The notes under the pieces are model-generated. The model was not told the DNA's origin and ran no database searches. It saw only the letters and a list, made by a program, of their open reading frames with translations. The translations under genes were made by a program, and so were the position numbers. Source: Frondihabitans australicus (GTDB taxonomy: Bacteria > Actinomycetota > Actinomycetes > Actinomycetales > Microbacteriaceae). From it: DNA of 64,000 nt. Shown one piece after another: positions 1-64,000 of this stretch. Position 1 is the first letter of the stretch; every line of letters starts with the position of its first letter. The stretch covers positions 1,550,001-1,614,000 of the forward strand of contig NZ_RBKS01000001.1 in the NCBI RefSeq assembly GCF_003634555.1. The letters are read 5' to 3'.

Positions 1-203
1 AAGTTGAGGACGGTGAAGGTCGCGGGCACGTGGCCGTCGCCCTTCGGGTACGCGATGACGTGGCCGCCGTGCGGCAGCTCGATGTCGAGAATCCCCATCT
101 CGTTCATCGTGCAGGCGAGCCCGAGCACGCCCTCGTAGAACTCTTTCGCTTCGTCCGCGTCGCGGACGCTGAAGCCCGAGAACGCGTGCCCTGTGGTCAG
201 CAT
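1..203 (-). CDS. VOC/glyoxalase-family protein, 3' end outside window
   Basis: The reading frame starts at ATG 203 and runs off the left edge, so only about 67 N-terminal residues are visible. They read as a beta-alpha-beta module of the vicinal oxygen chelate fold: FSGFSVRDADEAKEFYEGVL followed by DIELPHGGHVIAYPKG. An AGGA motif lies 7-8 nt before the ATG (the upstream strand reads GGCAGGATGAGCCC). VOC proteins include glyoxalase I, dioxygenases and antibiotic-binding proteins. The substrate cannot be told from this fragment. Confidence 0.8.
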   Translation of the reverse strand, partial: MLTTGHAFSGFSVRDADEAKEFYEGVLGLACTMNEMGILDIELPHGGHVIAYPKGDGHVPATFTVLN

Positions 204-261
204 GGGCTCATCCTGCCACCGAACCGGCACGGGTGGGGCGCAGGATCCGAACCATGCCCTG

Positions 262-1203
262 CTATACGAACTTCGCCGTCTGCTGGATCTGCGCGCGAAT
301 GGCGAAGACGTCGATCCCGGGAGCCTGCGCGCCGCCCGCGAGGCCGCCCCGCAGCACGTGCGCGAGCACCGACCGGCGCACGACGAACGCCGTGGAGTGC
401 CGCCCGCGGCCGATGGGCGAGACGGCGTCGGCGAGCGCGTCGTCGGGCACGACGATGAGCTGGGCGGTGAACGGCACCCGGCTGATCTTCTGGAACGCGC
501 GCGAGCTGCGAGCGAGGGTGCGGGCGGGCTCCTCGCCGTGCCGGAGCCCGTCGCCCGAGAGCTCGCCCTTGACCAGCTTCACGGGTGCGCCCCAGTCCTC
601 CGAGTTGATGGCGAAGAGGCCCCCGGGGCCGAGCACGATGTGGTCGAGCTCGGGCTCGCGCCCGGCTGCGACGTTGCTCCAGATCGTGAAGGCGATGCCG
701 AGCTCCGAGACGATGCGGGCCGTCGTCTCCTCGGCGACCGCCTTCGCGAGCACGCGGCGGATCTCGGCGGGGGCGCTTCGCACGAGCGCAGGATCATAGA
801 GATCCTCGACATCCGTTCCCCGACCCACCCACTCCCGCATCAGATCCAGGAACTCGACGCGCTCCTGCCCTCCCGGGTGGCCGTAGGCACGGGCGCGCGG
901 CTTCGACTCGGGGCGGGGGCGCGGGGGTCTCGGGGCCCAGGAGCTCGAGCCCGAGGGGGTGTCTCCTGCTCCTGCGCCCCTCGGCACCGCGCGGTACCCG
1001 GTGTCGTAGCGGGCGCGGTCTTCGGGGGTGCCGATGAGCTCCCACGCGAGTTGAACCTGCCGGAATCGCTCGGGGGTGCCACCGAGGTCGGGGTGCGTCT
1101 CGCGGGCGAGACGGCGGTAGGCGCGACGCAGCTCGTCGGTCGAGGCGGTGGCGCTGACCCCGAGGACCTCGTACGGGGTGGCGGCGGCAGGGCTGTCGGT
1201 CAT
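262..1203 (-). CDS. J-domain protein with C-terminal NERD-like domain
   Basis: Protein of 313 aa. Residues about 8-70 form a DnaJ J-domain (TPYEVLGVSATASTDELRRA, with the Hsp70-stimulating HPD in ETHPDLGG). A Ser/Pro/Arg-rich linker follows. The C-terminal half (about 170-270) resembles the nuclease-related NERD domain: a charged helix, then ELDHIVLGPGGLFAINSEDW and VKLVKGEL. There is no Gly/Phe or zinc-finger region, so this is a class III-type J protein and not DnaJ itself. I chose ATG 1203 because the J-domain follows directly; an upstream start at 1308 would add an unrelated tail. A TATTCT -10-like box lies 10 nt upstream, suggesting a very short leader. Role inferred only: recruitment of Hsp70 to a nucleic-acid-related target. 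Confidence 0.75.
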   Translation of the reverse strand: MTDSPAAATPYEVLGVSATASTDELRRAYRRLARETHPDLGGTPERFRQVQLAWELIGTPEDRARYDTGYRAVPRGAGAGDTPSGSSSWAPRPPRPRPESKPRARAYGHPGGQERVEFLDLMREWVGRGTDVEDLYDPALVRSAPAEIRRVLAKAVAEETTARIVSELGIAFTIWSNVAAGREPELDHIVLGPGGLFAINSEDWGAPVKLVKGELSGDGLRHGEEPARTLARSSRAFQKISRVPFTAQLIVVPDDALADAVSPIGRGRHSTAFVVRRSVLAHVLRGGLAGGAQAPGIDVFAIRAQIQQTAKFV

Positions 1204-1319
1204 GTGTGCAGTGAGAATACCGGGCGCCCGCTGGAAAGCCGCGGCGCAGATCCGATGAAGTCTCTCGACGTCGATCATCTCGACGACACCTGTTGCATGC
1301 AAGTGCATAGACTTAAGTC

Positions 1320-2465
1320 ATGACAAACCCCATCAGAACCGTCATCAGCCCCGGCCGCTACGTGCAGGGCAAGGGCGCCATGAGCCGCCTCGGCGGCTAC
1401 GTCAAGGAGATCGGGCAGACCGCTCTGATCGTCTCGGACGACTTCGTCTGGGGCGTGGTCGGCGAGCAGGTCTCCGCCGACTTCGCCGACAGCGGCATCG
1501 CCTTCACCCGGGTCGGCTTCGGCCGCTTCGCCACTCCCGCCGCCGTCGACTCGCTCGTCGAGGCCATCCGCTCGGGCGGGGTGGACGTGATCGTCGGCCT
1601 CGGCGGCGGCAGCGCCATCGACGCGGCGAAGTCGGCGGGCCACCTCGCCGGGATCCGCTGGGTGAGCGTTCCGACCGTCGCGTCGACCGATGCGCCCACC
1701 TCTGCCCTCGCCGTGATCTACACGGAGGAGGGCGAGTTCATCGAGTACCGCTTCTTCCCGCACAACCCCGACCTCGTGCTCATCGACACCCAGCTCGTCG
1801 CGAACGCGCCGGTCGCCTTCCTCGTCGCCGGCATCGGCGACGCCCTCGCGACCTGGCTCGAGGCACGCGCCACGCAGCGCTCCAACTCGCTCACGATGGC
1901 CGGCGGCCTGCCGACGCAGACCGGCACGGCGCTGGCGAAGCTGTCGTGGGACATCATCCACGAGAACGCCCTGTCGGCCCTCGACTCGGTGCGCGACCAC
2001 CTCGTGACGCCGGCCCTCGAGAACCTCGTCGAGGCGAACACGCTGCTCTCCGGTCTCGGCTTCGAGTCGGGCGGCCTCGCCGCAGCGCACGCCATCCACA
2101 ACGGTCTCACCGCCGCGCCGCAGACGCACGGCCTCGCCCACGGGCAGAAGGTCAACATCGGCTCGATCGCGCAGCTCGTGCTCGAGGGCGCACCGCGTGA
2201 GGAGATCGAGGACTTCGTCGTCTTCACCACGAAGGTCGGCCTGCCGAACACGCTCACCGAGATCGGCCTCACGGTCGACGACGAGGCCGAGCTGAAGGCC
2301 GTCGCCGAGGCCGCGTGCCTGCCGAGCGACACGATCCACAACATGCCGTTCGAGGTCACCCCCGAGTCGGTCGTCGACGCTCTCAAGGCGATCGAGCGGC
2401 TGTCGCGGTCGATCCGCGCCGAGCACGGGCTGCCGGAGCCGGTGCTGTACCGCGCCGCCCACTGA
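1320..2465 (+). CDS. gldA: Glycerol dehydrogenase-type iron/zinc alcohol dehydrogenase
   Basis: 381 aa, the usual length for GldA, which oxidises glycerol to dihydroxyacetone with NAD+. The nucleotide-binding segment GLGGGSAIDAAKSAG is followed by VPTVASTDAPTSALAVIY, typical of the family. The expected metal ligands are in place: Asp in GIGDALATWLEA, His in AAAHAIHNGL and His in THGLAHGQKV. TAGACT at 1308-1313 lies exactly 6 nt before the ATG and there is no Shine-Dalgarno, so the mRNA is probably leaderless. A family A palindrome follows immediately and probably ends the transcript. Related dehydrogenases act on other polyols, so substrate identity is less sure than the family. Confidence 0.88.
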   Translation: MTNPIRTVISPGRYVQGKGAMSRLGGYVKEIGQTALIVSDDFVWGVVGEQVSADFADSGIAFTRVGFGRFATPAAVDSLVEAIRSGGVDVIVGLGGGSAIDAAKSAGHLAGIRWVSVPTVASTDAPTSALAVIYTEEGEFIEYRFFPHNPDLVLIDTQLVANAPVAFLVAGIGDALATWLEARATQRSNSLTMAGGLPTQTGTALAKLSWDIIHENALSALDSVRDHLVTPALENLVEANTLLSGLGFESGGLAAAHAIHNGLTAAPQTHGLAHGQKVNIGSIAQLVLEGAPREEIEDFVVFTTKVGLPNTLTEIGLTVDDEAELKAVAEAACLPSDTIHNMPFEVTPESVVDALKAIERLSRSIRAEHGLPEPVLYRAAH

Positions 2466-2473
2466 CCCCTCCC

Positions 2474-2531
2474 GCGACAAAACGCGACACCTGCGACGCT
2501 CTCCCGCGTCGCAGGTGTCGCGTTTTGTCGC
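2474..2531. repeat. Family A palindrome, copy 1 (probable terminator)
   Basis: Perfect inverted repeat with 26-nt arms at 2474-2499 and 2506-2531 and a 6-nt loop TCTCCC. The arm starts GCGACAAAACGCGACACC. It sits 8 bp after gldA, so termination is a likely role, but there is no U-tract. The right arm ends 13 nt before the TAGGCT -10 box of the next gene, so its TTTTGT could double as that gene's -35. Confidence 0.9.
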
Positions 2532-2556
2532 ACGGGCGGGCGGATAGGCTCGGGGC

Positions 2557-3111
2557 GTGACTGACGACGACCTCACTCCCCCGGCCAAGCGGAACGTCAA
2601 GGCCCTCACCGCCTTCCTCGGCGAGATGGAGGCCGGCGACGCCGTCGTCGCCACGTTCACCACCGACCGCTACGGGGTCTTCGCGGTGCGCGGCGAGGTC
2701 GTCCAGTCGCAGCTGCTCGGGGCGTTCACGCTCGGCAGCCACCCGCTCGACTCGAACCGCAAGCCGTCGAAGGCGCTGCAGCTGCTGCGGACGTTCCACT
2801 CCGCCGAGCGCGAGGAGGCAGCCGCGTCGAGGCCGTCGGATCCTGCGGCCGTCGACGAGTCGGTGGCGCACGGCGCGCTGATCCGGGTGACGTACTCCGA
2901 GCCCGCGTACGGCGTGTTCGACGTGGCCGGTGTCGCGGTGCACTCATCGGTCGACGACAGCATCCTGGTCGGGTCGTGGATGGTGTCGACGCACGACCGC
3001 ATCGCGGAGCGCGTGCTCGCGGTCGAGGTGCTCGCGCCCGTGGGCGGCCACGAGCTGGCCGTGCCCCGCGAGATCACGTCGTGGGGCAACGAGTCCGCCG
3101 CCGACGTCTAG
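2557..3111 (+). CDS. Conserved hypothetical protein, two similar halves
   Basis: 184 aa, start GTG 2557. TAGGCT at 2545-2550 is 6 nt upstream, suggesting a leaderless transcript. There is no signal peptide or membrane segment. Two segments look alike: DAVVATFTTDRYGVFAVRGEVVQSQ (abridged reading, residues about 28-52) and ALIRVTYSEPAYGVFDVAGVAVHSS (about 107-131). Both show [AL]xxxxxTxxxYGVFxVxGxVVxSx, which suggests an internal duplication of a beta-rich unit. I do not recognise a named family. The stop overlaps the stop of the convergent gene by 4 nt. Confidence 0.65.
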   Translation: MTDDDLTPPAKRNVKALTAFLGEMEAGDAVVATFTTDRYGVFAVRGEVVQSQLLGAFTLGSHPLDSNRKPSKALQLLRTFHSAEREEAAASRPSDPAAVDESVAHGALIRVTYSEPAYGVFDVAGVAVHSSVDDSILVGSWMVSTHDRIAERVLAVEVLAPVGGHELAVPREITSWGNESAADV

Positions 3112-3503
3112 CGCTGCGACGCCGTGGTGCGCTGCCGCTTGAGCGCGGCGCGCCGGGCACGACGCGCCTGGAACCAGGCGACGACGGCACGGACCCGGCG
3201 CTGCACCCACATGTTGAACCGGTGCGCGGCCGGGAACTCGGTGCCGAGGATCGCGAGGCCCAGGAACACGATCAGCCAGCCAGGCCCGGGCAGCGGGATG
3301 TCGATGATGCCGAAGATCACGATCGCGAGGCCGACGACGCCGACGACGATCTTGTAGGCCAGCCGCAGGCGAGGGTAGAGGTTGAGCTTCGCGCGGAAGA
3401 GGCGGGCGCGCTTGGCGACCTTCGAGTTGCGAAGACGGTGATGGGAGGCGGCGTGAGGCTGCTCCTGCGCCCCCTGCGCCCTCGGACCCGCCTCACTCGA
3501 CAT
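3108..3503 (-). CDS. TIGR02611/PGPGW-family small membrane protein
   Basis: 131 aa. The basic N terminus (residues 1-45, rich in Arg/Lys/His) precedes two hydrophobic segments around IVVGVVGLAIVIFGIIDI and GWLIVFLGLAILGTEF, separated by the signature PLPGPGW. The tail is again strongly basic (RRARRAALKRQR). This matches the PGPGW transmembrane family, of unknown function. TAGGAT at 3510-3515 (complement strand) lies 6 nt before the ATG, so the transcript is probably leaderless. Its 3' end overlaps the convergent neighbour by 4 bp. Confidence 0.8.
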   Translation of the reverse strand: MSSEAGPRAQGAQEQPHAASHHRLRNSKVAKRARLFRAKLNLYPRLRLAYKIVVGVVGLAIVIFGIIDIPLPGPGWLIVFLGLAILGTEFPAAHRFNMWVQRRVRAVVAWFQARRARRAALKRQRTTASQR

Positions 3504-3588
3504 GCCCGAATCCTACGCACGCACACCGGGCGCGACCACCGAGCCTCATGCCAAGAACCACCGAACCGGGTGCCAACACGCTGAACGC

Positions 3589-3600
3589 GTGAGCGCTCAC
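3589..3600. promoter_or_regulatory. Perfect palindrome GTGAGCGCTCAC, candidate operator
   Basis: A 12-bp perfect palindrome (14 bp including flanking C/G), 25 bp before the aldo/keto reductase at 3626. An identical 12-mer lies at 7501-7512, upstream of another aldo/keto reductase. It resembles LacI-family operators (symmetrical lac operator core GAGCGCTC). Confidence 0.6.
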
Positions 3601-3625
3601 GTCGCCCAGGGTCTAGGCAGGAGAC

Positions 3626-4603
3626 ATGGATTACACACACTTGGGACGCACAGGGCTGTCCGTTTCGCGCGCCATCCTCGGCACGATGAACTTCGGGCCG
3701 CAGACGACCGAACCCGACAGCTTCGCCATCATGGACAAAGCCCTCGAATCGGGCGTCAACTTCTTCGACACCGCCAATGTCTACGGCCGCACCGTGGGCA
3801 AGGGCGCGACCGAGTCGATCATCGGCCGCTGGTTCGCGCAGGGCGGCCAGCGCCGTGAGAAGACGGTGCTCGCCACGAAGCTCTACGGCGACATGAGCGA
3901 CGACGAGTGGCCGAACGGCGGCAAGCTATCCGCCTACAACATCCGGCACGCGATCGACGCCAGCCTCGAGCGGCTGCAGACCGACCACATCGACCTCATC
4001 CAGTTCCACCACGTCGACCGCGACACCCCGTGGGACGAGATCTGGGGCGCCATCGAGGTCGCCGTCGCCCAGGGCAAGGTGGTCTACGCCGGGTCGTCGA
4101 ACTTCGCCGGCTGGCACATCGCCCAGGCACAGGAGGCCGCCCGCAGCCGCCACTTCCTCGGCCTCGTCAGCGAGCAGTCGATCTACAACCTCATCAAGCG
4201 CGAGGTCGAGCTGGAGGTCATCCCGGCCGCGCAGCACTACGGCCTCGGCGTCATCCCGTGGTCGCCACTCAACGGCGGCCTGCTCGGCGGCATCATCGGC
4301 AAGGAGAACGAGGGCGTCCGCCGGCTCGAGGGCCGCTCGGCCGAGTACGTCAAGGAGCACCGCGACCAGCTCGAGGCCTACGAGAACCTGGCGCAGGAGC
4401 TCGGCCACGCCCCCGGCGAACTCGCCCTCGCGTGGCTCCTGCACCAGCCCGGAGTGACCGGCCCCATCACCGGCCCGCGCACGATGGAGCAGCTCGACTC
4501 GGCCGTCCGCGCCGTCGACATCCACCTCGACGACGACGCGCTGGCGAAGCTCGACGCGCTGTTCCCCGGGCACAAGCCGGCGCCGGAGGATTATGCGTGG
4601 TGA
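3626..4603 (+). CDS. Aldo/keto reductase
   Basis: 325 aa, typical for the AKR fold (a TIM barrel using NADPH). The N terminus MDYTHLGRTGLSVSRAILGT is characteristic. The catalytic tetrad is visible: Asp in NFFDTANVYG, Tyr in the same segment, Lys in VLATKLYG and His in LIQFHHVD. The NADP-binding tail appears as GPITGPRTMEQLDSAV. A GGAG motif precedes the ATG at 3626. The operator-like palindrome at 3589-3600 suggests repression by a LacI-type regulator not encoded next to it. A second AKR follows 66 bp downstream on the same strand. Substrate unknown. Confidence 0.88.
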   Translation: MDYTHLGRTGLSVSRAILGTMNFGPQTTEPDSFAIMDKALESGVNFFDTANVYGRTVGKGATESIIGRWFAQGGQRREKTVLATKLYGDMSDDEWPNGGKLSAYNIRHAIDASLERLQTDHIDLIQFHHVDRDTPWDEIWGAIEVAVAQGKVVYAGSSNFAGWHIAQAQEAARSRHFLGLVSEQSIYNLIKREVELEVIPAAQHYGLGVIPWSPLNGGLLGGIIGKENEGVRRLEGRSAEYVKEHRDQLEAYENLAQELGHAPGELALAWLLHQPGVTGPITGPRTMEQLDSAVRAVDIHLDDDALAKLDALFPGHKPAPEDYAW

Positions 4604-4669
4604 CCGGGGCCTGCTCCTGCACCTCTGTCTGCACCCGAACAACGGGCTCCCCCTGAAGAAAGCGAATCA

Positions 4670-5563
4670 ATGAAGACACGCACCATCGGCGACGTCACCG
4701 TCTCGGCGATCGGACTGGGCGGCATGCCCATGTCGATCGAGGGCCGGCCCGACGAGAAGCGATCGATCGCCACGATCCACGCGGCCCTCGAGGCCGGCAT
4801 CACGTTCATCGACACGGCCGATGCCTATCATCTGGCGGGCAAGCCCGACGACGAGGGGCACAACGAGATCCTCATCGCGAAGGCGCTGCGCGAATGGCAC
4901 GGCGACACGTCGGACGTGCTCGTCGCGACGAAGGGCGGCCACACGCGCGTGACGTCGAAGCCCGACGGGCCGTGGGGGCAGGACGGCACGCCCGCGCACC
5001 TCAAGGAGGCGGCGCGCAAGTCGGCGTCGCGTCTCGGGGTGGAGGCGATCGGGCTCTACCAGTTCCATCGGCCCGACCCCGACGTTCCCTACGCCGACTC
5101 GATCGGCGCCATCAAGGAGCTCCTCGACGAGGGCGTGATCCGCATGGCGGGCATCTCGAACGCGAACGTCGACCAGATCCGGCAGGCGAACGAGATCCTC
5201 GACGACCGGCTGGTGTCGGTGCAGAACCAGTTCTCGCCGGCGTTCCTGTCGTCGACGCCTGAGCTCGAGTACTGCGACGAGAACAGCATCACGTTCCTGC
5301 CGTGGGCGCCGCTCGGGGGCATCACGAACGCGGCCGCTCTCGGCGCGAACCACGCGGTCTTCGCCGAGATCGCGAACGCGCGGCGCCTGTCGCCGCAGGT
5401 GGTCTGCCTCGCGTGGGAGCTGCGGAAGTCCGACGTCGTGATCCCGATCCCGGGCGCCTCGCGGCCGCAGTCGATCATGGACTCCGCGACGGCGGCGTCG
5501 ATCAAGCTGTCGGACGACGAGTTCGCCCGGCTCGAGGCCGCGACGACGGCTCCTGCAGCGTGA
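4670..5563 (+). CDS. Aldo/keto reductase
   Basis: 297 aa. AKR signatures: VSAIGLGGMPMS, the catalytic Asp/Tyr in FIDTADAYHLAG, Lys in VLVATKGGHTR, His in LYQFHRPDPD, and the C-terminal cofactor segment VVIPIPGASRPQSIMDSA. It is probably cotranscribed with the AKR ending at 4603. The stop lies inside a short direct duplication (CCTGC[A/C]GCGTGATCGTG at 5552-5568 and 5575-5591), a probable replication slippage product. Substrate unknown. Confidence 0.86.
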   Translation: MKTRTIGDVTVSAIGLGGMPMSIEGRPDEKRSIATIHAALEAGITFIDTADAYHLAGKPDDEGHNEILIAKALREWHGDTSDVLVATKGGHTRVTSKPDGPWGQDGTPAHLKEAARKSASRLGVEAIGLYQFHRPDPDVPYADSIGAIKELLDEGVIRMAGISNANVDQIRQANEILDDRLVSVQNQFSPAFLSSTPELEYCDENSITFLPWAPLGGITNAAALGANHAVFAEIANARRLSPQVVCLAWELRKSDVVIPIPGASRPQSIMDSATAASIKLSDDEFARLEAATTAPAA

Positions 5564-5601
5564 TCGTGGCGGCGCCTGCCGCGTGATCGTGACGTGAGCG
5601 T

Positions 5602-6273
5602 CTAGCTCAGCGGAGGGGCGGGCAGAGGGTAGCGCCAGCTGGAGCGCTCGCCCTCCGCCCGCCCCTCCGCCCACGTCACCGTGATGGTGCTGTCGGTCGT
5701 GGTCGGGCGCACCCGCGCGGTGAAGCTCACGCTCGACCCCGGCGCGATCCACGCCCCGTCGTCGAAGTCGTCGGGGCCCTCGAGGGTCTCCGCGCCGCCC
5801 ACCCACACGTCGTGCGCGATCGCCGTGCCGGTGTTGGCTAGCCGGTAGTGGTCGCCGCCGTCGTGCGAGAGGCTCCAGGCCGCTCGCCCCACGGCCGTCG
5901 GCGCCTCGAACGCGTGCGCGGTCGACCCCTCGGGCGCAGGAGCCAGCACCCGCCCGGCGACACCCGCGCCACCGGCCGCCGCCGCTCGTCCCTCCCGCGC
6001 CTCACGTGCCATCGCCTGGACGCCGTCGGCGATGCGGGTCAGCTCGTCGATCGTCAGCGCCGAGGCGGCGGCGGCGCGCTGGGCCGCCGCCTGAGCCTCG
6101 CGGTTCGACTCCGCGGCCGCGGCGGCGGCCGCCTCAGCCTGCTGCTTCTGCGCGACCTGGCCCTTCCACGAGAAGTAGAACGACACCGCCAGGCCGGCGA
6201 GCGCGATGACCGTCGCGATGGCCTCGATGATGTTGGCGACGTTCTCGGCGGTGTCGGCGCTCGCGGCGTTCAT
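5602..6273 (-). CDS. Hypothetical membrane protein with Ala-rich coiled coil
   Basis: 223 aa from ATG 6273, chosen because AGGA is 7 nt upstream; an in-frame ATG at 6360 would add a basic leader of no recognised type. One membrane segment lies near the N terminus (about residues 13-35, EAIATVIALAGLAVSFYFSW). It is followed by an Ala/Gln/Glu-rich stretch (about 38-75) that should form a coiled coil, then a beta-rich domain with several Trp and Asp residues (WSLSHDGGDHYRLANTGTAI) resembling an Ig-like or CARDB-type fold. Function not recognised. Confidence 0.6.
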   Translation of the reverse strand: MNAASADTAENVANIIEAIATVIALAGLAVSFYFSWKGQVAQKQQAEAAAAAAAESNREAQAAAQRAAAASALTIDELTRIADGVQAMAREAREGRAAAAGGAGVAGRVLAPAPEGSTAHAFEAPTAVGRAAWSLSHDGGDHYRLANTGTAIAHDVWVGGAETLEGPDDFDDGAWIAPGSSVSFTARVRPTTTDSTITVTWAEGRAEGERSSWRYPLPAPPLS

Positions 6274-6359
6274 GCGCTGATCCTGCCAGTCGCCTCCGTC
6301 ACTCGGCCACCCCTCGCACGCGCCGCCCGGCCGCGCCCGTCTCGCCGCCACCGAGTACA

Positions 6360-6415
6360 CGAGTGGCCCGATCTGTACGCAGGTGCTCGGAAATCCGTAC
6401 GGATCGGGCCACTCG
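6360..6415. terminator. Long inverted repeat downstream of the 6435-7439 gene
   Basis: Arms 6360-6379 and 6396-6415 (CGAGTGGCCCGATC paired with GATCGGGCCACTCG, continued by GTACG/CGTAC after one mismatch) with a 16-nt loop. It lies 20 bp past the stop of the minus-strand reductase. Sequence unrelated to palindrome families A and B. Confidence 0.7.
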
Positions 6416-6434
6416 GCTCACTCGGGCGAAGCGA

Positions 6435-7439
<1,005 letters not shown>

Positions 7440-7500
7440 GGGGAGTTCTCCTTGTCGTGGCCGGCTGCGGTGCCGGGCCACGGGCGACGGTACTCCGCCA

Positions 7501-7512
7501 GTGAGCGCTCAC
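7501..7512. promoter_or_regulatory. Perfect palindrome GTGAGCGCTCAC, second copy
   Basis: Identical to 3589-3600. It lies upstream of the minus-strand AKR start (7439) and downstream of the DUF1345 gene stop (7555). Candidate LacI-type operator. Confidence 0.6.
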
Positions 7513-7554
7513 ACTTTCGGGAGTTCGATTCAGAAGCGGCGGTTCTGGGTGCCG

Positions 7555-8208
7555 TCAGCCGCCGAGACCGGCGACCAGGTTCACGAGGGTCGCGAGGATC
7601 ACCGTGCCGAACAGGTACGACAGCAGGCAGTGGCGCGTCACGAGCCGCCGGATCTCCCGCGACGTGATCGTCGTGTCGCTCACCTGGTACGTCATGCCGA
7701 GGTCGAAGGCGAGGTACGCGAAGTCGTGGTAGTCGGGCGCCTCCTTCTGGTTGAAGTCGATGCCGCCCTCCTCCCCCGCGAAGTACAGCACCGCGTACCG
7801 CAGCATGTACAGGGTGTGGATCAGGAACCACGACAGCGCCACGCTCGCCACGGCCAGCGACGCGAGCACGACGGCGTGCGCCCCCGAGGCCTTGGCGGCC
7901 TCGACGACCGTGTAGCCGACGATGCCCAGGCTGGCGAGGGCGGCCAGCGTGAGCATGACCTCCATGGTCGAGTGCGCAGGATCCTCGGCGAGAGCATGCG
8001 AGCGAGTGTCGTCCCCGTCGAACCGATACACCACCGACCACACCCACACGAGGTAGATGAGGCAGGCGGCGATCCAGCCGATCACGAGCGCGGTGCCCTG
8101 GAGGCCGAGGGCGAATGCCGCTGCTCCTGCGACCACGCCGCCGACGAGCATCGCGACCAGGCGCAGCCGGCTCGCGGTGCGGCGGGCGTCGGCCTTCATG
8201 AGGGTCAT
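7555..8208 (-). CDS. DUF1345 membrane protein
   Basis: 217 aa with about five hydrophobic helices (for example VAMLVGGVVAGAAAFALG, ALVIGWIAACLIYLVWVWSV, VVLASLAVASVALSWFLIHT, YLFGTVILATLVNLVAGL). The DUF1345 hallmark is present near residues 150-190: DFNQKEAPDYHDFAYLAFDL then GMTYQVSDTTI. The function of the family is unknown. It follows uxaC by 57 bp on the same strand and may be cotranscribed with it, which hints at a link to hexuronate uptake or efflux. That is inference only. Confidence 0.85.
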   Translation of the reverse strand: MTLMKADARRTASRLRLVAMLVGGVVAGAAAFALGLQGTALVIGWIAACLIYLVWVWSVVYRFDGDDTRSHALAEDPAHSTMEVMLTLAALASLGIVGYTVVEAAKASGAHAVVLASLAVASVALSWFLIHTLYMLRYAVLYFAGEEGGIDFNQKEAPDYHDFAYLAFDLGMTYQVSDTTITSREIRRLVTRHCLLSYLFGTVILATLVNLVAGLGG

Positions 8209-8265
8209 GGTCCGATCGTCGTGCGCGTCGAGCCGCTCGGCCTGCCGACACGCCCACAGCGCCCG

Positions 8266-9696
8266 CTACAGGCGGAACGTGGCCCTGGGGATCGCGTCGA
8301 CGAGGTCGCGCGCCACGCGCAGGGCGTCGTCCTCGGAGATCTGGTGCGTCGCGACGAGCGAGGCGAGGTACCCGGCGTCGACGCGGCGCGACATGTCGTG
8401 CCGCGCGGGGATCGAGCAGAACGCGCGCGTGTCGTCGATGAAGCCCGACGTCTTCGTGAAGCCGACCGAGTCGGTCACGGCCTCCCGGTAGCGCCGGATC
8501 GCCGACGGGGTGTCGATGAACCACCACGGCGCCCCCGCGTAGACCGACGGGTAGAAGCCCGCGAGCGGTGCGATCTCGCGCGAGAAGAGCGTCTCGTCGA
8601 CGGTGAAGAGGACGAGCCGAAACCGAGGTTGCGTGCCGAACGCCTCGAGCATCGGGCGCAGCGGCTCGGTGTACGTCGACGACACCAGCGGCAGGTCGTG
8701 ACCGGTGTCGGGCCCGAAGCGCTCGAAGGTGGGCCGGTGGTGATTCCGCAGCACGCCGGGGTGCAGCTGCATGACGAGCCCGTCGTCGGCGGCCATCGCG
8801 GCGCTCTGGAACAGCATCGTGTGCCGGTAGGCGACGGCCTCCGCGGGCGAGATGGACGCAGGATCGCGGAGCGCCCGCACGTGGATCGCCTCGGCGGCCG
8901 CCGCGTCGAGCGGCTCCGACCCCGCGTCGGGCACCCCGGTGTCGGTCGCGGTGGCCCCGTGACGCAGGAAGTGCTCCCGCCGTGCCCGCAGCGCGTCGAG
9001 GAGACCGGCGTGCGTCGACGTGTCGACGCCGGCGACCTCGCCGAGACGCGCCACGGCCTCCGCCCAGCCCGCCGACGACGGGTCGAAGTAGCGGTCGGCC
9101 CGGAAGGTCGGCACGACGCGCCCGGTGAACGACGGGTCGTCGCGCAGAGCGGCGTGCGCGGAGAGGTCGCTCACCGGGTCGTCGGTGGTGGCGAGCACCT
9201 CGATCCGGAACCGGTCGAAGAGCGCTCGCGGGCGCATCTCCGGCCGGGCGAGAGCGGCGGCCAGGGCGTCGTACTGCTCGTCGGCGTTCTCGGCGGACGG
9301 CTGCTCGGTGAGTCCGAAGACGTCGTGCAGCTCGGTCTCGAACCAGTAGCGCACCGGCGTGCCGAGGAACGTGTGCCAGTGCGAGGCCAGCGTGCGCCAG
9401 ATTTCACGGCCCGAGGAGGGCTCCGCTGCTCCTGCGCCCGGAGTCGGCCTCACCCCGAGCGACTCGAGCGGGACCCCCACCGCGTGCAGCAGGCGCAGCA
9501 CGTAGTGGTCGGGCGTGACGAGCAGGGCCGCAGGATCAGCGAAGGCCTCGTCGGCGACCAGCAGCCCCGCGTCGACATGCCCGTGCGGCGACAGGATCGG
9601 CGCGTCGGCGACCTCGGCGTACAGCTCGCGCGCGATGCGGAGCTCGGCGGGGTCGGCGGGCAGGAGCCGGTCGGGGTGGGGTGCGAGGGACGTCAT
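8266..9696 (-). CDS. uxaC: Glucuronate isomerase
   Basis: 476 aa, matching the usual 465-475 aa. UxaC interconverts D-glucuronate and D-fructuronate (and galacturonate/tagaturonate) in the cytosol. Family landmarks: the N-terminal metal-site segment ILSPHGHVDAGL, then DHYVLRLLHAVGV, RYWFETELHDVFGL, VVPTFRADRYF and FYPSVYAGAPWWFIDTPSAI near the C terminus. ATG 9696 is preceded by GAAAGG at suitable spacing; the longer frame to 9762 has no such site. It lies 71 bp after the LacI-type regulator on the same strand and faces the uxuB/manD operon, so the locus encodes three consecutive hexuronate steps. Confidence 0.93.
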   Translation of the reverse strand: MTSLAPHPDRLLPADPAELRIARELYAEVADAPILSPHGHVDAGLLVADEAFADPAALLVTPDHYVLRLLHAVGVPLESLGVRPTPGAGAAEPSSGREIWRTLASHWHTFLGTPVRYWFETELHDVFGLTEQPSAENADEQYDALAAALARPEMRPRALFDRFRIEVLATTDDPVSDLSAHAALRDDPSFTGRVVPTFRADRYFDPSSAGWAEAVARLGEVAGVDTSTHAGLLDALRARREHFLRHGATATDTGVPDAGSEPLDAAAAEAIHVRALRDPASISPAEAVAYRHTMLFQSAAMAADDGLVMQLHPGVLRNHHRPTFERFGPDTGHDLPLVSSTYTEPLRPMLEAFGTQPRFRLVLFTVDETLFSREIAPLAGFYPSVYAGAPWWFIDTPSAIRRYREAVTDSVGFTKTSGFIDDTRAFCSIPARHDMSRRVDAGYLASLVATHQISEDDALRVARDLVDAIPRATFRL

Positions 9697-9767
9697 CGTC
9701 GGACCTTTCGGGGTGGGCGGTCTACGGCAGGTGCGCCATCGGGCGGCGCACCTGGGGTTCACGGGGT

Positions 9768-10838
9768 TCAGCGGGCGGGCGCGGGGCCGGTGGTGGAGCG
9801 CACGGTCAGGGTGGTCGGCAGGAGCACGGAACGCCTCTCGGCCGAGGGTTCGTCACCGGACCCCGCGCCGCCGGCGGCGGCCGCGCCTGCGGCGGCGTCG
9901 GACGCGATCTTCGCCAGCAGCATCGACACGGCGACCTGGCCCGCACGTTGGATGGGAGCGTGGAGCGTGGTGAGCGGCGGGTTGCAGAAGTCGGCGCCGA
10001 AGATGTCGTCGCAGCCGACGATGCTGAGGCGCCCGGGGACGTCGACGCCGCGCTCGCGCAGGCGCTGCAGCATGCCGATGGCGATGAGGTCGTTGAAGAC
10101 GATGCAGCCGGTGGCGCCCGAGTTGAGGGCCGCGTCGGCCGCCACGACGCCGGCGGCCGTCGTCGGCGAGAACGGCCCGATGCGCCGGGGCACGATGCCG
10201 AAGCGCTCGGCGGCGCGCTCGAGCGCCTTCCAGCGGCGTTCGTTCGACCACGAGGTCGGCGGCCCGGAGACGTAGACGATGTCGCGGTGGCCGAGCGAGG
10301 CGAGGTGCTCCAGCGCCTGGCCGATGCCGCCGGGGGTGTCGATGAGGACGTTCGGCACGCCCTCTGGGCGCCGGTTGATGGCGACGAGCGGGATCCTGCG
10401 CGCGAAGGTGGCGAGGTCGGCGTCGGGCAGGCGCGACGCGGTGATGATGGCGCCGTCGGCGCTGGTGAGGAGCCCTCCGAGCGCGGCGGCCTCGAGCTCG
10501 CCGGACTCTTCCGTGTCGACGAGCAGCTGCGTGTAGCCGGCGGCCTTCAGCTGCATCTGCGTGCCGCGGATGATGTCGAAGTAGAACGGGTTCGTGATGT
10601 CGGAGACGAGGACCGCGATCGCCCTGGCCCGGGTCTGCGCCGCCGCTTTCGACCCTCGCGCCGGCACGTAGCCGATCTCGGCGGCGGCCTGCACGATGCG
10701 GGCGCGCGTCGCCGCATTGACGCGCTCGGGCGTCGCGAGGGCACGGGAGACGGTGGAGGGCGCGAGCCCGAGGCTGCGAGCGACATCGGTGATGGTCGCC
10801 GGCTTGCGTCTCGCGCCTTCGCGAACGGGGGTGGTCAT
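9768..10838 (-). CDS. LacI-family regulator of the hexuronate locus
   Basis: 356 aa. N-terminal HTH (residues about 14-60: ATITDVARSLGLAPSTVSRA with hinge helix GYVPARGSKAA), then a periplasmic-binding-protein-like effector domain (AIAVLVSDITNPFYFDIIRG ... LIAINRRPEGVPNVLIDTP-like reading ... SIVGCDDIFGADFCNPPLTT). TACGGT lies 6 nt before the ATG on the complement strand, so the message is probably leaderless. It is divergent from the ABC transporter operon, with an inverted repeat between them (10858-10895), and probably represses both directions. The inducer is probably a hexuronate or a derivative; this is inferred from context. Confidence 0.9.
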   Translation of the reverse strand: MTTPVREGARRKPATITDVARSLGLAPSTVSRALATPERVNAATRARIVQAAAEIGYVPARGSKAAAQTRARAIAVLVSDITNPFYFDIIRGTQMQLKAAGYTQLLVDTEESGELEAAALGGLLTSADGAIITASRLPDADLATFARRIPLVAINRRPEGVPNVLIDTPGGIGQALEHLASLGHRDIVYVSGPPTSWSNERRWKALERAAERFGIVPRRIGPFSPTTAAGVVAADAALNSGATGCIVFNDLIAIGMLQRLRERGVDVPGRLSIVGCDDIFGADFCNPPLTTLHAPIQRAGQVAVSMLLAKIASDAAAGAAAAGGAGSGDEPSAERRSVLLPTTLTVRSTTGPAPAR

Positions 10839-10857
10839 GGGCCGACCGTAGCAATGT

Positions 10858-10895
10858 TGGCAAATTAGTGGCAAAGGTTTGTCGCTAATTTGCCA
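10858..10895. promoter_or_regulatory. Divergent operator region, inverted TGGCAAATTAG/CTAATTTGCCA
   Basis: Arms of 11 nt at 10858-10868 and 10885-10895 match perfectly across a 16-nt spacer. The spacer carries a further TGGCAAAG. It lies between lacI (start 10838) and the binding-protein gene (start 10936), and precedes TAGGGT (10902), a likely -10 for the operon. The AT-rich arms stand out in this GC-rich sequence and suit a LacI-family dimer pair. Confidence 0.7.
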
Positions 10896-10935
10896 CGCTT
10901 CTAGGGTCGAAGCACCCGTTTCAAGGAGGAAACAG

Positions 10936-12294
10936 ATGAGAGCTCGCACCCTGGCGACCACGGTCGCCCTGGCCGCGGCCGTGAGTCTGGCGCTCGGGGG
11001 CTGCGCCGTCTCGAAGGGGGCCACGGTCCGCGCCGACGGCACCATCGACGGCACCGGCCAGACACTCAACGTGCTGGTGGGAATCGACACGGTCTACCCG
11101 AAGCAGCAGAAGCAGTGGCAGGCCGAGATGGCCAAGGAGTTCAAGAAGACCACCGGCGCGACACTCAAGTACGACACGTACGCGTCGGCGAACGACGAGC
11201 TCACCCGCATCCAGACCTCGGTCGTCTCGGGCCAGGGCCCCGACGTGTACAGCATCGGCACGACCTTCACGCCGACGGCCTACTCGCTCGGCGCCTTCGT
11301 GAAGCTCACCGCGAAGGACTGGAACTCGATCGGTGGCCGCGCGAAGTTCGAGCAGGCCAGCCTCGGCATCTCCGGTCCGAGCCAGAAGGAGCAGATCGGC
11401 ATCCCGGTCGCCTCTCGTCCATTCGTCATGGCCTACAACAAAGAGCTGCTGGCGAAGGCCGGCATCTCGAAGCCGGCGACCACGTGGGACCAGTTCGCGG
11501 CTCAGGCGAAGAAGCTGACCGGCCACGGCGTCTACGGCATCGCGACCGACTACGCCGACGGCTTCGACCCGTACAAGTTCACCTGGGCGATGAGCCTCCA
11601 GTCGGGCAACCCGGTCGTGTCGAAGGCCGGGAAGGCCACGATCGACGACGCGACGATGGTGAAGGCGTATCAGACCTACTTCGGCTGGCTCACGAAAGAC
11701 CACTCCGTCGACCCGGCCGCCGTCGGCTGGAACGGCGCCCAGGCCCTCGCCGCGTTCGCCGACGGCAAGGCGGCGTACCTCCCGATGACCACGGCGGCGT
11801 CGGCGCCCTCGCTCAACCAGTCGAAGGTGAAGGGCAAGTACGCCTACGCCGTGATGCCGACGGTGCCTCCAGGAGCAAGCACGCTCCCGTCCCAGGGTCG
11901 GGCCGCCGCCAGCATCCTCTCCGGCGACAACGTCGTGGTCGCCAACTACTCGAAGAATCAGGCCCTGGCGTTCGCCTACGTGAAGCAGGTCACCGCCGAG
12001 CAGGAGCAGCTCGACTTCTACAAGACCTTCGGCCAGCTGCCGACGAACGCTGCCGCCGCGGCCCAGCTCGAGAAGAGCGACCCGACGCTGAAGCCCGTCG
12101 TGCGGGCCGGCAAGCAGTCGATCGCCACGCCGTTCACCGGCGCGTGGAGCGACATCCAGCTCGCGCTCGTGAACATCAACACGCAGCTGATCCCGTCCCT
12201 CAAGAAGGGCAGCGTGTCGACCTCGCAGCTGAAGTCCCAGCTGAAGACGGCGCAGCAGGCTGCCGACTCCTCCCTCGCGCAGCAGCAGCAGTAG
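10936..12294 (+). CDS. Sugar ABC transporter substrate-binding lipoprotein
   Basis: 452 aa. Signal peptide MRARTLATTVALAAAVSLAL ends in a lipobox LGGC (Cys at about residue 23), so it is a membrane-anchored extracellular protein. The body is a family 1 solute-binding protein: EFKKTTGATLKYDTYASAND, QTSVVSGQGPDVYSIGT and ALLAKAGISKPATTWDQFA-like segments. Start ATG 10936 has AAGGAGG 8-9 nt upstream. It is the first gene of the operon to 19872. Its ligand is probably a hexuronate-containing saccharide, inferred from the downstream enzymes. Confidence 0.9.
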   Translation: MRARTLATTVALAAAVSLALGGCAVSKGATVRADGTIDGTGQTLNVLVGIDTVYPKQQKQWQAEMAKEFKKTTGATLKYDTYASANDELTRIQTSVVSGQGPDVYSIGTTFTPTAYSLGAFVKLTAKDWNSIGGRAKFEQASLGISGPSQKEQIGIPVASRPFVMAYNKELLAKAGISKPATTWDQFAAQAKKLTGHGVYGIATDYADGFDPYKFTWAMSLQSGNPVVSKAGKATIDDATMVKAYQTYFGWLTKDHSVDPAAVGWNGAQALAAFADGKAAYLPMTTAASAPSLNQSKVKGKYAYAVMPTVPPGASTLPSQGRAAASILSGDNVVVANYSKNQALAFAYVKQVTAEQEQLDFYKTFGQLPTNAAAAAQLEKSDPTLKPVVRAGKQSIATPFTGAWSDIQLALVNINTQLIPSLKKGSVSTSQLKSQLKTAQQAADSSLAQQQQ

Positions 12295-12349
12295 CCGCGC
12301 GACCGTCCGATCACCACAGGCAGACTCCCCACCCAGAGAGGCGACGACG

Positions 12350-13333
12350 ATGACGACATCGCTCCACCCCACCACCTCGGCACCACCGCGAGCCGGGCGC
12401 CCCGCCGACGGCGCACCTCGCGGCCGGCGGCTGAGTGAACGCGGCAGGCCGCTGTGGATGCTCCTCCCCGGCGGCATCCTCATGGCCGTCGTCATCGGCG
12501 TGCCGCTGATCATCGGCGTCGTGCTGTCGCTGCTCGACCTCAACGCCTACACGCTGCGGCAGTGGGTCTCGGCCCCGTTCGTCGGGCTCGAGAACTACGT
12601 CGAGGCCCTGGCGCAGTCGGGCCTCGTCCGCTCGATCGGCATCAGCGTCAGCTTCGCGCTCATCGTGACCGCGATCACCCTGCCCATCGGCGTCATCGCG
12701 GCCATCGCGACGCAGAACGCGTTCCGAGGCCGGGCCGTCGTCCGCTCCCTCTTCCTGATCCCGTACGTGCTGCCCCAGTTCGTGACCGCGACGGTGTGGC
12801 GCACGATCCTGCAGCCCGACGGCATCGCCAACCACCTGCTCGGCGGGCTCGGCATCGACGGCGGGCTCTGGCTGAACGGTCCGAAGGCGTACTGGGCGCT
12901 GGTCGGCGTCGCGATCTGGATGTCGTGGCCGTTCATCTACCTGCTCACCCTCGCCGGCCTGCAGGCGGTCGAGACCGAGGTGCACGAGGCTGCCGCTCTC
13001 GACGGCGCCCTGTGGTGGGCGAAGCTGCGCTACGTGATCCTGCCCTACCTCAAGGGGCCGATCTCGCTGGCGATCATCATCGGGATCCTGCACGCCATCA
13101 ACGACTTCACCCTGCCGTTCGTGCTGTTCGGCGTGCCGACGCCCGACAACGTGCAGGTGCTGCCGGTGCTCACCTACATCGAGAGCTTCCAGAGCTTCCG
13201 CTTCGGGCTCTCGGCCGCGATGGCGATCGTGTCGCTCGTGATCGTCGCCATCCCCCTGTTCGTCTACCTCCGCGCCGTCCGGCTCGACTCGGGCACCGAC
13301 GCCGCGGAGTCCGTGAAGGAGGTCCAGGCATGA
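12350..13333 (+). CDS. Sugar ABC transporter permease (MalF/UgpA type)
   Basis: 327 aa with six predicted membrane helices after a 35-residue basic/proline-rich cytosolic N terminus. The EAA loop that contacts the ATPase is ETEVHEAAALDGALWWAKLR followed by YVILPYLKGPI. GAGAGG precedes the ATG. It overlaps the next permease by ATGA. No ATPase gene accompanies the operon, so a shared MsiK/UgpC-type ATPase encoded elsewhere is expected. Confidence 0.9.
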   Translation: MTTSLHPTTSAPPRAGRPADGAPRGRRLSERGRPLWMLLPGGILMAVVIGVPLIIGVVLSLLDLNAYTLRQWVSAPFVGLENYVEALAQSGLVRSIGISVSFALIVTAITLPIGVIAAIATQNAFRGRAVVRSLFLIPYVLPQFVTATVWRTILQPDGIANHLLGGLGIDGGLWLNGPKAYWALVGVAIWMSWPFIYLLTLAGLQAVETEVHEAAALDGALWWAKLRYVILPYLKGPISLAIIIGILHAINDFTLPFVLFGVPTPDNVQVLPVLTYIESFQSFRFGLSAAMAIVSLVIVAIPLFVYLRAVRLDSGTDAAESVKEVQA

Positions 13334-14253
13334 CCGCGACCCAGGCCATCCGGGTGCGCGAGCACCCCGCACCCCGCCGCGCGCGCCGACGCGATCGCAG
13401 CGCCGAGATCACGCGGCTCCTGCCGAGGCCCCTGCTCGTGATCGTGATCGCCGTGCTGCTCGTCGTCACGCTGATCCCGGTCGTCTACATCCTGCTCTCC
13501 AGCGTCAACTCCGACGTGGGCGTGGCCCGCGGCGAGTTCCTGCCATCGTCGTTCACGCTGGCGCACTACTCCGAGATCTGGACCACCGTCGCGCTCGGCC
13601 GCGGCCTCGTCAACAGCGTCGTGGTCGCAGGATCCGTCGCGATCGTCTGCGCCTTCGTCGCCGTCGCGACCGCCTACGTGCTCGTCCGATACGAGTTCCG
13701 CGGCCGGCTCACCTTCCTGCGCGCCCTGCTCGCGCTGCAGTCGATCCCGGGAACGCTGCTCCTGCTGCCGGTGTTCGTCATGTTCTCGAGCATCGCCTCG
13801 GCGACGGGCGTTCAGATCGTCGGGACGCGGTGGGGCCTGTTCATCACGTACCTCACGTTCGCCCTGCCGTTCTCGACCTGGGTGATGGTGACGTACCTCC
13901 GCGGCCTCCCGAAGGAGCTCGAGGAGGCCGCGCGGATCGACGGTGCGTCGTCGTGGCGGATCCTCACCCGGATCGTGCTGCCGCTGTCATGGCCCGGAGT
14001 CGTGGTGTCGGGGATCTTCGCGTTCCTCCTCGGCTGGAACGACGTGCTCTTCGCCTCGATCATGACCACACCCGACTCCCGCACCGCCGCCGTGGCACTG
14101 CAGGTGTTCGGCGCAGCCCAGGAGGGAGGCGCACTGCCCGTCTACGGGCAGATGATGGCGGCCGCGCTCGTGTGCGCCGTGCCCGTCGTCGTCCTCTATC
14201 TCGTCTTCCAGCGCTACCTCGTCGGTGGCCTCACAGCAGGAGGGGTCAAATGA
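13330..14253 (+). CDS. Sugar ABC transporter permease (MalG/UgpE type)
   Basis: 307 aa; ATG 13330 overlaps the previous stop (ATGA), indicating translational coupling. An Arg-rich N terminus is followed by six membrane helices. The EAA motif reads LPKELEEAARIDGASSWRIL then TRIVLPLSWPGVV, typical of the second permease of CUT1 importers. It forms the transmembrane pore with the preceding permease. Confidence 0.9.
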   Translation: MTATQAIRVREHPAPRRARRRDRSAEITRLLPRPLLVIVIAVLLVVTLIPVVYILLSSVNSDVGVARGEFLPSSFTLAHYSEIWTTVALGRGLVNSVVVAGSVAIVCAFVAVATAYVLVRYEFRGRLTFLRALLALQSIPGTLLLLPVFVMFSSIASATGVQIVGTRWGLFITYLTFALPFSTWVMVTYLRGLPKELEEAARIDGASSWRILTRIVLPLSWPGVVVSGIFAFLLGWNDVLFASIMTTPDSRTAAVALQVFGAAQEGGALPVYGQMMAAALVCAVPVVVLYLVFQRYLVGGLTAGGVK

Positions 14254-15107
14254 CCACAACCCAGTCCACACGCACTCTCACCTGGACCCTCTCGGGCTTC
14301 GGCGACGAGATCGACCACGACCCCGAGGTCCAGACGGCCGTGCTGTCGTCGCTCGGCGCCCGCCACATCGAGGTCCGCGGGGCCTGGGGCACCAACATCG
14401 TCGACCTCGACGAGACTCAGCTGCGAGCGCTGGGGGCCGTGTTCGAGCGACGCGGATTCTCGGTGTCGGCGATCGCCTCGCCCATCGGCAAGGTGCCGGT
14501 CGCGGATCCTGCGGCCGACGAGGTCGCCAGACTCGAACGGGCGGTGCGGGCGGCCCACACTCTCGGCTCGGAGTACATCCGCGTGTTCTCGTTCTACCCG
14601 GCTGCCGGCCAGGACGCCGACGAGATCCGCGAGCCGGTCATGGAGCGCATGCGCCTGCTCGCCGACGTCGCCGAGCGCGAGGGCGTGACGCTCCTGCACG
14701 AGAACGAGAAGGAGATCTTCGGCGACATCCCGCGGCGCGTCCTCGACATCGTCACCACGGTCGACTCCCCCGCCCTCCGCCTCGCCTGGGACAACGCGAA
14801 CTTCGTCCAGTGCGGCGTCAAGCCGTTCACCGAGGCGTGGCCGCTGCTGCACGAGTACGTCGACTACCTCCAGGTGAAGGACGCCCTGTTCGCCACCGGC
14901 GAGGTCGTCCCCGCCGGGCTCGGCGACGGAGAGCTGCTCGAGACCGTCACAGCGCTGCGCGACCGCGGCTACAACGGCTTCGCCTCGCTCGAGCCCCACC
15001 TCGCCGACACGAACTCCCTCGGCGGATTCTCGGGCCCCGCCGAGTTCGGCCGGGCCGCCCGCGCCTTCCGCACCCTCACCGATCAGATCGGAGTCATCAC
15101 CGCATGA
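14250..15107 (+). CDS. Sugar phosphate isomerase/epimerase-like TIM-barrel protein 1
   Basis: 285 aa. Start ATG 14250 overlaps the permease stop, with AGGAGGGG upstream. Xylose-isomerase-like TIM barrel (AP_endonuc_2 superfamily). Expected metal ligands: Glu in LLHENEKEIFGD, Asp in LAWDNANFVQC, Glu in SLEPHLAD. The usual HVKD strand is YLQVKDALF, so Gln replaces the common His. Members include IolE/IolI-type and 3-keto-sugar beta-eliminating or hydrating enzymes. Neighbour to a Gfo/Idh dehydrogenase and a second barrel protein, so it may act on a 3-keto-sugar intermediate (inference). Confidence 0.82.
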   Translation: MTTTQSTRTLTWTLSGFGDEIDHDPEVQTAVLSSLGARHIEVRGAWGTNIVDLDETQLRALGAVFERRGFSVSAIASPIGKVPVADPAADEVARLERAVRAAHTLGSEYIRVFSFYPAAGQDADEIREPVMERMRLLADVAEREGVTLLHENEKEIFGDIPRRVLDIVTTVDSPALRLAWDNANFVQCGVKPFTEAWPLLHEYVDYLQVKDALFATGEVVPAGLGDGELLETVTALRDRGYNGFASLEPHLADTNSLGGFSGPAEFGRAARAFRTLTDQIGVITA

Positions 15108-16258
15108 GCACCCCCACCCTCCACGTCGCCGTCGTCGGCTGCGGCGTCATCGGCCGCCACCACGCCCGCGTCATCACCGCCCACGAGGGCCTCACCGTGA
15201 CGGCCGCCGTCGACGCCGTCCTTCCCGCCGCGACAGCCCTCGCCGACGAGGCGCAGGCCGCAGGAGTCGCGCGGCCCGCCGTCGCCGCCACCCTCGAGGC
15301 CGCTCTCGACGAGGCCGAGGTCGACCTCGTCGTCATCTGCTCGCCGTCGGGCCTCCACGTCCAGCTCGCCGAGACGGCCCTGGCCGCCGGCCGCCACGTC
15401 GTCATCGAGAAGCCCCTCGACGTGAGCGTCGCCCGCGCCCGCCAGATCGCAGGCCTCGCCCGCGACGCCGCGACGCGCGGCCTCGTCGTCTCCGTGATCA
15501 GCCAGCACCGCTTCGATCCGGCGAACGCGCTCGTCGCGCGGGCCGCCCACGACGGCACCTTCGGCCGCGTCACCTCCGGCGTCGCGTCGATCGGCTGGTG
15601 GCGGAGCCAGGACTACTACGACTCGGGCGAGTGGCGCGGCACCTGGGCGCTCGACGGCGGCGGCGCCGTCATGAACCAGGGCGTCCACACGGTCGACCTG
15701 CTCGTCTGGATGCTCGGCCGACCGGTCGAGATCACCGCCCAGACCGGGCTCGTCGCCCACGAGCGCGTCGAGGTCGAGGACGTCGCCGTCGCCACGATCC
15801 GCTTCGAGTCGGGCGCACTTGCCGTCGTCCACGCCACGACAGCCGCCTACCCCGGCGACCTCACCCGGATCCAGGTGCACGGCGACCGCGGCACCGGCGT
15901 CGTCACCGACGACCGGCTCGAGTACTTCCACGCGGCACCCCGCGACGTCGAGATGGGCATCCAGGGCTCGCTCGACAAGGCCAACCAGGCGGCAGGGCTC
16001 CTGCCCGACGACCAGATGGTCGGCGGTCCGGCCGAGGCCGACCACTTCCTGCGCGGTCACTCGCGCCAGTACGACGACATCGTCGCCGCGATCCGCGAGG
16101 GTCGAGCCCCCGGTGTGACCGTCGACGACGCCCTGCTGTCGCTCGCCACGGTGAAGTCGATCTACGTCGCGGCGACGCTCGGGCGCCCCGTGCGCGTCGA
16201 CGACGTCCTCACCGGTGTGCTCGACGACCAGGCCGTCACGGTGGGAGCCCACGCATGA
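15104..16258 (+). CDS. Gfo/Idh/MocA-family dehydrogenase
   Basis: 384 aa. Rossmann motif VAVVGCGVIGRHHARVI at residues 7-23; the EKP motif (HVVIEKPLDVSV, around 100) binds cofactor and substrate; the catalytic region is GGAVMNQGVHTVDLLVWMLG. ATG 15104 overlaps the previous stop. A hexuronate or hexosyl substrate is likely from context; many relatives oxidise C3 of sugars. Being placed between two TIM-barrel isomerase-like genes suggests an oxidation, elimination/hydration and reduction cycle. Confidence 0.86.
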   Translation: MSTPTLHVAVVGCGVIGRHHARVITAHEGLTVTAAVDAVLPAATALADEAQAAGVARPAVAATLEAALDEAEVDLVVICSPSGLHVQLAETALAAGRHVVIEKPLDVSVARARQIAGLARDAATRGLVVSVISQHRFDPANALVARAAHDGTFGRVTSGVASIGWWRSQDYYDSGEWRGTWALDGGGAVMNQGVHTVDLLVWMLGRPVEITAQTGLVAHERVEVEDVAVATIRFESGALAVVHATTAAYPGDLTRIQVHGDRGTGVVTDDRLEYFHAAPRDVEMGIQGSLDKANQAAGLLPDDQMVGGPAEADHFLRGHSRQYDDIVAAIREGRAPGVTVDDALLSLATVKSIYVAATLGRPVRVDDVLTGVLDDQAVTVGAHA

Positions 16259-17130
16259 GGTTCTCCGTCTTCACCGCGTCGACCCCCGAGTGGACGCCCG
16301 CCGAGGTCGTCGCGAACCTCAAAGAGCAGGGCTGGGACGGCGTCGAGTGGCGTGTCGTCGACCAGCCGGCCGCGGCCCCGTCGTCCGACGGCACCGCCGC
16401 GGTCGGGTTCTGGGCGGGCAATCGTGCCACGTGGCCGCTGACGGGGCTCGAGGAGAGCGTTCCCGAGATCCTGCGCCTCACACGCGAAGCGGGCCTTGGG
16501 ATGTCGGGCATCGGCGGCTACGCGCAGGCCTCCGACCACGAGAACGTCGAGCGGATGCTCGCGGCGACGGCGGCGCTCGGAGCCGGCCAGGTGCGGGTCA
16601 CGATGCCGCGCACCGACACTGGCGAGGACTACCCGTCGGTGTTCGCACGCACGCGTGCCGACCTGGAGTGGGTGGTCTCGCGCGCCGCCGAGCACGGCGT
16701 CAAGGCGCTCGTCGAGCTGCACCACGAGACCATCACCCCGTCGGCGTCGGCCGCGAGGCGGCTGCTCGAGGGGCTCGACCCGGCGCACGTCGGGGCGATC
16801 CACGACCTCGGCAATCTGGTCAACGAGGGCTTCGAGAACCACCGCGCCGCCTTCGAGCTGCTCGGCGACTACCTCGCCCACGTGCACGTCAAGAACGCCC
16901 GCTGGGTGACTGACGGCTCGCGTCGTGACGACGGGTCACTCGTGTGGCGGCACGAGTGGGCCACTCTGCGAGACGGCCAGGCCGACGTCGGGCGGTACCT
17001 CACCGACCTGCGCGAGCACGGGTACGACGGATGGGTGACCCTCGAGGACTTCTCGACCGACCTCCCGCTCGCCGACCGCACGCGCGACAACCTCGCCTGG
17101 CTGCACTCGCTCGTGGGTGCGAATGCCTGA
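16255..17130 (+). CDS. Sugar phosphate isomerase/epimerase-like TIM-barrel protein 2
   Basis: 291 aa, ATG overlapping the previous stop. MRFSVFTASTPEWTPAEVVA opens a TIM barrel. Metal-site candidates are Glu/His in ALVELHHETITPS, Asp in VGAIHDLGNLVNEG, His in YLAHVHVKNARWV and Glu in WVTLEDFSTD. Unlike the first barrel protein it keeps the conventional His before V-K. It shares little sequence with that protein, so the two probably catalyse different steps. Same operon; role otherwise unknown. Confidence 0.82.
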   Translation: MRFSVFTASTPEWTPAEVVANLKEQGWDGVEWRVVDQPAAAPSSDGTAAVGFWAGNRATWPLTGLEESVPEILRLTREAGLGMSGIGGYAQASDHENVERMLAATAALGAGQVRVTMPRTDTGEDYPSVFARTRADLEWVVSRAAEHGVKALVELHHETITPSASAARRLLEGLDPAHVGAIHDLGNLVNEGFENHRAAFELLGDYLAHVHVKNARWVTDGSRRDDGSLVWRHEWATLRDGQADVGRYLTDLREHGYDGWVTLEDFSTDLPLADRTRDNLAWLHSLVGANA

Positions 17131-18637
17131 CGTCTCTCCCCTGACCGCGGCCGCGCTCTCGGCTCCGGCTCGTGCCGTGCGCGAGCAGCGGCGACCGGGC
17201 GTCGTGCACCTCGGGCTCGGCGCCTTCCACCGGTCGCACCAGGCCTGGTACACGCAGCGTGCGGGCGGATCGGCCGGGTCGGTCGCGGCCGCCGGGTCGA
17301 CCGGTGCGGCCGGGTCGCAGGAGCCGACGGGCGAGCGCCCCTGGGGCATCGTCGCCTTCACCGGCCGTCGCCCCGACGCCGCGGCGACCCTCGCCGAGCA
17401 GGACTGCGTCTACACCCTCGTGACCCGCAGCGCCGACGGCGACGAGGCGTCGCTCGTCGACGCGATCGTCGCCGCGCACGACGGCGGAGACTCCGAGGTG
17501 TGGCGCGCGGCCGTCGCCTCCCCCGAGACCGCCGTCATCACCCTCACGGTCACCGAGGCCGCCTATCGCCACGTCGACGGCGGCGCCGACCTCGCCGCGC
17601 CCGACGTGATGGCCGACATCGACGCCCTCCGCCGTGGCGAGTCGGCCTCGACGGTGCCGGGTCGGCTCGTCGACGGCCTGCGCGCACGGCGGGGCGCCGA
17701 CGCCGGGACCTTGGCCGTCGTCTCCTGCGACAACCTCACCGGCAACGGCGACATCGCGCGTGACGTGGTGCTCTCGGTCGCGAACGCCGTCGACTCCGAC
17801 CTCGCCGCGTGGATCCGGGCGAACGCATCGTTCGTCTCGTCGATGGTCGACCGCATCACGCCCGCGACGACCGAGGCCGACCGCGCGGACGCCACTCGCC
17901 TCACGGGCTTCGACGACCGGGCCGTCGTCGTCGCCGAGCCGTTCGCGGAGTGGGTCCTCTCCACACGCGTCGCCGCCGACGGGCCGACCGATGCCTTCCC
18001 CGCGGGCCGTCCGGCCTGGGAGTCCGCCGGCGCCGTCTTCGTCGACGACCTCGAACCGTACGAGCACCGGAAGCTGTGGCTCCTCAACGCCGGCCACTCG
18101 CTCCTCGCCTACCTCGGCCCGCTCCTCGGGCACGAGACGATCGACGAGGCGATGTCCGACCCGCGGTGCACCGAACCGCTCGAGCAGCTGTGGGACGAAG
18201 CCGCCGAAGTGCTGCCGCTCCCCGCCGACGAGATCGACGACGCGAGGGCGGCCCTCCGCGAGCGCTTCCGCAACCCCCGCATCCGGCACCGGCTGCGGCA
18301 GATCGCCGCCGACGGCTCGGTAAAGCTTCCCGTCCGCGTCGTCGCGCCTCTCCGCGAGCGCCTCGCCCGAGGGCTCCCCGTCGGCCCAGGCGCCGCGACG
18401 GCCCTGGCCGCCTGGCACCTTCACGTGAGTCGGCAGGCGGACCTCGTCTCCGATCGAGGGGCCGCCGGGCTCGGAGCCGAGAGCAGCGTCTCCGACGTGC
18501 TCGAGCTGCTCGCGCCGGACCTCGCCACGAGGCCGGAGCCGGTCGCTGCGGTCGAGGCCGCGGAAGACCGGATCCTGCGCCTTCTCGACACCCCCGACAG
18601 ACACCGTTCACCCCAGCAGCAAGGAGCACCCGCATGA
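17123..18637 (+). CDS. uxuB: Fructuronate reductase / mannitol dehydrogenase family
   Basis: 504 aa. Long-chain mannitol dehydrogenase fold: [19 protein letters not shown] near residue 30 (cofactor site), [18 protein letters not shown] and [12 protein letters not shown] in the middle, and the catalytic-lysine region [23 protein letters not shown] 17123 overlaps the preceding gene by 8 nt; GTG 17117 is an alternative. Assigned as UxuB (D-fructuronate to D-mannonate, NADH) rather than mannitol dehydrogenase because it sits between uxaC and a mannonate dehydratase. A Ser/Gly/Ala-rich insert follows residue 45. Confidence 0.87.
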
Positions 18638-19872
18638 TCATCGACAGGGCCGAGGTCGTCGTCACCAGCCCCGACCGCAACTTCGTCACGCTGAGGCTCA
18701 CGACCGACGACGGTCTCGTGGGACTCGGCGACGCCACCCTGAACGGGCGCGAGCTCGCCGTGGTGGCGTACCTGCGCGAGCACGTGGTGCCGCTGCTGAT
18801 CGGGCGGGATGCGCACCGGATCGAGGACACCTGGCAGTTCCTCTACCGCTCGGCCTACTGGCGGCGCGGCCCGGTGACGATGGCCGCCATCGCGGCCGTC
18901 GACGTCGCCCTCTGGGACATCAAGGCGAAGGCGGCGAACATGCCGCTCTACCAGCTGCTCGGCGGGGCGTCGCGGACGGGCCTGCTCACCTACGGGCACG
19001 CGTCGGGCAAGTCGCTCGACGAGCTGTTCGACTCCGTGCGATCGCACCAGGAGCAGGGGTACAAGGCCATCAGGATCCAGACCGGCGTGCCCGGCCTGAA
19101 GTCGATCTACGGCATCGCGTCGAACGCCACCTTCGAGGCCAACAAGGGCGTGCGCTACGACCACGAGCCCGCCCAGCGCGGCTCGCTGCCCAACGAGGAG
19201 GACTGGGACACCCGCTCGTACCTCCGCCACGTGCCGACGGTGTTCGAGGCGGTGCGGAACGAGTTCGGCCCCGAGATCCCGCTGCTGCACGACGGGCACC
19301 ACCGGATGACGCCGATCCAGGCCGCGTCGCTCGGCAAGTCGCTCGAGCCCTACGACCTCTTCTGGCTGGAGGACGTCACGCCCGCCGAGAACCCGGAGGC
19401 GCTGCGGCTCGTGCGCCAGCACACCACGACGCCGCTCGCGATCGGCGAGATCTTCAACACGGTGTGGGACTACCAGCAGATCATCCGCGAGCAGCTCATC
19501 GACTACGTCCGGTCGGCGGTGACCCACACCGGCGGCATCACGCACCTGCGCCGGGTGATGGACTACGCGGCGCAGTACCAGATCAAGTCGGGATTCCACG
19601 GGCCGACCGACATCTCGCCGGTGGGCATGGCGGCCGCGATGCACCTCGGGCTCGCGATCCACAACTTCGGGATCCAGGAGTACATGAAGCACGGCGCGCG
19701 CACCGACGAGGTGTTCCAACAGTCGTTCACGTTCGAGGACGGCATGCTGCACCCGGGATCGCAGCCCGGGCTCGGCGTGACCCTCGACGTCGACGAGGCC
19801 GGCAAGTACCCGTACGAGCAGGCGTACCTCCCGTACAACCGGCTGGCCGACGGGACCGTGCACGACTGGTAG
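18634..19872 (+). CDS. manD: D-mannonate dehydratase, enolase superfamily (ManD/RspA type)
   Basis: 412 aa, typical length. Converts D-mannonate to 2-keto-3-deoxy-D-gluconate. Motifs: [20 protein letters not shown] near residue 55; metal ligands Asp in [12 protein letters not shown], Glu in [12 protein letters not shown] and Glu in [12 protein letters not shown]; His in [13 protein letters not shown]-terminal [11 protein letters not shown] typical of ManD. An AAGGAG site precedes the start, which overlaps the uxuB stop. Last gene of the operon; a long palindrome lies 28 bp downstream. Some relatives have low mannonate activity, but the neighbouring genes support this one. Confidence 0.9.
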
Positions 19873-19900
19873 GCGCCCGGCCTGCCCTTCACGTAGTCGC

Positions 19901-19955
19901 GAGATCGCACTCGTTGTCGCCTGGATAGCCTCCTTGCGACAACGAGTGCGATCTC
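19901..19955. repeat. Family B palindrome, copy 1
   Basis: Perfect 20-bp arms GAGATCGCACTCGTTGTCGC (19901-19920) and its complement (19936-19955) with a 15-nt loop. It lies between the convergent manD and DUF559 genes and could terminate both. The DUF559 stop codon (TCA at 19954-19956) overlaps the right arm. A related repeat lies at 20891-20947 beyond the other end of the DUF559 gene. Confidence 0.88.
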
Positions 19956-20832
19956 ACATCCGGTCGAGCCTGAGCGCGGACCTCAGACGACCGAGGAACT
20001 CGCGCGAGTGTGGGCCGAGATCGTCGTCGGTCACGCGAAGGGTTCGCCACCCGGCCGCCGCGAATCGCTCACGACGCCGGATGTCGCGGCGCCACTGGTC
20101 GCGATCCGTTCGGTGATGGTCGCCCTCGTACTCGATGCCCAATCGGACCGACGGGTAGCCGAGGTCGGGGCGCCCGATCTTGACGCCCCGGGAGTCGTAC
20201 ACGGGCCGATTGCAGGAAGGCTCCGGCAGTCCGTCACGAATGATGAGCAGCCTGAGCTCGGTCTCTTTCGCGGATTCGACGTTCTCGCGGACGAGCGCGA
20301 GCGCCTCGCGCAGGCGGACAGCATGCCGGCCTCCGGCATGTCTCGCCACCGCGGCGACGAGAAGGTCCCGGCCACCGCCGCTTTCGGGGCCCGCGACCGC
20401 GTCGCCGAGCGCGACGAGCTGATCAAGCGAGAGGATCCCCGCGCATTCGACGAAGACGTCGGCGGACTCACTCACGCGCAGACCGTCGACCTCGATCGAG
20501 GCCGGCGAGACCGATCGGTGCCCGGCCACGCCTCGCCGCCGCATCACGGCGCCCGTCCCGGTGGTCGTCACGTGGATCAGCCCCGATCGGAGCCTCCACG
20601 GCAGCGGCAGCTTCAGGAGAGCGGCCGCCGTTGCATGGCTGAAGCGCTGTGCAGGCGCGAGCGCGGGCCACAGCGACTGCGGTGTGAGTCCCGTCCCGAC
20701 CGGGGCGCGCAGGCCGACACCAGGAGCCTCGAGATCGGCTCGACGCAGGCGTTCCCGGCCGACAGAGGGGACGGCGTCGGCCACTCGAAACGGCGCGCCG
20801 TCGAGCAACGGAGGCAGAGGTCGCGGACGCAT
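19954..20832 (-). CDS. DUF559 (PD-(D/E)XK-like) nuclease-domain protein
   Basis: 292 aa from ATG 20832; an upstream ATG at 20901 would start inside an inverted-repeat arm. The first ~190 residues resemble the regulator-like region common to actinobacterial AbiEi/DUF559 proteins ([38 protein letters not shown]). The C-terminal ~90 residues form a Vsr/DUF559-type nuclease fold: [20 protein letters not shown], then [18 protein letters not shown]. The Asp, Glu-Tyr-x-Gly and His positions look intact. It stands alone among metabolic genes and is bracketed by family B inverted repeats, with its 3' end inside one. Role unknown; DNA repair, defence or repeat-associated activity are all possible. Confidence 0.8.
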
Positions 20833-20890
20833 GCCGACAGGGTGCCGGAGGTGTCGGCTCCTGCTCAGAATCTGTCCACAGGTGCTTGGC

Positions 20891-20947
20891 CGAGATCGCA
20901 TTCGTCGTCGCTTCGGACGACGGGAGGCGACAAGTCGTGCGATCTCG
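20891..20947. repeat. Family B palindrome, copy 2
   Basis: Arms 20891-20911 and 20927-20947 with a 15-nt loop, the same geometry as copy 1. The left arm CGAGATCGCATTCGTCGTCGC differs from copy 1 at two positions. The arms pair well for the outer 10 bp and the inner 5 bp, with mismatches between. It lies between two divergent genes (start 20832 minus, start 21015 plus), so it cannot be a simple terminator. Confidence 0.75.
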
Positions 20948-21014
20948 CGCAGCCGGTGAACCTCGCGTCGAGCGGAGCCGTGTAGAAGGGAGACGAGACT
21001 TCGACAGGAGAGAC

Positions 21015-21542
21015 ATGAGCACCCCGTACGACATCATCGGCGACGTCCCCGCCTTCACCCTCACCTCGACCGACGTGGCCGACGGCCAGACCCTGCCGAC
21101 GCCGCAGGTCTCGGGCATCTTCGGCGCCGGCGGCGACGACGTGAGCCCGCAGCTGGCGTGGGAGGGCTTCCCGCCCGAGACGAGGAGCTTCGCGATCACG
21201 ATGTACGACCCCGACGCGCCGACCGGCTCGGGGTTCTGGCACTGGGCCGTGGCGAACGTGCCGGCGACCACGACGTCGCTCGCCTCGGGTGCAGGCGATG
21301 CCGCAGGATCCGGGCTCCCTTCCGGCGCCGTCCAGCTGAAGAACGACGGCGGGCTCGCGCACTTCCTCGGGGCTGCTCCCCCGCAGGGCCACGGCCCGCA
21401 CCGCTACTTCATCGCCGTGCACGCTCTCGACGTCGAGTCGCTCGACTTCTCGGGCGACGAGACGCCAGCGTTCCTCGGCTTCAATATGTTCGGCCACACG
21501 CTGGCCCGCGCCGTGATCACGCCCATCTACGAGGTGTGGTAG
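21015..21542 (+). CDS. YbhB/YbcL (PEBP/RKIP-like) family protein
   Basis: 175 aa, the usual size. PEBP landmarks: [40 protein letters not shown] (the ligand-binding DPDxP and HW motifs), and [20 protein letters not shown] precedes ATG 21015. Bacterial members are cytosolic with unknown ligands. It is divergent from the DUF559 gene with a family B palindrome between them. Confidence 0.88.
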
Positions 21543-21667
21543 CTCGCCTCGGCGGAGCGACCTCATAGGGGATTACGGGTTGCCCAGGATCCAGGGGTTC
21601 CGGCGCTGAGAGGCCACCCGGCCGCCTAGCCTCGATACCGGACACGCGACAAGGCGAGAGGCGGCAC

Positions 21668-23419
21668 GTGGTCACCCTGATCTTCCTGGGGCTCGTGGGC
21701 GGGCTCATCACCGGCATCAGCCCGTGCATCCTGCCGGTGCTGCCCGTCATCTTCCTGTCGGGCGGCGCTCAGAGCGCGCGGTCGAGCGCCGCGCAGACCG
21801 TCGGCGGCCATCCTGCGACCCCGGCCAGGGGAACGGGCAGCCGTCCGTTCCTCGTGGTGCTCGGCCTCGCGATCTCGTTCAGCGTCTTCACGCTGCTGGG
21901 CAGCATCGTGCTGTCGGCGCTGCCCGTGCCGCAGGACATCATCCGCTGGGTCGGCCTGGCCTGCCTGGTGCTGATCGGCATCGGCATGATCGTGCCGCGG
22001 TTCCAGCACCTGCTCGAGAAGCCGTTCTCGCGGATCCCGCAGCGGCAGGTCGGCACCGACCGCGGCGGGTTCCTCCTCGGCCTCGTGCTCGGCACCGTCT
22101 ACGTGCCGTGCGCCGGCCCCGTGCTCGCCGCCATCACCGTCGCGGGCGCGACCGGCAAGATCGGCGCCGGCACGGTCGTGCTCACCATCGCGTTCGCCGT
22201 CGGCACCGCCGCGCCCCTGCTCTTCTTCGCGCTCGCCGGCCGAGGCGTCGCCGAGCGCGTGCGGGCATTCCGCACGAAGCAGCGGGGCATCCGCGTCGTC
22301 GCGGGCGTCGTGGTGCTCGGCCTCGCCGTCGCACTCGCCTTCAACGCGACCGACGCGATCCAGCGGGCGATCCCCGACTACACGGCCGCGCTCAATCACG
22401 ACCTCGAGAGCGCAGGGTCGACGAGCGCCCTGGGCTCCGCCGCGGGAGGAGGAGGGACGGCCTCGCAGAGTCTCGCATCCTGCGAAGAAGAGGCCTCGTT
22501 CACCGTCGCGACCTCGCTGCGCGCCTGCGGGCCCGCGCCGAAGCTCACCGGCATCAGCCAGTGGTTCAACACGAAAGACGACCAGCCCGTCACACTCAAG
22601 TCGCTCGAGGGCAAGGTCGTGCTCGTCGACTTCTGGGCGTACTCGTGCATCAACTGCCAGCGCGCGATCGCGCACGTCGAGCAGTGGTACAAGACGTACT
22701 CGTCGTCGGGGCTCGTCGTGATCGGCGTGCACACGCCCGAGTACGCGTTCGAGCACGTGGCCTCGAACGTGAAGGCAGGAGCCGCACGACTCGGCATCAC
22801 CTACCCGGTCGCCCTCGACAACGACTACGCCACCTGGAACGCCTACGGCAACAACTCGTGGCCCGCCGACTACCTCGTCGACGCGAAGGGCGACATCCGC
22901 AACGTCTCGATCGGCGAGGGCGACTACTCGGGGCTCGAGTCGATGATCCGCACCCTGCTGAAGTCCGCATCGCCGGGAGTCACGCTGCCCGGCCAGACGC
23001 ACGTCGCCGACACGACGCCGACCGACCAGAACCAGACGCCCGAGACGTACCTCGGCACGCAGCGCGCCACCGCCGACGCGTCGTCGCCCGCGCTCGTCGC
23101 CGGCACACGCACCTACGCGCCGCAGACGAAGATCCCCGCGAACAAGTTCGTGCTCTCCGGGTCGTGGACGGGTGCCGCCGAAGACCTCACCAGCGGCAAG
23201 TACGCCACGATCTCGCTCGGCTACACGGCGAGCAAGGTCTACCTCGACATCGGCGGCACCGGCACGATCACGGCGACCGTCGGCGGGAAGTCGACCGCCA
23301 TGAGGGTGTCGGGCGCCCCGAACATCTACACCGTCGTGAACTCGTCGAGCGTGCACACGGGCGCGGTGTCGATCGCGGTGTCGCCGGGGCTGCGCGCCTA
23401 CTCGTTCACCTTCGGGTAG
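21668..23419 (+). CDS. dipZ: DipZ-type protein: CcdA membrane domain + thioredoxin-like domain + C-terminal beta domain
   Basis: 583 aa. Residues 1-240 are a CcdA/DsbD-beta-like domain with about six helices; electron-relay Cys residues are in GISPCILPVLP and TVYVPCAGPVLAA. Around 300-430 is an extracytoplasmic TlpA-like thioredoxin domain, active site WAYSCINCQRAIAH, then VIGVHTPEYAFEHV. The last ~140 residues are a beta-sandwich as in DipZ. It probably passes reductant from cytosolic thioredoxin to exported proteins. Start GTG 21668 with GAGAGG upstream. Two extra Cys residues in a linker (ASCEEEA, RACGPAP) may interact with the active site. A family A palindrome follows. Confidence 0.88.
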   Translation: MVTLIFLGLVGGLITGISPCILPVLPVIFLSGGAQSARSSAAQTVGGHPATPARGTGSRPFLVVLGLAISFSVFTLLGSIVLSALPVPQDIIRWVGLACLVLIGIGMIVPRFQHLLEKPFSRIPQRQVGTDRGGFLLGLVLGTVYVPCAGPVLAAITVAGATGKIGAGTVVLTIAFAVGTAAPLLFFALAGRGVAERVRAFRTKQRGIRVVAGVVVLGLAVALAFNATDAIQRAIPDYTAALNHDLESAGSTSALGSAAGGGGTASQSLASCEEEASFTVATSLRACGPAPKLTGISQWFNTKDDQPVTLKSLEGKVVLVDFWAYSCINCQRAIAHVEQWYKTYSSSGLVVIGVHTPEYAFEHVASNVKAGAARLGITYPVALDNDYATWNAYGNNSWPADYLVDAKGDIRNVSIGEGDYSGLESMIRTLLKSASPGVTLPGQTHVADTTPTDQNQTPETYLGTQRATADASSPALVAGTRTYAPQTKIPANKFVLSGSWTGAAEDLTSGKYATISLGYTASKVYLDIGGTGTITATVGGKSTAMRVSGAPNIYTVVNSSSVHTGAVSIAVSPGLRAYSFTFG

Positions 23420-23455
23420 GCGCCGCCGCCCGTCCCGAAGGCTCCAGGCGCCACA

Positions 23456-23513
23456 GCGACAAAACGCGACACCTGCGACGCTCCGGCGTGTCGCAGGTGT
23501 CGCGTTTTGTCGC
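23456..23513. repeat. Family A palindrome, copy 2 (bidirectional terminator candidate)
   Basis: Arms 23456-23478 and 23491-23513 pair perfectly over 23 bp (GCGACAAAACGCGACACC...) and extend inward with one G-U pair. It lies between the convergent dipZ and aldo/keto reductase genes. Confidence 0.88.
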
Positions 23514-23536
23514 GCGAGGAGGTACGGGAGGGCGGG

Positions 23537-24385
23537 CTACAGCATCTCGAGGGGGGTGTGGCGCGCGGGAGGCGGGAAGGCGGCGTCGAGTGCCGCGAGC
23601 TCCTGCGGCGTGAACGACACCTCGAGAGCCGCCGCGTTCTGCTCGACGTGAGCCACACTCGACGCCTTCACCGCCACGAGCCCGTCGGGGATCGCCTGGA
23701 GCACCCAGGCGAGGGCGAGCTGCGCCGGAGTGACGCCCTTGGCCTCGGCGATCTCGTCGAGCGTGGTGTCGTCGAGCAGCTCTCCGTGGTCGACCGGCGA
23801 GTACGCCATGAGCGGCATTCCGGCCTCACGCAGCCGGGGCAGCAGATCGAACTCGGGGCCACGGCGGGCGAGGTTGTAGAGCACCTGGTTCAGCTGGGCG
23901 TGCGAGCCGCCCGCCACCCGGGCCAGCTCGGCGAGGTCGTCGACGTCGAAGTTCGACACGCCCCACCCGCCGATGTCGCCTGCTTCGGCGAGCTCCTCGA
24001 ATCCTGCGACCGTCTCGGCCAGCGGGAAACGGCCGCGCCAGTGCAGCAGGTACACGTCGATGCGATCGGTGCCGAGCCGCTCGAGACTGCGGCGGCAGGC
24101 GTCGACCACGCCGCGCCTCGACGCGTTGCTCGGCAGCACCTTGCTCACGAGCACGACCTCGTCGCGGCGCCCCGCGATCGCCTCGCCGATGAGGGTCTCG
24201 GCGGCTCCGTCGCCGTACATCTCGGCCGTGTCGACGAGGGTCAGGCCGAGGTCGAGTCCGCGGCGCAGGGCGGCCAGCTCGGTGTCGTGGCGCGCAGGAT
24301 CCTCCCCGAGCAGCCAGGTGCCGAGCCCCAGGCGCTGCGACGTGGTGCCGTTCGGCAGCGTGACGAGGTGTGCGGGCGCGCTCAT
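23537..24385 (-). CDS. Aldo/keto reductase
   Basis: 282 aa, the length of prokaryotic AKR5-like reductases. Tetrad: Asp/Tyr in LVDTAEMYGDGAAE, Lys in VLVSKVLPSNAS, His in DVYLLHWRGRFPL. QRLGLGTWLLGED opens the barrel and VAVKASSVAHVEQNAAAL is the cofactor segment. TACGAT lies 6 nt before the ATG on the complement strand, so the message is probably leaderless. Substrate unknown. Confidence 0.88.
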   Translation of the reverse strand: MSAPAHLVTLPNGTTSQRLGLGTWLLGEDPARHDTELAALRRGLDLGLTLVDTAEMYGDGAAETLIGEAIAGRRDEVVLVSKVLPSNASRRGVVDACRRSLERLGTDRIDVYLLHWRGRFPLAETVAGFEELAEAGDIGGWGVSNFDVDDLAELARVAGGSHAQLNQVLYNLARRGPEFDLLPRLREAGMPLMAYSPVDHGELLDDTTLDEIAEAKGVTPAQLALAWVLQAIPDGLVAVKASSVAHVEQNAAALEVSFTPQELAALDAAFPPPARHTPLEML

Positions 24386-24531
24386 GGGCCGATCGTAGGG
24401 CGGCGGGCGGCGACGGGCGTGTCGACCTGCCGCAGGCGGAAATACGCACATCTGCCGATACCCGCGCTCGGGCGCCGGCGGGAGAGTGCTCGTGACCGCC
24501 GACCGGCGGCGCCTTTCTGGGAGGAAGACTC

Positions 24532-24798
24532 ATGACCATCACGACCGACACCGTGCCCATCATCCTGAGCGAGCTGACCGAGTCGGAGCGCGACCAGGCG
24601 CTCCGCGACGCCGTCCGCGTCACGGACTTCGTCAACTCGATCGATCTGCCGCGGTTCTCGCCGCTCGCCACCGACCTGCCGGCGTCGCTCGCCGCGACCC
24701 CGATCGACGTGCAGCGAGCCGGCGAGGCGCTGAGGCAGGCCGCCGAGGTGCACACCTTCCTGCGCCGGCTCGTGGTGCAGCTCGACCGGCGGCTCTAG
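24532..24798 (+). CDS. Small hypothetical protein
   Basis: 88 aa, start ATG 24532 behind a good GGGAGG site. Predicted mostly helical (ELTESERDQALRDAVRVTDF; RAGEALRQAAEVHTFLRRLV), no Cys and no membrane segment. No family recognised. It is divergent from the aldo/keto reductase and closed by a family A palindrome 28 bp downstream. Codon use and the strong ribosome site argue that it is real. Confidence 0.65.
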   Translation: MTITTDTVPIILSELTESERDQALRDAVRVTDFVNSIDLPRFSPLATDLPASLAATPIDVQRAGEALRQAAEVHTFLRRLVVQLDRRL

Positions 24799-24825
24799 CC
24801 CTTGCACTGCCCGCGCCCGGCCCGA

Positions 24826-24883
24826 GCGACAAAACGCGACACCTGCGACGCACCGAGACGTCGCAGGTGTCGCGTTTTGCCGC
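24826..24883. repeat. Family A palindrome, copy 3
   Basis: Arms 24826-24850 and 24859-24883, 25 bp with one mismatch (TTTTGCCGC in the right arm where other copies have TTTTGTCGC). It lies between convergent genes ending at 24798 and 24920. Confidence 0.88.
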
Positions 24884-24919
24884 AGGGGCGGAGGGCAGGG
24901 GCAGGGGTAGGGCGCAGGA

Positions 24920-25312
24920 TCAGCGCGACGCCGCCCGGCGAATCGCGAGCGCGCCCAGCACGAGCGGCACCTGCAGCGGGAGGCGGACGAGCGCCACGGC
25001 CTTCGCCGTGCGGGACTTCCGCGGGCTCCTGAGGTACTGCGCCGCCATCGTCACGTTGGCGGGGAACACGGCGACGAACAGCAGCGCGGCGAGCCCTCCG
25101 CCCGCGCGCCGGGTCGCCGGAAGCGCCAGAGCCGCCGCGGTGGTGAGTTCGGCCGCGCCCGAGAGCAGGGTCCAGGTGCGCGCCTCGCCGGGGAGCGCGT
25201 CGGGCACGATCGGGTCGAACGTCTGCGGGCGCGCGAAGTGGACGGTGCCGGAGGTCGCGAGGAGGGCGGTCAGGGCGATGAGGAGCGCGCGGGCGCGACG
25301 GCGGGAGGGCAT
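24920..25312 (-). CDS. DoxX-like small membrane protein
   Basis: 130 aa with four hydrophobic segments (ARALLIALTALLATSGTVHF; WTLLSGAAELTTAAALAL; GGLAALLFVAVFPANVTMAA; LPLQVPLVLGALAIRRA). The pattern SGxxHF, LSGAAEL and FPANVTMA is typical of short DoxX/DUF417-like proteins of unknown function. ATG 25312 is preceded by AGGA. It lies between family A copies 3 and 4. Confidence 0.75.
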   Translation of the reverse strand: MPSRRRARALLIALTALLATSGTVHFARPQTFDPIVPDALPGEARTWTLLSGAAELTTAAALALPATRRAGGGLAALLFVAVFPANVTMAAQYLRSPRKSRTAKAVALVRLPLQVPLVLGALAIRRAASR

Positions 25313-25367
25313 CGCTCGATCCTGCGCCCCTCGCCTGTGCGTGCCGCCCGAGCCGAACGCGCGCACG

Positions 25368-25425
25368 CGACAAAACGCGACACCTGCGACGCACTGACAC
25401 GTCGCAGGTGTCGCGTTTTGTCGCA
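25368..25425. repeat. Family A palindrome, copy 4
   Basis: Perfect 25-bp arms 25368-25392 and 25401-25425. It sits 17 bp after the LysR gene stop on the minus strand and upstream of the DoxX-like gene, consistent with termination of the lysR transcript. Confidence 0.9.
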
Positions 25426-25442
25426 GGAAAGCCGCCCGCGAC

Positions 25443-26300
25443 CTACTCGGCGCGCAGCACCCCACGCGACAGGATCGCCGACGTGAGCGCCTCGACCGGC
25501 TCGCGCGCCGCCCCCGGGTTCGCCACGAGCACGTAGTCGACGTCGCCGAGGTCGGGCAGCGAGAACCGCTGCGACACCTTCACCAGGTCGGCGGGGATCA
25601 GCGAGTACGGGAAGACCGCGAGCCCGATCCCCGCGCGCACCGCCGCGAGGATCCCGTTCACGTCGCGCGTGTTGCAGGTGATCCGCCAGGTGCGCCCGGC
25701 ACCCTCGAGCGCGTCGATCGCCATCTGCCGTGACAGCGACGGCGCCTGGTACGTGATGAGCGGCACCGGGGCGGTCGGGTCGAGCTGCAGCCGCTCCTGC
25801 GCCATCCACACCATGGGGTCGCCTGCGACGCGCGTGCCGTCCTCGTACTCGCCCGCGTTCTGCTTCACGAAGATGAGGTCGAGCTGCCCCGAGGCGAGCC
25901 GGCGGCGCAGAGGCATCGACTGGTTCACCGTCAGCTCGAGGTTGATCTCGGGGTAGAGCTGCCGGAAATGGCGCAGGATCCGCGGAAGCTGCGTGATCGC
26001 GAGGTCGTCGGCCGCCCCGAACCTCAGCCGGCCGCGCATCGCCGACCCCGAGAAGTAGCTCTCCGCACTCGCGTGCGCCGCGAGGATCGTCCGGGCGAAC
26101 CCGGCCATCGCGTCGCCGTTGTCGGTGAGCGCGACCTCGCGGGTGTCGCGCGCGACGAGCATGCGGCCGGCCGCCTTCTCGAGCTTCGAGACGTGCTGCG
26201 AGACCGTCGGCTGGCTGATTCCGAGGCGCATCGCCGCCTGCGTGAAGCTGTGCGTCTCGGCGACGACGAGGAACGTGCGCAGGAGCGCGGGATCGTACAC
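25443..26300 (-). CDS. LysR-family transcriptional regulator
   Basis: 285 aa. N-terminal winged HTH: LLRTFLVVAETHSFTQAAMR then LGISQPTVSQHVSKLEKAAG. The effector domain starts at RGRLRFGAADDLAI and ends IGLAVFPYSLIPADLV. Start GTG 26300 is preceded by GGGAGG at 4-5 nt spacing; no ATG suits the domain start. It is divergent from an MFS exporter, with a LysR-type box ATTAC-N5-GTAAT between them (26333-26349). It probably activates the exporter in response to a small molecule (inference). Confidence 0.9.
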   Translation of the reverse strand: MYDPALLRTFLVVAETHSFTQAAMRLGISQPTVSQHVSKLEKAAGRMLVARDTREVALTDNGDAMAGFARTILAAHASAESYFSGSAMRGRLRFGAADDLAITQLPRILRHFRQLYPEINLELTVNQSMPLRRRLASGQLDLIFVKQNAGEYEDGTRVAGDPMVWMAQERLQLDPTAPVPLITYQAPSLSRQMAIDALEGAGRTWRITCNTRDVNGILAAVRAGIGLAVFPYSLIPADLVKVSQRFSLPDLGDVDYVLVANPGAAREPVEALTSAILSRGVLRAE

Positions 26301-26332
26301 GGGGCCTCCCTGGTGCCGACGACGGGGGTCAT

Positions 26333-26349
26333 CATTACGCGACGTAATG
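26333..26349. promoter_or_regulatory. LysR-type box CATTACG-CGA-CGTAATG
   Basis: A 17-bp interrupted palindrome with perfect 7-bp arms that fits the LysR T-N11-A consensus. It lies 33 bp from the regulator start and 92 bp from the proposed MFS start. Confidence 0.65.
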
Positions 26350-26440
26350 ACCTTGATTATGTCCATGCGGGATCGAAATGACAACGTGCGCCGTACCGTT
26401 GAGTTCGACTTCTTTCCGCCTCCGACCCAGGAAGCCCCGC

Positions 26441-27805
26441 GTGACCACGTCGACGCCGACAACCGCAACGATCCCCGTCATCTACCCCGACTCCCAGGAG
26501 TACCCCGCCACCGAGCCGATCTCGGTCGTCGCCGAGCGTCCGCCGTGGCGCCACACCTTCATCGCGCTGAGCGTGCCGAACTTCCGCATCTGGACGAGCG
26601 GCAACCTCGTCGCGATGACCGCGACGTGGATGCAGAAGATCGCCCAGGACTGGCTGGTGCTCGAGCTCACCGGCTCCGCCACGAAGGTCGGCATCACCGT
26701 CGCCCTGCAGTTCGCGCCGATGCTCATGTTCGGGCTCTTCGGCGGTGTCATCGTCGACCGCTTCTCGAAGCGCACCCTGATGATGATCACGCAGTCGTGC
26801 TTCGCGCTGCTGTCGCTCGGCCTGGCCGTGCTGACGCTCACCGGCGACGTGACCGCCTACATGGTCTGGGGCATCGCGTTCCTCACCGGCCTCGTCACCG
26901 TGATCGACAACCCGGCCCGCCAGGTGATCGTCACCGAGCTCGTCGGCCAGAAGAACCTCCGCAACGCCATCAGCATCAACTCGTCGGTGTTCCAGCTCGG
27001 CGGCATGATCGGCCCGGCGATCGCCGGCGCGCTGCTGCTCGCCGTCGGGGCCGGCTGGGCTTTCCTCGTCAACGGCCTCGCCTGCGCCCTCGTCGTCTTC
27101 ATGCTGACCCGCCTGCGCACCTCGCAGATGACCAGGCAGGCGCCGTCGCCCCGCGAGCCGGGCCAGCTGCGCGCCGGGCTCCGCTACGCGTGGGCGAAGC
27201 CGACGATCATCTGGCCGGTGTTCCTCATCGCGGTGTTCGCCGTGTTCGGGCTCACGATGCCCGTGATCCTGGCGTCCTACGCCGACACCGTGTTCAAGGT
27301 CGGCGCCGGCGGCTACGGCCTGTTCAACTCGATGATCGCCGTCGGCGCGCTCACCGGCGCCCTGCTGTCGACCCGTCGCGCGAACATCCGGCTGCGGACC
27401 GTCGTCATCGGTGTCGGCCTCACCGGCGTCCTCCAGGCGTTCGCGTCGTTCATGCCCTCCGTGGCGCCGTTCGCCACCGTGCTCATCGCGGTCGGCATGT
27501 CGTCGCTGCTCATGCAGACGGCGTCGAACTCGCTCGTGCAGATGTCGTCGAACATCGCCGTCCGCGGTCGCGTCATGTCGCTCTACGTGCTGGTCCTCCT
27601 CGGCGGCCAGGCCGTCGGCGGGCCGCTCATGGGCTGGCTCGTGTCGACCTTCGGGGTCCACTTCGGCATGCTCGTCTCGGGCGGCATGCCGGCGCTGGCC
27701 GCCGCGTTCGCCGGCGTGATGCTGGCGCGGCGCGGGCACCTCACCGTGCACCTGCGGATGCGGCACCACGTCCCGCTCCCCACGATCGAGCATCGACTGG
27801 TCTAG
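26441..27805 (+). CDS. Major facilitator superfamily exporter (MFS_3/EntS-like)
   Basis: 454 aa from GTG 26441, which has AGGAAG 6-7 nt upstream; an in-frame ATG at 26378 would add 21 residues with no ribosome site. About 12 helices follow a 40-residue hydrophilic N terminus. Family features: FRIWTSGNLVAMTATWMQKI, QDWLVLELTGSATKVGI, the motif A-like segment GGVIVDRFSKRTLM and TGLVTVIDNPARQVIVTELV. Such proteins export small molecules or siderophores using the proton gradient. Divergent LysR gene is the likely regulator. A family A palindrome follows 39 bp later. Confidence 0.88.
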   Translation: MTTSTPTTATIPVIYPDSQEYPATEPISVVAERPPWRHTFIALSVPNFRIWTSGNLVAMTATWMQKIAQDWLVLELTGSATKVGITVALQFAPMLMFGLFGGVIVDRFSKRTLMMITQSCFALLSLGLAVLTLTGDVTAYMVWGIAFLTGLVTVIDNPARQVIVTELVGQKNLRNAISINSSVFQLGGMIGPAIAGALLLAVGAGWAFLVNGLACALVVFMLTRLRTSQMTRQAPSPREPGQLRAGLRYAWAKPTIIWPVFLIAVFAVFGLTMPVILASYADTVFKVGAGGYGLFNSMIAVGALTGALLSTRRANIRLRTVVIGVGLTGVLQAFASFMPSVAPFATVLIAVGMSSLLMQTASNSLVQMSSNIAVRGRVMSLYVLVLLGGQAVGGPLMGWLVSTFGVHFGMLVSGGMPALAAAFAGVMLARRGHLTVHLRMRHHVPLPTIEHRLV

Positions 27806-27844
27806 CCCGGGCCCCTCGGCTTCGGCCCCGCCCCGCCCGCTTCC

Positions 27845-27902
27845 GCGACACAACGCGACACCTGCGACGCTCCGGCACGTCGCAGGTGTCGCGTTGTGTC
27901 GC
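27845..27902. repeat. Family A palindrome, copy 5 (compensated variant)
   Basis: Arms 27845-27869 and 27878-27902, 25 bp, perfect. The left arm starts GCGACACAACGCG instead of GCGACAAAACGCG, and the right arm carries the matching change (CGCGTTGTGTCGC), so pairing is kept. It lies downstream of the MFS gene. Confidence 0.9.
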
Positions 27903-27937
27903 GGGACGGGGCGGGAGCGGCGGCGGAGAATGGGCGC

Positions 27938-28702
27938 GTGATCCTCCGCGTGCAGGCCCTCCGCTCCCCCGGGCGGCGTGTGCTCGCGGCGGCTGTCGTG
28001 TGTGCCCTCCTCGGCGCGGGCGGGGGCTGCGCGGCCCAGGGTCCGGGCACAGGCGAGGGTGGGGCCTCGGGCGGTGGGGCGGGCGCGGGATCCCCGGCTC
28101 CTGCGCCCTCACTCACGTCGTACCCGGCCGGTCTGCCGAGCGCCGAGACGGGTGCCGCCGCACGAGCGCAGCTCGCCGCCCTGCCCGTGAAGCCCCTCGC
28201 GCCCCGCGCCGGCTACGACCGCAAGCGCGACTTCGGCGAGGCGTGGGCCGACGTCGATCGCAACGGGTGCGACACGCGCAACGACATCCTCGCCCGCGAC
28301 CTCGTCGACGTCGTGCGCGCCCGCAACTGCAAGGTCGAGTCGGGCGTGCTCAGCTCGCCGTTCTCGGGCACGACGATCCGGTTCACCAAGGGCGATCTCA
28401 CCTCGCCCGACGTGCAGATCGACCACGTGGTCGCCCTGGCCGACGCCTGGCGGACCGGCGCGCAGGCGCTCTCGAAGCGGCAGCGGCTGCTGCTCGCCAA
28501 CGATCCGGTCGAGCTGCTCGCGGTCGACGCGGCGTCGAACGACGACAAGGGCTCGCAGGATGCAGCGCACTGGCTGCCGAGAAACGTCGCGTTCCGCTGC
28601 ACCTACGCGACCCTGCAGGTCGAGGTGAAGGCGAAGTACCGCCTCTGGGTCACCACCGCCGAGGGTGCGGCGCTGCGGCGCGTGCTCGCGGGGTGCCCGT
28701 AG
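27938..28702 (+). CDS. Secreted lipoprotein with HNH nuclease (DUF1524-like) domain
   Basis: 254 aa. Start GTG 27938 with GAGAAT 6 nt upstream. The signal peptide ends at lipobox GAGGGC (Cys about residue 28), followed by a Gly/Ser/Pro/Ala-rich linker. The domain begins near residue 85: YDRKRDFGEAWADVDRNGCD (Asp/Cys-containing start), GDLTSPDVQIDHVVALADAW (the DHVV core of DUF1524 HNH proteins), NDPVELLAVDAASNDDKGSQ and AHWLPRNVAFRCTYA. It is probably an extracellular nuclease tethered to the membrane, possibly for nutrient DNA or competition. Confidence 0.85.
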   Translation: MILRVQALRSPGRRVLAAAVVCALLGAGGGCAAQGPGTGEGGASGGGAGAGSPAPAPSLTSYPAGLPSAETGAAARAQLAALPVKPLAPRAGYDRKRDFGEAWADVDRNGCDTRNDILARDLVDVVRARNCKVESGVLSSPFSGTTIRFTKGDLTSPDVQIDHVVALADAWRTGAQALSKRQRLLLANDPVELLAVDAASNDDKGSQDAAHWLPRNVAFRCTYATLQVEVKAKYRLWVTTAEGAALRRVLAGCP

Positions 28703-28715
28703 GGACCCGGAGGGG

Positions 28716-29183
28716 TTAGAGCCGCGCGGCGCGACGCCCGCCGAACGACAGCGACACGTCGAGGCGCACGCTCACGCCGCCCGGCAGCACGGCCGTCCCG
28801 ACGAAGCGCAGCCGGTCGCCCGCGTGGTGCGTGAGACGCCCGTCGGCGTCGACGCGTGCACCGGCCCGGAACTGCACCCCGGGGTCGGCGTCCTCCAGGG
28901 GCGCAGGATCAGACGCGCCGTCGGTGTCGTCGTCGCCCGGCTCGGCGAGCTCCTGCGCCCAGAGCTCGTCGCGGAGCTCAGCGTCGACCGTCGCCCCGAA
29001 CATCTCGCCGTCGAACCGGAGCGGCACCCGTGTGACGACGAGGAGCGCCGGCGCCGCGGTCTCGCCGAACGGCGTCGCGGCGCGGATCGCGGCGTCGGCG
29101 ACTCCGCCCGCGTCGACGGTCGCGTGCGAGCGCCGGCGGTCGACGCCGAGGTCGGTGCCGTCGACGAGAAAGCGGTCCTCCAC
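28716..29183 (-). CDS. Conserved hypothetical protein
   Basis: 155 aa from GTG 29183, chosen because TAGCGT lies 7 nt upstream on the complement strand; GTG at 29189 or 29192 are alternatives. There is no signal peptide. The pattern of short beta strands (APALLVVTRVPLRFDG; GDRLRFVGTAVLPGGVSVRL) suggests a beta-rich domain, interrupted by an acidic insert EPGDDDTDGASDPAPLEDAD. Family not recognised. It is convergent with the HNH lipoprotein gene, 13 bp away. Confidence 0.55.
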   Translation of the reverse strand: MEDRFLVDGTDLGVDRRRSHATVDAGGVADAAIRAATPFGETAAPALLVVTRVPLRFDGEMFGATVDAELRDELWAQELAEPGDDDTDGASDPAPLEDADPGVQFRAGARVDADGRLTHHAGDRLRFVGTAVLPGGVSVRLDVSLSFGGRRAARL

Positions 29184-29231
29184 GGGCACCACGCTAGCGA
29201 GCGCCTGGCGACCGCCCGGACACGCGTGCGC

Positions 29232-29810
29232 CTAGCGGACGATGCCGAAGCCGCCCGTCCAGTCGATCTTCGAGCCCGCCGCGAGGGTGAGCTGCAGGAA
29301 GCCGATGGCCTCGAGCTCGTGGGCGCGCTTGAGGGCGCCGGCGTCGATGGCGTTGACGCCGCCGGCGGTGATGGCCGCGGCGAGGGCCTCCTTCGCGCCC
29401 GTGTCGTCGCCCGCGATGAGCACGGTCGTCGGGGTCGTCGAGCCGACCGTCTTCGTCGCGAGCGTCGCGGCGAACGTGGTGTTGAAGGCCTTGAGCACGT
29501 GCGACTGCGGGAGGGCCTCGGCGAGGCTCGCCGCCGCGGACGAGCCGGCGGGCACGACGAGGGAGTCGAAGGTCGAGAAGTCGAGCGGGTTCGTGATGTC
29601 GACGACGGTCTTGCCGGCGAGCTGGTCGGCGTAGTTCGCGACGATGTCGGCGAGCGCCGGGTACGGCACGGCGAGGATCACGATGTCGCCCGTGACGGTG
29701 GCGTTCGCGTCGGCCGAGCCGATGTCCTCGACGGTGGCGCCGCCGTGCTCGAGGACGCCCGCGATGGCGGTGCCCATGTTTCCGGTGCCGAAGATGGTGA
29801 CGCTGGTCAT
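29232..29810 (-). CDS. NADP-dependent F420 reductase-like Rossmann protein
   Basis: 192 aa. The dinucleotide-binding motif is IFGTGNMGTAIAGVLEHGG at residues 6-24. The segments VILAVPYPALADIVANYADQ, VVDITNPLD and HVLKAFNTTFAATLA match the F420_oxidored family (NADPH:F420 oxidoreductase and STEAP-like reductases). AGGAG precedes ATG 29810. It is divergent from a MarR gene with two MarR-type operators between them, so it is probably part of that regulator's response, perhaps to quinones or oxidants. Confidence 0.85.
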   Translation of the reverse strand: MTSVTIFGTGNMGTAIAGVLEHGGATVEDIGSADANATVTGDIVILAVPYPALADIVANYADQLAGKTVVDITNPLDFSTFDSLVVPAGSSAAASLAEALPQSHVLKAFNTTFAATLATKTVGSTTPTTVLIAGDDTGAKEALAAAITAGGVNAIDAGALKRAHELEAIGFLQLTLAAGSKIDWTGGFGIVR

Positions 29811-29833
29811 GTCTGCTCCTGACGTGAGAATTA

Positions 29834-29847
29834 GTTGTATCTACAAC
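29834..29847. promoter_or_regulatory. MarR-type operator 1, GTTGTATCTACAAC
   Basis: A palindrome with perfect 6-bp arms around TC, 24 bp before the reductase start. The core TTGTAxxTACAA is typical for MarR dimers. Confidence 0.75.
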
Positions 29848-29858
29848 ATACGCCGATT

Positions 29859-29876
29859 TAGTTGTAGCGACAACTA
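29859..29876. promoter_or_regulatory. MarR-type operator 2, TAGTTGTAGCGACAACTA
   Basis: Perfect 7-bp arms around AGCG, centred about 27 bp from operator 1. It lies 17 bp before the marR start, so it likely overlaps the marR promoter and gives autoregulation. Confidence 0.75.
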
Positions 29877-29893
29877 TGTGAAAGAATCGACGC

Positions 29894-30445
29894 ATGGCGA
29901 ACGACGGCACGGGCGGCAGCGCAGGAGAAGTCCGAGGTGCAGGGGTGAGCGCGGGCGAGCCGCGGTGGCTGAGCGACGCCGAGAGAGCGGTCTGGATTCG
30001 GTTCGCGGCGGTGCTCGAGCTCCTGCCGCCCGCCCTCGACCAGCAGCTCGAGCGCGACGAGGGCCTCAGTCACTTCGAGTACTTCGTGCTCGCCATGCTG
30101 TCGGAGGCCCGCGAGCGCACCCTGCGCATGACCAGTCTCGCCACCCGGACGAACGCCACGCTCCCCCGGCTGTCGCGCGTCGTCCAGCGGCTCGAAGCGC
30201 AGGGGCTCGTGCGGCGCTCTCCGTGCGCTGAAGACCGTCGGGCGACGAACGCGACCCTGACCGACGCCGGATGGGCGAAGGTCGTGCACGCCGCACCGGG
30301 CCATGTCGAGAACGTGCGGGCGTCGGTGCTCGACGCGCTGAGCCCCGCGCAGGTCGCTGCGCTGGGCGAGATCAGCGCGCTCCTGCTCGGCCGGCTCGAC
30401 CCCGACGGGCGGATGTTCGCGTCGCAGCCGGGCGAGGACGCCTAG
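29894..30445 (+). CDS. MarR-family regulator
   Basis: 183 aa. A Gly/Ala-rich N terminus is followed by the MarR winged helix: LSHFEYFVLAMLSEARERTL, RMTSLATRTNATLPRLSRVV, QRLEAQGLVRRSPCAEDRRA (the wing with DRR) and ATLTDAGW. One Cys in the wing (SPCAED) could sense oxidants. AAGAAT lies 6 nt before the ATG. Adjacent operators indicate control of itself and the divergent F420-type reductase. Confidence 0.9.
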   Translation: MANDGTGGSAGEVRGAGVSAGEPRWLSDAERAVWIRFAAVLELLPPALDQQLERDEGLSHFEYFVLAMLSEARERTLRMTSLATRTNATLPRLSRVVQRLEAQGLVRRSPCAEDRRATNATLTDAGWAKVVHAAPGHVENVRASVLDALSPAQVAALGEISALLLGRLDPDGRMFASQPGEDA

Positions 30446-30530
30446 CCGACCGTTCGTGCCGCAGCCCGGAGAGGCCGCCTGAGCAACCCGCCCCGGGAAT
30501 GCCCCGCCGCCGGTGTAGTTGGATCGAGGC

Positions 30531-31547
30531 ATGAAGGCCATCGTCTACTCCCGCACCGGTTCCCCCGACGTCCTCGAGCTCGTCGATCGCGAGCCGCAGG
30601 AGCCAGCGCCCGGCGAGGTCCGCGTGCGCATCGTCGTCTCCGGCGTGAACCCCACCGACTGGAAGTCGCGCACCAACGGCCCCCTCGCCTTCGCCGAGGT
30701 CACCCCGAACCAGGACGGCTCAGGCGTCGTCGATGCCGTGGGCGACGGCGTGACCGACTTCGCCGTGGGCGACCGCGTCTGGACCTTCATGTCGGCGCGC
30801 GACCGCCCGACCGGAACGGCGCAGGAGCTGACGAACCTCCCCGCCGACCGCGTCGTGAAGCTGCCCGTCGGCGCGAGCTTCGACGTCGGGGCGAGCATGG
30901 GCGTCCCCGCGCTGACGGCTCACCGCGCGCTCACGGTGCTCGAGGACGGCCCCACACGGCTCGGCCCGGGCGCGCTCGAGGGCCGCTACGTGCTCGTCGC
31001 GGGCGGCGCCGGAGCCGTCGGCCACGCCGCGATCCAGCTGGCGCGCTGGTCGGGAGCGACCGTCATCACCACCGTCTCGAGCGACGACAAGGCAGCGCTC
31101 GCCCGCGCCGCCGGTGCCCATCACGTCGTCAACTACCGCACCGAGGACACCGCGGCGGTCGTCCGGGCGATCGCTCCGAACGGCGTCGACATCGTCGTCG
31201 AGGTGTCGATCGTGCAGAACGCCGAGCTCGACGCGGCTGTCGTCGCCGACCGGGCGGTCGTGTCGATGTACGCCGACGACGCCGGCGCGACGGCCTCGCT
31301 GGCGGTCCGTCCGAATATGTCGACGAACACGCGATACCAGTTCGTGCTGCTGTACACGATCGGTGCCGCGGCCCTCCGCCGCGGCGTCGAGGACGTCACC
31401 GAGGCCCTCATCGCCGGTGTGCTGCCCGTCGGGGCCGACGCCGGGCTGCCGCTCGTGCGATTCCCCCTCGCCGAGACGGCCGCGGCGCACCAGGCCGTGC
31501 AGGACTCCGTCGTCGGCAAGGTACTCATCGACGTGTCGCAGCCGTAG
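30531..31547 (+). CDS. NADPH:quinone reductase-like zinc-independent alcohol dehydrogenase
   Basis: 338 aa. MDR fold starting MKAIVYSRTGSPDVLELVDR, with GVNPTDWKSRTNG and the NADPH-binding motif YVLVAGGAGAVGHAAIQLAR around residue 160, then HHVVNYRTED. No structural zinc Cys cluster is visible, as expected for the quinone reductase branch. GAGG is close to the ATG. A strong hairpin terminator follows 14 bp downstream. It may belong to the same stress response as the neighbouring MarR genes, but no shared operator was found. Confidence 0.87.
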   Translation: MKAIVYSRTGSPDVLELVDREPQEPAPGEVRVRIVVSGVNPTDWKSRTNGPLAFAEVTPNQDGSGVVDAVGDGVTDFAVGDRVWTFMSARDRPTGTAQELTNLPADRVVKLPVGASFDVGASMGVPALTAHRALTVLEDGPTRLGPGALEGRYVLVAGGAGAVGHAAIQLARWSGATVITTVSSDDKAALARAAGAHHVVNYRTEDTAAVVRAIAPNGVDIVVEVSIVQNAELDAAVVADRAVVSMYADDAGATASLAVRPNMSTNTRYQFVLLYTIGAAALRRGVEDVTEALIAGVLPVGADAGLPLVRFPLAETAAAHQAVQDSVVGKVLIDVSQP

Positions 31548-31560
31548 CCGCCCTCTGGAC

Positions 31561-31616
31561 CTCCCGAAAACGACTCTGCACACGTGATTTCGCGCGTGCA
31601 GAGTCGTTTCTGGGAG
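31561..31616. terminator. Hairpin terminator after the quinone reductase gene
   Basis: Arms 31561-31584 and 31593-31616, CTCCCGAAAACGACTCTGCA and complement with two small mismatches, loop about 8 nt. Confidence 0.8.
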
Positions 31617-31658
31617 GGCTAGACTTGTCCTGACATTCTTACAACGTCGGGAGGCTCC

Positions 31659-32702
31659 ATGCGCATCGCCATCGTCGGCTACGGCTCGGGCGGAAGGTAC
31701 TTCCACGCCCCGTTCATCGAGGCGGCCGACGGGGTCGAGCTCGTCGCCGTCGTGGCGCGCTCGGCCGAGAAGCAGGCGCTGGTGGCGCAGGATCTGGGGG
31801 TCCCCACCTACGACAGCCTCACGTCCCTCCTCGCCGCCGGCCTCCTCCGCCCCGGCATCGACGCCGTGACGATCACGACGCCCCCGCACACCCGCCGCGA
31901 CCTCGTCCTCGAGGCGATCGCCGCCGGGCTCCACGTCGTGGCCGACAAGCCGTTCGCGCCCACCGCCGCCGACGGGCAGGAGCTCGTCGACGCCGCCGCA
32001 GCCGCCGGCGTCACACTCAGCGTCTTCCACAACCGCCGCTTCGACGCCGACATCCGCACGCTGGCGGGGGTCGTCGCCGGCGGCCGCCTGGGTGAGCTGT
32101 GGCGCGTGCACTCGCGGTTCGACCTCGACGAGCCCGATGCGCTGGAGGCGGGCGAGTCGGGCGGGCTCCTGCGCGACCTGGGCAGTCACCTCGTCGACCA
32201 GATGCTCTGGCTGCTCGGAGACGTGGAGTCGGTGTCGGCTGCCCTCGACTGGGTCGACCTTCCCGAGGGGCGGACCGACGCCGGATTCGTCATCGCCCTG
32301 CGGCACGCGAGCGGGGTCGTGTCGTACGTCGAGTCGTCGAAGATCAACCACATCGCCTCGCGGACCCTCCGGGCGTACGGGGCCGAGGGCAGCTACGTCG
32401 CCGACGGCACCGACGTGCAAGCGCGGGCGATCCTCGCCGGCGAGCGGCCCGCCGACGACCGCGCCGGGTGGGGCTACGAGGACGAGTCGCGGTGGGGCAC
32501 GCTGGCGACGGCCGCAGGAGCCGAGGCGGTCCCGAGCGCACAGGGCGCCGCCTTCGAGTTCTACGAGCAGTTCGCTCGCGCCGTCGCCGGCCGGGGCGAA
32601 GCGCCCTCCCCGGGCCCCGAGGGAGTGCGTGCACTCGCTGTGCTCGACGCCGCCCGGGCGAGCGCCGCCTCCGGCGCCTGGACGCCCGTGGCCCGCCCCT
32701 AG
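31659..32702 (+). CDS. Gfo/Idh/MocA-family oxidoreductase
   Basis: 347 aa. Rossmann motif IAIVGYGSGGRYFHAPF, cofactor loop HVVADKPFAPTAAD (DKP in place of EKP) and SVFHNRRFDADIRTL. The catalytic-region motif is GGLLRDLGSHLVDQMLWLLG. Strong GGGAGG before ATG 31659. The promoter region carries TTGTCCTGACAT (31625-31636), a near-palindrome of the GntR type (TTGTC-N2-GACA). Substrate unknown; probably a sugar or inositol derivative. Confidence 0.87.
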   Translation: MRIAIVGYGSGGRYFHAPFIEAADGVELVAVVARSAEKQALVAQDLGVPTYDSLTSLLAAGLLRPGIDAVTITTPPHTRRDLVLEAIAAGLHVVADKPFAPTAADGQELVDAAAAAGVTLSVFHNRRFDADIRTLAGVVAGGRLGELWRVHSRFDLDEPDALEAGESGGLLRDLGSHLVDQMLWLLGDVESVSAALDWVDLPEGRTDAGFVIALRHASGVVSYVESSKINHIASRTLRAYGAEGSYVADGTDVQARAILAGERPADDRAGWGYEDESRWGTLATAAGAEAVPSAQGAAFEFYEQFARAVAGRGEAPSPGPEGVRALAVLDAARASAASGAWTPVARP

Positions 32703-32751
32703 CCCTGCGCCCTCCCCGCACGCCTCCCCCGAACCTCCGCCGAGCGGCAGT

Positions 32752-32819
32752 CTCCGCCGAGCGGCAGAAAACTGCTGATGCGCGGCGCCGGCATCAACAG
32801 ATTCCTGCCACTCGCGGAG
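32752..32819. terminator. Imperfect bidirectional hairpin
   Basis: Outer arms CTCCGCCGAGCGGCAG... (32752-32781) and its imperfect complement (32791-32819), ending GATGC/GCATC near the loop. It lies between convergent genes ending at 32702 and 32827. A CCGCCGAGCGGCAG direct repeat precedes it. Confidence 0.6.
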
Positions 32820-32826
32820 GTCAGGA

Positions 32827-33816
32827 CTACTGCCCTGAGACGGACGACACCACCTTCGTGGTCAGCGTGGAGTAGTCCACGACCGTCCCGGCGGCGATCA
32901 CGCCGTCGTCGGTCGTCGAGACCGTCCTCTCGCCGATGACGGTGCCGGTGGACGGGTCGACGATCAGATCCTGACGCTCCTGGTTGTGCGCGTTGTCCAA
33001 GCCGATCGCGACACCGCTGACTCCGTCGAGATTCGCCTCCGTGCCGATCACGCTGACGCCGTCGAGCAGAGTGAGTGCCCGGAAGGCGGTTGATCGAAGG
33101 TCAGCCGGCATCTCACCCGACGTGAGCATGTCCGTGATCTCGAAGAAGTCGTAGTTGGCCTCGGGCTGATTGCCCGGGGACCACTTCCGGTTGATGAGGT
33201 CGAGGAGCGCCTGCGGGTCGCGGGGGTACGAGGCGAAGTCATAGGGGTCGTACGACAGGTAGCCCGTGATGTGTCCTCCGACCGCCGAGGCGGAGTTCGA
33301 CTCGCCGTCGGACGCGAGCTGCGCCCAGAGCGCCGCGGTCGGCGTGCCGTAGGGCAACGGAGTGGCGTCGGCTTTCACGCGGCGGATCTGCAGGGTCCAC
33401 GTGCCGCGTTCACGATCCTGTGGGATGAAGACGGTCGTGAGCTGGGCGTCCTGCGCGACGTCGCCGCCGCCCGTCGTCGTCTGTCCGAGACCGACCGAGA
33501 TCTCCCGCGTGGCGATCTCGAGGTACTGACCGGGTCCGACGACCGGGTCGGACGTGTGAATGGTGTTCTGCGCGGCCGCGGTCAGGATCGTCGCGGCCTG
33601 CGCCGTGGCGCCGGAGTGGGCGGTGCCGCCGAATCCCGTGACGCCGGCGACGACGAGCGCGCCCGCCACGGCGAAGGCACCCGCCGTCAGCAGGATGTGG
33701 CGGCGACGCGGACGGAAACGCGACTCGCGCTCGATCGTCCCGAACACGGCCGAGCGGACGGGGGCGAGAGCTTCTTCGAGGGCGGCGCCGGTCGGGGGTG
33801 CGTAGTTCATGGTCAT
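32827..33816 (-). CDS. CU044_5270-family membrane protein, likely sigma-factor partner
   Basis: 329 aa. Residues 1-40 are cytosolic and basic, then one membrane segment HILLTAGAFAVAGALVVAGV, then a large extracytoplasmic domain (QYLEIATREISVGLGQTTTG; ALLDLINRKWSPG; DGVSGVAIGLDNAHNQERQD; ERTVSTTDDGVI). It fits the CU044_5270 family, which usually sits beside ECF-type sigma factors. Its AGGAGA site overlaps the sigma gene stop, so translation is probably coupled. An anti-sigma role is inferred; the N terminus shows no zinc-binding anti-sigma motif. Confidence 0.75.
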   Translation of the reverse strand: MTMNYAPPTGAALEEALAPVRSAVFGTIERESRFRPRRRHILLTAGAFAVAGALVVAGVTGFGGTAHSGATAQAATILTAAAQNTIHTSDPVVGPGQYLEIATREISVGLGQTTTGGGDVAQDAQLTTVFIPQDRERGTWTLQIRRVKADATPLPYGTPTAALWAQLASDGESNSASAVGGHITGYLSYDPYDFASYPRDPQALLDLINRKWSPGNQPEANYDFFEITDMLTSGEMPADLRSTAFRALTLLDGVSVIGTEANLDGVSGVAIGLDNAHNQERQDLIVDPSTGTVIGERTVSTTDDGVIAAGTVVDYSTLTTKVVSSVSGQ

Positions 33817-33827
33817 GTCGATGTCTC

Positions 33828-34409
33828 CTAGCAGTCTGCGGCGCGAGCGGCGCGGAGCCGATCGCGGGTTCGTTGAATCCGTTTGCGGGCCGAGGCCGGC
33901 GTGAGGTCGAGGAAAGCGGCGGCCTCCTCGTAGCTGCGGCCCTCGATGAGGCAGAGCTGACACAGTCGCCGATCGAGGTCGGGCAGGGCCGCGATCTCGG
34001 CGACGACCCACTTCACCTGCTCCTGCGCCTCGTCGTGATCGCGCCGCCGGTACGAGGCCGGGCCGTTGTGCGGTTCCTCGACCAGCTCGTGGGCCTCCGA
34101 GCGGAGCCGTGCCCGGTTCAGGTTGAGCGAGGCGTTGCGGCACGTCGTGAGAAGCCACGGGAGGGCCGATTCCGCGACCACGCGGATGTCCGACCGTCGG
34201 CGCCAGGCCACCAGGAACGTCTCCTGCACGAGGTCGTCGACGTCACTCCGGTTCGCGGCGAGGCCCCAGGCATAGCGGAGCACCGCCGACGAGTGCCGGT
34301 CGAACAGCACCCGGAACGCGTCGCGCGCTCGCCGACCGCCACCGTGTGACGCCATCTCGACGAGCTCGCCGTCTCTCGTCCGCTCCCCTGGCGGATCGTG
34401 TCTCTTCAT
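33828..34409 (-). CDS. RNA polymerase sigma factor, ECF type
   Basis: 193 aa. Region 2 lies at about residues 35-75 (FRVLFDRHSSAVLRYAWGLA, DVDDLVQETFLVAWRR). Region 4 is at 135-185 (LPDLDRRLCQLCLIEGRSYE, EAAAFLDLTPASARKRIQRT). ATG 34409 is chosen for its ideal GGAGG site 6 nt upstream. The downstream CU044_5270 gene is translationally coupled. The divergent enoyl-CoA hydratase operon starts 128 bp away. No signal sensed can be deduced. Confidence 0.9.
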   Translation of the reverse strand: MKRHDPPGERTRDGELVEMASHGGGRRARDAFRVLFDRHSSAVLRYAWGLAANRSDVDDLVQETFLVAWRRRSDIRVVAESALPWLLTTCRNASLNLNRARLRSEAHELVEEPHNGPASYRRRDHDEAQEQVKWVVAEIAALPDLDRRLCQLCLIEGRSYEEAAAFLDLTPASARKRIQRTRDRLRAARAADC

Positions 34410-34537
34410 GTGTGACCTCCACATGAAGGTGTCGTCGGGCACCGCGATTGTGACACGCCCTCGCGAATCGGCGGCGTTCGACGTGCGGACTACTGTCGAA
34501 GGGGGCCCAGCGCCCCGCGACACACCAAGGAGCCCGC

Positions 34538-35341
34538 GTGACCGACGTCACCCTCACACACCCGGCCGAGGGCGTCGTCCTCGCCACGCTCGACCGCCCC
34601 GAGCGACTCAACGCCATCACGGGGCATATGTTCGACGACTTCGAGCAGCTGGCGCACGACCTCAACCGCGGCGCCGACCACGTGAAGGGCGCGCGCGTCC
34701 TCATCCTGACCGGGGCCGGTCGCGGCTTCTGCTCGGGCTACGACCTCGATCTCGCGGGCGACCTCACGAGCCTCACCGCCACCGAGATGCTGAACCTGCA
34801 GGAGCGCGCCGCCGATGCCCTCAAGGCGATCCACGACATCCGCATCCCGGTCATCGCCGCCGTGAACGGCGCCGCCGCGGGCGGAGGCCTCTCCCTCGCT
34901 CTGGCGGCCGACATCCGCCTGGCCTCGGAGCACGCCAGCTTCGTCGCGTCGTTCTCGAAGATCGGGCTGTCGGCGGGCGACCTCGGGGCGTCGTGGCTCC
35001 TGCCGCGGCTCGTCGGCCCGGCGCACGCCGCCGACATCGCCCTCACCGGCCGCACCGTCCGCGCCGACGAGGCCGCCCGGCTGCGCCTGGTCAACCGGGT
35101 CGTGCCTGCCGACGCGCTGATCGACGAGGCGATCGCGCTCGCCCAGGCGATCGCCCGGAACTCCCCCGCCGGCGTCCGCCTCTCGAAGCGCGCTCTCCAG
35201 GCGAACCTCGAGGTGCCCTCGTACGCCGCCGCCCTCGAGCTCGAGAACCGCGGCCAGACCCTCCTCACCCGCACCGCCGACATGGCCGAGGCTCTCGCCG
35301 CCTTCCTCGAGAAGCGCCCGGCGACCTTCACGAACGAATGA
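34538..35341 (+). CDS. Enoyl-CoA hydratase/isomerase
   Basis: 267 aa crotonase fold. Oxyanion-hole segments: LILTGAGRGFCSGYDLDLAG and AAVNGAAAGGGLSLALAADI. SFSKIGLSAGDLGASWLLPR carries the region that often holds a catalytic Glu; here Asp-Leu-Gly follows, so hydratase chemistry is not certain. GTG 34538 has AAGGAG upstream. First gene of a four-gene run with overlapping starts and stops (34538-38113), probably acyl-CoA degradation. Confidence 0.88.
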   Translation: MTDVTLTHPAEGVVLATLDRPERLNAITGHMFDDFEQLAHDLNRGADHVKGARVLILTGAGRGFCSGYDLDLAGDLTSLTATEMLNLQERAADALKAIHDIRIPVIAAVNGAAAGGGLSLALAADIRLASEHASFVASFSKIGLSAGDLGASWLLPRLVGPAHAADIALTGRTVRADEAARLRLVNRVVPADALIDEAIALAQAIARNSPAGVRLSKRALQANLEVPSYAAALELENRGQTLLTRTADMAEALAAFLEKRPATFTNE

Positions 35342-36096
35342 CGACCAGCAGGCCGCAGGAGCAGGGCCCCGTCACCCGCCTGGGCGACCTCACCCTCGAA
35401 CGCCTCTCGGGCGACGCCGACGGCATCACGATCCTCACGATCGACCGCCCCGATCGCATGAACGCCGTCACGTCGCGCCTCTTCGCCGACCTGGGCGAGG
35501 CCGCCCGCACGGTGCGCCGCGACGGCACCCGGGCGCTCATCATCACCGGAGCGGGCGACCGCGCGTTCTCGGCCGGCTACGACCTCGCCGAGATCCCCGG
35601 GCTGCTCGACACGACCGTCCAGGAGTTCCTCGACATCGAGGACGTCGCCTCCGGAGCTGTGAGCGCCCTCCACTCGCTGCCGTTCCCAGTCATCGCGGCC
35701 GTGAACGGAGCGGCCGCGGGCGGCGGCCTCTCGCTCGCCCTCGCCGCCGATCTGCGGATCGTCGCGTCGCACGCATCGTTCTCCGCAGCCTTCGTGCGCG
35801 TCGGCTTCTCGGTCGGCGAACTCGGCACCTCGTGGATGCTCTCGCGCGTCGTCGGCCCCGGTCTCGCAGCCGAGCTCGCGTACACCGGGCGGCCGGTGTC
35901 GGCGGCCGAGGCCTCCGAGATCGGGCTGGCCGACCGGGTGGTCGAGGGCGGGACGCTGCGCGAGGAGGCGATCGCTCTGGCGCGCGCCGTCTCGGATCCT
36001 GCGACCGACCGGATCGGGAAGCGCGCGCTCGTCGCGGCGTCCGAGACGGCGTCGCTCGACGTGTCGCTGCGCGCACGGCTGGCCGAGCGCCCGTGA
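35338..36096 (+). CDS. Enoyl-CoA hydratase/isomerase, second copy
   Basis: 252 aa, ATG overlapping the previous stop. The same crotonase signatures: LIITGAGDRAFSAGYDLAEI, AAVNGAAAGGGLSLALAADL and RVGFSVGELGTSWMLSRVVG. It is clearly paralogous to its neighbour, with a Glu at the position where the first copy has Asp (VGELG against AGDLG). The pair may form a mixed complex or act on successive intermediates. Confidence 0.87.
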   Translation: MTTSRPQEQGPVTRLGDLTLERLSGDADGITILTIDRPDRMNAVTSRLFADLGEAARTVRRDGTRALIITGAGDRAFSAGYDLAEIPGLLDTTVQEFLDIEDVASGAVSALHSLPFPVIAAVNGAAAGGGLSLALAADLRIVASHASFSAAFVRVGFSVGELGTSWMLSRVVGPGLAAELAYTGRPVSAAEASEIGLADRVVEGGTLREEAIALARAVSDPATDRIGKRALVAASETASLDVSLRARLAERP

Positions 36097-37070
36097 GCGG
36101 ACCGGACCAGCCCGGAGCGCCGACCGGCGACCTGCCCGAGAGCGACGCGCCGACCGGGCTCACGCGCGTCGACCCCCGCCACGATCTGCGCCATCGGCCG
36201 GCTCCGGGCGGCAGGATGCGCGACAGCCTCTTCTGGCAGACGGTCCTGCCCGACGCCGGCCTCGCCCTGCAGGTGTACCTCTTCGTCACCGGCACCGGCG
36301 CCGCCGGATACAACATCGCCGTCTGGGGGCGCGACGGCGTCGTCGCCCTCGAGCGCGACGGCGGCCGGGTGCCCGAGGCGATGGACTTCGACGACTTCGA
36401 GGTCTCTGCCCTGCGCATCCGCAACGACGGCGCCCTCCGAACCTCGACGGTGACCGTGCGCGGCTCATCGCTGTCGCTCGACCTGAGCTTCGAGGCGCTG
36501 CACGACGCCTTCACCTTCCGCGACAACCCCGACGGCCTCCCGGCCTGGTTCGCCGACGACCGCATCGAGCAGACCGGGCGCGTCACCGGCACCCTCACCG
36601 TCGGCGACAGGGCGCAGGAGCTCGGCCCCCTCGGCCACCGCGACCACTCCTGGGGCCTGAGAGACTGGCGCGCCCCCCAGCACTGGAAGTGGTTCGTGGC
36701 GTACACGGCGGACGGCGCCCGCGCGGTCAACGGCTGGATCTGGCAGGCCCGCGGCGAGTGGGGCTTCGCCGGCTACGTGTTCCGTGACGGCGCGCTGGTG
36801 CCCGTCGCCCGGATCGAGCAGCGGACTACCTACACCGACGCGATGGAGCAGCAGCGCCTCGTCGCCACGCTCCACGACGTCGTGGGCGGCCGAACCGCGC
36901 TCGAGCTCGACGCGTTCGGGATCCTGCCGCTGCCCGACGAGCGCAGCGGCACGATGATCCTCGAGGGCGCGGCGACGGGCACGATCGACGGGGTGGCCGC
37001 CGTCGGCCAATTCGAGACCGAGTGGCCCGCCGACTACTTCGCGCATCTCGCGGCCGGGGCGGCGTCGTGA
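36093..37070 (+). CDS. DUF7064/7065-like protein (AttH/CrtC-type fold)
   Basis: 325 aa; GTG 36093 overlaps the previous stop. Beta-rich protein with the motif QELGPLGHRDHSWGLRDWRA near residue 180, seen in DUF7064 and related lipocalin-like hydratase/isomerase folds, followed by HWKWFVAYTADGARAVNGWI. There is no signal peptide. In other actinobacteria such proteins accompany acyl-CoA genes for terpenoid or steroid breakdown; that placement agrees here, but the reaction is unknown. Confidence 0.65.
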   Translation: MSGPDQPGAPTGDLPESDAPTGLTRVDPRHDLRHRPAPGGRMRDSLFWQTVLPDAGLALQVYLFVTGTGAAGYNIAVWGRDGVVALERDGGRVPEAMDFDDFEVSALRIRNDGALRTSTVTVRGSSLSLDLSFEALHDAFTFRDNPDGLPAWFADDRIEQTGRVTGTLTVGDRAQELGPLGHRDHSWGLRDWRAPQHWKWFVAYTADGARAVNGWIWQARGEWGFAGYVFRDGALVPVARIEQRTTYTDAMEQQRLVATLHDVVGGRTALELDAFGILPLPDERSGTMILEGAATGTIDGVAAVGQFETEWPADYFAHLAAGAAS

Positions 37071-38113
37071 GCGATGCTCCCGCCGGCTACGCGCCGAGCG
37101 CGGCGGAGGTCGAGCGGCTGGAAGCCTTCCTCGCCGAGCGCGACCTCGCCGGGCCGAGCATCACGCTGACGCCGATCGGCGACGGGCATGCCAACCTGAC
37201 CTACCTCGCCACGTCATCCGGTGGCTCGGACGACACCCGGCGCGTCGTCGTGCGGCGGCCCCCGCCTCCGCCCCTGCCGCCGGGAGCGAACGACGTGCTG
37301 CGCGAGGCCGGGGTCATGGCCGCGGTCGGTGCCGCGGGCGGCGTGCCTGTGCCGGCCGTGCTGGCCACGGCAGAGGCCGGCGAGGTGTTCGACGTGCCGT
37401 TCTTCCTGATGAGCTTCGTCGAGGGGCCGGTCGTGACGTCCTCGGCTCCTGCGGACCTGACCGTCGACGATCGCCGCGAGCTGTCGTTCGCCCTCGCCGA
37501 CACCCTTGCCGCCCTGCACTCGATCGACTGGCGCGAGACCGGGCTGCACGGGCGGCCCGAGGGCTCGAACCAGCGCCAGCGCTCGCGCCTCGCGCGGCTC
37601 GTCGCGACGCCGGCAGGAGAGCCGCCACCCGAGTTCGCCGACGTCGAGGCGTGGCTGACGTCGAACGCGCCCGTCGAGTCGGGTGCGGCGATCGTGCACG
37701 GCGACTTCAGGATCGGCAACCTCCTGCTCGATCCCGCGTTCCCCCGCATCGCCGCCGTGCTCGACTGGGAGCTCGCCACCGTCGCCGACCCCCTCGTCGA
37801 CCTCGGCTACCTGCTGGCGTCGTGGGCGCCGCCCGGGGCGGCGAGCCTGACTCCCATCCAGGAGCTCGGGTCGGCCACGTCGTCACCCGGCTTCGCGTCG
37901 CCGTCGACCCTCGCCGAGCACTACTTCGCCGCCCGCGGCCTGCCGGAGGTCGACGTGTCCTGGTACGTCGCCCTGGCGAACTGGAAGCTCGCCGTGCTCT
38001 ACGAGTACAGCCGGCGGCGCTTCGACGCGGGCGTCGGCGACCCGTACTACGCGGGCCCCGAGAAGGTGTCGGCGCTCCTGCGCGCTGCCCGTCGCGCCGC
38101 CGGTCTCGCGTAG
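37067..38113 (+). CDS. Phosphotransferase (ACAD10/APH-like kinase)
   Basis: 348 aa, GTG 37067 overlapping the previous stop. Aminoglycoside-phosphotransferase fold: GDGHANLTYLATSS (nucleotide loop), VVVRRPPPPPLPPGANDVLR, VPFFLMSFVEGPV, catalytic loop AAIVHGDFRIGNLLLD (HxDxxxxN) and metal site VLDWELATVADPLVDLGYLL. It closely resembles the kinase domain joined to acyl-CoA dehydrogenases (ACAD10/11), which phosphorylates 4-hydroxyacyl-CoAs. With the two hydratase-like genes this suggests catabolism of hydroxylated acids. Last gene of the operon; hairpin 42 bp downstream. Confidence 0.85.
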   Translation: MSDAPAGYAPSAAEVERLEAFLAERDLAGPSITLTPIGDGHANLTYLATSSGGSDDTRRVVVRRPPPPPLPPGANDVLREAGVMAAVGAAGGVPVPAVLATAEAGEVFDVPFFLMSFVEGPVVTSSAPADLTVDDRRELSFALADTLAALHSIDWRETGLHGRPEGSNQRQRSRLARLVATPAGEPPPEFADVEAWLTSNAPVESGAAIVHGDFRIGNLLLDPAFPRIAAVLDWELATVADPLVDLGYLLASWAPPGAASLTPIQELGSATSSPGFASPSTLAEHYFAARGLPEVDVSWYVALANWKLAVLYEYSRRRFDAGVGDPYYAGPEKVSALLRAARRAAGLA

Positions 38114-38154
38114 GGGCTCCCGCCCCGCCGCCCCGTGCGCTCCGTATCGCACAC

Positions 38155-38204
38155 GTTTTCGGCCATACCGCCAGCGAAACTCCGCTGGCACCCTGGCCGA
38201 AAAC
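38155..38204. terminator. Two-tier hairpin terminator between convergent genes
   Basis: Outer stem GTTTTCGGCCA/TGGCCGAAAAC (38155-38165, 38194-38204) and inner stem GCCAGCG/CGCTGGC (38170-38176, 38183-38189). The A/T-rich ends give it terminator character in both directions. Confidence 0.82.
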
Positions 38205-38239
38205 TTTTGCGACCTCGACTCGCGCGGTCGTGGTTGCAG

Positions 38240-39148
38240 CTACGGGCCCGGGAGCGTGTTCAGCATGTCGCCGAAACGGCCCGTCGCCTCGACTTCGATA
38301 CTCTGCTCGACCGGGTCGAACCCGCCGATGCCCTCGATCATGCCGTCGGCCCAGTAGTACAGGCCGGTGCTGATCGGGCCGCCGGGCGGAGGAGACGTCG
38401 GATCCCTCAGCACGTTGACCGTGATGGTCATGAGCGTGTTGATCGCCCCCAGAACCGCCGTCGATGTCGGCACGGTGTAGAAGACCAGCTGACGGTGCGG
38501 CACGGTGAACACGACCCCGTGCGGCGCCGGGCCGATGACCGTCTCGATCAGGTGCTGCATGTCGGCGGTCTTCGACGCGATGAACAGCGACCCGCCGTCG
38601 ATGACGAAGACGCCGTCCGCGACGTGATCGTGCACGTCGATCGGCTCGCCGTCGGTGTTCGCCTGCCCGTAGCGGTACAGCTCGTCGACCGGTAGCCCGA
38701 GCTGCTCGACGTCGCTCGCGCCGAGCGTGCTGACGGTGTCGGGGTAGTCCATGCAGAGCGCGAGCACCAGGCCGGGCGCGAGCGGCCTGGCGTACGAGAG
38801 GTCGATCGGCAGATCGCCGAGATCAGCGGGCAGGATGCGCGTGCGCACCTGAGCGCGTACGGCTCCGACGTCCATCGCCGAGACTTTCGGGTTGTCGCGA
38901 GCCGACACCATCGAGCCCATATGGCGTGCCACGATCTCGCCCCACGCCTTCCGCGGCTCTCCGACGCACTTGGCCACGAGATTGTAGACGGGATACTGAC
39001 TGCCGTCGGCGAGGAGCGTGCGACTGCCCGCCTCGCCCTCGATGGTCGCCTCGACGCCCCGCTCGGCGAAGACCCGCCGGGCGAGGGCTGCGACCTCGAC
39101 CTCGATGTCGGCCGGCACCTGCGGCTTCCGTCGTCCGAACAGCGCCAT
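38240..39148 (-). CDS. Conserved hypothetical protein, possibly DUF1444-like
   Basis: 302 aa, ATG 39148 behind GGGGGAG. No signal peptide or membrane helix. Segments: VAALARRVFAERGVEATIEG (amphipathic start), YNLVAKCVGEPRKAWGEIVA, VRTRILPADLGDLPIDLSYA, LVLALCMDYPDTVSTLG and HGVVFTVPHRQLVFYTVP. The layout of an N-terminal helix, then a strand-rich domain ending in an Asp-rich LALCMD segment, is reminiscent of DUF1444 (YtpQ), but I am not certain. Function unknown. Confidence 0.55.
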   Translation of the reverse strand: MALFGRRKPQVPADIEVEVAALARRVFAERGVEATIEGEAGSRTLLADGSQYPVYNLVAKCVGEPRKAWGEIVARHMGSMVSARDNPKVSAMDVGAVRAQVRTRILPADLGDLPIDLSYARPLAPGLVLALCMDYPDTVSTLGASDVEQLGLPVDELYRYGQANTDGEPIDVHDHVADGVFVIDGGSLFIASKTADMQHLIETVIGPAPHGVVFTVPHRQLVFYTVPTSTAVLGAINTLMTITVNVLRDPTSPPPGGPISTGLYYWADGMIEGIGGFDPVEQSIEVEATGRFGDMLNTLPGP

Positions 39149-39285
39149 GCGCTCCCCCGTTCCCCTGCTGCGGCCACTGTAGCGGGCTACCCCGTGCAGG
39201 AGACAACGTCTTTCGGGCACGAGCAGGTGGCCGCGGCGCTGTGCTGTCGCCCGAGAACCGTTGCGACGCCCGCGACGACGAGGGG

Positions 39286-40206
39286 CTACCCCTCCTGCTG
39301 CGCGGCCTTCGTCGCCGCGGCGGCGGCGAGACCCCGCTCGCGGATCGCAGCCCAGTCGGCAGGCCGCAGCGCCGTGAGCCCGGCGAACGTCGCCGGGCCG
39401 GCGAGCCGCTGCCCGCCGTCCATCGCGATCGTCTCGCCGGTGAGGTAGTCGCAGGCGCCCGAGAGGAGGAACACGGCGAGGTTCGCCACCTCCTGCAGGG
39501 TGCCGTGGCGGCCGGCGGGGATGCCGCGCGGGTCGGTGGCGCCGATGACGTCAGGAGCAGACGAGTCTTCGCGTGCTCCTGCGCCCGGGTCGAGGACGTC
39601 CCACGCGAACTCGGTCGGGATCGGCCCCGGGGCGATCGCGTTGAGGCGGATGCCGTAGCGCGCCCACTCGACGGCGAGCGACATCGTCATCGCGTTGACC
39701 GCCGCCTTCGCCATCGCCGAGGGCACGACGAAGGCCGACCCGGTGTCGACCCAGGTGGTCAGCAGCGACACGACGGAGCCCGGAGAGCCCGCCGCGATCC
39801 ACTGCTTGCCGAGCGCATGGGTGACGTGGAACGAGCCGTCCATCACGGTCGACGCGACGGCGCGGTAGGCGCGGGCCGAGAGGGACTCGGTCGGGGCGAT
39901 GAAGTTCGCGGCGGCGCTGTTCACCAGGCCGGTCAGTGGCGCGTCATCGAAAGCCCGTTCCGCTGCCTCGTCGACGGCGTCCGCGTCGCGGACGTCGACG
40001 ACGTCGAATCCGGCCGCGTCGCCCAGCGACGACGCCGCGGCCGCGAGCACGCCGGGCCGCCGACCCCAGAGCAGCACCGACGCGCCCTGCGCCACGAGAG
40101 CGCTCGCGATCGCGAGCCCGAGGCCCGATCCGCCGCCGGTGACGAGGACCCGGGAACCGTCGAGAAGATGAGGGGTGAACACGTCTTGACGCGGAGATGA
40201 CGACAC
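39286..40206 (-). CDS. SDR oxidoreductase, 2,4-dienoyl-CoA reductase-like
   Basis: 306 aa. Cofactor motif VLVTGGGSGLGLAIASALVA; LVNSAAANF replaces the usual NNAG. The catalytic region reads TGSAFVVPSAMAKAAVNAMT: Lys is present but the Tyr of YxxxK is Ser. This Tyr-less pattern is known in 2,4-dienoyl-CoA reductases and trans-2-enoyl-CoA reductases, so the loss is probably functional. Start GTG 40206, with TAAATT 6 nt upstream (leaderless). It is divergent from an acyl-CoA ligase. Confidence 0.85.
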   Translation of the reverse strand: MSSSPRQDVFTPHLLDGSRVLVTGGGSGLGLAIASALVAQGASVLLWGRRPGVLAAAASSLGDAAGFDVVDVRDADAVDEAAERAFDDAPLTGLVNSAAANFIAPTESLSARAYRAVASTVMDGSFHVTHALGKQWIAAGSPGSVVSLLTTWVDTGSAFVVPSAMAKAAVNAMTMSLAVEWARYGIRLNAIAPGPIPTEFAWDVLDPGAGAREDSSAPDVIGATDPRGIPAGRHGTLQEVANLAVFLLSGACDYLTGETIAMDGGQRLAGPATFAGLTALRPADWAAIRERGLAAAAATKAAQQEG

Positions 40207-40219
40207 GCTGGTAATTTAA

Positions 40220-40228
40220 CACTCAGTG
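40220..40228. promoter_or_regulatory. CACTCAGTG palindrome in the divergent promoter
   Basis: A 9-bp interrupted palindrome immediately upstream of the TAAATT -10 box (40213-40218, complement strand) of the SDR gene, in an AT-richer stretch between divergent acyl-CoA genes. TetR-type fatty-acid regulators often bind such sites. Weak on its own. Confidence 0.4.
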
Positions 40229-40317
40229 AAGATGTGCCGGGCGCTCCGCCCGATCACCCCGTTCCGAGGCGCCCCGACCTTCTCCCATTCCCGCAACTCC
40301 AGGAGCAGAGGAGAACC

Positions 40318-42036
40318 GTGACGCAGTCGACGGCCACCGAGACAGCAACCATCGAGCCGTTCGGCCCCTACACGGCAGACGACATCGCCGCGTTCTACGA
40401 CTCCGGCGACTGGCAGGATCGCGTGCTCTATCAGCTCGTCGCCGAGAAAGCGGCCGAGCGCGGCGACCAGGTGTTCGTGACCGACGGCGACGTCAGCCTC
40501 ACCTACGCCGAGATGTACGAGCGGGGCATCCGTCTGGCGGCCGGCCTCCAGCGGCTCGGGGTCGGCCACGGCGACCGTGTCGCGGTGCAGCTGCCGAACT
40601 GGGCCGAGTTCACCGAGATCGTCATCGCGCTGTCGCGTCTCGGTGCGATCCTGCTGCCGATCATGCCGATCTTCCGTCACGACGAGGTCGGATTCTCGCT
40701 CGCCGACTCGGGCGCGAAGGTGCTGATCGGGCCCGACCTCTGGCACCGCTTCAGCCACCGCGAGCTCTACCTCGACCTGCTCGCCCAGATCCCCACCCTC
40801 GAGCACGTCGTGATCGTCCGCCCTGAGGCCGGCAGCGATCTCGGCGCCGCGCACTCGCTCGACGATCTGGGCGCAGGATCCGGCAGCCCTGCCGACGCGA
40901 TGCCGCTCGGCGAACTCGACGCCTCCCTCGGCGACGGCGTGGGGCCGAACGAGGGCTTCGTCATCGTCTACACCTCGGGCACGACGTCACGGCCGAAGGG
41001 CTGCTACCACACGTTCAACACCTACTACGCGGGCTCGAAGGCCCTCGTCGACCGGCTCCACGTGACGGAGGACGACGTCTTCTTCAACCCGTCGCCGGTC
41101 AGCCACACGACGGGCCTCGTCACGGGATTCCTGGTGCCGCTGCTGGTCGGCGGGGCGACGCACTTCATGGCCACGTGGGATCCTGCGACCGGGATGGACC
41201 GGATCCGCGACCACGGCTGCACCATGACCGTGACGTCGACGACGTTCCTGGCGACCGTGATGCAGGCGTACCGACCGGGCGAGCACGACATGAGCTCGAT
41301 GAAGTACTGGATCTGCGCCGGGTCTCCGATCCCCGGCTCGATCGTGCAGGGCGCGCGGACCATGTTCGGCGGTCTCAGCGTGCTGAGCCTCTACGGACGC
41401 TCCGAGAACCTCACCACCGCTCTCTGCGCGCCGGAGGACGCCCCCGAGAAGTCGGTCATGAGCGACGGCCGAGCGCTCCCCGGCGCCGAGATCAAGGTCG
41501 TCGACCCCACGTCGGGCCTCGAGCTGCCGCGCGGCGAGGAGGGCGACGTCACCTACCGCGGGCCGTCGCACATGGTGTCGTACTTCCACAACGACATCGC
41601 CACGGCCGAGCTCTACACGCCCGACCGGTTCTCACGCTCGGGCGACCTCGGCTACATGGATGCTGACGGCTTCGTGCGGATCACCGGCCGCACGAAGGAC
41701 ATCATCATCCGCGGCGGCATCAACATCGGCTCGCGGGAGGTCGAAGACCTGCTCATCACCCACGAGTCCGTGCGCGACGTCGCCGTGGTCGCCATGCCCG
41801 ACCCGAGGCTCGGCGAGCGCGCGTGCGCCTTCATCGTGGTCGAGCCCGGGCACGAGCCGCTGTCGCTGGCGTCGATGCAGGAGTTCCTCCGCACCAAGAA
41901 GATCGCCGTGCAGAAGATGCCCGAGCGGATCGAGGCGATCGACGGCCTGCCGATGACACCGACCGGCAAGGTGCAGAAGCAGCTTCTGCGCGAGCGGATC
42001 GCCGCCACGATCGCCGACGAGCGCGCTAAGGCCTGA
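40318..42036 (+). CDS. AMP-forming acyl-CoA synthetase
   Basis: 572 aa. Start GTG 40318 with AGAGGAGA 6-7 nt upstream. Adenylation signatures: VIVYTSGTTSRPKGCYHTFN (P-loop-like A3), SLYGRSENLTT (A5), SRSGDLGYMDADGFVRITGR (A7) and the hinge GRTKDIIIRGGINI; the C-terminal catalytic Lys is in PMTPTGKVQKQLL. It is closest in appearance to cyclohexanecarboxylate-CoA or medium-chain acid ligases (GRSENLT in place of GxTExxP). Activates an acid with ATP for the divergent SDR and other acyl-CoA enzymes. Its 3' end overlaps the convergent reductase by 11 bp. Confidence 0.87.
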   Translation: MTQSTATETATIEPFGPYTADDIAAFYDSGDWQDRVLYQLVAEKAAERGDQVFVTDGDVSLTYAEMYERGIRLAAGLQRLGVGHGDRVAVQLPNWAEFTEIVIALSRLGAILLPIMPIFRHDEVGFSLADSGAKVLIGPDLWHRFSHRELYLDLLAQIPTLEHVVIVRPEAGSDLGAAHSLDDLGAGSGSPADAMPLGELDASLGDGVGPNEGFVIVYTSGTTSRPKGCYHTFNTYYAGSKALVDRLHVTEDDVFFNPSPVSHTTGLVTGFLVPLLVGGATHFMATWDPATGMDRIRDHGCTMTVTSTTFLATVMQAYRPGEHDMSSMKYWICAGSPIPGSIVQGARTMFGGLSVLSLYGRSENLTTALCAPEDAPEKSVMSDGRALPGAEIKVVDPTSGLELPRGEEGDVTYRGPSHMVSYFHNDIATAELYTPDRFSRSGDLGYMDADGFVRITGRTKDIIIRGGINIGSREVEDLLITHESVRDVAVVAMPDPRLGERACAFIVVEPGHEPLSLASMQEFLRTKKIAVQKMPERIEAIDGLPMTPTGKVQKQLLRERIAATIADERAKA

Positions 42037-43009
42037 CCTCGACGACGACCTTGCCGAGGGTCGAGCGCTCCTCGAGGGCGGTGAGGGCGGCGACCGTGTC
42101 GGCCATCGGGTAGCGGTGGCCGACGAACGGGTGGATCCTGCCCTCGTCGAGAAGCGCCTGCACGCTGTCGCGCACGAGCCGCAGGGTGCCGGGGTACTCG
42201 GCGTCCATCGTGTCCATCGAGATGCCCGTGATCTTCAGGTTGCGCAGGAGCAGGCGATTCACCCTCACCTCTGGGATCTCCCCGCCGACGAACCCGATCA
42301 CCACGAGAGTCCCACCGATCCTCAGCGATCGCAGCGAGTCGGTGAATCGGTCGCCGCCCACCGGATCGAGGACGACGTCGACCCCGTGGCCGTCGGTGAG
42401 GTCGCGGACCTCGGCGAGCCAGTTCGCGTCGCTCCGCACCACGGCCCAGGCGCCGGCGCGCTTCGCGACCTCGGCCTTCTCGTCGCTGGAGACGACCGCG
42501 ATCGCCTTCGCGCCGAACGCCGCGGCGAGGTCGAGGGCCGCGGTGCCCACTCCCCCGGCGGCGCCCTGGACGAGCACGGTCTGGCCGGGCCTCACCTCGG
42601 CCCGGTGGTACGCGAACCAGGCCGTCGAGTAGTTCAGGTAGAGGGCGGCGCCGTCCGCGAACGGCATGGCGTCGGGCAGCTTCGCGGTGTATTCGGGCGC
42701 GACGAGGCACTTCTCGGCGACGCCGCCCCAGAAGACGATGGCGCCCACGCGGTCGCCGACGGCGAAGTCGTGTGACTCCGATTCGGTGACGACGCCCGCG
42801 ACCTCGCTACCCACGACGTAGGGCGTCGATGTGCCGTACTGGTACCGGCCTCGCGCCTGGAGATTGTCGATCACGCTGAGGCCGGCGGCGTGGACGTCGA
42901 CCAGGACCCTCTGGCCGCGGGCTCTCTCGTGTGCTCCTGCGGGCTCGGGGAAGTCGGTGAGCCGGGCTGCCTCGGGGCCCTCCAGGCTCTCGATGACGAC
43001 GGCTTTCAC
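42026..43009 (-). CDS. NADPH:quinone oxidoreductase-family protein
   Basis: 327 aa. MDR fold with VNVHAAGLSVIDNLQ-like start, YVVGSEVAGVVTESES, and the NADPH motif TVLVQGAAGGVGTAALDLAA followed by DVVLDPVGGDRF. No zinc ligands are seen. Start GTG 43009: the GGAGG is too close to act as a ribosome site, but TATCGT (43016-43021, complement) lies exactly 6 nt upstream, so the message is probably leaderless. The stop lies inside the end of the acyl-CoA ligase gene (11 bp overlap). Confidence 0.86.
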   Translation of the reverse strand: MKAVVIESLEGPEAARLTDFPEPAGAHERARGQRVLVDVHAAGLSVIDNLQARGRYQYGTSTPYVVGSEVAGVVTESESHDFAVGDRVGAIVFWGGVAEKCLVAPEYTAKLPDAMPFADGAALYLNYSTAWFAYHRAEVRPGQTVLVQGAAGGVGTAALDLAAAFGAKAIAVVSSDEKAEVAKRAGAWAVVRSDANWLAEVRDLTDGHGVDVVLDPVGGDRFTDSLRSLRIGGTLVVIGFVGGEIPEVRVNRLLLRNLKITGISMDTMDAEYPGTLRLVRDSVQALLDEGRIHPFVGHRYPMADTVAALTALEERSTLGKVVVEVRP

Positions 43010-43046
43010 GCCTCCACGATAGCGGTGGCCTTCGCCCTGCCCCCGT

Positions 43047-43104
43047 GCGACAAAACGCGACACCTGCGACGCGCCGGGACGTCGCAGGTGTCGCGTTTTG
43101 TCGC
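43047..43104. repeat. Family A palindrome, copy 6
   Basis: Arms 43047-43071 and 43080-43104, 25 bp, perfect. It lies 11 bp past the stop of the flavin monooxygenase gene (minus strand) and upstream of the quinone reductase start. Confidence 0.9.
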
Positions 43105-43115
43105 GGGAAGGGGCA

Positions 43116-44174
43116 CTAGTCCGCGAGGAGCGGCATCACCTCGGCGCCGAACCGGTCGAGCGACGCGGTCCAGTCGTCGAACTGCAGCATCACGCCGGCG
43201 TAGAGGCCGGAGTCGCGCACCGCGCGCAGCTTCGCCGCGATCGTCGCGGGCGACCCGCACCACATCTCGCCGGGCGAGAGGGCCGCGACCTCGGTCATCA
43301 TGCGGGCCGCGGTTCCGCCGGTCGTGTCTCCCGCTGCTCCTGCCGCCGCTGCCGCCGTGTTTCGGCTGCCCGCCGCCTTGCGCCCGGCGAGCGCGCCCTG
43401 GTCGGAGTGCGCGTTGTAGTGGTCGACGAGGCGCTGCGCCTGCTCATCGGTGTCGCCGAGGATGACCATGACGAGCAGGTACGCCGTCGTCTCGCTCTGG
43501 CCTGACGCGCGGTAGGTGGCGAGGTCGCGGGCGGAGTCGTCGGCCGCCAGGCCCGTCATGAAGTCGACGTCGACGTTGGCCGCTGCGAACGCCACCCCCG
43601 ACTTCGACGACGCCGCGCCCACGATCACGGGCATCGTCTCGGGCCTCGGGCTGCAGATGGCGTCGTCGAGGGCGAAGTACGCGCCTCGGAAGTCGCTTCG
43701 GCCGGTCCCCCACAGTTCGCGCAGGATCCGCACATACTCGCTCGCGTACTCGTAGCGATAGCCGAAGTAGTCGTCGCCCGGCCACACCCCCATCTGCTCG
43801 TACTCCTTGGGGTTCCACCCCGTGACGAGGTTGATGCCGAAGCGGCCGGGGGCGACCGCGTCGAGCGTGGCGCCCATCCTGGCCACCAGAGCCGGGTTGA
43901 GGCTCGGCATGCCGGCCGTCGCGAAGATGCGGATGGTGCTGGTGCGGGCGAGGAGAGCGCCGGTCAGCGTGAAAGCCTCGTAGGCGCTTTCCCAGTAGTC
44001 GGTGTCGCCCTCCGGGCCGCGGAACTTTGCCATGCACAGCGCCGACGCGAACCCGAGCGCCTCCGCGCGCTGGGTCACGTCGAGGATCGCGTCGAACGAC
44101 AGGTCGAAGTGCGGCGCCGACGACGAGGCGATGTAGCCGGCCGTGGCGGTCGGGAGGAAGATGCCGAGGTCCAT
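43116..44174 (-). CDS. LLM-class flavin-dependent monooxygenase
   Basis: 352 aa bacterial luciferase-like barrel. MDLGIFLPTATAGYIASSSA at the start resembles RutA/pyrimidine-oxygenase and alkanesulfonate-type monooxygenases. Further marks: SALCMAKFRGPEGDTDYWES, RIFATAGMPSLNPALVARMG, GRFGINLVTGWNPKEYEQMG and PVIVGAASSKSGVAFAA. These enzymes use FMNH2 and oxygen; the flavin reductase partner is not adjacent. An Ala/Gly/Thr-rich insert (about residues 265-290) is unusual. Substrate unknown. Confidence 0.87.
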   Translation of the reverse strand: MDLGIFLPTATAGYIASSSAPHFDLSFDAILDVTQRAEALGFASALCMAKFRGPEGDTDYWESAYEAFTLTGALLARTSTIRIFATAGMPSLNPALVARMGATLDAVAPGRFGINLVTGWNPKEYEQMGVWPGDDYFGYRYEYASEYVRILRELWGTGRSDFRGAYFALDDAICSPRPETMPVIVGAASSKSGVAFAAANVDVDFMTGLAADDSARDLATYRASGQSETTAYLLVMVILGDTDEQAQRLVDHYNAHSDQGALAGRKAAGSRNTAAAAAGAAGDTTGGTAARMMTEVAALSPGEMWCGSPATIAAKLRAVRDSGLYAGVMLQFDDWTASLDRFGAEVMPLLAD

Positions 44175-44219
44175 CCGCTCATCCTGTCGGCCGCACGTGT
44201 CGGCCCTGTGACGGTGCCA

Positions 44220-44723
44220 TTACGCCCGATTTCGCGCCCCGGGCTGGTCGTCCGCGGCGGTCGACGCGCGCGTCTTCGTCAGGTGCACCAGCTCGACCCC
44301 CGGGCGAAGAACCTCGCGAGCAGAAGCGACGTAGCCCCGACGCTCGTAGAGACGCAGGTTGGCCTCGCTGAGGTGCCCGGTGAACAGCCGGAACTCGTCC
44401 GCGTGGCTCTCGCTCTCGGCGGCGTCGAGGAGTGCGGTGCCGAGGCCCCGCCCCTGCATGTCGGGCGCGACGATCAGGCGGCCGATGTGCGCGACGGAGC
44501 CGTCCAGGGTCCAGCGCACCGAGCCGACCAGGCGCCCGTCGATCCGCACGCCGAGGACGGAGCCGGCCAGGTCGTCTCGGATCTCGTCCAGCGTCTGGAC
44601 GAGGGCCGGCAGAGAGGGATCACCGTAGAGCTGCGCCTCGCTGACGTACGCGGCGCGCTGCAGGGTGAGGAGCTCGCCGGCGTCCGCGTCGCCGAGGCGG
44701 ATCACGCTGTAGGGGTCGGGCAT
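44220..44723 (-). CDS. GNAT-family N-acetyltransferase
   Basis: 167 aa. The acetyl-CoA binding motif A is IGRLIVAPDMQGRGLGTALL, with SEANLRLYERRGYVASA as motif B. GGAGG precedes ATG 44723. It resembles acetyltransferases acting on small amines or ribosomal proteins; substrate unknown. Confidence 0.87.
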   Translation of the reverse strand: MPDPYSVIRLGDADAGELLTLQRAAYVSEAQLYGDPSLPALVQTLDEIRDDLAGSVLGVRIDGRLVGSVRWTLDGSVAHIGRLIVAPDMQGRGLGTALLDAAESESHADEFRLFTGHLSEANLRLYERRGYVASAREVLRPGVELVHLTKTRASTAADDQPGARNRA

Positions 44724-44783
44724 GTTGTCCTCCGTCTGGTCGCGTCCGTGTCTCCAGAGTGGCAGTTCGCCTAGTCTCTGGCC

Positions 44784-44894
44784 ATGCAGAAGGTCGCCGG
44801 AGTCGTCGTGTCGTGGAGTGCCGACGAGGGCGGGGGTGCCCTGCGCTCGGAGTCGGCTGCGTCAGACGTGGTCGCGCATTTCTCGGCTCGATGA
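44784..44894 (+). CDS. 36-aa small ORF resembling a truncated cold-shock domain
   Basis: ATG 44784 is preceded by TAGTCT at exactly 6 nt (44772-44777), like other leaderless genes here. The peptide contains VVVSWSADEGGGALRS and ends VVAHFSAR. This recalls the first half of actinobacterial cold-shock-like proteins (xxWxxDEGWGVLxS ... WxHFSA), with Trp changed to Gly in the RNP1-like motif. Translation stops just after HFSAR, and none of the rest of the domain appears in any frame before the tRNA at 44951. It is a remnant, or a genuine short peptide. Confidence 0.45.
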   Translation: MQKVAGVVVSWSADEGGGALRSESAASDVVAHFSAR

Positions 44895-44950
44895 CGACGC
44901 GCGTCACAATCGCGCACCCCGGTGCGAAGCGATCTAATGTGGCTCTCCGC

Positions 44951-45023
44951 GGCGGGATAGCTCAGTCGGTAGAGCACACGACTCATAATCGTGCGGTCGC
45001 GGGTTCAAGTCCCGCTCCCGCTA
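44951..45023 (+). tRNA. tRNA-Met (anticodon CAT)
   Basis: A 73-nt cloverleaf. Acceptor GGCGGGA pairs with TCCCGCT (G-U at the end), D arm GCTC...GAGC, anticodon arm CACGA-CTCATAA-TCGTG with anticodon CAT, and T arm GCGGG-TTCAAGT-CCCGC. The discriminator is A and the CCA end is not encoded. Pattern fits elongator tRNA-Met of actinobacteria; an Ile2 identity (lysidine-modified CAT) is less likely. Confidence 0.93.
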
Positions 45024-45105
45024 CGCATGACCCCACGCTGTCCGGATGCCGTCGCGGGGTTACCAGGTGTCGATGCAGGCAAGGACCATGCACCAGGATG
45101 GAGGC

Positions 45106-45570
45106 ATGGCCGATTCCGAGACCCTGCCCGAGTTCACCCCCGACGAGGTCCGCGCGCAGCTGGCCGAGCTGCAGTTCGAGTCGTTCGACGATAACGCCGC
45201 GTACGCGCTGGGGTCGCTCGCGGCAGAGCTCGTGCGCGAGCGCGAACTCGCCCTCGCCGTGCAGATCGTGATCGGCGACCACATCGTCTACAAGTCGGCG
45301 CAGAACGGCGTCGACGCCGGCACGACCGAGTGGCTCCGCAAGAAGTCGAACGTGGCGAAGCGCGACGCCGTCCCGTCGCTGCTGGCGCGCCTCGTCGACG
45401 AGGAGGCCGGCCGAGAACTGCTCGTCGACGACGAGTTCGCCGTCTCGGGAGGGTCGTTTCCGATCGTCGTCGACGGCTCGGTCGTGGGCACGATCACGGC
45501 ATCCGGCCTCAAAGACGTCGTCGACCACGACCTCGTCGTCACGGCCATCCGCAGCTACCTCGCGAACTAG
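45106..45570 (+). CDS. UPF0303/HbpS-like heme-degrading-domain protein
   Basis: 154 aa from ATG 45106 (AGGATGGAGG upstream; an ATG at 45073 is possible). Matches the UPF0303 family by FDDNAAYALGSLAAELVRER, ALAVQIVIGDHIVYKSAQNG, TTEWLRKKSNVAKRDAVPSL and GGSFPIVVDGSVVGTITASG. The family shares the HbpS/GlcG fold, which binds heme or cobalamin; biochemical activity here is unproven. It follows the tRNA and ends at a family A palindrome. Confidence 0.85.
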   Translation: MADSETLPEFTPDEVRAQLAELQFESFDDNAAYALGSLAAELVRERELALAVQIVIGDHIVYKSAQNGVDAGTTEWLRKKSNVAKRDAVPSLLARLVDEEAGRELLVDDEFAVSGGSFPIVVDGSVVGTITASGLKDVVDHDLVVTAIRSYLAN

Positions 45571-45602
45571 CCGCGAGCGAACTAGCCCCGCACGACCGCA
45601 GC

Positions 45603-45660
45603 GCGACATTTCGCGACACCCGCGACGCCGCAGCACGTCGCGAGTGTCGCGAAATGTCGC
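45603..45660. repeat. Family A palindrome, copy 7 (divergent member)
   Basis: Arms 45603-45627 and 45636-45660. The left arm begins GCGACATTTCGCGACACC and the right arm ends GGTGTCGCGAAATGTCGC-like (GAGTGTCGCGAAATGTCGC). The AAAA to TTT change is matched in both arms; one C-A mismatch remains. It lies between convergent genes ending at 45570 and 45669. Confidence 0.85.
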
Positions 45661-45668
45661 AGCAGGCC

Positions 45669-47585
45669 CTACGAGCGGACGCTCGCAGCCTCCTCGATCG
45701 CGGCCACACGTCGCTGCACCTCGGCGATGCGCGTCACGTCGAACTTGTCCGACCGGTCGAACGAGTAGATGCCGTTCTGCTCCTGGAACACGTCGGTGAG
45801 CTGCGTGTAGCAGTACCCGAACATGAACGGGTTGCCGAGCAGAGCGGTGATCAGCCCTTCGAACCGCTCGTACCACTCGTCGAGGCTGCGCACCCGCTCG
45901 CCGTAGCCCCACGACGTCGTCCCCGACTGCTCGGGCGCGTCCGCGGCAGCAGCGGCCTCCTCGTTCCACCAGATGCCGCCGAACTCGCTGCAGAAGTACG
46001 GCTGCCCGTTGTACGGCAGGCTCCACTGACGCAGGTCGGGCCGCAGCACGTCGCCGTCGTCCTCGGTGTTGACGTAGGCGACCCTGGCCGCAGGATCCAG
46101 CAGATCCATCGTCGCTTTGAACGACGAGGGCACCTGGTCGTAGTCGTGCGAGTCGTACACGTCCGTCTCGAAGACGCGGTGGTCGTACCCGGAAGCGTCG
46201 AGCACCGGGCGCGTCGTGTCCATCGCCTTCGTCGCGAGGAACATCGCCCGCGTCACGTCGTCGAGCACCGTGATGCGGTCCGACAGGTGCTGCCGCGTCT
46301 CGTTGAGCGGGCACCAGCCGATGATCGCCGGGTGCGAGTAGTCGCGCTCGAGCGCCTCCAGCCACTCGGCCACGTACGACGCGTTCGGCTGCTGGCGGTC
46401 GTCCGACGGGCCGGTGGTCTTGCAGCCCCAGTCGCCGAACTCGCCCCAGACCAGGTAGCCGAGGCGATCCGCGTGGTACAAGAACCGCTCTTCGAACACC
46501 TTCTGGTGCAGCCGCGCCCCGTTGAACCCGGCCCGCATCGACAGCTCGATGTCGCGCACCAGGTCGGCGTCGCTCGGGGCCGTGAGAAGGCCCTCGGCGT
46601 ACAGTCCCTGGTCCAGCACCAGCCGTTGGAAGACGGTCTCGCCGTTGAGCAGGATCCGAGGGCCGACGATCCCCACGCTCCTCAGCCCCGCATAGCTCGT
46701 CGCCCCGTCGACCAGCGCCTCGTCGTCGCCGATGAGCTCGACGCGCACGTCGTAGAGGTACGGGTCGCCGGGCGACCAGGGCCGAACCCGGGCGTCCGGG
46801 ATCTCGACGACCACGCGCGGGGTCAGGGTGAGGTCGGCCCGCGCCTCCTGCGTCTCGATCACGCCGTCGTCGTCGCTGACGGTGACGCGGACCCGGCCGC
46901 CGCGCAGCCCCGTCGAGTGGCCCGAACCGACCGGCACCTCGACGGTCAGCGTCGCCGACTCGAGGTCGGGCGTGATGCGCGGGCGGCCGAGAGCGATCTC
47001 GGGCACCGGCTCGAGCCACACGGTCTGCCAGATGCCGGTGGTGCGGGTGTAGTCGGCGTCGTGGTTGGCGTACTCGGTCGACTGCTTGCCGCGGGCCTGC
47101 GGTGCGCTCTTGTCGTCGCGCGCGCGGACGACGATGTCGATCGTCTCGCCGGCGCGGACGCCGGCCCGCGCGGTGAGGTCGAACGTGAAGCTGGTGAAGC
47201 CGCCGCGGTGGCGCCCGACCTCCCGCGGGGTGGTGTCGCCGGCTCCTGCGGAAACGACCCAGACGGTCGTGTCGTGGTCGACCGCGCCGAAGTGCAGGAG
47301 GATCCTGCTGCCCTTGCTCCAGGCCTCCGGCACCGTCACCTGACGGCGATACCAGACTGCCTCGTGGAAGTCGACGTCGCCGATGCCGCTCAGCTCGGAC
47401 TCGGGGGCGAAGGGCACCAGGATGCGGTCGTCGAGCGTGGCCTTCTCGAGCAGACCCCGCTCGAGACCGGAGTCGCCCGGGTCGAACTCGAACCCCCACG
47501 ACCCGTTGAGGTTCAGCCAGTCGTCGCGGCGGAACTGGGGGCGGGGGTACTCGGCGCGGGGCTGGGCGCTGGGGTCGGCGGTCAT
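45669..47585 (-). CDS. Glycoside hydrolase family 2 protein (beta-galactosidase/glucuronidase type)
   Basis: 638 aa, no signal peptide, so intracellular. Order: sugar-binding jelly roll (RRDDWLNLNGSWGFEFDPGD; VWYRRQVTVPEAWSKGSRIL), Ig-like domain, TIM barrel. General acid/base Glu is in IIGWCPLNETRQHLSDR; the nucleophile Glu is in QPYFCSEFGGIWWNEE; FGYCYTQLTDVFQEQNGIYS closes the barrel. ATG 47585 has AAGGA upstream. The palindrome TACAACGTTGTA (47650-47661) lies 65 bp upstream, suggesting LacI-type control. Whether it cleaves galactosides, glucuronides or mannosides cannot be read from the sequence. Confidence 0.87.
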   Translation of the reverse strand: MTADPSAQPRAEYPRPQFRRDDWLNLNGSWGFEFDPGDSGLERGLLEKATLDDRILVPFAPESELSGIGDVDFHEAVWYRRQVTVPEAWSKGSRILLHFGAVDHDTTVWVVSAGAGDTTPREVGRHRGGFTSFTFDLTARAGVRAGETIDIVVRARDDKSAPQARGKQSTEYANHDADYTRTTGIWQTVWLEPVPEIALGRPRITPDLESATLTVEVPVGSGHSTGLRGGRVRVTVSDDDGVIETQEARADLTLTPRVVVEIPDARVRPWSPGDPYLYDVRVELIGDDEALVDGATSYAGLRSVGIVGPRILLNGETVFQRLVLDQGLYAEGLLTAPSDADLVRDIELSMRAGFNGARLHQKVFEERFLYHADRLGYLVWGEFGDWGCKTTGPSDDRQQPNASYVAEWLEALERDYSHPAIIGWCPLNETRQHLSDRITVLDDVTRAMFLATKAMDTTRPVLDASGYDHRVFETDVYDSHDYDQVPSSFKATMDLLDPAARVAYVNTEDDGDVLRPDLRQWSLPYNGQPYFCSEFGGIWWNEEAAAAADAPEQSGTTSWGYGERVRSLDEWYERFEGLITALLGNPFMFGYCYTQLTDVFQEQNGIYSFDRSDKFDVTRIAEVQRRVAAIEEAASVRS

Positions 47586-47649
47586 GACGTCGTCCTTGAG
47601 GTCGTGGCGGGTGGTGGTGGGGTGTCGTCTGGGATGGTGCATCAACGCT

Positions 47650-47661
47650 ACAACGTTGTAA
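47650..47661. promoter_or_regulatory. Palindrome TACAACGTTGTA, candidate LacI-type operator
   Basis: A perfect 12-bp palindrome with a central CG, 65 bp upstream of the GH2 start. The regulator is not encoded nearby. The remainder of the 47586-47874 gap holds an inverted repeat at 47750-47827 and otherwise no recognisable feature. Confidence 0.6.
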
Positions 47662-47749
47662 CCGCCCCGTGCCACCCCTGTGCCGCCGTTTTGCCGCACT
47701 GTGCCGCCCGCCTCCGCCGCCCCGCGCTGCCCAGCCCCTCGCCCGCCCG

Positions 47750-47827
47750 AATTCGCGACCGTTCGCGACCAGGCGGCCCGGCCGTGCGGTAACGGGTGTG
47801 ACGCGAGCCCGGAATCGGTCGCGAATT
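47750..47827. terminator. Inverted repeat with long loop downstream of maoC
   Basis: AATTCGCGACCG (47750-47761) and CGGTCGCGAATT (47816-47827) are perfect 12-bp arms separated by 54 nt. It lies 48 bp past the MaoC gene stop on the minus strand. The long loop makes simple termination uncertain; the second half-site GTTCGCGACC follows the left arm directly. Confidence 0.45.
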
Positions 47828-47874
47828 GCGGAGGGGCAGGCGGACGTGCGGCGCGGGCAGGGGGCGAGCGACCC

Positions 47875-48333
47875 TCAGGAGGCAGGCACGTACAGCGTCA
47901 GCGTGTCGACGACGAGCGCCGGCTTCTCGAGCCCGTCGATCGACACCGTGATCGTGTAGCCGAGCCGCACGCCCGCGGCCGACTGCGACACCGACGTGAT
48001 GACCCCGGTGGCCCGCACCCGCGAGTCGACCGGCACCGGCTGCACGAACCGCAGCCGGTCGGCGCCGTAGTTGATCGCCGCAGCGACGCCGTCGACCTGC
48101 AGGATCTCCTGCGTCATCACGGGCAGCAGCGACAGCGTGAGGTAGCCGTGCGCGATCGTGCCCTCGAACGGGCCGGCGGCCGCGCGCACCGGGTCGGTGT
48201 GAATCCACTGCTGGTCGCCGGTCGCGTCGGCGAACGCCTGGATGCGCGCCTGGTCGATCGTGATCCACGACGACGGCCCGAACGAGGTGCCGACGGACTC
48301 CGACAGCGCAGCGGGTGACGAGAACTGAACCAT
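47875..48333 (-). CDS. MaoC-type (R)-hydratase, hot-dog fold
   Basis: 152 aa, typical of single hot-dog hydratases. Catalytic Asp/His pair: FADATGDQQWIHTDPVRAAA. Substrate-channel segment: TIAHGYLTLSLLPVMTQEIL. It hydrates trans-2-enoyl-CoA to (R)-3-hydroxyacyl-CoA. The ATG overlaps the stop of the upstream SDR gene (ATGA), so the two are coupled. Last gene of the minus-strand acyl-CoA operon 51680-47875. Confidence 0.9.
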   Translation of the reverse strand: MVQFSSPAALSESVGTSFGPSSWITIDQARIQAFADATGDQQWIHTDPVRAAAGPFEGTIAHGYLTLSLLPVMTQEILQVDGVAAAINYGADRLRFVQPVPVDSRVRATGVITSVSQSAAGVRLGYTITVSIDGLEKPALVVDTLTLYVPAS

Positions 48334-49094
48334 CAGTCGAGTGGCCCTCCGGCGACGTAGAGAACCTGCCCCGAGACGAACGAGGCGCCCTCCGAGCAGA
48401 AGAACGACGCGGCGGCCGCGATGTCGGCGGGCTGTCCGATCCTGCGCACCGGAATGGTCTTGACCGCCTCGGTGGCGAACGCCTCGAACGAGACCCTGAG
48501 TCGCTCGGCGGTCGCATGCGTCATGGCCGTCTCGATGAGCCCCGGAGCGATCGCGTTCGCGGTCACGCCGAACGGCCCGAGCTCGATCGCGAGCGTCTTG
48601 GTGAACCCCTGCATGCCGGCCTTCGCGGCGGAGTAGTTGCTCTGACCCCGGTTGCCGAGGGCACTCGACGAGGAGAGATTCACGATCCTGCCCCATTTCG
48701 CCTCGACCATGTGCTTCTGCACCTCGCGTGACATCAGGAACGCCCCGCGCAGGTGCACGCCCATGACGGTGTCCCAGTCGTCGACGCTCATCTTGAAGAG
48801 CAGGTTGTCGCGCAGCACGCCGGCGTTGTTGACGAGCACGGTGGGAGCGCCGAGCTCGGCTTCGACCGACGCCACCGCCGCGGCGACGCTCTGCTCGTCG
48901 GCGACGTCGACCGCGAGGCCAATCGCAGTGCCGCCGTCGTCGGTGATCGCCTGGGCGGTCTCACGAGCGTCGTCGACGTTGAGGTCGAGCAGCGCCACCT
49001 TCATGCCGTCGGCGGCGAGCCTCCGGCCGATGCCGGCGCCGATGCCGCGGCCTCCGCCGGTGACGATCGCCACTCGCTGGGGTGTGTCGGTCAT
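48333..49094 (-). CDS. SDR 3-hydroxyacyl/3-oxoacyl reductase (FabG-like)
   Basis: 253 aa classical SDR. Cofactor motif VAIVTGGGRGIGAGIGRRLA, NNAGVLRDN, catalytic Ser in IVNLSSSSALGNRG and Tyr/Lys in QSNYSAAKAGMQGF. C terminus SGQVLYVAGGPLD is typical. With MaoC and thiolase it probably oxidises the (R)-3-hydroxyacyl-CoA formed in this operon. AGGAAGGGAAG precedes the ATG. Confidence 0.9.
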   Translation of the reverse strand: MTDTPQRVAIVTGGGRGIGAGIGRRLAADGMKVALLDLNVDDARETAQAITDDGGTAIGLAVDVADEQSVAAAVASVEAELGAPTVLVNNAGVLRDNLLFKMSVDDWDTVMGVHLRGAFLMSREVQKHMVEAKWGRIVNLSSSSALGNRGQSNYSAAKAGMQGFTKTLAIELGPFGVTANAIAPGLIETAMTHATAERLRVSFEAFATEAVKTIPVRRIGQPADIAAAASFFCSEGASFVSGQVLYVAGGPLD

Positions 49095-49185
49095 GGTCTT
49101 CCCTTCCTTCCGAGAGTCGTGCAGAGCAGGGGCGCAGGATGCCAGACCCGCACGCCAGCACTGCGCCGCACGCCGGCACAGCGCC

Positions 49186-50487
49186 TCACGACAGCCGCTC
49201 GATCACCATCGCCATGCCCTGCCCGCCCCCGACGCACATCGTCTCGAGGCCGAACGTGGCGTCGCGGGTCTGCAAGCCGTTGAGGAGCGTTCCGGTGATC
49301 CTGGCCCCGGTCATGCCGAATGGATGCCCGACGGCGATCGCACCGCCGAACACGTTGAGCTTGTCGTACGACACCCCGAGCGACCGGGCGGACGGCACCA
49401 CCTGGGCGGCGAACGCCTCGTTGATCTCGACGAGGTCGATGTCGTCGATCGTGAGCCCCGCACGCGAAAGAGCCAGACGCGACGCCTCGACGGGCCCGAG
49501 GCCCATGATCTCGGGGCTGAGGCCGGTGACGCCGGTCGAGACGACGCGGGCGAGAGGCGTGAGTCCGAGCGACGAGGCGAGCGCCCCGCTCACCACGACC
49601 ACGGCCGCGGCGCCGTCGTTGAGCGGGCAGGCGTTGCCGGCGGTCACCGTGCCGTCGGGGCGGAAGACCGGCTGCAGCGTGGAGAGCGTCTCGACCGTGA
49701 CGCCCGCTCGGGGCCCGTCGTCGGCGCTCACGACCGTGCCGTCCGGCAGGGTCAGGGGCGTGATCTCGCGCTCCCAGAAGCCGTCGGCGATGGCCTGCTC
49801 GGCGCGGTTCTGCGACAGGGCCGCGAATTCGTCCTGCGCAGCGCGCGAGACGTCCATCAGCTGGGCGACGTTCTCGGCGGTCTGCCCCATGGCGATGTAG
49901 GCGTCGGGCAGGAGTCCGACCTCGCGGGGGTCCTGCCAGTGCGAGGCTCCGGCGACGGTGCGCGCGGCGGTCCGGGCGACGGCCGACGAGAACAGCGGGT
50001 TCTCGAGGTCGACGCCGGGGATGTAGTCCGACGAGCCGAGAGCCGCCCGCGACACCGACTCGACTCCGGCCGAGACGAAGGCCGAGCCCTCGCCCGCCTT
50101 GATCGCGTGGAACGCCATCCGCGTCGTCTGCAGGCTCGACGAGCAGTACCGGTTGACGGTGGTGCCGGGCAGGCGGTCGTAGCCCAGCGCGACAGCGACG
50201 ATGCGCGCCATGTTCATCCCCTGCTCGCCTCCGGGCATGCCGCAGCCGAGCATGAGGTCGTCGAGGGTCGCAGGATCCAGCTCGGGCACCTTGACGAGCA
50301 CGTCCCGCACCGCGTTCGTGGCGAGGTCGTCCGCCCGCATCTCGCGTAGCGAGCCCTTATGCGCCCGCCCGATCGGCGTCCGCGAGACGGCGACGATGAC
50401 GGCGTCGTCGGGCGCGACGGGGCGCCCGGCGACGGTGCCGCCGGGCACCGTCGCTGCGCCCGGCCCGCCCGCAGCGGACCCGCTCAC
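49186..50487 (-). CDS. Acetyl-CoA acyltransferase (thiolase)
   Basis: 433 aa. Start GTG 50487 overlaps the acyl-CoA dehydrogenase stop. A 28-residue Gly/Pro/Ala-rich N-terminal extension precedes VIVAVSRTPIGRAHKGSL. Nucleophile Cys in TVNRYCSSSLQTTRMA, His in GGAIAVGHPFGMTGAR and second Cys in LETMCVGGGQGMAM are all present. It cleaves 3-ketoacyl-CoA in beta-oxidation. The extension is longer than usual; an internal start is possible but would lose the coupled overlap. Confidence 0.92.
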   Translation of the reverse strand: MSGSAAGGPGAATVPGGTVAGRPVAPDDAVIVAVSRTPIGRAHKGSLREMRADDLATNAVRDVLVKVPELDPATLDDLMLGCGMPGGEQGMNMARIVAVALGYDRLPGTTVNRYCSSSLQTTRMAFHAIKAGEGSAFVSAGVESVSRAALGSSDYIPGVDLENPLFSSAVARTAARTVAGASHWQDPREVGLLPDAYIAMGQTAENVAQLMDVSRAAQDEFAALSQNRAEQAIADGFWEREITPLTLPDGTVVSADDGPRAGVTVETLSTLQPVFRPDGTVTAGNACPLNDGAAAVVVVSGALASSLGLTPLARVVSTGVTGLSPEIMGLGPVEASRLALSRAGLTIDDIDLVEINEAFAAQVVPSARSLGVSYDKLNVFGGAIAVGHPFGMTGARITGTLLNGLQTRDATFGLETMCVGGGQGMAMVIERLS

Positions 50488-51680
50488 GAGACGAACGCGC
50501 TCTTGCCGGTGATGGCGCGCCCGACGATGAGCGAGTTCATCTCGCGCGTGCCCTCGAACGAGTAGATCGCCTCGGCGTCGGCGAAGCGGCGCGCGACGCC
50601 GTAGTCGAGCACGATGCCGTTGCCGCCCATGACCTCGCGGCACCAGCCGACGGTCTCGCGCATGCGGGAGGTCGCGAACGACTTCGCCATCGACGCGTGG
50701 GCGTCGGTCTGGCGGCCCTGGTCGAGGAGGTCGGAGGTCTGCATGCACAGCGCGATCGACGCCGAGATGTTGGCGAGGCAGCGCGACAGGAGGTCCTGCA
50801 CCAGCTGGAACGACGACAGCGTCTTGCCGAACTGCTCGCGCTCCTTCACGTAGGCGACGGCGGCCTCGTAGGCGCCGATCGAGTTGCCGATCGCCTGCCA
50901 GGCGACGTCCGCGCGCGTGAGCAGCAGCACCTGCGCGGTCTCGCGGAACGAGTTGACCTTCTGCAGGCGGCGCTCCTCGGGCACCTTGACGTCGGTGAGG
51001 GTGATGTCGGCGTTCTGGACGATCCGCAGGCTCTGCTTCTTCTCGATCTTGGTCGCGGTGAATCCGGGGGTATCGCTCGTGACGAGGAAGCCCTTCACCT
51101 GACCGTCGTCGGTGTCGCGGGCCCAGATGACGACGACGTCGGCGAAGGTGGCGTTGCCGATCCAGCGCTTGGCGCCGTTGAGGGTCCAGGTGTCGCCGGT
51201 GCGCGTCGCCGTGGTGCGGAGGCCGCCGGCGCTGTCGGATCCTGACAGCGGCTCGGTGAGCCCGAACGCGCCGATCAGCTCGCCGGACCCGAGCTTCGGA
51301 AGCCATTCGGCGCGCTGCTCGGCCGAGCCGCCGACGCCGATCGACCCCATGCACAAGCCGCTGGTGACGCCGATGAACGTCGAGACGGATGCGTCGACAC
51401 GGCCCGACTCGAGGGCCGCCCAGCCGCGGAACTTCGCAGAGTTCTCGAACTGCCGCGACTCCTCCCAGATGGGGCCGTAGGCGCCGAGCTCGGCGAGCGG
51501 CTTCACGACCTGGAAGGGGAACTCCGCGCGCTCCCAGTAGTCGTCGACGATGGGGGCGACCTCGCGCTCGAGGTAGTCGCGCAGCTCGTGGATGCTCTCG
51601 TTCTCACGCTGGGTCAGGGCATCCTGCGCGAAGTAGAAGTCGCTCGACAGGTAGTCGGTCGAAGGCGTGGTGATGGTCAT
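50484..51680 (-). CDS. Acyl-CoA dehydrogenase
   Basis: 398 aa from ATG 51680. FAD-binding and substrate segments: GAFGLTEPLSGSDSAGGLRT (signature 1), WTLNGAKRWIGNATFADVVV, KEREQFGKTLSSFQLVQDLL and CREVMGGNGIVLDYGVARRF with catalytic-base region YSFEGTREMNSLIVGRAITG (Glu in FEGT). It resembles glutaryl-CoA/short-chain type dehydrogenases. First gene of the minus operon and divergent from the TetR gene at 51771. Confidence 0.9.
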   Translation of the reverse strand: MTITTPSTDYLSSDFYFAQDALTQRENESIHELRDYLEREVAPIVDDYWERAEFPFQVVKPLAELGAYGPIWEESRQFENSAKFRGWAALESGRVDASVSTFIGVTSGLCMGSIGVGGSAEQRAEWLPKLGSGELIGAFGLTEPLSGSDSAGGLRTTATRTGDTWTLNGAKRWIGNATFADVVVIWARDTDDGQVKGFLVTSDTPGFTATKIEKKQSLRIVQNADITLTDVKVPEERRLQKVNSFRETAQVLLLTRADVAWQAIGNSIGAYEAAVAYVKEREQFGKTLSSFQLVQDLLSRCLANISASIALCMQTSDLLDQGRQTDAHASMAKSFATSRMRETVGWCREVMGGNGIVLDYGVARRFADAEAIYSFEGTREMNSLIVGRAITGKSAFVS

Positions 51681-51719
51681 GTCATGAACTCCGTCGGTCG
51701 TGATGAGAACATCCTGCAT

Positions 51720-51733
51720 CATTTTCGAGAATG
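51720..51733. promoter_or_regulatory. Candidate TetR operator CATTTTCGAGAATG
   Basis: A near-perfect 14-bp palindrome (one mismatched pair) in the 90-bp divergent gap between the acyl-CoA dehydrogenase and tetR, overlapping the expected -35 region of tetR (-10 TAGCGT at 51758-51763). Confidence 0.5.
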
Positions 51734-51770
51734 TTGCGCAGACTCACCGGGAACGCCTAGCGTGAGCGTC

Positions 51771-52415
51771 ATGTCGATGCAGACCGCCGCCGCGCCCACC
51801 GCGTGGGCACCCGTGGCGGCCCTGCGCGTGCCGTCCGATCTCGGGCGCCGGCTCGACGAGGGCCGCCACACCGACACCGTGCGCGCCTTCGTCCTCGCCC
51901 GCCGCACCTTCCTCGCCGGCGAGCGCGTCGACATGAACGTGCTGGCCTCCACGCTCGGCGTCGACCGCACGTCGCTGTTCCGCTGGCTCGGCAATCGCGA
52001 GGCGCTCATGAGCGAGGTGCTGTGGTCTCTGGCCGAACCGACCCTGACCAGGATCGAGAGGTCGACCACCGACACCGGCGCGGCCCGCATCACCCGTGTT
52101 CTCGCGGAGTTCGTGGCGACGCTCATCGAGGCGAGGTACTTCCAGGACTTCCTGAAGCGCGAGCCCACCCGTGCGCTGTCGATCCTGACCCGGAAGGACA
52201 GCCAGGTGCAGCGCCGCTATCTCGCCGCCGTCGAGGCGATGCTCGAGGCCGAGGTCGAGGCGGGCAGGATGCGGTTCTCCCTCACCGTGCACGACCTCGC
52301 CTACCTGCTCGTTCGCATCTCCGAGTCGTTCACCTACGCCGATCTCATCACCGGCGAGCAGCCGAGCGCCACACGCGCCCGGGCCGCCTTCGAGTACGTG
52401 CTGCGCGAGCCCTGA
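51771..52415 (+). CDS. TetR-family regulator (QsdR-like)
   Basis: 214 aa. HTH at about residues 30-75: VRAFVLARRTFLAGERVDMN, VLASTLGVDRTSLFRWLGNR, EALMSEVLWSL. The C-terminal half (YFQDFLKREPTRALSILTRK; DLAYLLVRISESFTYADLIT) matches QsdR-type TetR proteins. TAGCGT lies 7 nt before ATG 51771, so it is probably leaderless. Placed between the acyl-CoA dehydrogenase operon and the FadD-type ligase, it likely controls both and senses an acyl-CoA. Confidence 0.9.
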   Translation: MSMQTAAAPTAWAPVAALRVPSDLGRRLDEGRHTDTVRAFVLARRTFLAGERVDMNVLASTLGVDRTSLFRWLGNREALMSEVLWSLAEPTLTRIERSTTDTGAARITRVLAEFVATLIEARYFQDFLKREPTRALSILTRKDSQVQRRYLAAVEAMLEAEVEAGRMRFSLTVHDLAYLLVRISESFTYADLITGEQPSATRARAAFEYVLREP

Positions 52416-52456
52416 CCTCCTCACGCAGCGACCACCCCCACGAAAGGAACTGGACG

Positions 52457-54094
52457 ATGACGTTCACCCCCGCAGATCTCGACGGCACGCAGGCGCTGCT
52501 CGACGGGCCCGGCCTCGGCACCCTGTCGATCGCCGCGATCCTGGCCGAGAGCGCGAAGCGCCACCACGACCGCACGGCCCTGCACTTCATGGGCCAGCAG
52601 ATCTCGTACGGGCAGCTGTGGGACGAGACGCGCGCCTATGCCGGAGCCCTCCGCGCCCGCGGCGTCGGTCGGGGCGACCGGGTCGCGCTCATGATCCCGA
52701 ACGTGCCGGACTTCTGCCGCGCCTACTACGCCGTGCTCTCGCTCGGGGCCATCGTCGTGCCGATCCACCTGCTGTTCAAGGCGGAGGAGATCGAGTACGT
52801 CCTCAAAGACTCCGGCGCACGGCTCGCCATCGTGGCGGCGCCGCAGCTCGCCGAGGCGATCCCGGCGGCGGGCCGGGCGGGCGTGCCGATCCTGTCGGTT
52901 CTCCTCCCCCTCGGCGCCGAGACGCCGGTGCCGATCTCCCGGCTCGAGGTCGAGGCGCAGGCGGCGACGCCGATCGAGTTCTACGAGTCGGTGAACCCGC
53001 TCGCAGCCGGCACGATCCTCTACACCTCCGGCACGACCGGCCACCCGAAGGGCGCCGTGGGGTCGCACCTGGCGATGGTCGAGCAGGTGCACGCGTCGAT
53101 CATCGACTGCGCCGACATGTCGCGCGACGACGTCGTCTTCGGCGGACTGCCGTTCTTCCACGCGTTCGGCCAGACGGCCGTCATGAACACCTGCTTCCGG
53201 GCCGGCGCCGCGATCGTGCTGCTGCCGAAGTTCGACCCGGTCGAGGCGCTGCAGCTCATGGTGGCGACGAACACGACGATCTTCGCGGCGGTGCCGACGA
53301 TGTTCATCGCGCTCCTCGGGGCCGCTTCGGCCGCAGGATTCGCCAGCCCCCGCCCGAAGCTCCGCTACTGCGTCTCCGGCGGCTCTGCGCTCCCGGTCGC
53401 CGTGCTGGAGCGCTTCCAGGAGATGTTCGGCGCCGTCGTGCAGGAGGGCTACGGCCTCACAGAGACCAGCCCGGTGGCCACGGTGAACGATCTCGACGAC
53501 CCGCGCCCGGGCACGATCGGCAAGCCGATCTGGGGCGTCGACGTGGAGATCGCGAGGGCGTTCGTCGAGGGCGAGTCGGATCCTGACGACTCGGCCGACC
53601 CCGACCACGTCGAGTTCGTGCCCGCCGGCGAGCTCGGGGAGATCGTGATCCGCGGCCACAACCTCATGAAGGGGTACCTCAACAACCCCGCCGCGACGGA
53701 GGCCGCGATGGTCGACGGCTGGTTCCACACCGGCGACCTCGGCACGAAGAGCGACGACGGCGTGGTCACGATCGTCGACCGCAAGAAGGACATGATCGTG
53801 CGGAACGGCTACAACGTGTACCCGTCCGAGGTCGAGGACTGCATCATGCGGCACCCGTCGGTCGCGAACGTCGCCGTGTTCGGCGTGCCCGACGAGACGC
53901 ACGGCCAGGAGGTTCACGCCGCCGTCATCGCGCGGCCCGGCGCCACCGTCGACTGCGACGAGATCGTCGCGTTCGTTCGCGAGCATCTTGCCGCGTACAA
54001 GTTCCCGCGCGTCGTGCACGTGATGGAGGCGTTCCCGATCGGCGCGAGCGGCAAGGTGCTCAAGCGCGAGCTGGTCCAGGAGTTCAGCGCGTAG
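52457..54094 (+). CDS. Long-chain fatty acid--CoA ligase (FadD-type)
   Basis: 545 aa. ATG 52457 with GAAAGGAA upstream. Adenylation motifs: GTILYTSGTTGHPKGAVGSH, QEGYGLTETSPVATVND, GWFHTGDLGTKSDDGVVTIV, the hinge DRKKDMIVRNGYNVYPSEVE, and catalytic Lys in FPIGASGKVLKREL. It activates fatty acids for the divergent beta-oxidation operon, 41 bp after tetR and probably cotranscribed with it. An acidic insert (ESDPDDSADPDHVEF) follows motif A5. Confidence 0.9.
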   Translation: MTFTPADLDGTQALLDGPGLGTLSIAAILAESAKRHHDRTALHFMGQQISYGQLWDETRAYAGALRARGVGRGDRVALMIPNVPDFCRAYYAVLSLGAIVVPIHLLFKAEEIEYVLKDSGARLAIVAAPQLAEAIPAAGRAGVPILSVLLPLGAETPVPISRLEVEAQAATPIEFYESVNPLAAGTILYTSGTTGHPKGAVGSHLAMVEQVHASIIDCADMSRDDVVFGGLPFFHAFGQTAVMNTCFRAGAAIVLLPKFDPVEALQLMVATNTTIFAAVPTMFIALLGAASAAGFASPRPKLRYCVSGGSALPVAVLERFQEMFGAVVQEGYGLTETSPVATVNDLDDPRPGTIGKPIWGVDVEIARAFVEGESDPDDSADPDHVEFVPAGELGEIVIRGHNLMKGYLNNPAATEAAMVDGWFHTGDLGTKSDDGVVTIVDRKKDMIVRNGYNVYPSEVEDCIMRHPSVANVAVFGVPDETHGQEVHAAVIARPGATVDCDEIVAFVREHLAAYKFPRVVHVMEAFPIGASGKVLKRELVQEFSA

Positions 54095-54127
54095 CTGCCC
54101 CCGCCCGCCGCCGAGGCGGCGCGGCGC

Positions 54128-54184
54128 TCTGCACCCCTGACCGGACGTTTTCGAACCGCGAAAGTGTCCGGTCAGGGGTGCAGA
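54128..54184. terminator. Perfect 19-bp-arm palindrome between convergent genes
   Basis: Arms TCTGCACCCCTGACCGGAC (54128-54146) and complement (54166-54184), with an inner TTTTCG/CGAAA pairing in the 19-nt loop. The last four codons and stop of the minus-strand gene (stop 54172-54174) lie inside the right arm. Confidence 0.85.
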
Positions 54185-55116
54185 CGGCCGCCGGAGGGCA
54201 GGCCGGCTGACTTCAGAATTTCGCGCAGGATCGGCGGAGTGCGCGCGTCGGAGTACTTCCACCGCACGAGGTTCCGCACCTCGGGGCGCGCGAGGAGGTC
54301 GTCCGAACGCTGCTTCTCGCGCAGCAGGACCTCCTCGAGGCTGAGCCGCCCCCGCATCGCCGGGTCGAGGTACTTCTGTCGGCCGTCGAACTCGCCGATC
54401 AGGCCGAACTCCTCCCACCAGAAGTCCACGTGATACGAGCCACCGCGCGGATTCGGGAACGGCTTCTGCTGGACGGGCGCGGGGAACTCGAGTTCATGAA
54501 TGACGGCTCGGGCCAGCGACTCGCCGGCCGAGCCGGCCCGGTCTCGCGCGAAATCGAGGGCGCGCCGCGCCTCGGGCGCACCGCGGGCACCGCTCCTGGC
54601 CGCGAGAGCTGCCGAGAGCTCTTCTCGCGTGGCGAGCCCCGAGGCGAGCGTCCCCTCGAACACGATCACTGCTCCGACGAAGCCGTCGGCGAGAGCGACG
54701 TCGACGGCTGTTCTGGCCGGCGGGGTGCAGACGATGCCGCGGTAGAGCGTCGCCTCGGGCGCCGACCGGCAGCCGTGCCGGACGAGAGTCGCCGATTCGC
54801 GCCCGGCTCGCCGCGCCGGGTCGTACACGTGCACCGCACCCGTCGGCGGGTCGAGTGTCGGGAGGTTCCACAGTGCTGCCGCCGAGGCGTGGCTGACGAC
54901 GAGGCCGCGATCGGCTCCGCCGCGGTGCGCTCGGAGCATCGCGTGCACCTCCAGGACGTGGCGCGCCCGCGGCTTCATCGCGGCCCAGTCGTCGGCGGAC
55001 ACGAAGGCGCCGTTCCGGACTCGGTGAAGGCGACCGCTTGCCACCCAGCGACGGAGGTGACGGTCGTCGAGGTGGAGTGAGGTCAGATCGGACGAGAGGA
55101 TCAGCGACGAGGTCAT
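54172..55116 (-). CDS. AbiEi-like HTH protein with nuclease-like C-terminal domain
   Basis: 314 aa. The N-terminal part matches AbiEi-type antitoxin/regulator proteins: HLRRWVASGRLHRVRNGAFV, LVVSHASAAALWNLPTL and VCTPPARTAVDVALADGFVG. The C-terminal ~100 residues resemble Vsr/DUF559-type nucleases: SYHVDFWWEEFGLIGEFDGR QKY (Asp, Glu, Gly in place), then LREKQRSDDLLARPEVRNLV. No AbiEii-type toxin gene is adjacent. As with the DUF559 gene at 19954, its 3' end runs into a long palindrome. Probably a lone nuclease/regulator of unknown target. Confidence 0.72.
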   Translation of the reverse strand: MTSSLILSSDLTSLHLDDRHLRRWVASGRLHRVRNGAFVSADDWAAMKPRARHVLEVHAMLRAHRGGADRGLVVSHASAAALWNLPTLDPPTGAVHVYDPARRAGRESATLVRHGCRSAPEATLYRGIVCTPPARTAVDVALADGFVGAVIVFEGTLASGLATREELSAALAARSGARGAPEARRALDFARDRAGSAGESLARAVIHELEFPAPVQQKPFPNPRGGSYHVDFWWEEFGLIGEFDGRQKYLDPAMRGRLSLEEVLLREKQRSDDLLARPEVRNLVRWKYSDARTPPILREILKSAGLPSGGRLHP

Positions 55117-55246
55117 CCTGCACCCTGCCTCGACTCACGGAGGTGTCGGGGTGGCTCCCGGCGAACTGTGGACGCCGAGGTGCCGTCGGCCTTCTGTGGA
55201 GAAGAGGCACGCGGCCGCCGGGGCGGGGCACGGGTAGGGTGAGCGC

Positions 55247-56041
55247 GTGACGGCGGGGAGAGGCTCCGGGGCGAGGAGCAACGCGGCGAGCGAGCGGCGC
55301 GCCGAGCTCCTGCGCCTGACCCGCGAGAGCGGGCGTCTCGACGCGGCCGACGCGGCAAGGCTGGTTGGGGTGTCTCCCGAGACGCTGCGCCGCGACCTGC
55401 GCGCGCTCGAGGAGGCCGGGCTGATCCGCCGCAGCTACGGGGCCGCCGTGCCCGTGGAGTCGGGCGCGTACGAGACCGGGCTGGCCTACCGCGAGACGAA
55501 CCACGCCGCCGAGAAGGCCCGCATCGCCGACGCCGCGGCGAGGCACCTCGGCGAGGCGCAGACGATCTTCCTCGACGAGGGGTACCAGACGCAGCTCGTG
55601 GCCGAGCGGCTTCCCGGCGATCGGCCTCTCACGATCCTGACCAGCTCGCTGCCGGTCGCCGCCCGACTCTCGGAGCGCCCCAACGTGCAGCTGCTGCTGC
55701 TCGGCGGTCGCGTGCGCGGCAACACCCTCGGCACCGTCGACCACTGGGCGGCCGACATGCTGCGGCAGTTCGTCGTCGACCTCGCCTTCGTGGGGGCAAA
55801 CGGCGTCTCGGAGACCGACGGCCTCACCACCCCCGACCCGGCGGTGGCGATGGTGAAGTCGGCGGCTGTCGCGACCAGCAAGCGCAGGATCTTCGTGGGC
55901 GCCTCCCACAAGTTCGGCACCTCGACCTTCGTCCGGTTCGCGGCCCTTACCGACTTCGACGTGATGATCACCGGCACGGAGCTCTCGGCGAGCGCCGCCG
56001 GGCGGTTCGCTGCGGCGGGCGCGCGGCTCGAGCGAGTCTGA
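55247..56041 (+). CDS. DeoR-family transcriptional regulator
   Basis: 264 aa. HTH near residues 18-65 (RRAELLRLTRESGRLDAADA; ARLVGVSPETLRRDLRALEE), then the DeoR sugar-sensor domain (AAARHLGEAQTIFLDEGYQT; LTILTSSLPVAARLSERPNV; ALTDFDVMITGTELS). TAGGGT lies 6 nt before GTG 55247 (leaderless). It precedes the mannitol dehydrogenase by 123 bp on the same strand, so polyol control is likely. Confidence 0.9.
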   Translation: MTAGRGSGARSNAASERRAELLRLTRESGRLDAADAARLVGVSPETLRRDLRALEEAGLIRRSYGAAVPVESGAYETGLAYRETNHAAEKARIADAAARHLGEAQTIFLDEGYQTQLVAERLPGDRPLTILTSSLPVAARLSERPNVQLLLLGGRVRGNTLGTVDHWAADMLRQFVVDLAFVGANGVSETDGLTTPDPAVAMVKSAAVATSKRRIFVGASHKFGTSTFVRFAALTDFDVMITGTELSASAAGRFAAAGARLERV

Positions 56042-56164
56042 CTCCGAGCCAGAGCGAGCCCGAACCGGGCAGGAAACGGTCACGGTCCGCGGCCGATCGG
56101 TCTTGGCCCGGCTCGGTGACGCTGACACGCTGGTAGCGACACCGACGTCGACCGAAAGGCAGCC

Positions 56165-57622
56165 ATGGCATCCCCGGCAGAGCAGACCACCGTTCCCGGC
56201 CCCTCGTACGACCGCTCGACCCTCACCACGGGCATCGTGCACTTCGGGCTCGGGAACTTCCACCGGGCGCACCAGGCGATGTTCCTCGACCGGCTGATGA
56301 GCGAGGGCGAGGCGCACGAATGGGCGATCTGCGGCGTCGGCGTCATGCCCGTCGACGAGCGGATGCGCGATGCGCTCACCTCGCAGAACTTCCTGTACAC
56401 GCTCGTACTGAAGCACCCCGACGGCTCGCTCGAGCCGCGGGTGATCGGGTCGATCCACGAGTACCTCTACGCGCCCGACGACCCCGAGAAGGTGCTTCAG
56501 AAGCTCGCCGACCCGGCCACGAAGATCGTCGAGCTGACCGTCACCGAGGGCGGCTACAACATCGACCGGGCGACGGGCGAGTTCGACCTGTCGTCGCCGG
56601 CGATCGTGGCCGACCTCGCGACGGACGCGGTGCCGGCGACCGTGTTCGGGCTCGTCGTCGAGGGCCTCCGTCGTCGTCGCGTCGCCGGGATCCCACCGTT
56701 CACCGTCATGTCGTGCGACAACATCCAGGGCAACGGCGACACCGCTCGCGCCACCTTCACCGCCTACGCACGGGCGAAGCACGGCGAGCTCGCCGACTGG
56801 ATCGAGTCGCAGGTCAGCTTCCCGAACTCGATGGTCGACCGCATCACGCCGGTCACCACCGACGCCGACCGTGCCCTCGTCGCCGAGCAGTACGGCATCG
56901 ACGACGCCTGGCCGGTCATGGCGGAGCCCTTCGTGCAGTGGGTGCTCGAAGACGACTTCACCCTCGGTCGGCCTCCGTACGAGAAGGTCGGCGTGCAGGT
57001 CGTCGACGACGTCGAGCCGTACGAGCTCATGAAGCTGCGCCTGCTCAACGCCAGCCACCAGACCCTCGCGTACTTCGGCTACCTGTCGGGCCACCGCTAC
57101 GCACACGAGGCCGCGACCGATCCGCTCATGGTCGAGATCGTGAAGCGGTACATGGACGAGGAGGCGACGCCCACGCTCGCCCCGGTGCCCGGCATCGACC
57201 TCGACGCGTACAAGGCCGAACTGCTCGTGCGCTTCGCGAACCCGGCGATCCGCGACACCCTCGCCCGGCTCGCCCAGGACGCCAGCGACAGGATCCCGAA
57301 GTGGCTCGTGCCCGTGATCCGCTGGAACCTCGCGCACGACGGGCGAGTGGGCCTCAGTGCCGCCGTGGTGGCGTCGTGGGCCCGCTACGCCGAGGGGGTC
57401 GACGAGGACGGCGCGCCGATCGAGGTGTCGGACAACCTCGCCTCGACGCTCGTGCCGATCGCGCGGACCTACGAGGAAGACCATGCGGGCTTCGTGCGGA
57501 ACGAGCAGGTCTTCGGCGACCTCGCTCAGCACGACGGCTTCTTGAGGCCGTACCTCGAGACGCTAGCCACCCTGCACGGCGACGGAGCCCAGGCCGCGCT
57601 GCGGGAGGCGCTGGCGCGCTAG
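56165..57622 (+). CDS. Mannitol 2-dehydrogenase-family protein
   Basis: 485 aa. GIVHFGLGNFHRAHQAMFLD at the cofactor site, MSCDNIQGNGDTARATFTAY, VDRITPVTTDADRALVAEQY, and catalytic-lysine region EPYELMKLRLLNASHQTLAY. Closer to mannitol/arabitol 2-dehydrogenases than to UxuB: it lacks the insert seen in the 17123 paralogue. It probably oxidises mannitol to fructose with NAD+. Start ATG 56165 behind AAAGGCAG. A DeoR regulator lies upstream. No polyol transporter is in the window. Confidence 0.88.
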   Translation: MASPAEQTTVPGPSYDRSTLTTGIVHFGLGNFHRAHQAMFLDRLMSEGEAHEWAICGVGVMPVDERMRDALTSQNFLYTLVLKHPDGSLEPRVIGSIHEYLYAPDDPEKVLQKLADPATKIVELTVTEGGYNIDRATGEFDLSSPAIVADLATDAVPATVFGLVVEGLRRRRVAGIPPFTVMSCDNIQGNGDTARATFTAYARAKHGELADWIESQVSFPNSMVDRITPVTTDADRALVAEQYGIDDAWPVMAEPFVQWVLEDDFTLGRPPYEKVGVQVVDDVEPYELMKLRLLNASHQTLAYFGYLSGHRYAHEAATDPLMVEIVKRYMDEEATPTLAPVPGIDLDAYKAELLVRFANPAIRDTLARLAQDASDRIPKWLVPVIRWNLAHDGRVGLSAAVVASWARYAEGVDEDGAPIEVSDNLASTLVPIARTYEEDHAGFVRNEQVFGDLAQHDGFLRPYLETLATLHGDGAQAALREALAR

Positions 57623-57691
57623 GCGTCAGCGCCGCAAGTCAGCGCCCCACGACAGGGCCCAACGTCAGCGCCGAACGTCAGCCACGGGCCG

Positions 57692-58180
57692 TCAGCCGCA
57701 GTACGACCCGATCTTCGTGATGTCGGCCTTGATCGTCGGCACGAGCTTGGCCACCTTCGCGGCCCCGGTGATCGGGTGCTGCACGGCGTCCTTCGTGTCG
57801 GCGATCAGGGTCTGCAGGTCGGCCTCGGCCTTCGCCGCCAGCGCCTGCGCGCCCGGCTCGGAGACCTTGGCGACCGACGCCTGGAACGAGGCGGACACGC
57901 TCTGCAGGGCGGTGACCGCGGCCTGCGGGTCGCTGGAGTACTTGTCGTAGGCCGACTGCAGGTTGGTCGACAGGCTCTGCAGCGAGGAGCCGAGGATCTG
58001 GCACGCCGCGGCCTTCGTCTGGCCCGAGGAGGCCGTCGGGGATCCTGCGCCCTGGGTCGCCTGAGCGGTCGACGTGGACGCCGCGTCGGGGCCGATGGCC
58101 GTGCAGCCGGCGGCGACGGCGATCAGCGAGGCGGCGAGGATCGCGGCGGGAAGGAGTCGGGTCGGTCTCGCGAGGCGCAT
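57692..58180 (-). CDS. Small helical lipoprotein
   Basis: 162 aa. Signal peptide RLLPAAILAASLIAVAAGC with lipobox VAAGC (Cys about residue 26). A Thr/Ser/Ala linker follows, then a helical body with two Cys residues (AAACQILGS and C-terminal IGSYCG) that may form a disulfide. TACAGT lies 7 nt before ATG 58180. Divergent from the patatin gene. Five GTCAGC direct repeats lie just past its stop (57627-57691 region). Family not recognised. Confidence 0.7.
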   Translation of the reverse strand: MRLARPTRLLPAAILAASLIAVAAGCTAIGPDAASTSTAQATQGAGSPTASSGQTKAAACQILGSSLQSLSTNLQSAYDKYSSDPQAAVTALQSVSASFQASVAKVSEPGAQALAAKAEADLQTLIADTKDAVQHPITGAAKVAKLVPTIKADITKIGSYCG

Positions 58181-58252
58181 GGCAGACACTGTAGGCGACA
58201 GGCCCTGCGTCACCTGGGCAGCACCCGCGAGAACGCGGAATAGGCTCGGAGC

Positions 58253-59134
58253 ATGACCGACGCCCCCACCCCGTCTCCCCGTCGCGCAGTCGTTCTCGGA
58301 GGAGGTGGCATCGCCGGCATCGCCTGGCACCTCGGAGTGCTCTCCGAGCTCCTCGACCAAGGCATCGACCTCGGCGCCGCCGACCTCGTCGTCGGGACCA
58401 GCGCGGGCAGCGTCGCCGGCAGCATCCTGCGCTTCGGCCAGGTGCCGCTCGTCTACGCGATGCAGGCGGCGGCACCCGGCTCTGTCCCGGCCGAGGACGC
58501 CGCCCCGGGCGGCCCCGATATGGCGACGTTCAGCGAGCGGGTGCAGCAGGCTGTGGCCGGGTTCACCGACGCGCAGGATGCACGGGCTCGCCTCGGCCGC
58601 GCGGCGATCGACTACTCGCAGGGTGCCGAGTCGCCGCTCCTGGGGCAGCTCGCCGCCCAGTTCCCGGCCGCGTTCGGCTGGCCCGCGGCGCCTCTCGGCG
58701 TCACCGTCGTCGACGCCACCACGGGCGAGTTCCGCGTGCTCGACGCCTCGTCGGGCGTCGAGCTGCCGCGCGCGGTCGCGGCCAGCTGCTCGGTGCCCCT
58801 GGTGTTCCCGCCGGTCGAGATCGACGGGGTGCCCTACGTCGACGGCGGTGTCCGCTCCGCCACCAACGCCGACGTGGCCTCCGGCTACGACTCGGTGCTC
58901 GTGCTCGCCTGCGGCCCGGAAGACCCGGCGAACCCGCTCGGCCCGCAGCTCGACGCCGCCGTCGCGACCCTTCGCGGCGAGGGCTCCGAGGTCCATGTCA
59001 TCGTGGCTGACGACGAGAGCATCGCGGCGTTCGGTGCGAACTCGCTCTCCGACGAGTCGCGCGTGCCGTCGGCACTCGCCGGCCGCCGCCAGGGCGGCGC
59101 GGTCGCGGCGGCCGTGCGGGAGTTCTGGGGCTGA
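58253..59134 (+). CDS. Patatin-like phospholipase
   Basis: 293 aa. The oxyanion loop VVLGGGGIAGIAWHLGVL, nucleophile elbow VVGTSAGSVAG (GxSxG) and catalytic Asp in PYVDGGVRSATNADVA make a complete Ser-Asp dyad. No signal peptide, so a cytosolic or membrane-associated lipid acyl hydrolase. TAGGCT lies 6 nt before ATG 58253 (leaderless). The next gene starts 6 bp after its stop, suggesting an operon. Confidence 0.9.
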   Translation: MTDAPTPSPRRAVVLGGGGIAGIAWHLGVLSELLDQGIDLGAADLVVGTSAGSVAGSILRFGQVPLVYAMQAAAPGSVPAEDAAPGGPDMATFSERVQQAVAGFTDAQDARARLGRAAIDYSQGAESPLLGQLAAQFPAAFGWPAAPLGVTVVDATTGEFRVLDASSGVELPRAVAASCSVPLVFPPVEIDGVPYVDGGVRSATNADVASGYDSVLVLACGPEDPANPLGPQLDAAVATLRGEGSEVHVIVADDESIAAFGANSLSDESRVPSALAGRRQGGAVAAAVREFWG

Positions 59135-59139
59135 GCGAC

Positions 59140-59736
59140 GTGGGCGGCGGGGGCGGCGATCTTAGCGTCGGGGGCGATGGCCGCACTGGCGGTGCCAGCG
59201 GTGCCAGCGGTGCCAGCGGTGCCAGCGATGCGGCCTCGGCCGAGGGGCGGTTGCGCGAGCTCCTGCTCGCCACGGCCGCGTCGCTCGAGGCGTCGGGAGC
59301 ACCCGATGAGGCCCTCGGGGTGCGGCGTGCCGGTCGGGGTGTCGGGCCGTTCCGGTCGGCGGAGTCGATGGTCCCGGTCGGCCGCGCGTGGCGTCTCGGA
59401 GTGCTGCTCCTCGGTCGGGACGGCTCGCTCGCCGCGACCGGGTCGATCACGCGCGCCGTGACGCCCACCCGCGCGCAAAACCTCTCGGGCCAGGTCGAGC
59501 GTCGCCGGGCCGACCGGCTCGCGGCGAGCCGCGGCTCGTTCGAGGAGGGCGAGGTCGTGAACTTCGGCTACTCGGCCGTCGCGGTCGACGCGGCGTCGCT
59601 CGAGGCGGGCGCGGGCGTCGTGTCGGTCGCTGCCGACGGCACGCTGCTGGTGCGCTGGGGCACGACCGACGCCGAGCGTCGCCCCCTGGCCGACTACCTC
59701 CGCGACCGTGCCGCCCTCCTCCTCGAGACCCCCTAG
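59140..59736 (+). CDS. Hypothetical protein with Gly-Ala-Ser repeat N terminus
   Basis: 198 aa from GTG 59140. Residues 1-35 are low complexity, encoded partly by four 9-bp repeats. The body (about 36-198) has RLRELLLATAASLEASGAPD, GRAWRLGVLLLGRDGSLAAT, NLSGQVERRRADRLAASR and EVVNFGYSAVAVDAASL, a mixed alpha/beta domain found beside other actinobacterial genes but with no function I can name. A later start within the repeat is possible. Closely follows the patatin gene. Confidence 0.6.
   Translation: MGGGGGDLSVGGDGRTGGASGASGASGASDAASAEGRLRELLLATAASLEASGAPDEALGVRRAGRGVGPFRSAESMVPVGRAWRLGVLLLGRDGSLAATGSITRAVTPTRAQNLSGQVERRRADRLAASRGSFEEGEVVNFGYSAVAVDAASLEAGAGVVSVAADGTLLVRWGTTDAERRPLADYLRDRAALLLETP
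59191..59226 (+). repeat. Tandem repeat GGTGCCAGC x4 in coding sequence
   Basis: Four perfect 9-bp units encoding Gly-Ala-Ser, at the N terminus of the 59140 gene. Length variation between strains is likely. Confidence 0.9.
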
Positions 59737-59923
59737 CCCCACTCCCTACCGGCCGCCTCCGCCCGGCCGCCACGAACGCCCCACCCGATCGCACCGCCCC
59801 GCCGCGCCGGGCCCGACCGCCCCGCCCTCGAACGACCCTTCCACCGCGAAGCCCGGCTCGGCCGGGCCGGGGATGCGGCCGCCCCCTAAGCGCCGCACCG
59901 GAAGGTGTTCTCCCGGCGTTGTA

Positions 59924-60013
59924 CAGGTTCGCCTGAATTCAGGCGAACCTGAAATTGGGGCTCAGGTTGACGGTGAGGCCAGCTTCAGGAATTCCTGAAT
60001 TCAGGCGAACCTG
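59924..60013. repeat. 28-bp perfect palindrome and related direct repeat
   Basis: CAGGTTCGCCTGAA followed by its exact complement forms a 28-bp palindrome at 59924-59951. The 20-mer CCTGAATTCAGGCGAACCTG occurs at 59932-59951 and again at 59994-60013. Between lies a second palindrome, TTCAGGAATTCCTGAA (59984-59999). A smaller GATGTT-GGCG-AACATC follows at 60019-60034. The stretch 59737-60090 has no gene; the remainder (59737-59920) is C-rich with nothing recognisable. Confidence 0.85.
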
Positions 60014-60054
60014 TAACTGATGTTGGCGAACATCCCCTCCTCGCGACGCAGTGC

Positions 60055-60087
<33 letters not shown>

Positions 60088-60090
60088 TGG

Positions 60091-61122
60091 TCAGGACGGC
60101 TTGCGGGCACGCGACGGCTGCACGCGCGGCGGCTCCCCCGGCATCTTCGGGAAGTCGGGCGGGAAGGGCAGCTCGCCGAGGCCTGCCTCGAGATCCTGCC
60201 GCCAGCGCGCCAGCAGCGGCTCGATCGGCGCGGCCGCTGAGGCGTCAGCGTGGAGGGTGTCCCAGGGGTCGCCCGTCGAGGACAAGCGTGACGGCACAGT
60301 GAGCAGGGTCCAGGCCGCAGGATCCGCCGACGGCAGCTCGTCCCAGGTCATAGGCGTCGACACCGTCGCCCCGGCGAGCGCCCGCGGCGAGTACGCCCCG
60401 GCCATCGTGCGATCCCGGTTGGCCTGGTTGTAGTCGACGAAGATGCGCTTCCCCCGCTCCTCCTTCCACCAGTTCGTGGTGACCTCGTCGGGCATGCGCC
60501 GCTCGAGCTCGCGGGCCGCGGCGATCACGGCATGTCGCACGTCGAGGAACTCGTGCGACGGCTCGATGGGCGCGAAGACGTGCAGCCCCCGGTTGCCGGA
60601 GGTCTTCACGAACGACGTCAGCCCGAAGTCGGCGAGCACGTCGCGGAGGGCGAGCGCGGCGGACACCGCGTCGGCGAAGGTCGTGCCCGGCTGCGGGTCG
60701 AGGTCGATGCGCAGCTCGTCGGGCAGGTCCGGTTCCTCCGCCCGCGAGGCCCACGGGTGGAACACGACGGTGTTCATCTGCACACCCCAGACGACGCCCG
60801 CGGGCTCGTCGAGGACGAGCTGCGGGTGCACTCGGCCGCTCGGATACGTGACGTCGACCGCGCGCACGTACTCCGGCGCGCCCCGCGGCGGGTTCTTCGA
60901 GAAGAACTGCTCGCCGTCGACGCCCTCCGGGAACCGCTGCAGCGACACCGGCCGGTCGCCGTTCGCGCGGACGAACGCCTCGCCGACCGTCACGAGGTAG
61001 TTCGCCAGGTCGAGCTTCGTGAGCCCGAGGTCGGGCCACAGCACGCGCGAAGGCGACGAGATGCGCACCTCCCGGTCGCCCGAGGGCCCGGAGACAGTCA
61101 GCACCACCGCGTCGCTCGCCAT
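60091..61122 (-). CDS. LigD-type NHEJ polymerase/primase domain protein
   Basis: 343 aa, stand-alone archaeo-eukaryotic primase-like domain. Features: VRISSPSRVLWPDLGLTKLD, DRPVSLQRFPEGVDGEQFFS, the catalytic Asp pair in ELRIDLDPQPGTTFADAV, VKTSGNRGLHVFAPIEP and KRIFVDYNQANRDRTMAGAY. It fills gaps at broken DNA ends. TAGCCT lies 7 nt before ATG 61122 (leaderless). Divergent from a LigC-type ligase, 73 bp away. No phosphoesterase domain is attached and no Ku gene is in the window. Confidence 0.92.
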   Translation of the reverse strand: MASDAVVLTVSGPSGDREVRISSPSRVLWPDLGLTKLDLANYLVTVGEAFVRANGDRPVSLQRFPEGVDGEQFFSKNPPRGAPEYVRAVDVTYPSGRVHPQLVLDEPAGVVWGVQMNTVVFHPWASRAEEPDLPDELRIDLDPQPGTTFADAVSAALALRDVLADFGLTSFVKTSGNRGLHVFAPIEPSHEFLDVRHAVIAAARELERRMPDEVTTNWWKEERGKRIFVDYNQANRDRTMAGAYSPRALAGATVSTPMTWDELPSADPAAWTLLTVPSRLSSTGDPWDTLHADASAAAPIEPLLARWRQDLEAGLGELPFPPDFPKMPGEPPRVQPSRARKPS

Positions 61123-61195
61123 ACGGCCGAGGCTATCCCCGCGCGCACGGCCGCGCGCGCGGCCGCTCACCCCGCGCGAAGAGCAGACTCGGCGC

Positions 61196-62254
61196 ATGAG
61201 CCCGATCCCGAGCGCCGAGCACCCCGTCTCGCCGATGCTGGCGAAGGCCGTCGACCGCGTCCCCGACCAGGACAGCGTCGACGGCGGCCTCCTCTACGAG
61301 CCGAAGTGGGACGGCTTCCGCGGCCTGATCTACGTCGACGACGGCCGCGTCGAGATCGGCAGCCGCACCTCGAAGATGCTAACGCGCTACTTCCCCGAGC
61401 TCGTGGAGGCCATCGTGCGATCGACGAGTGGATCCTGCGCCCTCGACGGCGAGATCGTGCTGCGTCGCGGGGCCGCAGGATCCGAGAGACTCGACTGGGA
61501 GGCCCTCTCGGCCCGCATCCACCCGGCGGCCTCCCGCATCGAGAAGCTCAGCGTCGAGACGCCCGTGTCGTTCGTCGCGTTCGACCTCCTGGCCTGCGGC
61601 GACATCGACCTCACCGGCGCGCCCTTCTCGGAGCGCCGCGCCGCCCTCGAGGAGCTCGCCGCCGGCTTCTCCGCGCCCGTCCACCTCGGCCGGGTGACCC
61701 GCGACGCCGACGAGGCGAGGCGCTGGCTCGTCGAGTTCGAGGGCGCCGGGCTCGACGGCGTCGTGGCGAAACCTCTGGCGGCACCGTACGAACCGGGCAA
61801 GCGCCGCCTCCTGAAGATCAAGCACCACCGCACCGCCGACGTCGTGGCCCTCGGCTACCGCGTTCACACGTCGGGCTCGGGCGTCGGCTCGCTGCTCGTC
61901 GGGCTCTACGACGACGCCGGCGAGCTGCGGAACGTCGGCGGCGTGAGCGCCTTCTCGACGGCGATGCGCCAGCAGCTCGTCGACGAACTGGAGCCGCTCG
62001 TCACCCGCGACGAGGCGGGCGAGGCCGAGACGGGCGAGACCGAGCGGAGCCGGTTCTCGTCGGGCAGAGACGTCTCGTTCGTGCGGCTGCGGCCCGAGCG
62101 GGTGCTCGAGGTGCGCTACGACCAGATGGAGGGCGACCGGTTCCGGCACACCGTCCAGTTCGAGCGCTGGCGGCCCGACTGCGAGGCGGCGTCGTGCACC
62201 TACGAGCAGCTGGAGATCCCGGCCGCCTACGACCTCGACCGGGTGCTGCAGTAG
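61196..62254 (+). CDS. ligC: ATP-dependent DNA ligase, LigC type
   Basis: 352 aa. Adenylated Lys in LLYEPKWDGFRGLIY (KxDG), motif III SFVAFDLLACGDID, motif IV GLDGVVAKPLAAPYEPG, motif V LLKIKHHRTADVVALG; the OB-fold follows to EQLEIPAAYDL. Length and layout match LigC (ligase without extra domains). CAGACT lies 6 nt before ATG 61196. It probably seals breaks processed by the divergent polymerase. Confidence 0.92.
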   Translation: MSPIPSAEHPVSPMLAKAVDRVPDQDSVDGGLLYEPKWDGFRGLIYVDDGRVEIGSRTSKMLTRYFPELVEAIVRSTSGSCALDGEIVLRRGAAGSERLDWEALSARIHPAASRIEKLSVETPVSFVAFDLLACGDIDLTGAPFSERRAALEELAAGFSAPVHLGRVTRDADEARRWLVEFEGAGLDGVVAKPLAAPYEPGKRRLLKIKHHRTADVVALGYRVHTSGSGVGSLLVGLYDDAGELRNVGGVSAFSTAMRQQLVDELEPLVTRDEAGEAETGETERSRFSSGRDVSFVRLRPERVLEVRYDQMEGDRFRHTVQFERWRPDCEAASCTYEQLEIPAAYDLDRVLQ

Positions 62255-62270
62255 CCCCGCGCGGCAGGTG

Positions 62271-62708
62271 TCAGGCCTTCGGCGCGACCTTCCGCAGGCC
62301 GTCGAGTACCTGCTGCCAGTTCGACGACGAGTGCTCCGTGGCCTCCACGGAGTCGTTGCCGGTCTGCTCGACCGAGACGCGGCAGCCGCCGTCGATCGGC
62401 TGCACCCGGTAGGTCACGCGCTGCCAGTTCTCGGGGACGTTTTCCTTGCCGCTCATCGGGCTGAAGAAGCTCGTGACCAGCAGGAGCGGCTCGGTCTTGT
62501 CGAGCACCTTGCCGCGGTCTTCGTAGGGCTTGCCCTCCCACTCGCCGGAGTAGGTGATGTCGCTTCCGACCTCCCAGTCGGTGGTCACCTTCGTGCCGAA
62601 GAAGTACTCGGCCACGAGGTCCGGGTCGGTGAGAGCGCGCCAGCACTGGTCGGGGTCGGCGTCGACGACGACGGTGGCGCGGGCGGTGAGGTCTTCTGGG
62701 TCGGACAT
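62271..62708 (-). CDS. SRPBCC/AHSA1-domain protein
   Basis: 145 aa START-like fold: TARATVVVDADPDQCWRALT, DPDLVAEYFFGTKVTTDWEV and the helix SSSNWQQVLDGLRKVAPKA. ATG 62708 has AGGA 8 nt upstream; ATG 62717 is possible. Typical of cytosolic hydrophobic-ligand-binding proteins. Divergent from a second SRPBCC gene; ligand unknown. Confidence 0.87.
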   Translation of the reverse strand: MSDPEDLTARATVVVDADPDQCWRALTDPDLVAEYFFGTKVTTDWEVGSDITYSGEWEGKPYEDRGKVLDKTEPLLLVTSFFSPMSGKENVPENWQRVTYRVQPIDGGCRVSVEQTGNDSVEATEHSSSNWQQVLDGLRKVAPKA

Positions 62709-62759
62709 GGCGCCCATCCTGCTCTTCCGCCGGAGCGGATGCACCGATATATTACGAGC

Positions 62760-63218
62760 ATGACCGAGTTCTCGACCATCGAACGCCGCACCGTGATCGA
62801 CGCCCCGGCGTCCGCGATCCTGCCCCATATCGACGACTTCACGAAGTGGGTGGCCTGGTCGCCGTGGGAGGGGTCGGACGACGACCTGAAGCGCACCTAC
62901 GGCGGCACGCAGGGTTCGGTCGGGGCGACCTACGCCTGGGACGGCAATCGCAAGGCCGGCGCCGGCACCATGGAGGTGACGGCAAGGTCGTCGACGGGCG
63001 TCGACATCGCGCTCGCGTTCACACGGCCCTGGAAGTCGCAGAGCACCGCGCTCTTCCGCCTCGACGAGCAGGGCGGCGCCACGACCGTCACCTGGACCAT
63101 GCGGTCGCCGAAGAACTTCCAGTCGCGCGTCATGGGCATCTTCATGAACATGGACAAGCTCGTCGGGGGCGACTTCGAGAAGGGCCTCGCGAAGCTCAAG
63201 GGCGTCGTCGAGGCCTGA
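62760..63218 (+). CDS. SRPBCC (polyketide cyclase 2-like) protein
   Basis: 152 aa: RRTVIDAPASAILPHIDDFT, KWVAWSPWEGSDDDLKRTYG, TVTWTMRSPKNFQSRVMGIF and DFEKGLAKLKGVVEA are typical of this START-like group. TATATT lies exactly 6 nt before ATG 62760 (leaderless). Ligand unknown. Confidence 0.88.
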   Translation: MTEFSTIERRTVIDAPASAILPHIDDFTKWVAWSPWEGSDDDLKRTYGGTQGSVGATYAWDGNRKAGAGTMEVTARSSTGVDIALAFTRPWKSQSTALFRLDEQGGATTVTWTMRSPKNFQSRVMGIFMNMDKLVGGDFEKGLAKLKGVVEA

Positions 63219-63279
63219 CGCCGACCGTCCGGCCATTCGTCCCCGGGCGGCGCGGCCCACGGCGGCGTAGACAGGTCTC

Positions 63280-63780
63280 ATGGGTTTGGGGACGACACTT
63301 CTTCGCATCACCGTCGGCGGTCTCTTCGTGGGCCACGGCCTGCAGAAGCTCACCGGGGCCTTCGACGGGCCGGGTCTCGCGGGCGTCGAGGGCATGATGA
63401 AATCGCTCGACATGCACCCGGCCCGGCGCAACGCGCTGTTGGCCAGCGCCACCGAGACCTTCGGCGGTGCCGCCCTGGTGCTCGGCGCCGGCACGCCGCT
63501 GGCGGCCGCCGGCCTGATCGGCTCGATGTCGACGGCCATCCGCAAGGTCCACGGCCCCAAGGGCGTCTGGAACTCGGGCGGCGGCTACGAGTACAACGCC
63601 GTGCTCATCGCGGCCCTCGCGGCTCTCGCCGCCGGCCCCGGCAAGGCGTCGTTCGACGCCATCACGGGCCACAAGAAGTGGGGTGTGGGCGGCACGCTCT
63701 TCGCCCTCGGCGTCGGCTTCGCCTCCTCGGCCGCAGTCATCGAGTACGGCCGACGGAGCGCACCACTCGAGTCGGCCTGA
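63280..63780 (+). CDS. DoxX-family membrane protein
   Basis: 166 aa, four helices. MGLGTTLLRITVGGLFVGHG, LQKLTGAFDGPGLAGVEGMM and ATETFGGAALVLGAGTPLAA are DoxX hallmarks; GGGYEYNAVLIAALAALAAG continues the pattern. DoxX proteins take part in thiol/oxidant homeostasis in mycobacteria; here the role is unknown. TAGACA lies 6 nt before the ATG, a weaker leaderless arrangement. Confidence 0.87.
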   Translation: MGLGTTLLRITVGGLFVGHGLQKLTGAFDGPGLAGVEGMMKSLDMHPARRNALLASATETFGGAALVLGAGTPLAAAGLIGSMSTAIRKVHGPKGVWNSGGGYEYNAVLIAALAALAAGPGKASFDAITGHKKWGVGGTLFALGVGFASSAAVIEYGRRSAPLESA

Positions 63781-63853
63781 ACTCGTCCTCGCGGACGACC
63801 GATCTCGTCCTGAGGCACGAGAGCCTGTCGGCGGCCTCGCCTAGGCTCGACGG

Positions 63854-64000
63854 GTGCCCTCAGGAAAGCGACGCTCCCCCGCGCGCCGACGCCGCCCCTC
63901 CGCGGCCCGTCGGCGGTCGCGTCGTGCTGCTCCCGGCGTCGCCTCCCGCCTGACCGGCTTCGGCATCGCGATCGGCGCCGGCGCGGTCGTGACGCTGCTC
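63854..64000 (+). CDS. Probable secreted or membrane protein, 3' end outside window
   Basis: GTG 63854 with TAGGCT 6 nt upstream (leaderless). The 49 visible residues start with a very basic stretch (GKRRSPARRRRPSAARRRSR) and continue LTGFGIAIGAGAVVTLL into a hydrophobic segment at the edge. This is an N-terminal membrane anchor or signal. The product cannot be identified from this fragment. Confidence 0.55.
   Translation, partial: MPSGKRRSPARRRRPSAARRRSRRAAPGVASRLTGFGIAIGAGAVVTLL

Follow-up and report, generated by a model that had tools for sequence, protein, structure and literature searches.

A nuclease gene in the window, the 64,000-nucleotide stretch of Frondihabitans australicus DNA analyzed here, is bracketed by two palindromes with shared arm sequences. 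Many homologous genes, drawn from several genera within the family and from further families of the order, likewise have a palindrome close by, in part on both sides. Where both sides have one, the arms match across a gene. They vary from one gene to the next and, in most genomes rich in scattered palindromes, recur in the scattered copies as well. The pairing of nuclease and palindromes is near certain. On balance, we favor the reading that they form a cognate pair, which resembles REP palindromes and RAYT transposases in its working and is built on an unrelated enzyme.

The nuclease and its palindromes in the window

Features of the locus are collected in Table 1. In palindrome 1 (19901-19955), perfect arms of 20 bp enclose a centre of 15 nt. 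Palindrome 2 is weaker: over 20891-20947 its arms measure 24 bp and are 75% complementary and, in register with palindrome 1 (20892-20946), its outer 9 bp are perfect and 15 of 20 arm positions are paired. On the score also used for the homologue survey below, palindromes 1 and 2 reach 20.6 and 10.8, respectively. Their left arms agree at 18 of 20 positions and their right arms at 17 of 20, which bears out the initial annotation in its description of two related inverted repeats of this geometry around one gene. Also as described there, the nuclease stop codon (19954-19956) overlaps the first repeat, by 2 nt. The first ATG of the open reading frame falls inside palindrome 2. The alignment of homologues favors the ATG at 20832 (292 aa) as the likelier start, so palindrome 2 probably lies just upstream of the coding region. 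A version of the window palindrome with 18 specified bases was matched five times in the window genome (4.04 Mb) and 0 times by the reversed control pattern, more than chance would give. A search of positions 19800-21050 against Rfam returned no match, and no intron or intein was seen at the window.

Table 1. Positions (in the window) of the palindromes, the nuclease with its domains, and the neighboring genes
Feature	Position	Strand	Remarks
ManD (D-mannonate dehydratase) neighbor	18634..19872	+	Site marker; 92-93% identical in three congeners
Palindrome 1	19901..19955	.	3' of nuclease gene; arms GAGATCGCACTCGTTGTCGC / GCGACAACGAGTGCGATCTC, 15-nt centre
AbiEi-Vsr nuclease ORF	19954..20901	-	315 aa; likelier start 20832 (292 aa)
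C-terminal domain	19957..20280	-	Residues 185-292; Vsr / EDxHD nuclease fold
N-terminal domain	20287..20829	-	AbiEi-antitoxin-like fold over residues 2-182 (292-aa numbering); presumably binds DNA
Palindrome 2	20891..20947	.	5' of nuclease gene, between divergent genes; outer arm GAGATCGCA...TGCGATCTC, inner arm imperfect
YbhB/YbcL (PBP) family neighbor	21018..21542	+	Divergent from nuclease; site marker; 75-78% identical in five congeners

The enclosed gene had been called DUF559-type. The name DUF559 fits loosely: the protein matches Pfam MTES_1575 at E 4.9e-7 (30.2 bits, under the cut-off of 38.2) and DUF559 at E 0.088. The MTES_1575 REase is described as a Vsr-family REase domain (PMC3710099, excerpt). 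A confident structure model of the window nuclease (mean pLDDT 95.7, pTM 0.91) falls into two domains. Over residues 2-182 its fold resembles that of the AbiEi antitoxin 6y8q_A (Z 12.2, rmsd 5.5, 172 aligned), and over residues 1-193 that of Rv2827c, 1zel_A (Z 8.6, rmsd 3.6, 179 aligned). Residues 185-292 match the catalytic domain of I-Bth0305I, 3r3p_A (Z 11.8, rmsd 2.6, 93 aligned), NGO0050, 3hrl (Z 10.5, rmsd 3.0, 92 aligned) and Vsr, 1cw0_A (Z 10.2, rmsd 2.4, 98 aligned, 26% identical). TnsA chains are also among the fold matches (Z 6.5-6.6), a list to which further folds could be added. According to the model, the window protein thus joins an AbiEi-antitoxin-like domain to a nuclease domain of the Vsr/EDxHD type.

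In an alignment of 68 homologues, E190, D223 and H240 never vary and E234 and D250 hardly do. The conserved E, D, H and D stand in the order of the EDxHD name and may correspond to its residues. At E 0.01, Pfam recovered MTES_1575 in 55, DUF559 in 32 and AbiEi_4 in one of these 68 proteins, and no other families. PADLOC, run on three proteins, gave weak matches, the best (E 7.7e-4, L046) being to a methyl-directed REase model. Of 150 genomes of the family, 103 have a match to the nuclease family, as do 119 of 149 genomes of the order. Relatives turned up in one phage record and three plasmid records, so those found here are mainly chromosomal. The window genome carries four family nuclease copies; the other three are 44-50% identical to that of the window. 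One of these three (L067, G000:C1:3521392-3522272) is in two pieces and is probably a broken copy.

Palindromes around homologous nucleases

The flank survey drew on 121 distinct homologues from fetched loci, of which two were dropped for short or masked flanks. A 400-base flank filter removed 15 protein rows (A1) that had entered the input by mistake. A palindrome was considered strong if it scored at least 14 within about 200 bp of the gene end. Strong palindromes were present upstream of 65 and downstream of 65 of the 119 remaining genes, at either end of 88 and at both ends of 42. For control windows taken from these loci the figure was 38 of 1657, and for shuffled flanks 0 of 238. The 119 genes count the broken copy, L067, and are not independent, as several of them are orthologues that share a site. 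The window gene is absent from the 42, since palindrome 2, with its score of 10.8, leaves it with a single counted end. The remaining 31 genes have no strong palindrome within 200 bp of either end; for some of them this is because the palindromes sit farther out, as at L312, where GAGATCGCA sites lie 136-225 nt upstream of the nuclease.

Where both ends carry a palindrome, the two are related. Mean similarity was 0.62 for the own pairs of the 42 two-sided genes and 0.13 for 1722 mismatched pairs. The own pair lay beyond the 99th percentile of the mismatched pairs in 41 of 42 genes and beyond the 95th in all 42. One of these 41 matches, L261, is not a true pair, as a GC-rich repeat and a terminator-like hairpin score highest there. 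The comparison replaces an earlier one, from which nine loci had been omitted as lacking a nuclease, having a broken copy or being duplicates, and in which 21 of 45 loci exceeded the 99th percentile of mismatched pairs. The search for flanking arms at other family nucleases, suggested in the initial annotation, was thus positive for palindromes (88/119 at either end), with arms specific to each gene. The genes surveyed come from several genera within the family and also from further families of the order.

Palindrome similarity covaries with protein similarity (57 genes; Mantel rho 0.199, the largest value of 500 permutations being 0.149). Over 130 palindromes, the median arm length is 26, the median centre 11 and the median total length 61.5 bp. 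Covariation inside the arms is modest, z reaching 4.9 at certain inner positions but being absent or negative at others, and lends weak support. At L135 (G378), matched palindromes at 1342-1410 and 3208-3270 enclose the nuclease together with the next gene, which looks epimerase-like from its sequence.

AbiEi is a repressor, so binding of the palindromes by the nuclease could serve regulation alone. The palindromes would then be AbiEi-type operator sites through which the nuclease is repressed, with no role in spread. Consistent with such autoregulation, the N-terminal domain has an AbiEi fold, the upstream palindrome stands directly before the likely nuclease start, and the promoter inverted repeats bound by AbiEi and Rv2827c resemble the palindromes in size and spacing (PMC7319586, excerpt). 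However, an operator leaves unexplained the matched 3' palindrome, which is equally frequent (65/119), as well as the dozens of scattered copies at gene ends described below, and we consider it unlikely.

Scattered copies and the fate of the unit at its sites

The window genome (G000) contains five GAGATCGCA...TGCGATCTC palindromes, two at the nuclease and three without a nuclease within about 3 kb. Arms occurring equally often away from such genes had been named in the initial annotation as counting against a mobile unit; three of five do so here, but in most high-copy cases scattered copies follow the arm type of the nuclease. The GAGATCGCA type was found in 20 of 398 family genomes (reversed control, 0), eight of which have at least five copies: G378 (69), G295 (38), G150 (29), G004, G031 and G105 (27 each), G086 (9) and G000 (5). 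In six of these eight (G000, G004, G150, G105, G295 and G378) a nuclease is bracketed by the GAGATCGCA arm, imperfectly on one side in G004 and G105. The exceptions are G031, where the nuclease at the site has only half-sites and a variant arm, and G086, whose nine copies have a different inner arm and where no matching nuclease was found in the two of five nuclease loci inspected. Among the inspected loci of the twelve genomes with one to four copies, none showed a nuclease with this arm; G033, a GAGATCGCA carrier, has no nuclease match at all.

At the genus site, GAGATGGCC arms accompany the nucleases of G201, G246 and G285, an arm switch relative to the window nuclease. Palindromes of this type occurred in four of 299 genomes, namely G201 (21), G246 (7), G285 (5) and G004 (10), nuclease-side copies included; the reversed control had one match in the 299 genomes, in G271. 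From the nuclease arm, the copies in G201, G246 and G285 were foreseen and found. Those in G004 were unforeseen, its nuclease at the genus site carrying GAGATCGCA. Four of 150 genomes contained a third type, GAGAGTGCA, defined on the G063 nuclease: G063 (6), G129 (2), G041 (2) and G004 (1). A nuclease with this arm is present in G063 (two of the six copies at the gene) and G129 (one of the two), and the nearest nuclease arm in G004 is GAGAGTGCT (L070). From genome to genome, then, outlying copies go with the arm of the nuclease in most high-copy cases, and this speaks for a REP-like system over a simple cassette transposon.

Several further palindromes were observed. In G004, three GAGATCGCA and two GAGATGGCC palindromes take turns in a regularly spaced array (L185, 2148-2509), an arrangement known from BIMEs. 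In genus g3 (L098-L100; G200, G284 and G149), the palindromes of one family, AGGAGATCGCACG..CAGGA, have a centre of 17 nt and the GAGATCGCA core; no matching nuclease was found in the inspected loci. The window genome has a second palindrome type of ~58 bp, GCGACAAAACGCGACACCTGCGACGC with a close variant, at least three times in two places (L064, 6298-6355 and 6862-6921; L063, 6240-6297), and those stretches contain no nuclease match. Inverted repeats sharing TGCGTGATGGCTCCGCCCT (L062, 3459-3530 and 3659-3698) lie close to a solo palindrome in this genome and, by the look of the sequence, adjoin a tRNA 3' end.

Many scattered copies stand in arrays. In the stretches of five g31 genomes (coding fraction 0.87), 121 of 123 copies lie outside predicted genes, a count that may overstate their intergenic character because the home-made gene finder used for the g31 loci missed the window's own nuclease gene and shortened another. 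Most palindrome sites compared between g31 species are shared, with changes in array copy number; within these palindrome-bearing stretches, turnover between species looks slow.

The scattered palindromes could be intrinsic terminators or other structural 3' elements, two of which merely happen to flank the nuclease. Their orientation agrees with this, as 46 of 83 sites are convergent, 32 tandem, one divergent and four at an edge, while the gaps of at least 60 bp in the same g31 loci comprise 79 convergent, 145 tandem and 74 divergent ones. On the other hand, TTTT was absent within 10 nt of all 123 copies in the five g31 genomes, although actinobacterial terminators may lack such a run, and palindrome 2 sits between divergent genes, the position for which the initial annotation had already rejected a terminator. 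Nor would terminators be expected to have gene-specific arms that match across a gene and track the nuclease arm type between genomes. We therefore regard this explanation as improbable.

A further possibility is that the palindromes are terminal inverted repeats of an ordinary, IS-like transposon with a PD-(D/E)XK transposase, to which the TnsA chains in the fold list would be suited. The initial annotation, too, had proposed a small cassette and possible mobile element, and its cassette stands insofar as the unit of palindrome, nuclease and palindrome recurs across the family and order with gene-specific arms. A case for movement comes from two congeners (L066 and L071), in which nucleases with 67% aa identity and matching palindromes occur in unrelated surroundings; blastn homology over the 6.5-kb stretches is confined to the gene and its palindromes. 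In the genus, however, the site is largely conserved, and the initial annotation had named a constant location as evidence against its idea: of seven genus genomes, six have a family nuclease within 5 kb of the PBP gene, and in four ManD is adjacent as well. Hence the unit in the window is not a recent insertion. Both genes beside it are metabolic. Moreover, the four copies of the window genome have diverged and one is broken. The clean empty sites and target duplications by which insertion was to be recognized were not found among the relatives compared. Outer-flank strings were not shared in excess in 40 units (own mean 3.25 vs 3.16; L261 and L172, whose best upstream hairpin is a GC-rich tandem repeat, were left out of the outer-flank and tag counts). 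For one G378 palindrome compared with G105 and G031, the spacer was not alignable. The G295 site orthologous to L135 of G378 is without nuclease and palindromes, and gives no clean boundary because the neighboring gene is missing too. An ordinary transposon is accordingly quite improbable.

Instead, the nuclease diverges at fixed sites. In congeners, identity to the window proteins is 92-93% for ManD (three), 75-78% for PBP (five) and 44-54% for the nuclease (five). At one g31 site, the flanks of five species are 86-95% identical at the nucleotide level over 3.9-10.2 kb; the nucleases are 48-80% identical at the amino acid level, nine of ten pairs falling at 48-56%, and the gene is inverted relative to the flanks in six of ten pairs. 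There, the nuclease diverges faster than its flanks, and flips. Taken together with the conserved sites and the L066/L071 case, this indicates a unit that persists at its site for long, is exchanged or inverted in place, and now and then turns up at another location. In 116 of 119 loci the nuclease has a lower GC3 than its neighbors, although the comparator, the highest GC3 among long frames, exaggerates the contrast.

A proposed cognate pair and its resemblance to known systems

In the favored reading of a cognate pair, the AbiEi-like N-terminal domain would bind the two arms of ~20-26 bp of its own palindrome type, probably with one monomer per arm, as does AbiEi on two 23-bp inverted repeats. 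The latter are 3 bp apart, and Rv2827c has two pairs of repeats with 13 bp between repeats (PMC7319586, excerpt). Palindrome arms and centres are near these sites in size, so a dimer on duplex DNA would be the natural reading. Judging from this geometry and the modeled fold, the nuclease probably recognizes its own palindrome. We infer that the fused Vsr/EDxHD domain would then nick or cut at the palindrome. Repair of such cuts might copy palindromes into other intergenic places and arrays, and might exchange, invert or lose the flanked nuclease unit. The gene with its two flanking palindromes would constitute the autonomous unit, and the scattered copies would be non-autonomous. That the nuclease drives the spread of the palindromes is plausible, and we advance it tentatively.

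This pairing is similar to that of REP palindromes and RAYT (TnpA_REP, 'REPtron') in four respects. RAYT genes have matched flanking palindromes, scattered intergenic copies and arrays, fast gene evolution, and palindromes matched to the gene type (PMC2817692, excerpt). Likewise, the nuclease gene stands between two matched palindromes (two-sided in 42/119, matched in 41/42 of these, none in 31/119), scattered copies and arrays are mostly outside genes, the gene evolves faster than its neighbors, and gene type goes with its own palindrome type. In contrast, the enzyme here combines AbiEi and Vsr/EDxHD domains, and its palindromes exceed those of REPs in length (median 61.5 bp vs 20-40 bp; PMC3733652, excerpt) and are not enriched in a GTAG/GTGG or CGTC tag. 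Because its enzyme is not of the HUH/Y1 kind, the nuclease system is REP/RAYT-like and yet not a member. The suggestion that these are REPs moved by a RAYT (Y1 tyrosine transposase) encoded elsewhere, with the nuclease as a passenger, would account for the REP-like distribution, the arrays and the 3'-end preference, but is largely refuted, since PF01797 was found in 0 of 11 genomes, including seven of the eight with at least five GAGATCGCA copies (all except G086), in a search that was positive in 5 of 14 known genomes and that a divergent HUH gene could escape, and since GT[AG]G is not enriched at dispersed (9/123 vs 57/615 control positions) or flanking palindromes (10/130 vs 82/650).

The AbiEi and Rv2827c type IV antitoxins share with the window protein the N-terminal fold (Z 12.2 and 8.6) and inverted-repeat sites of similar size and spacing (PMC7319586, excerpt). 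Here, however, the domain is fused to a nuclease, the genes adjoining it in the window are ManD and PBP and not an AbiEii-type toxin gene, and palindromes also occur 3' of the gene and elsewhere in the genome. The catalytic-domain fold is that of the EDxHD homing endonuclease I-Bth0305I and of Vsr (Z 11.8 and 10.2), whereas the nuclease described here is a free-standing gene flanked by palindromes. Caulobacter VsrA (DUF559) is likewise a chromosomal Vsr-like DUF559 nuclease. It causes an SOS response in a subset of cells without the methyltransferase ScmA, and the text of that report has no mention of 'palindrom' (PMC12907096). In the literature, a search of titles and abstract beginnings for palindromic repeats associated with DUF559, MTES_1575, Vsr or AbiEi found no report; most subscription papers and bioRxiv were outside its scope.

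A single class of enzymes, the HUH RAYTs, has so far been linked to REP palindromes, and for CGTC REPs there is apparently no transposase of their own (PMC3733652, excerpt). If the cognate pair is real, a second, non-homologous enzyme has the same genomic habits, and enzyme-palindrome pairs arise convergently. A common, little-studied gene family would then gain a specific, testable role. The natural congeners with switched arms would provide a ready specificity assay. Going further, and with more reserve, we suggest an independently evolved REP system. In it, a repurposed antitoxin domain would allow a hydrolytic AbiEi-Vsr nuclease to read palindromes in double-stranded form, and cut-and-repair would spread them with no need of HUH chemistry, throughout the order and perhaps further in Actinobacteria. 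AbiEi-Vsr enzymes would in that case be candidates for the missing partners of other 'orphan' palindromic repeats, CGTC REPs for example. Outside the order, three of four homologues (L328, L329 and L334) have no strong palindrome, and the fourth, L330 from Mycolicibacillus trivialis, has a downstream one, CGCGAGTGAAGTTCTGTGGCGG..., which hints that the association could extend further in Actinobacteria.
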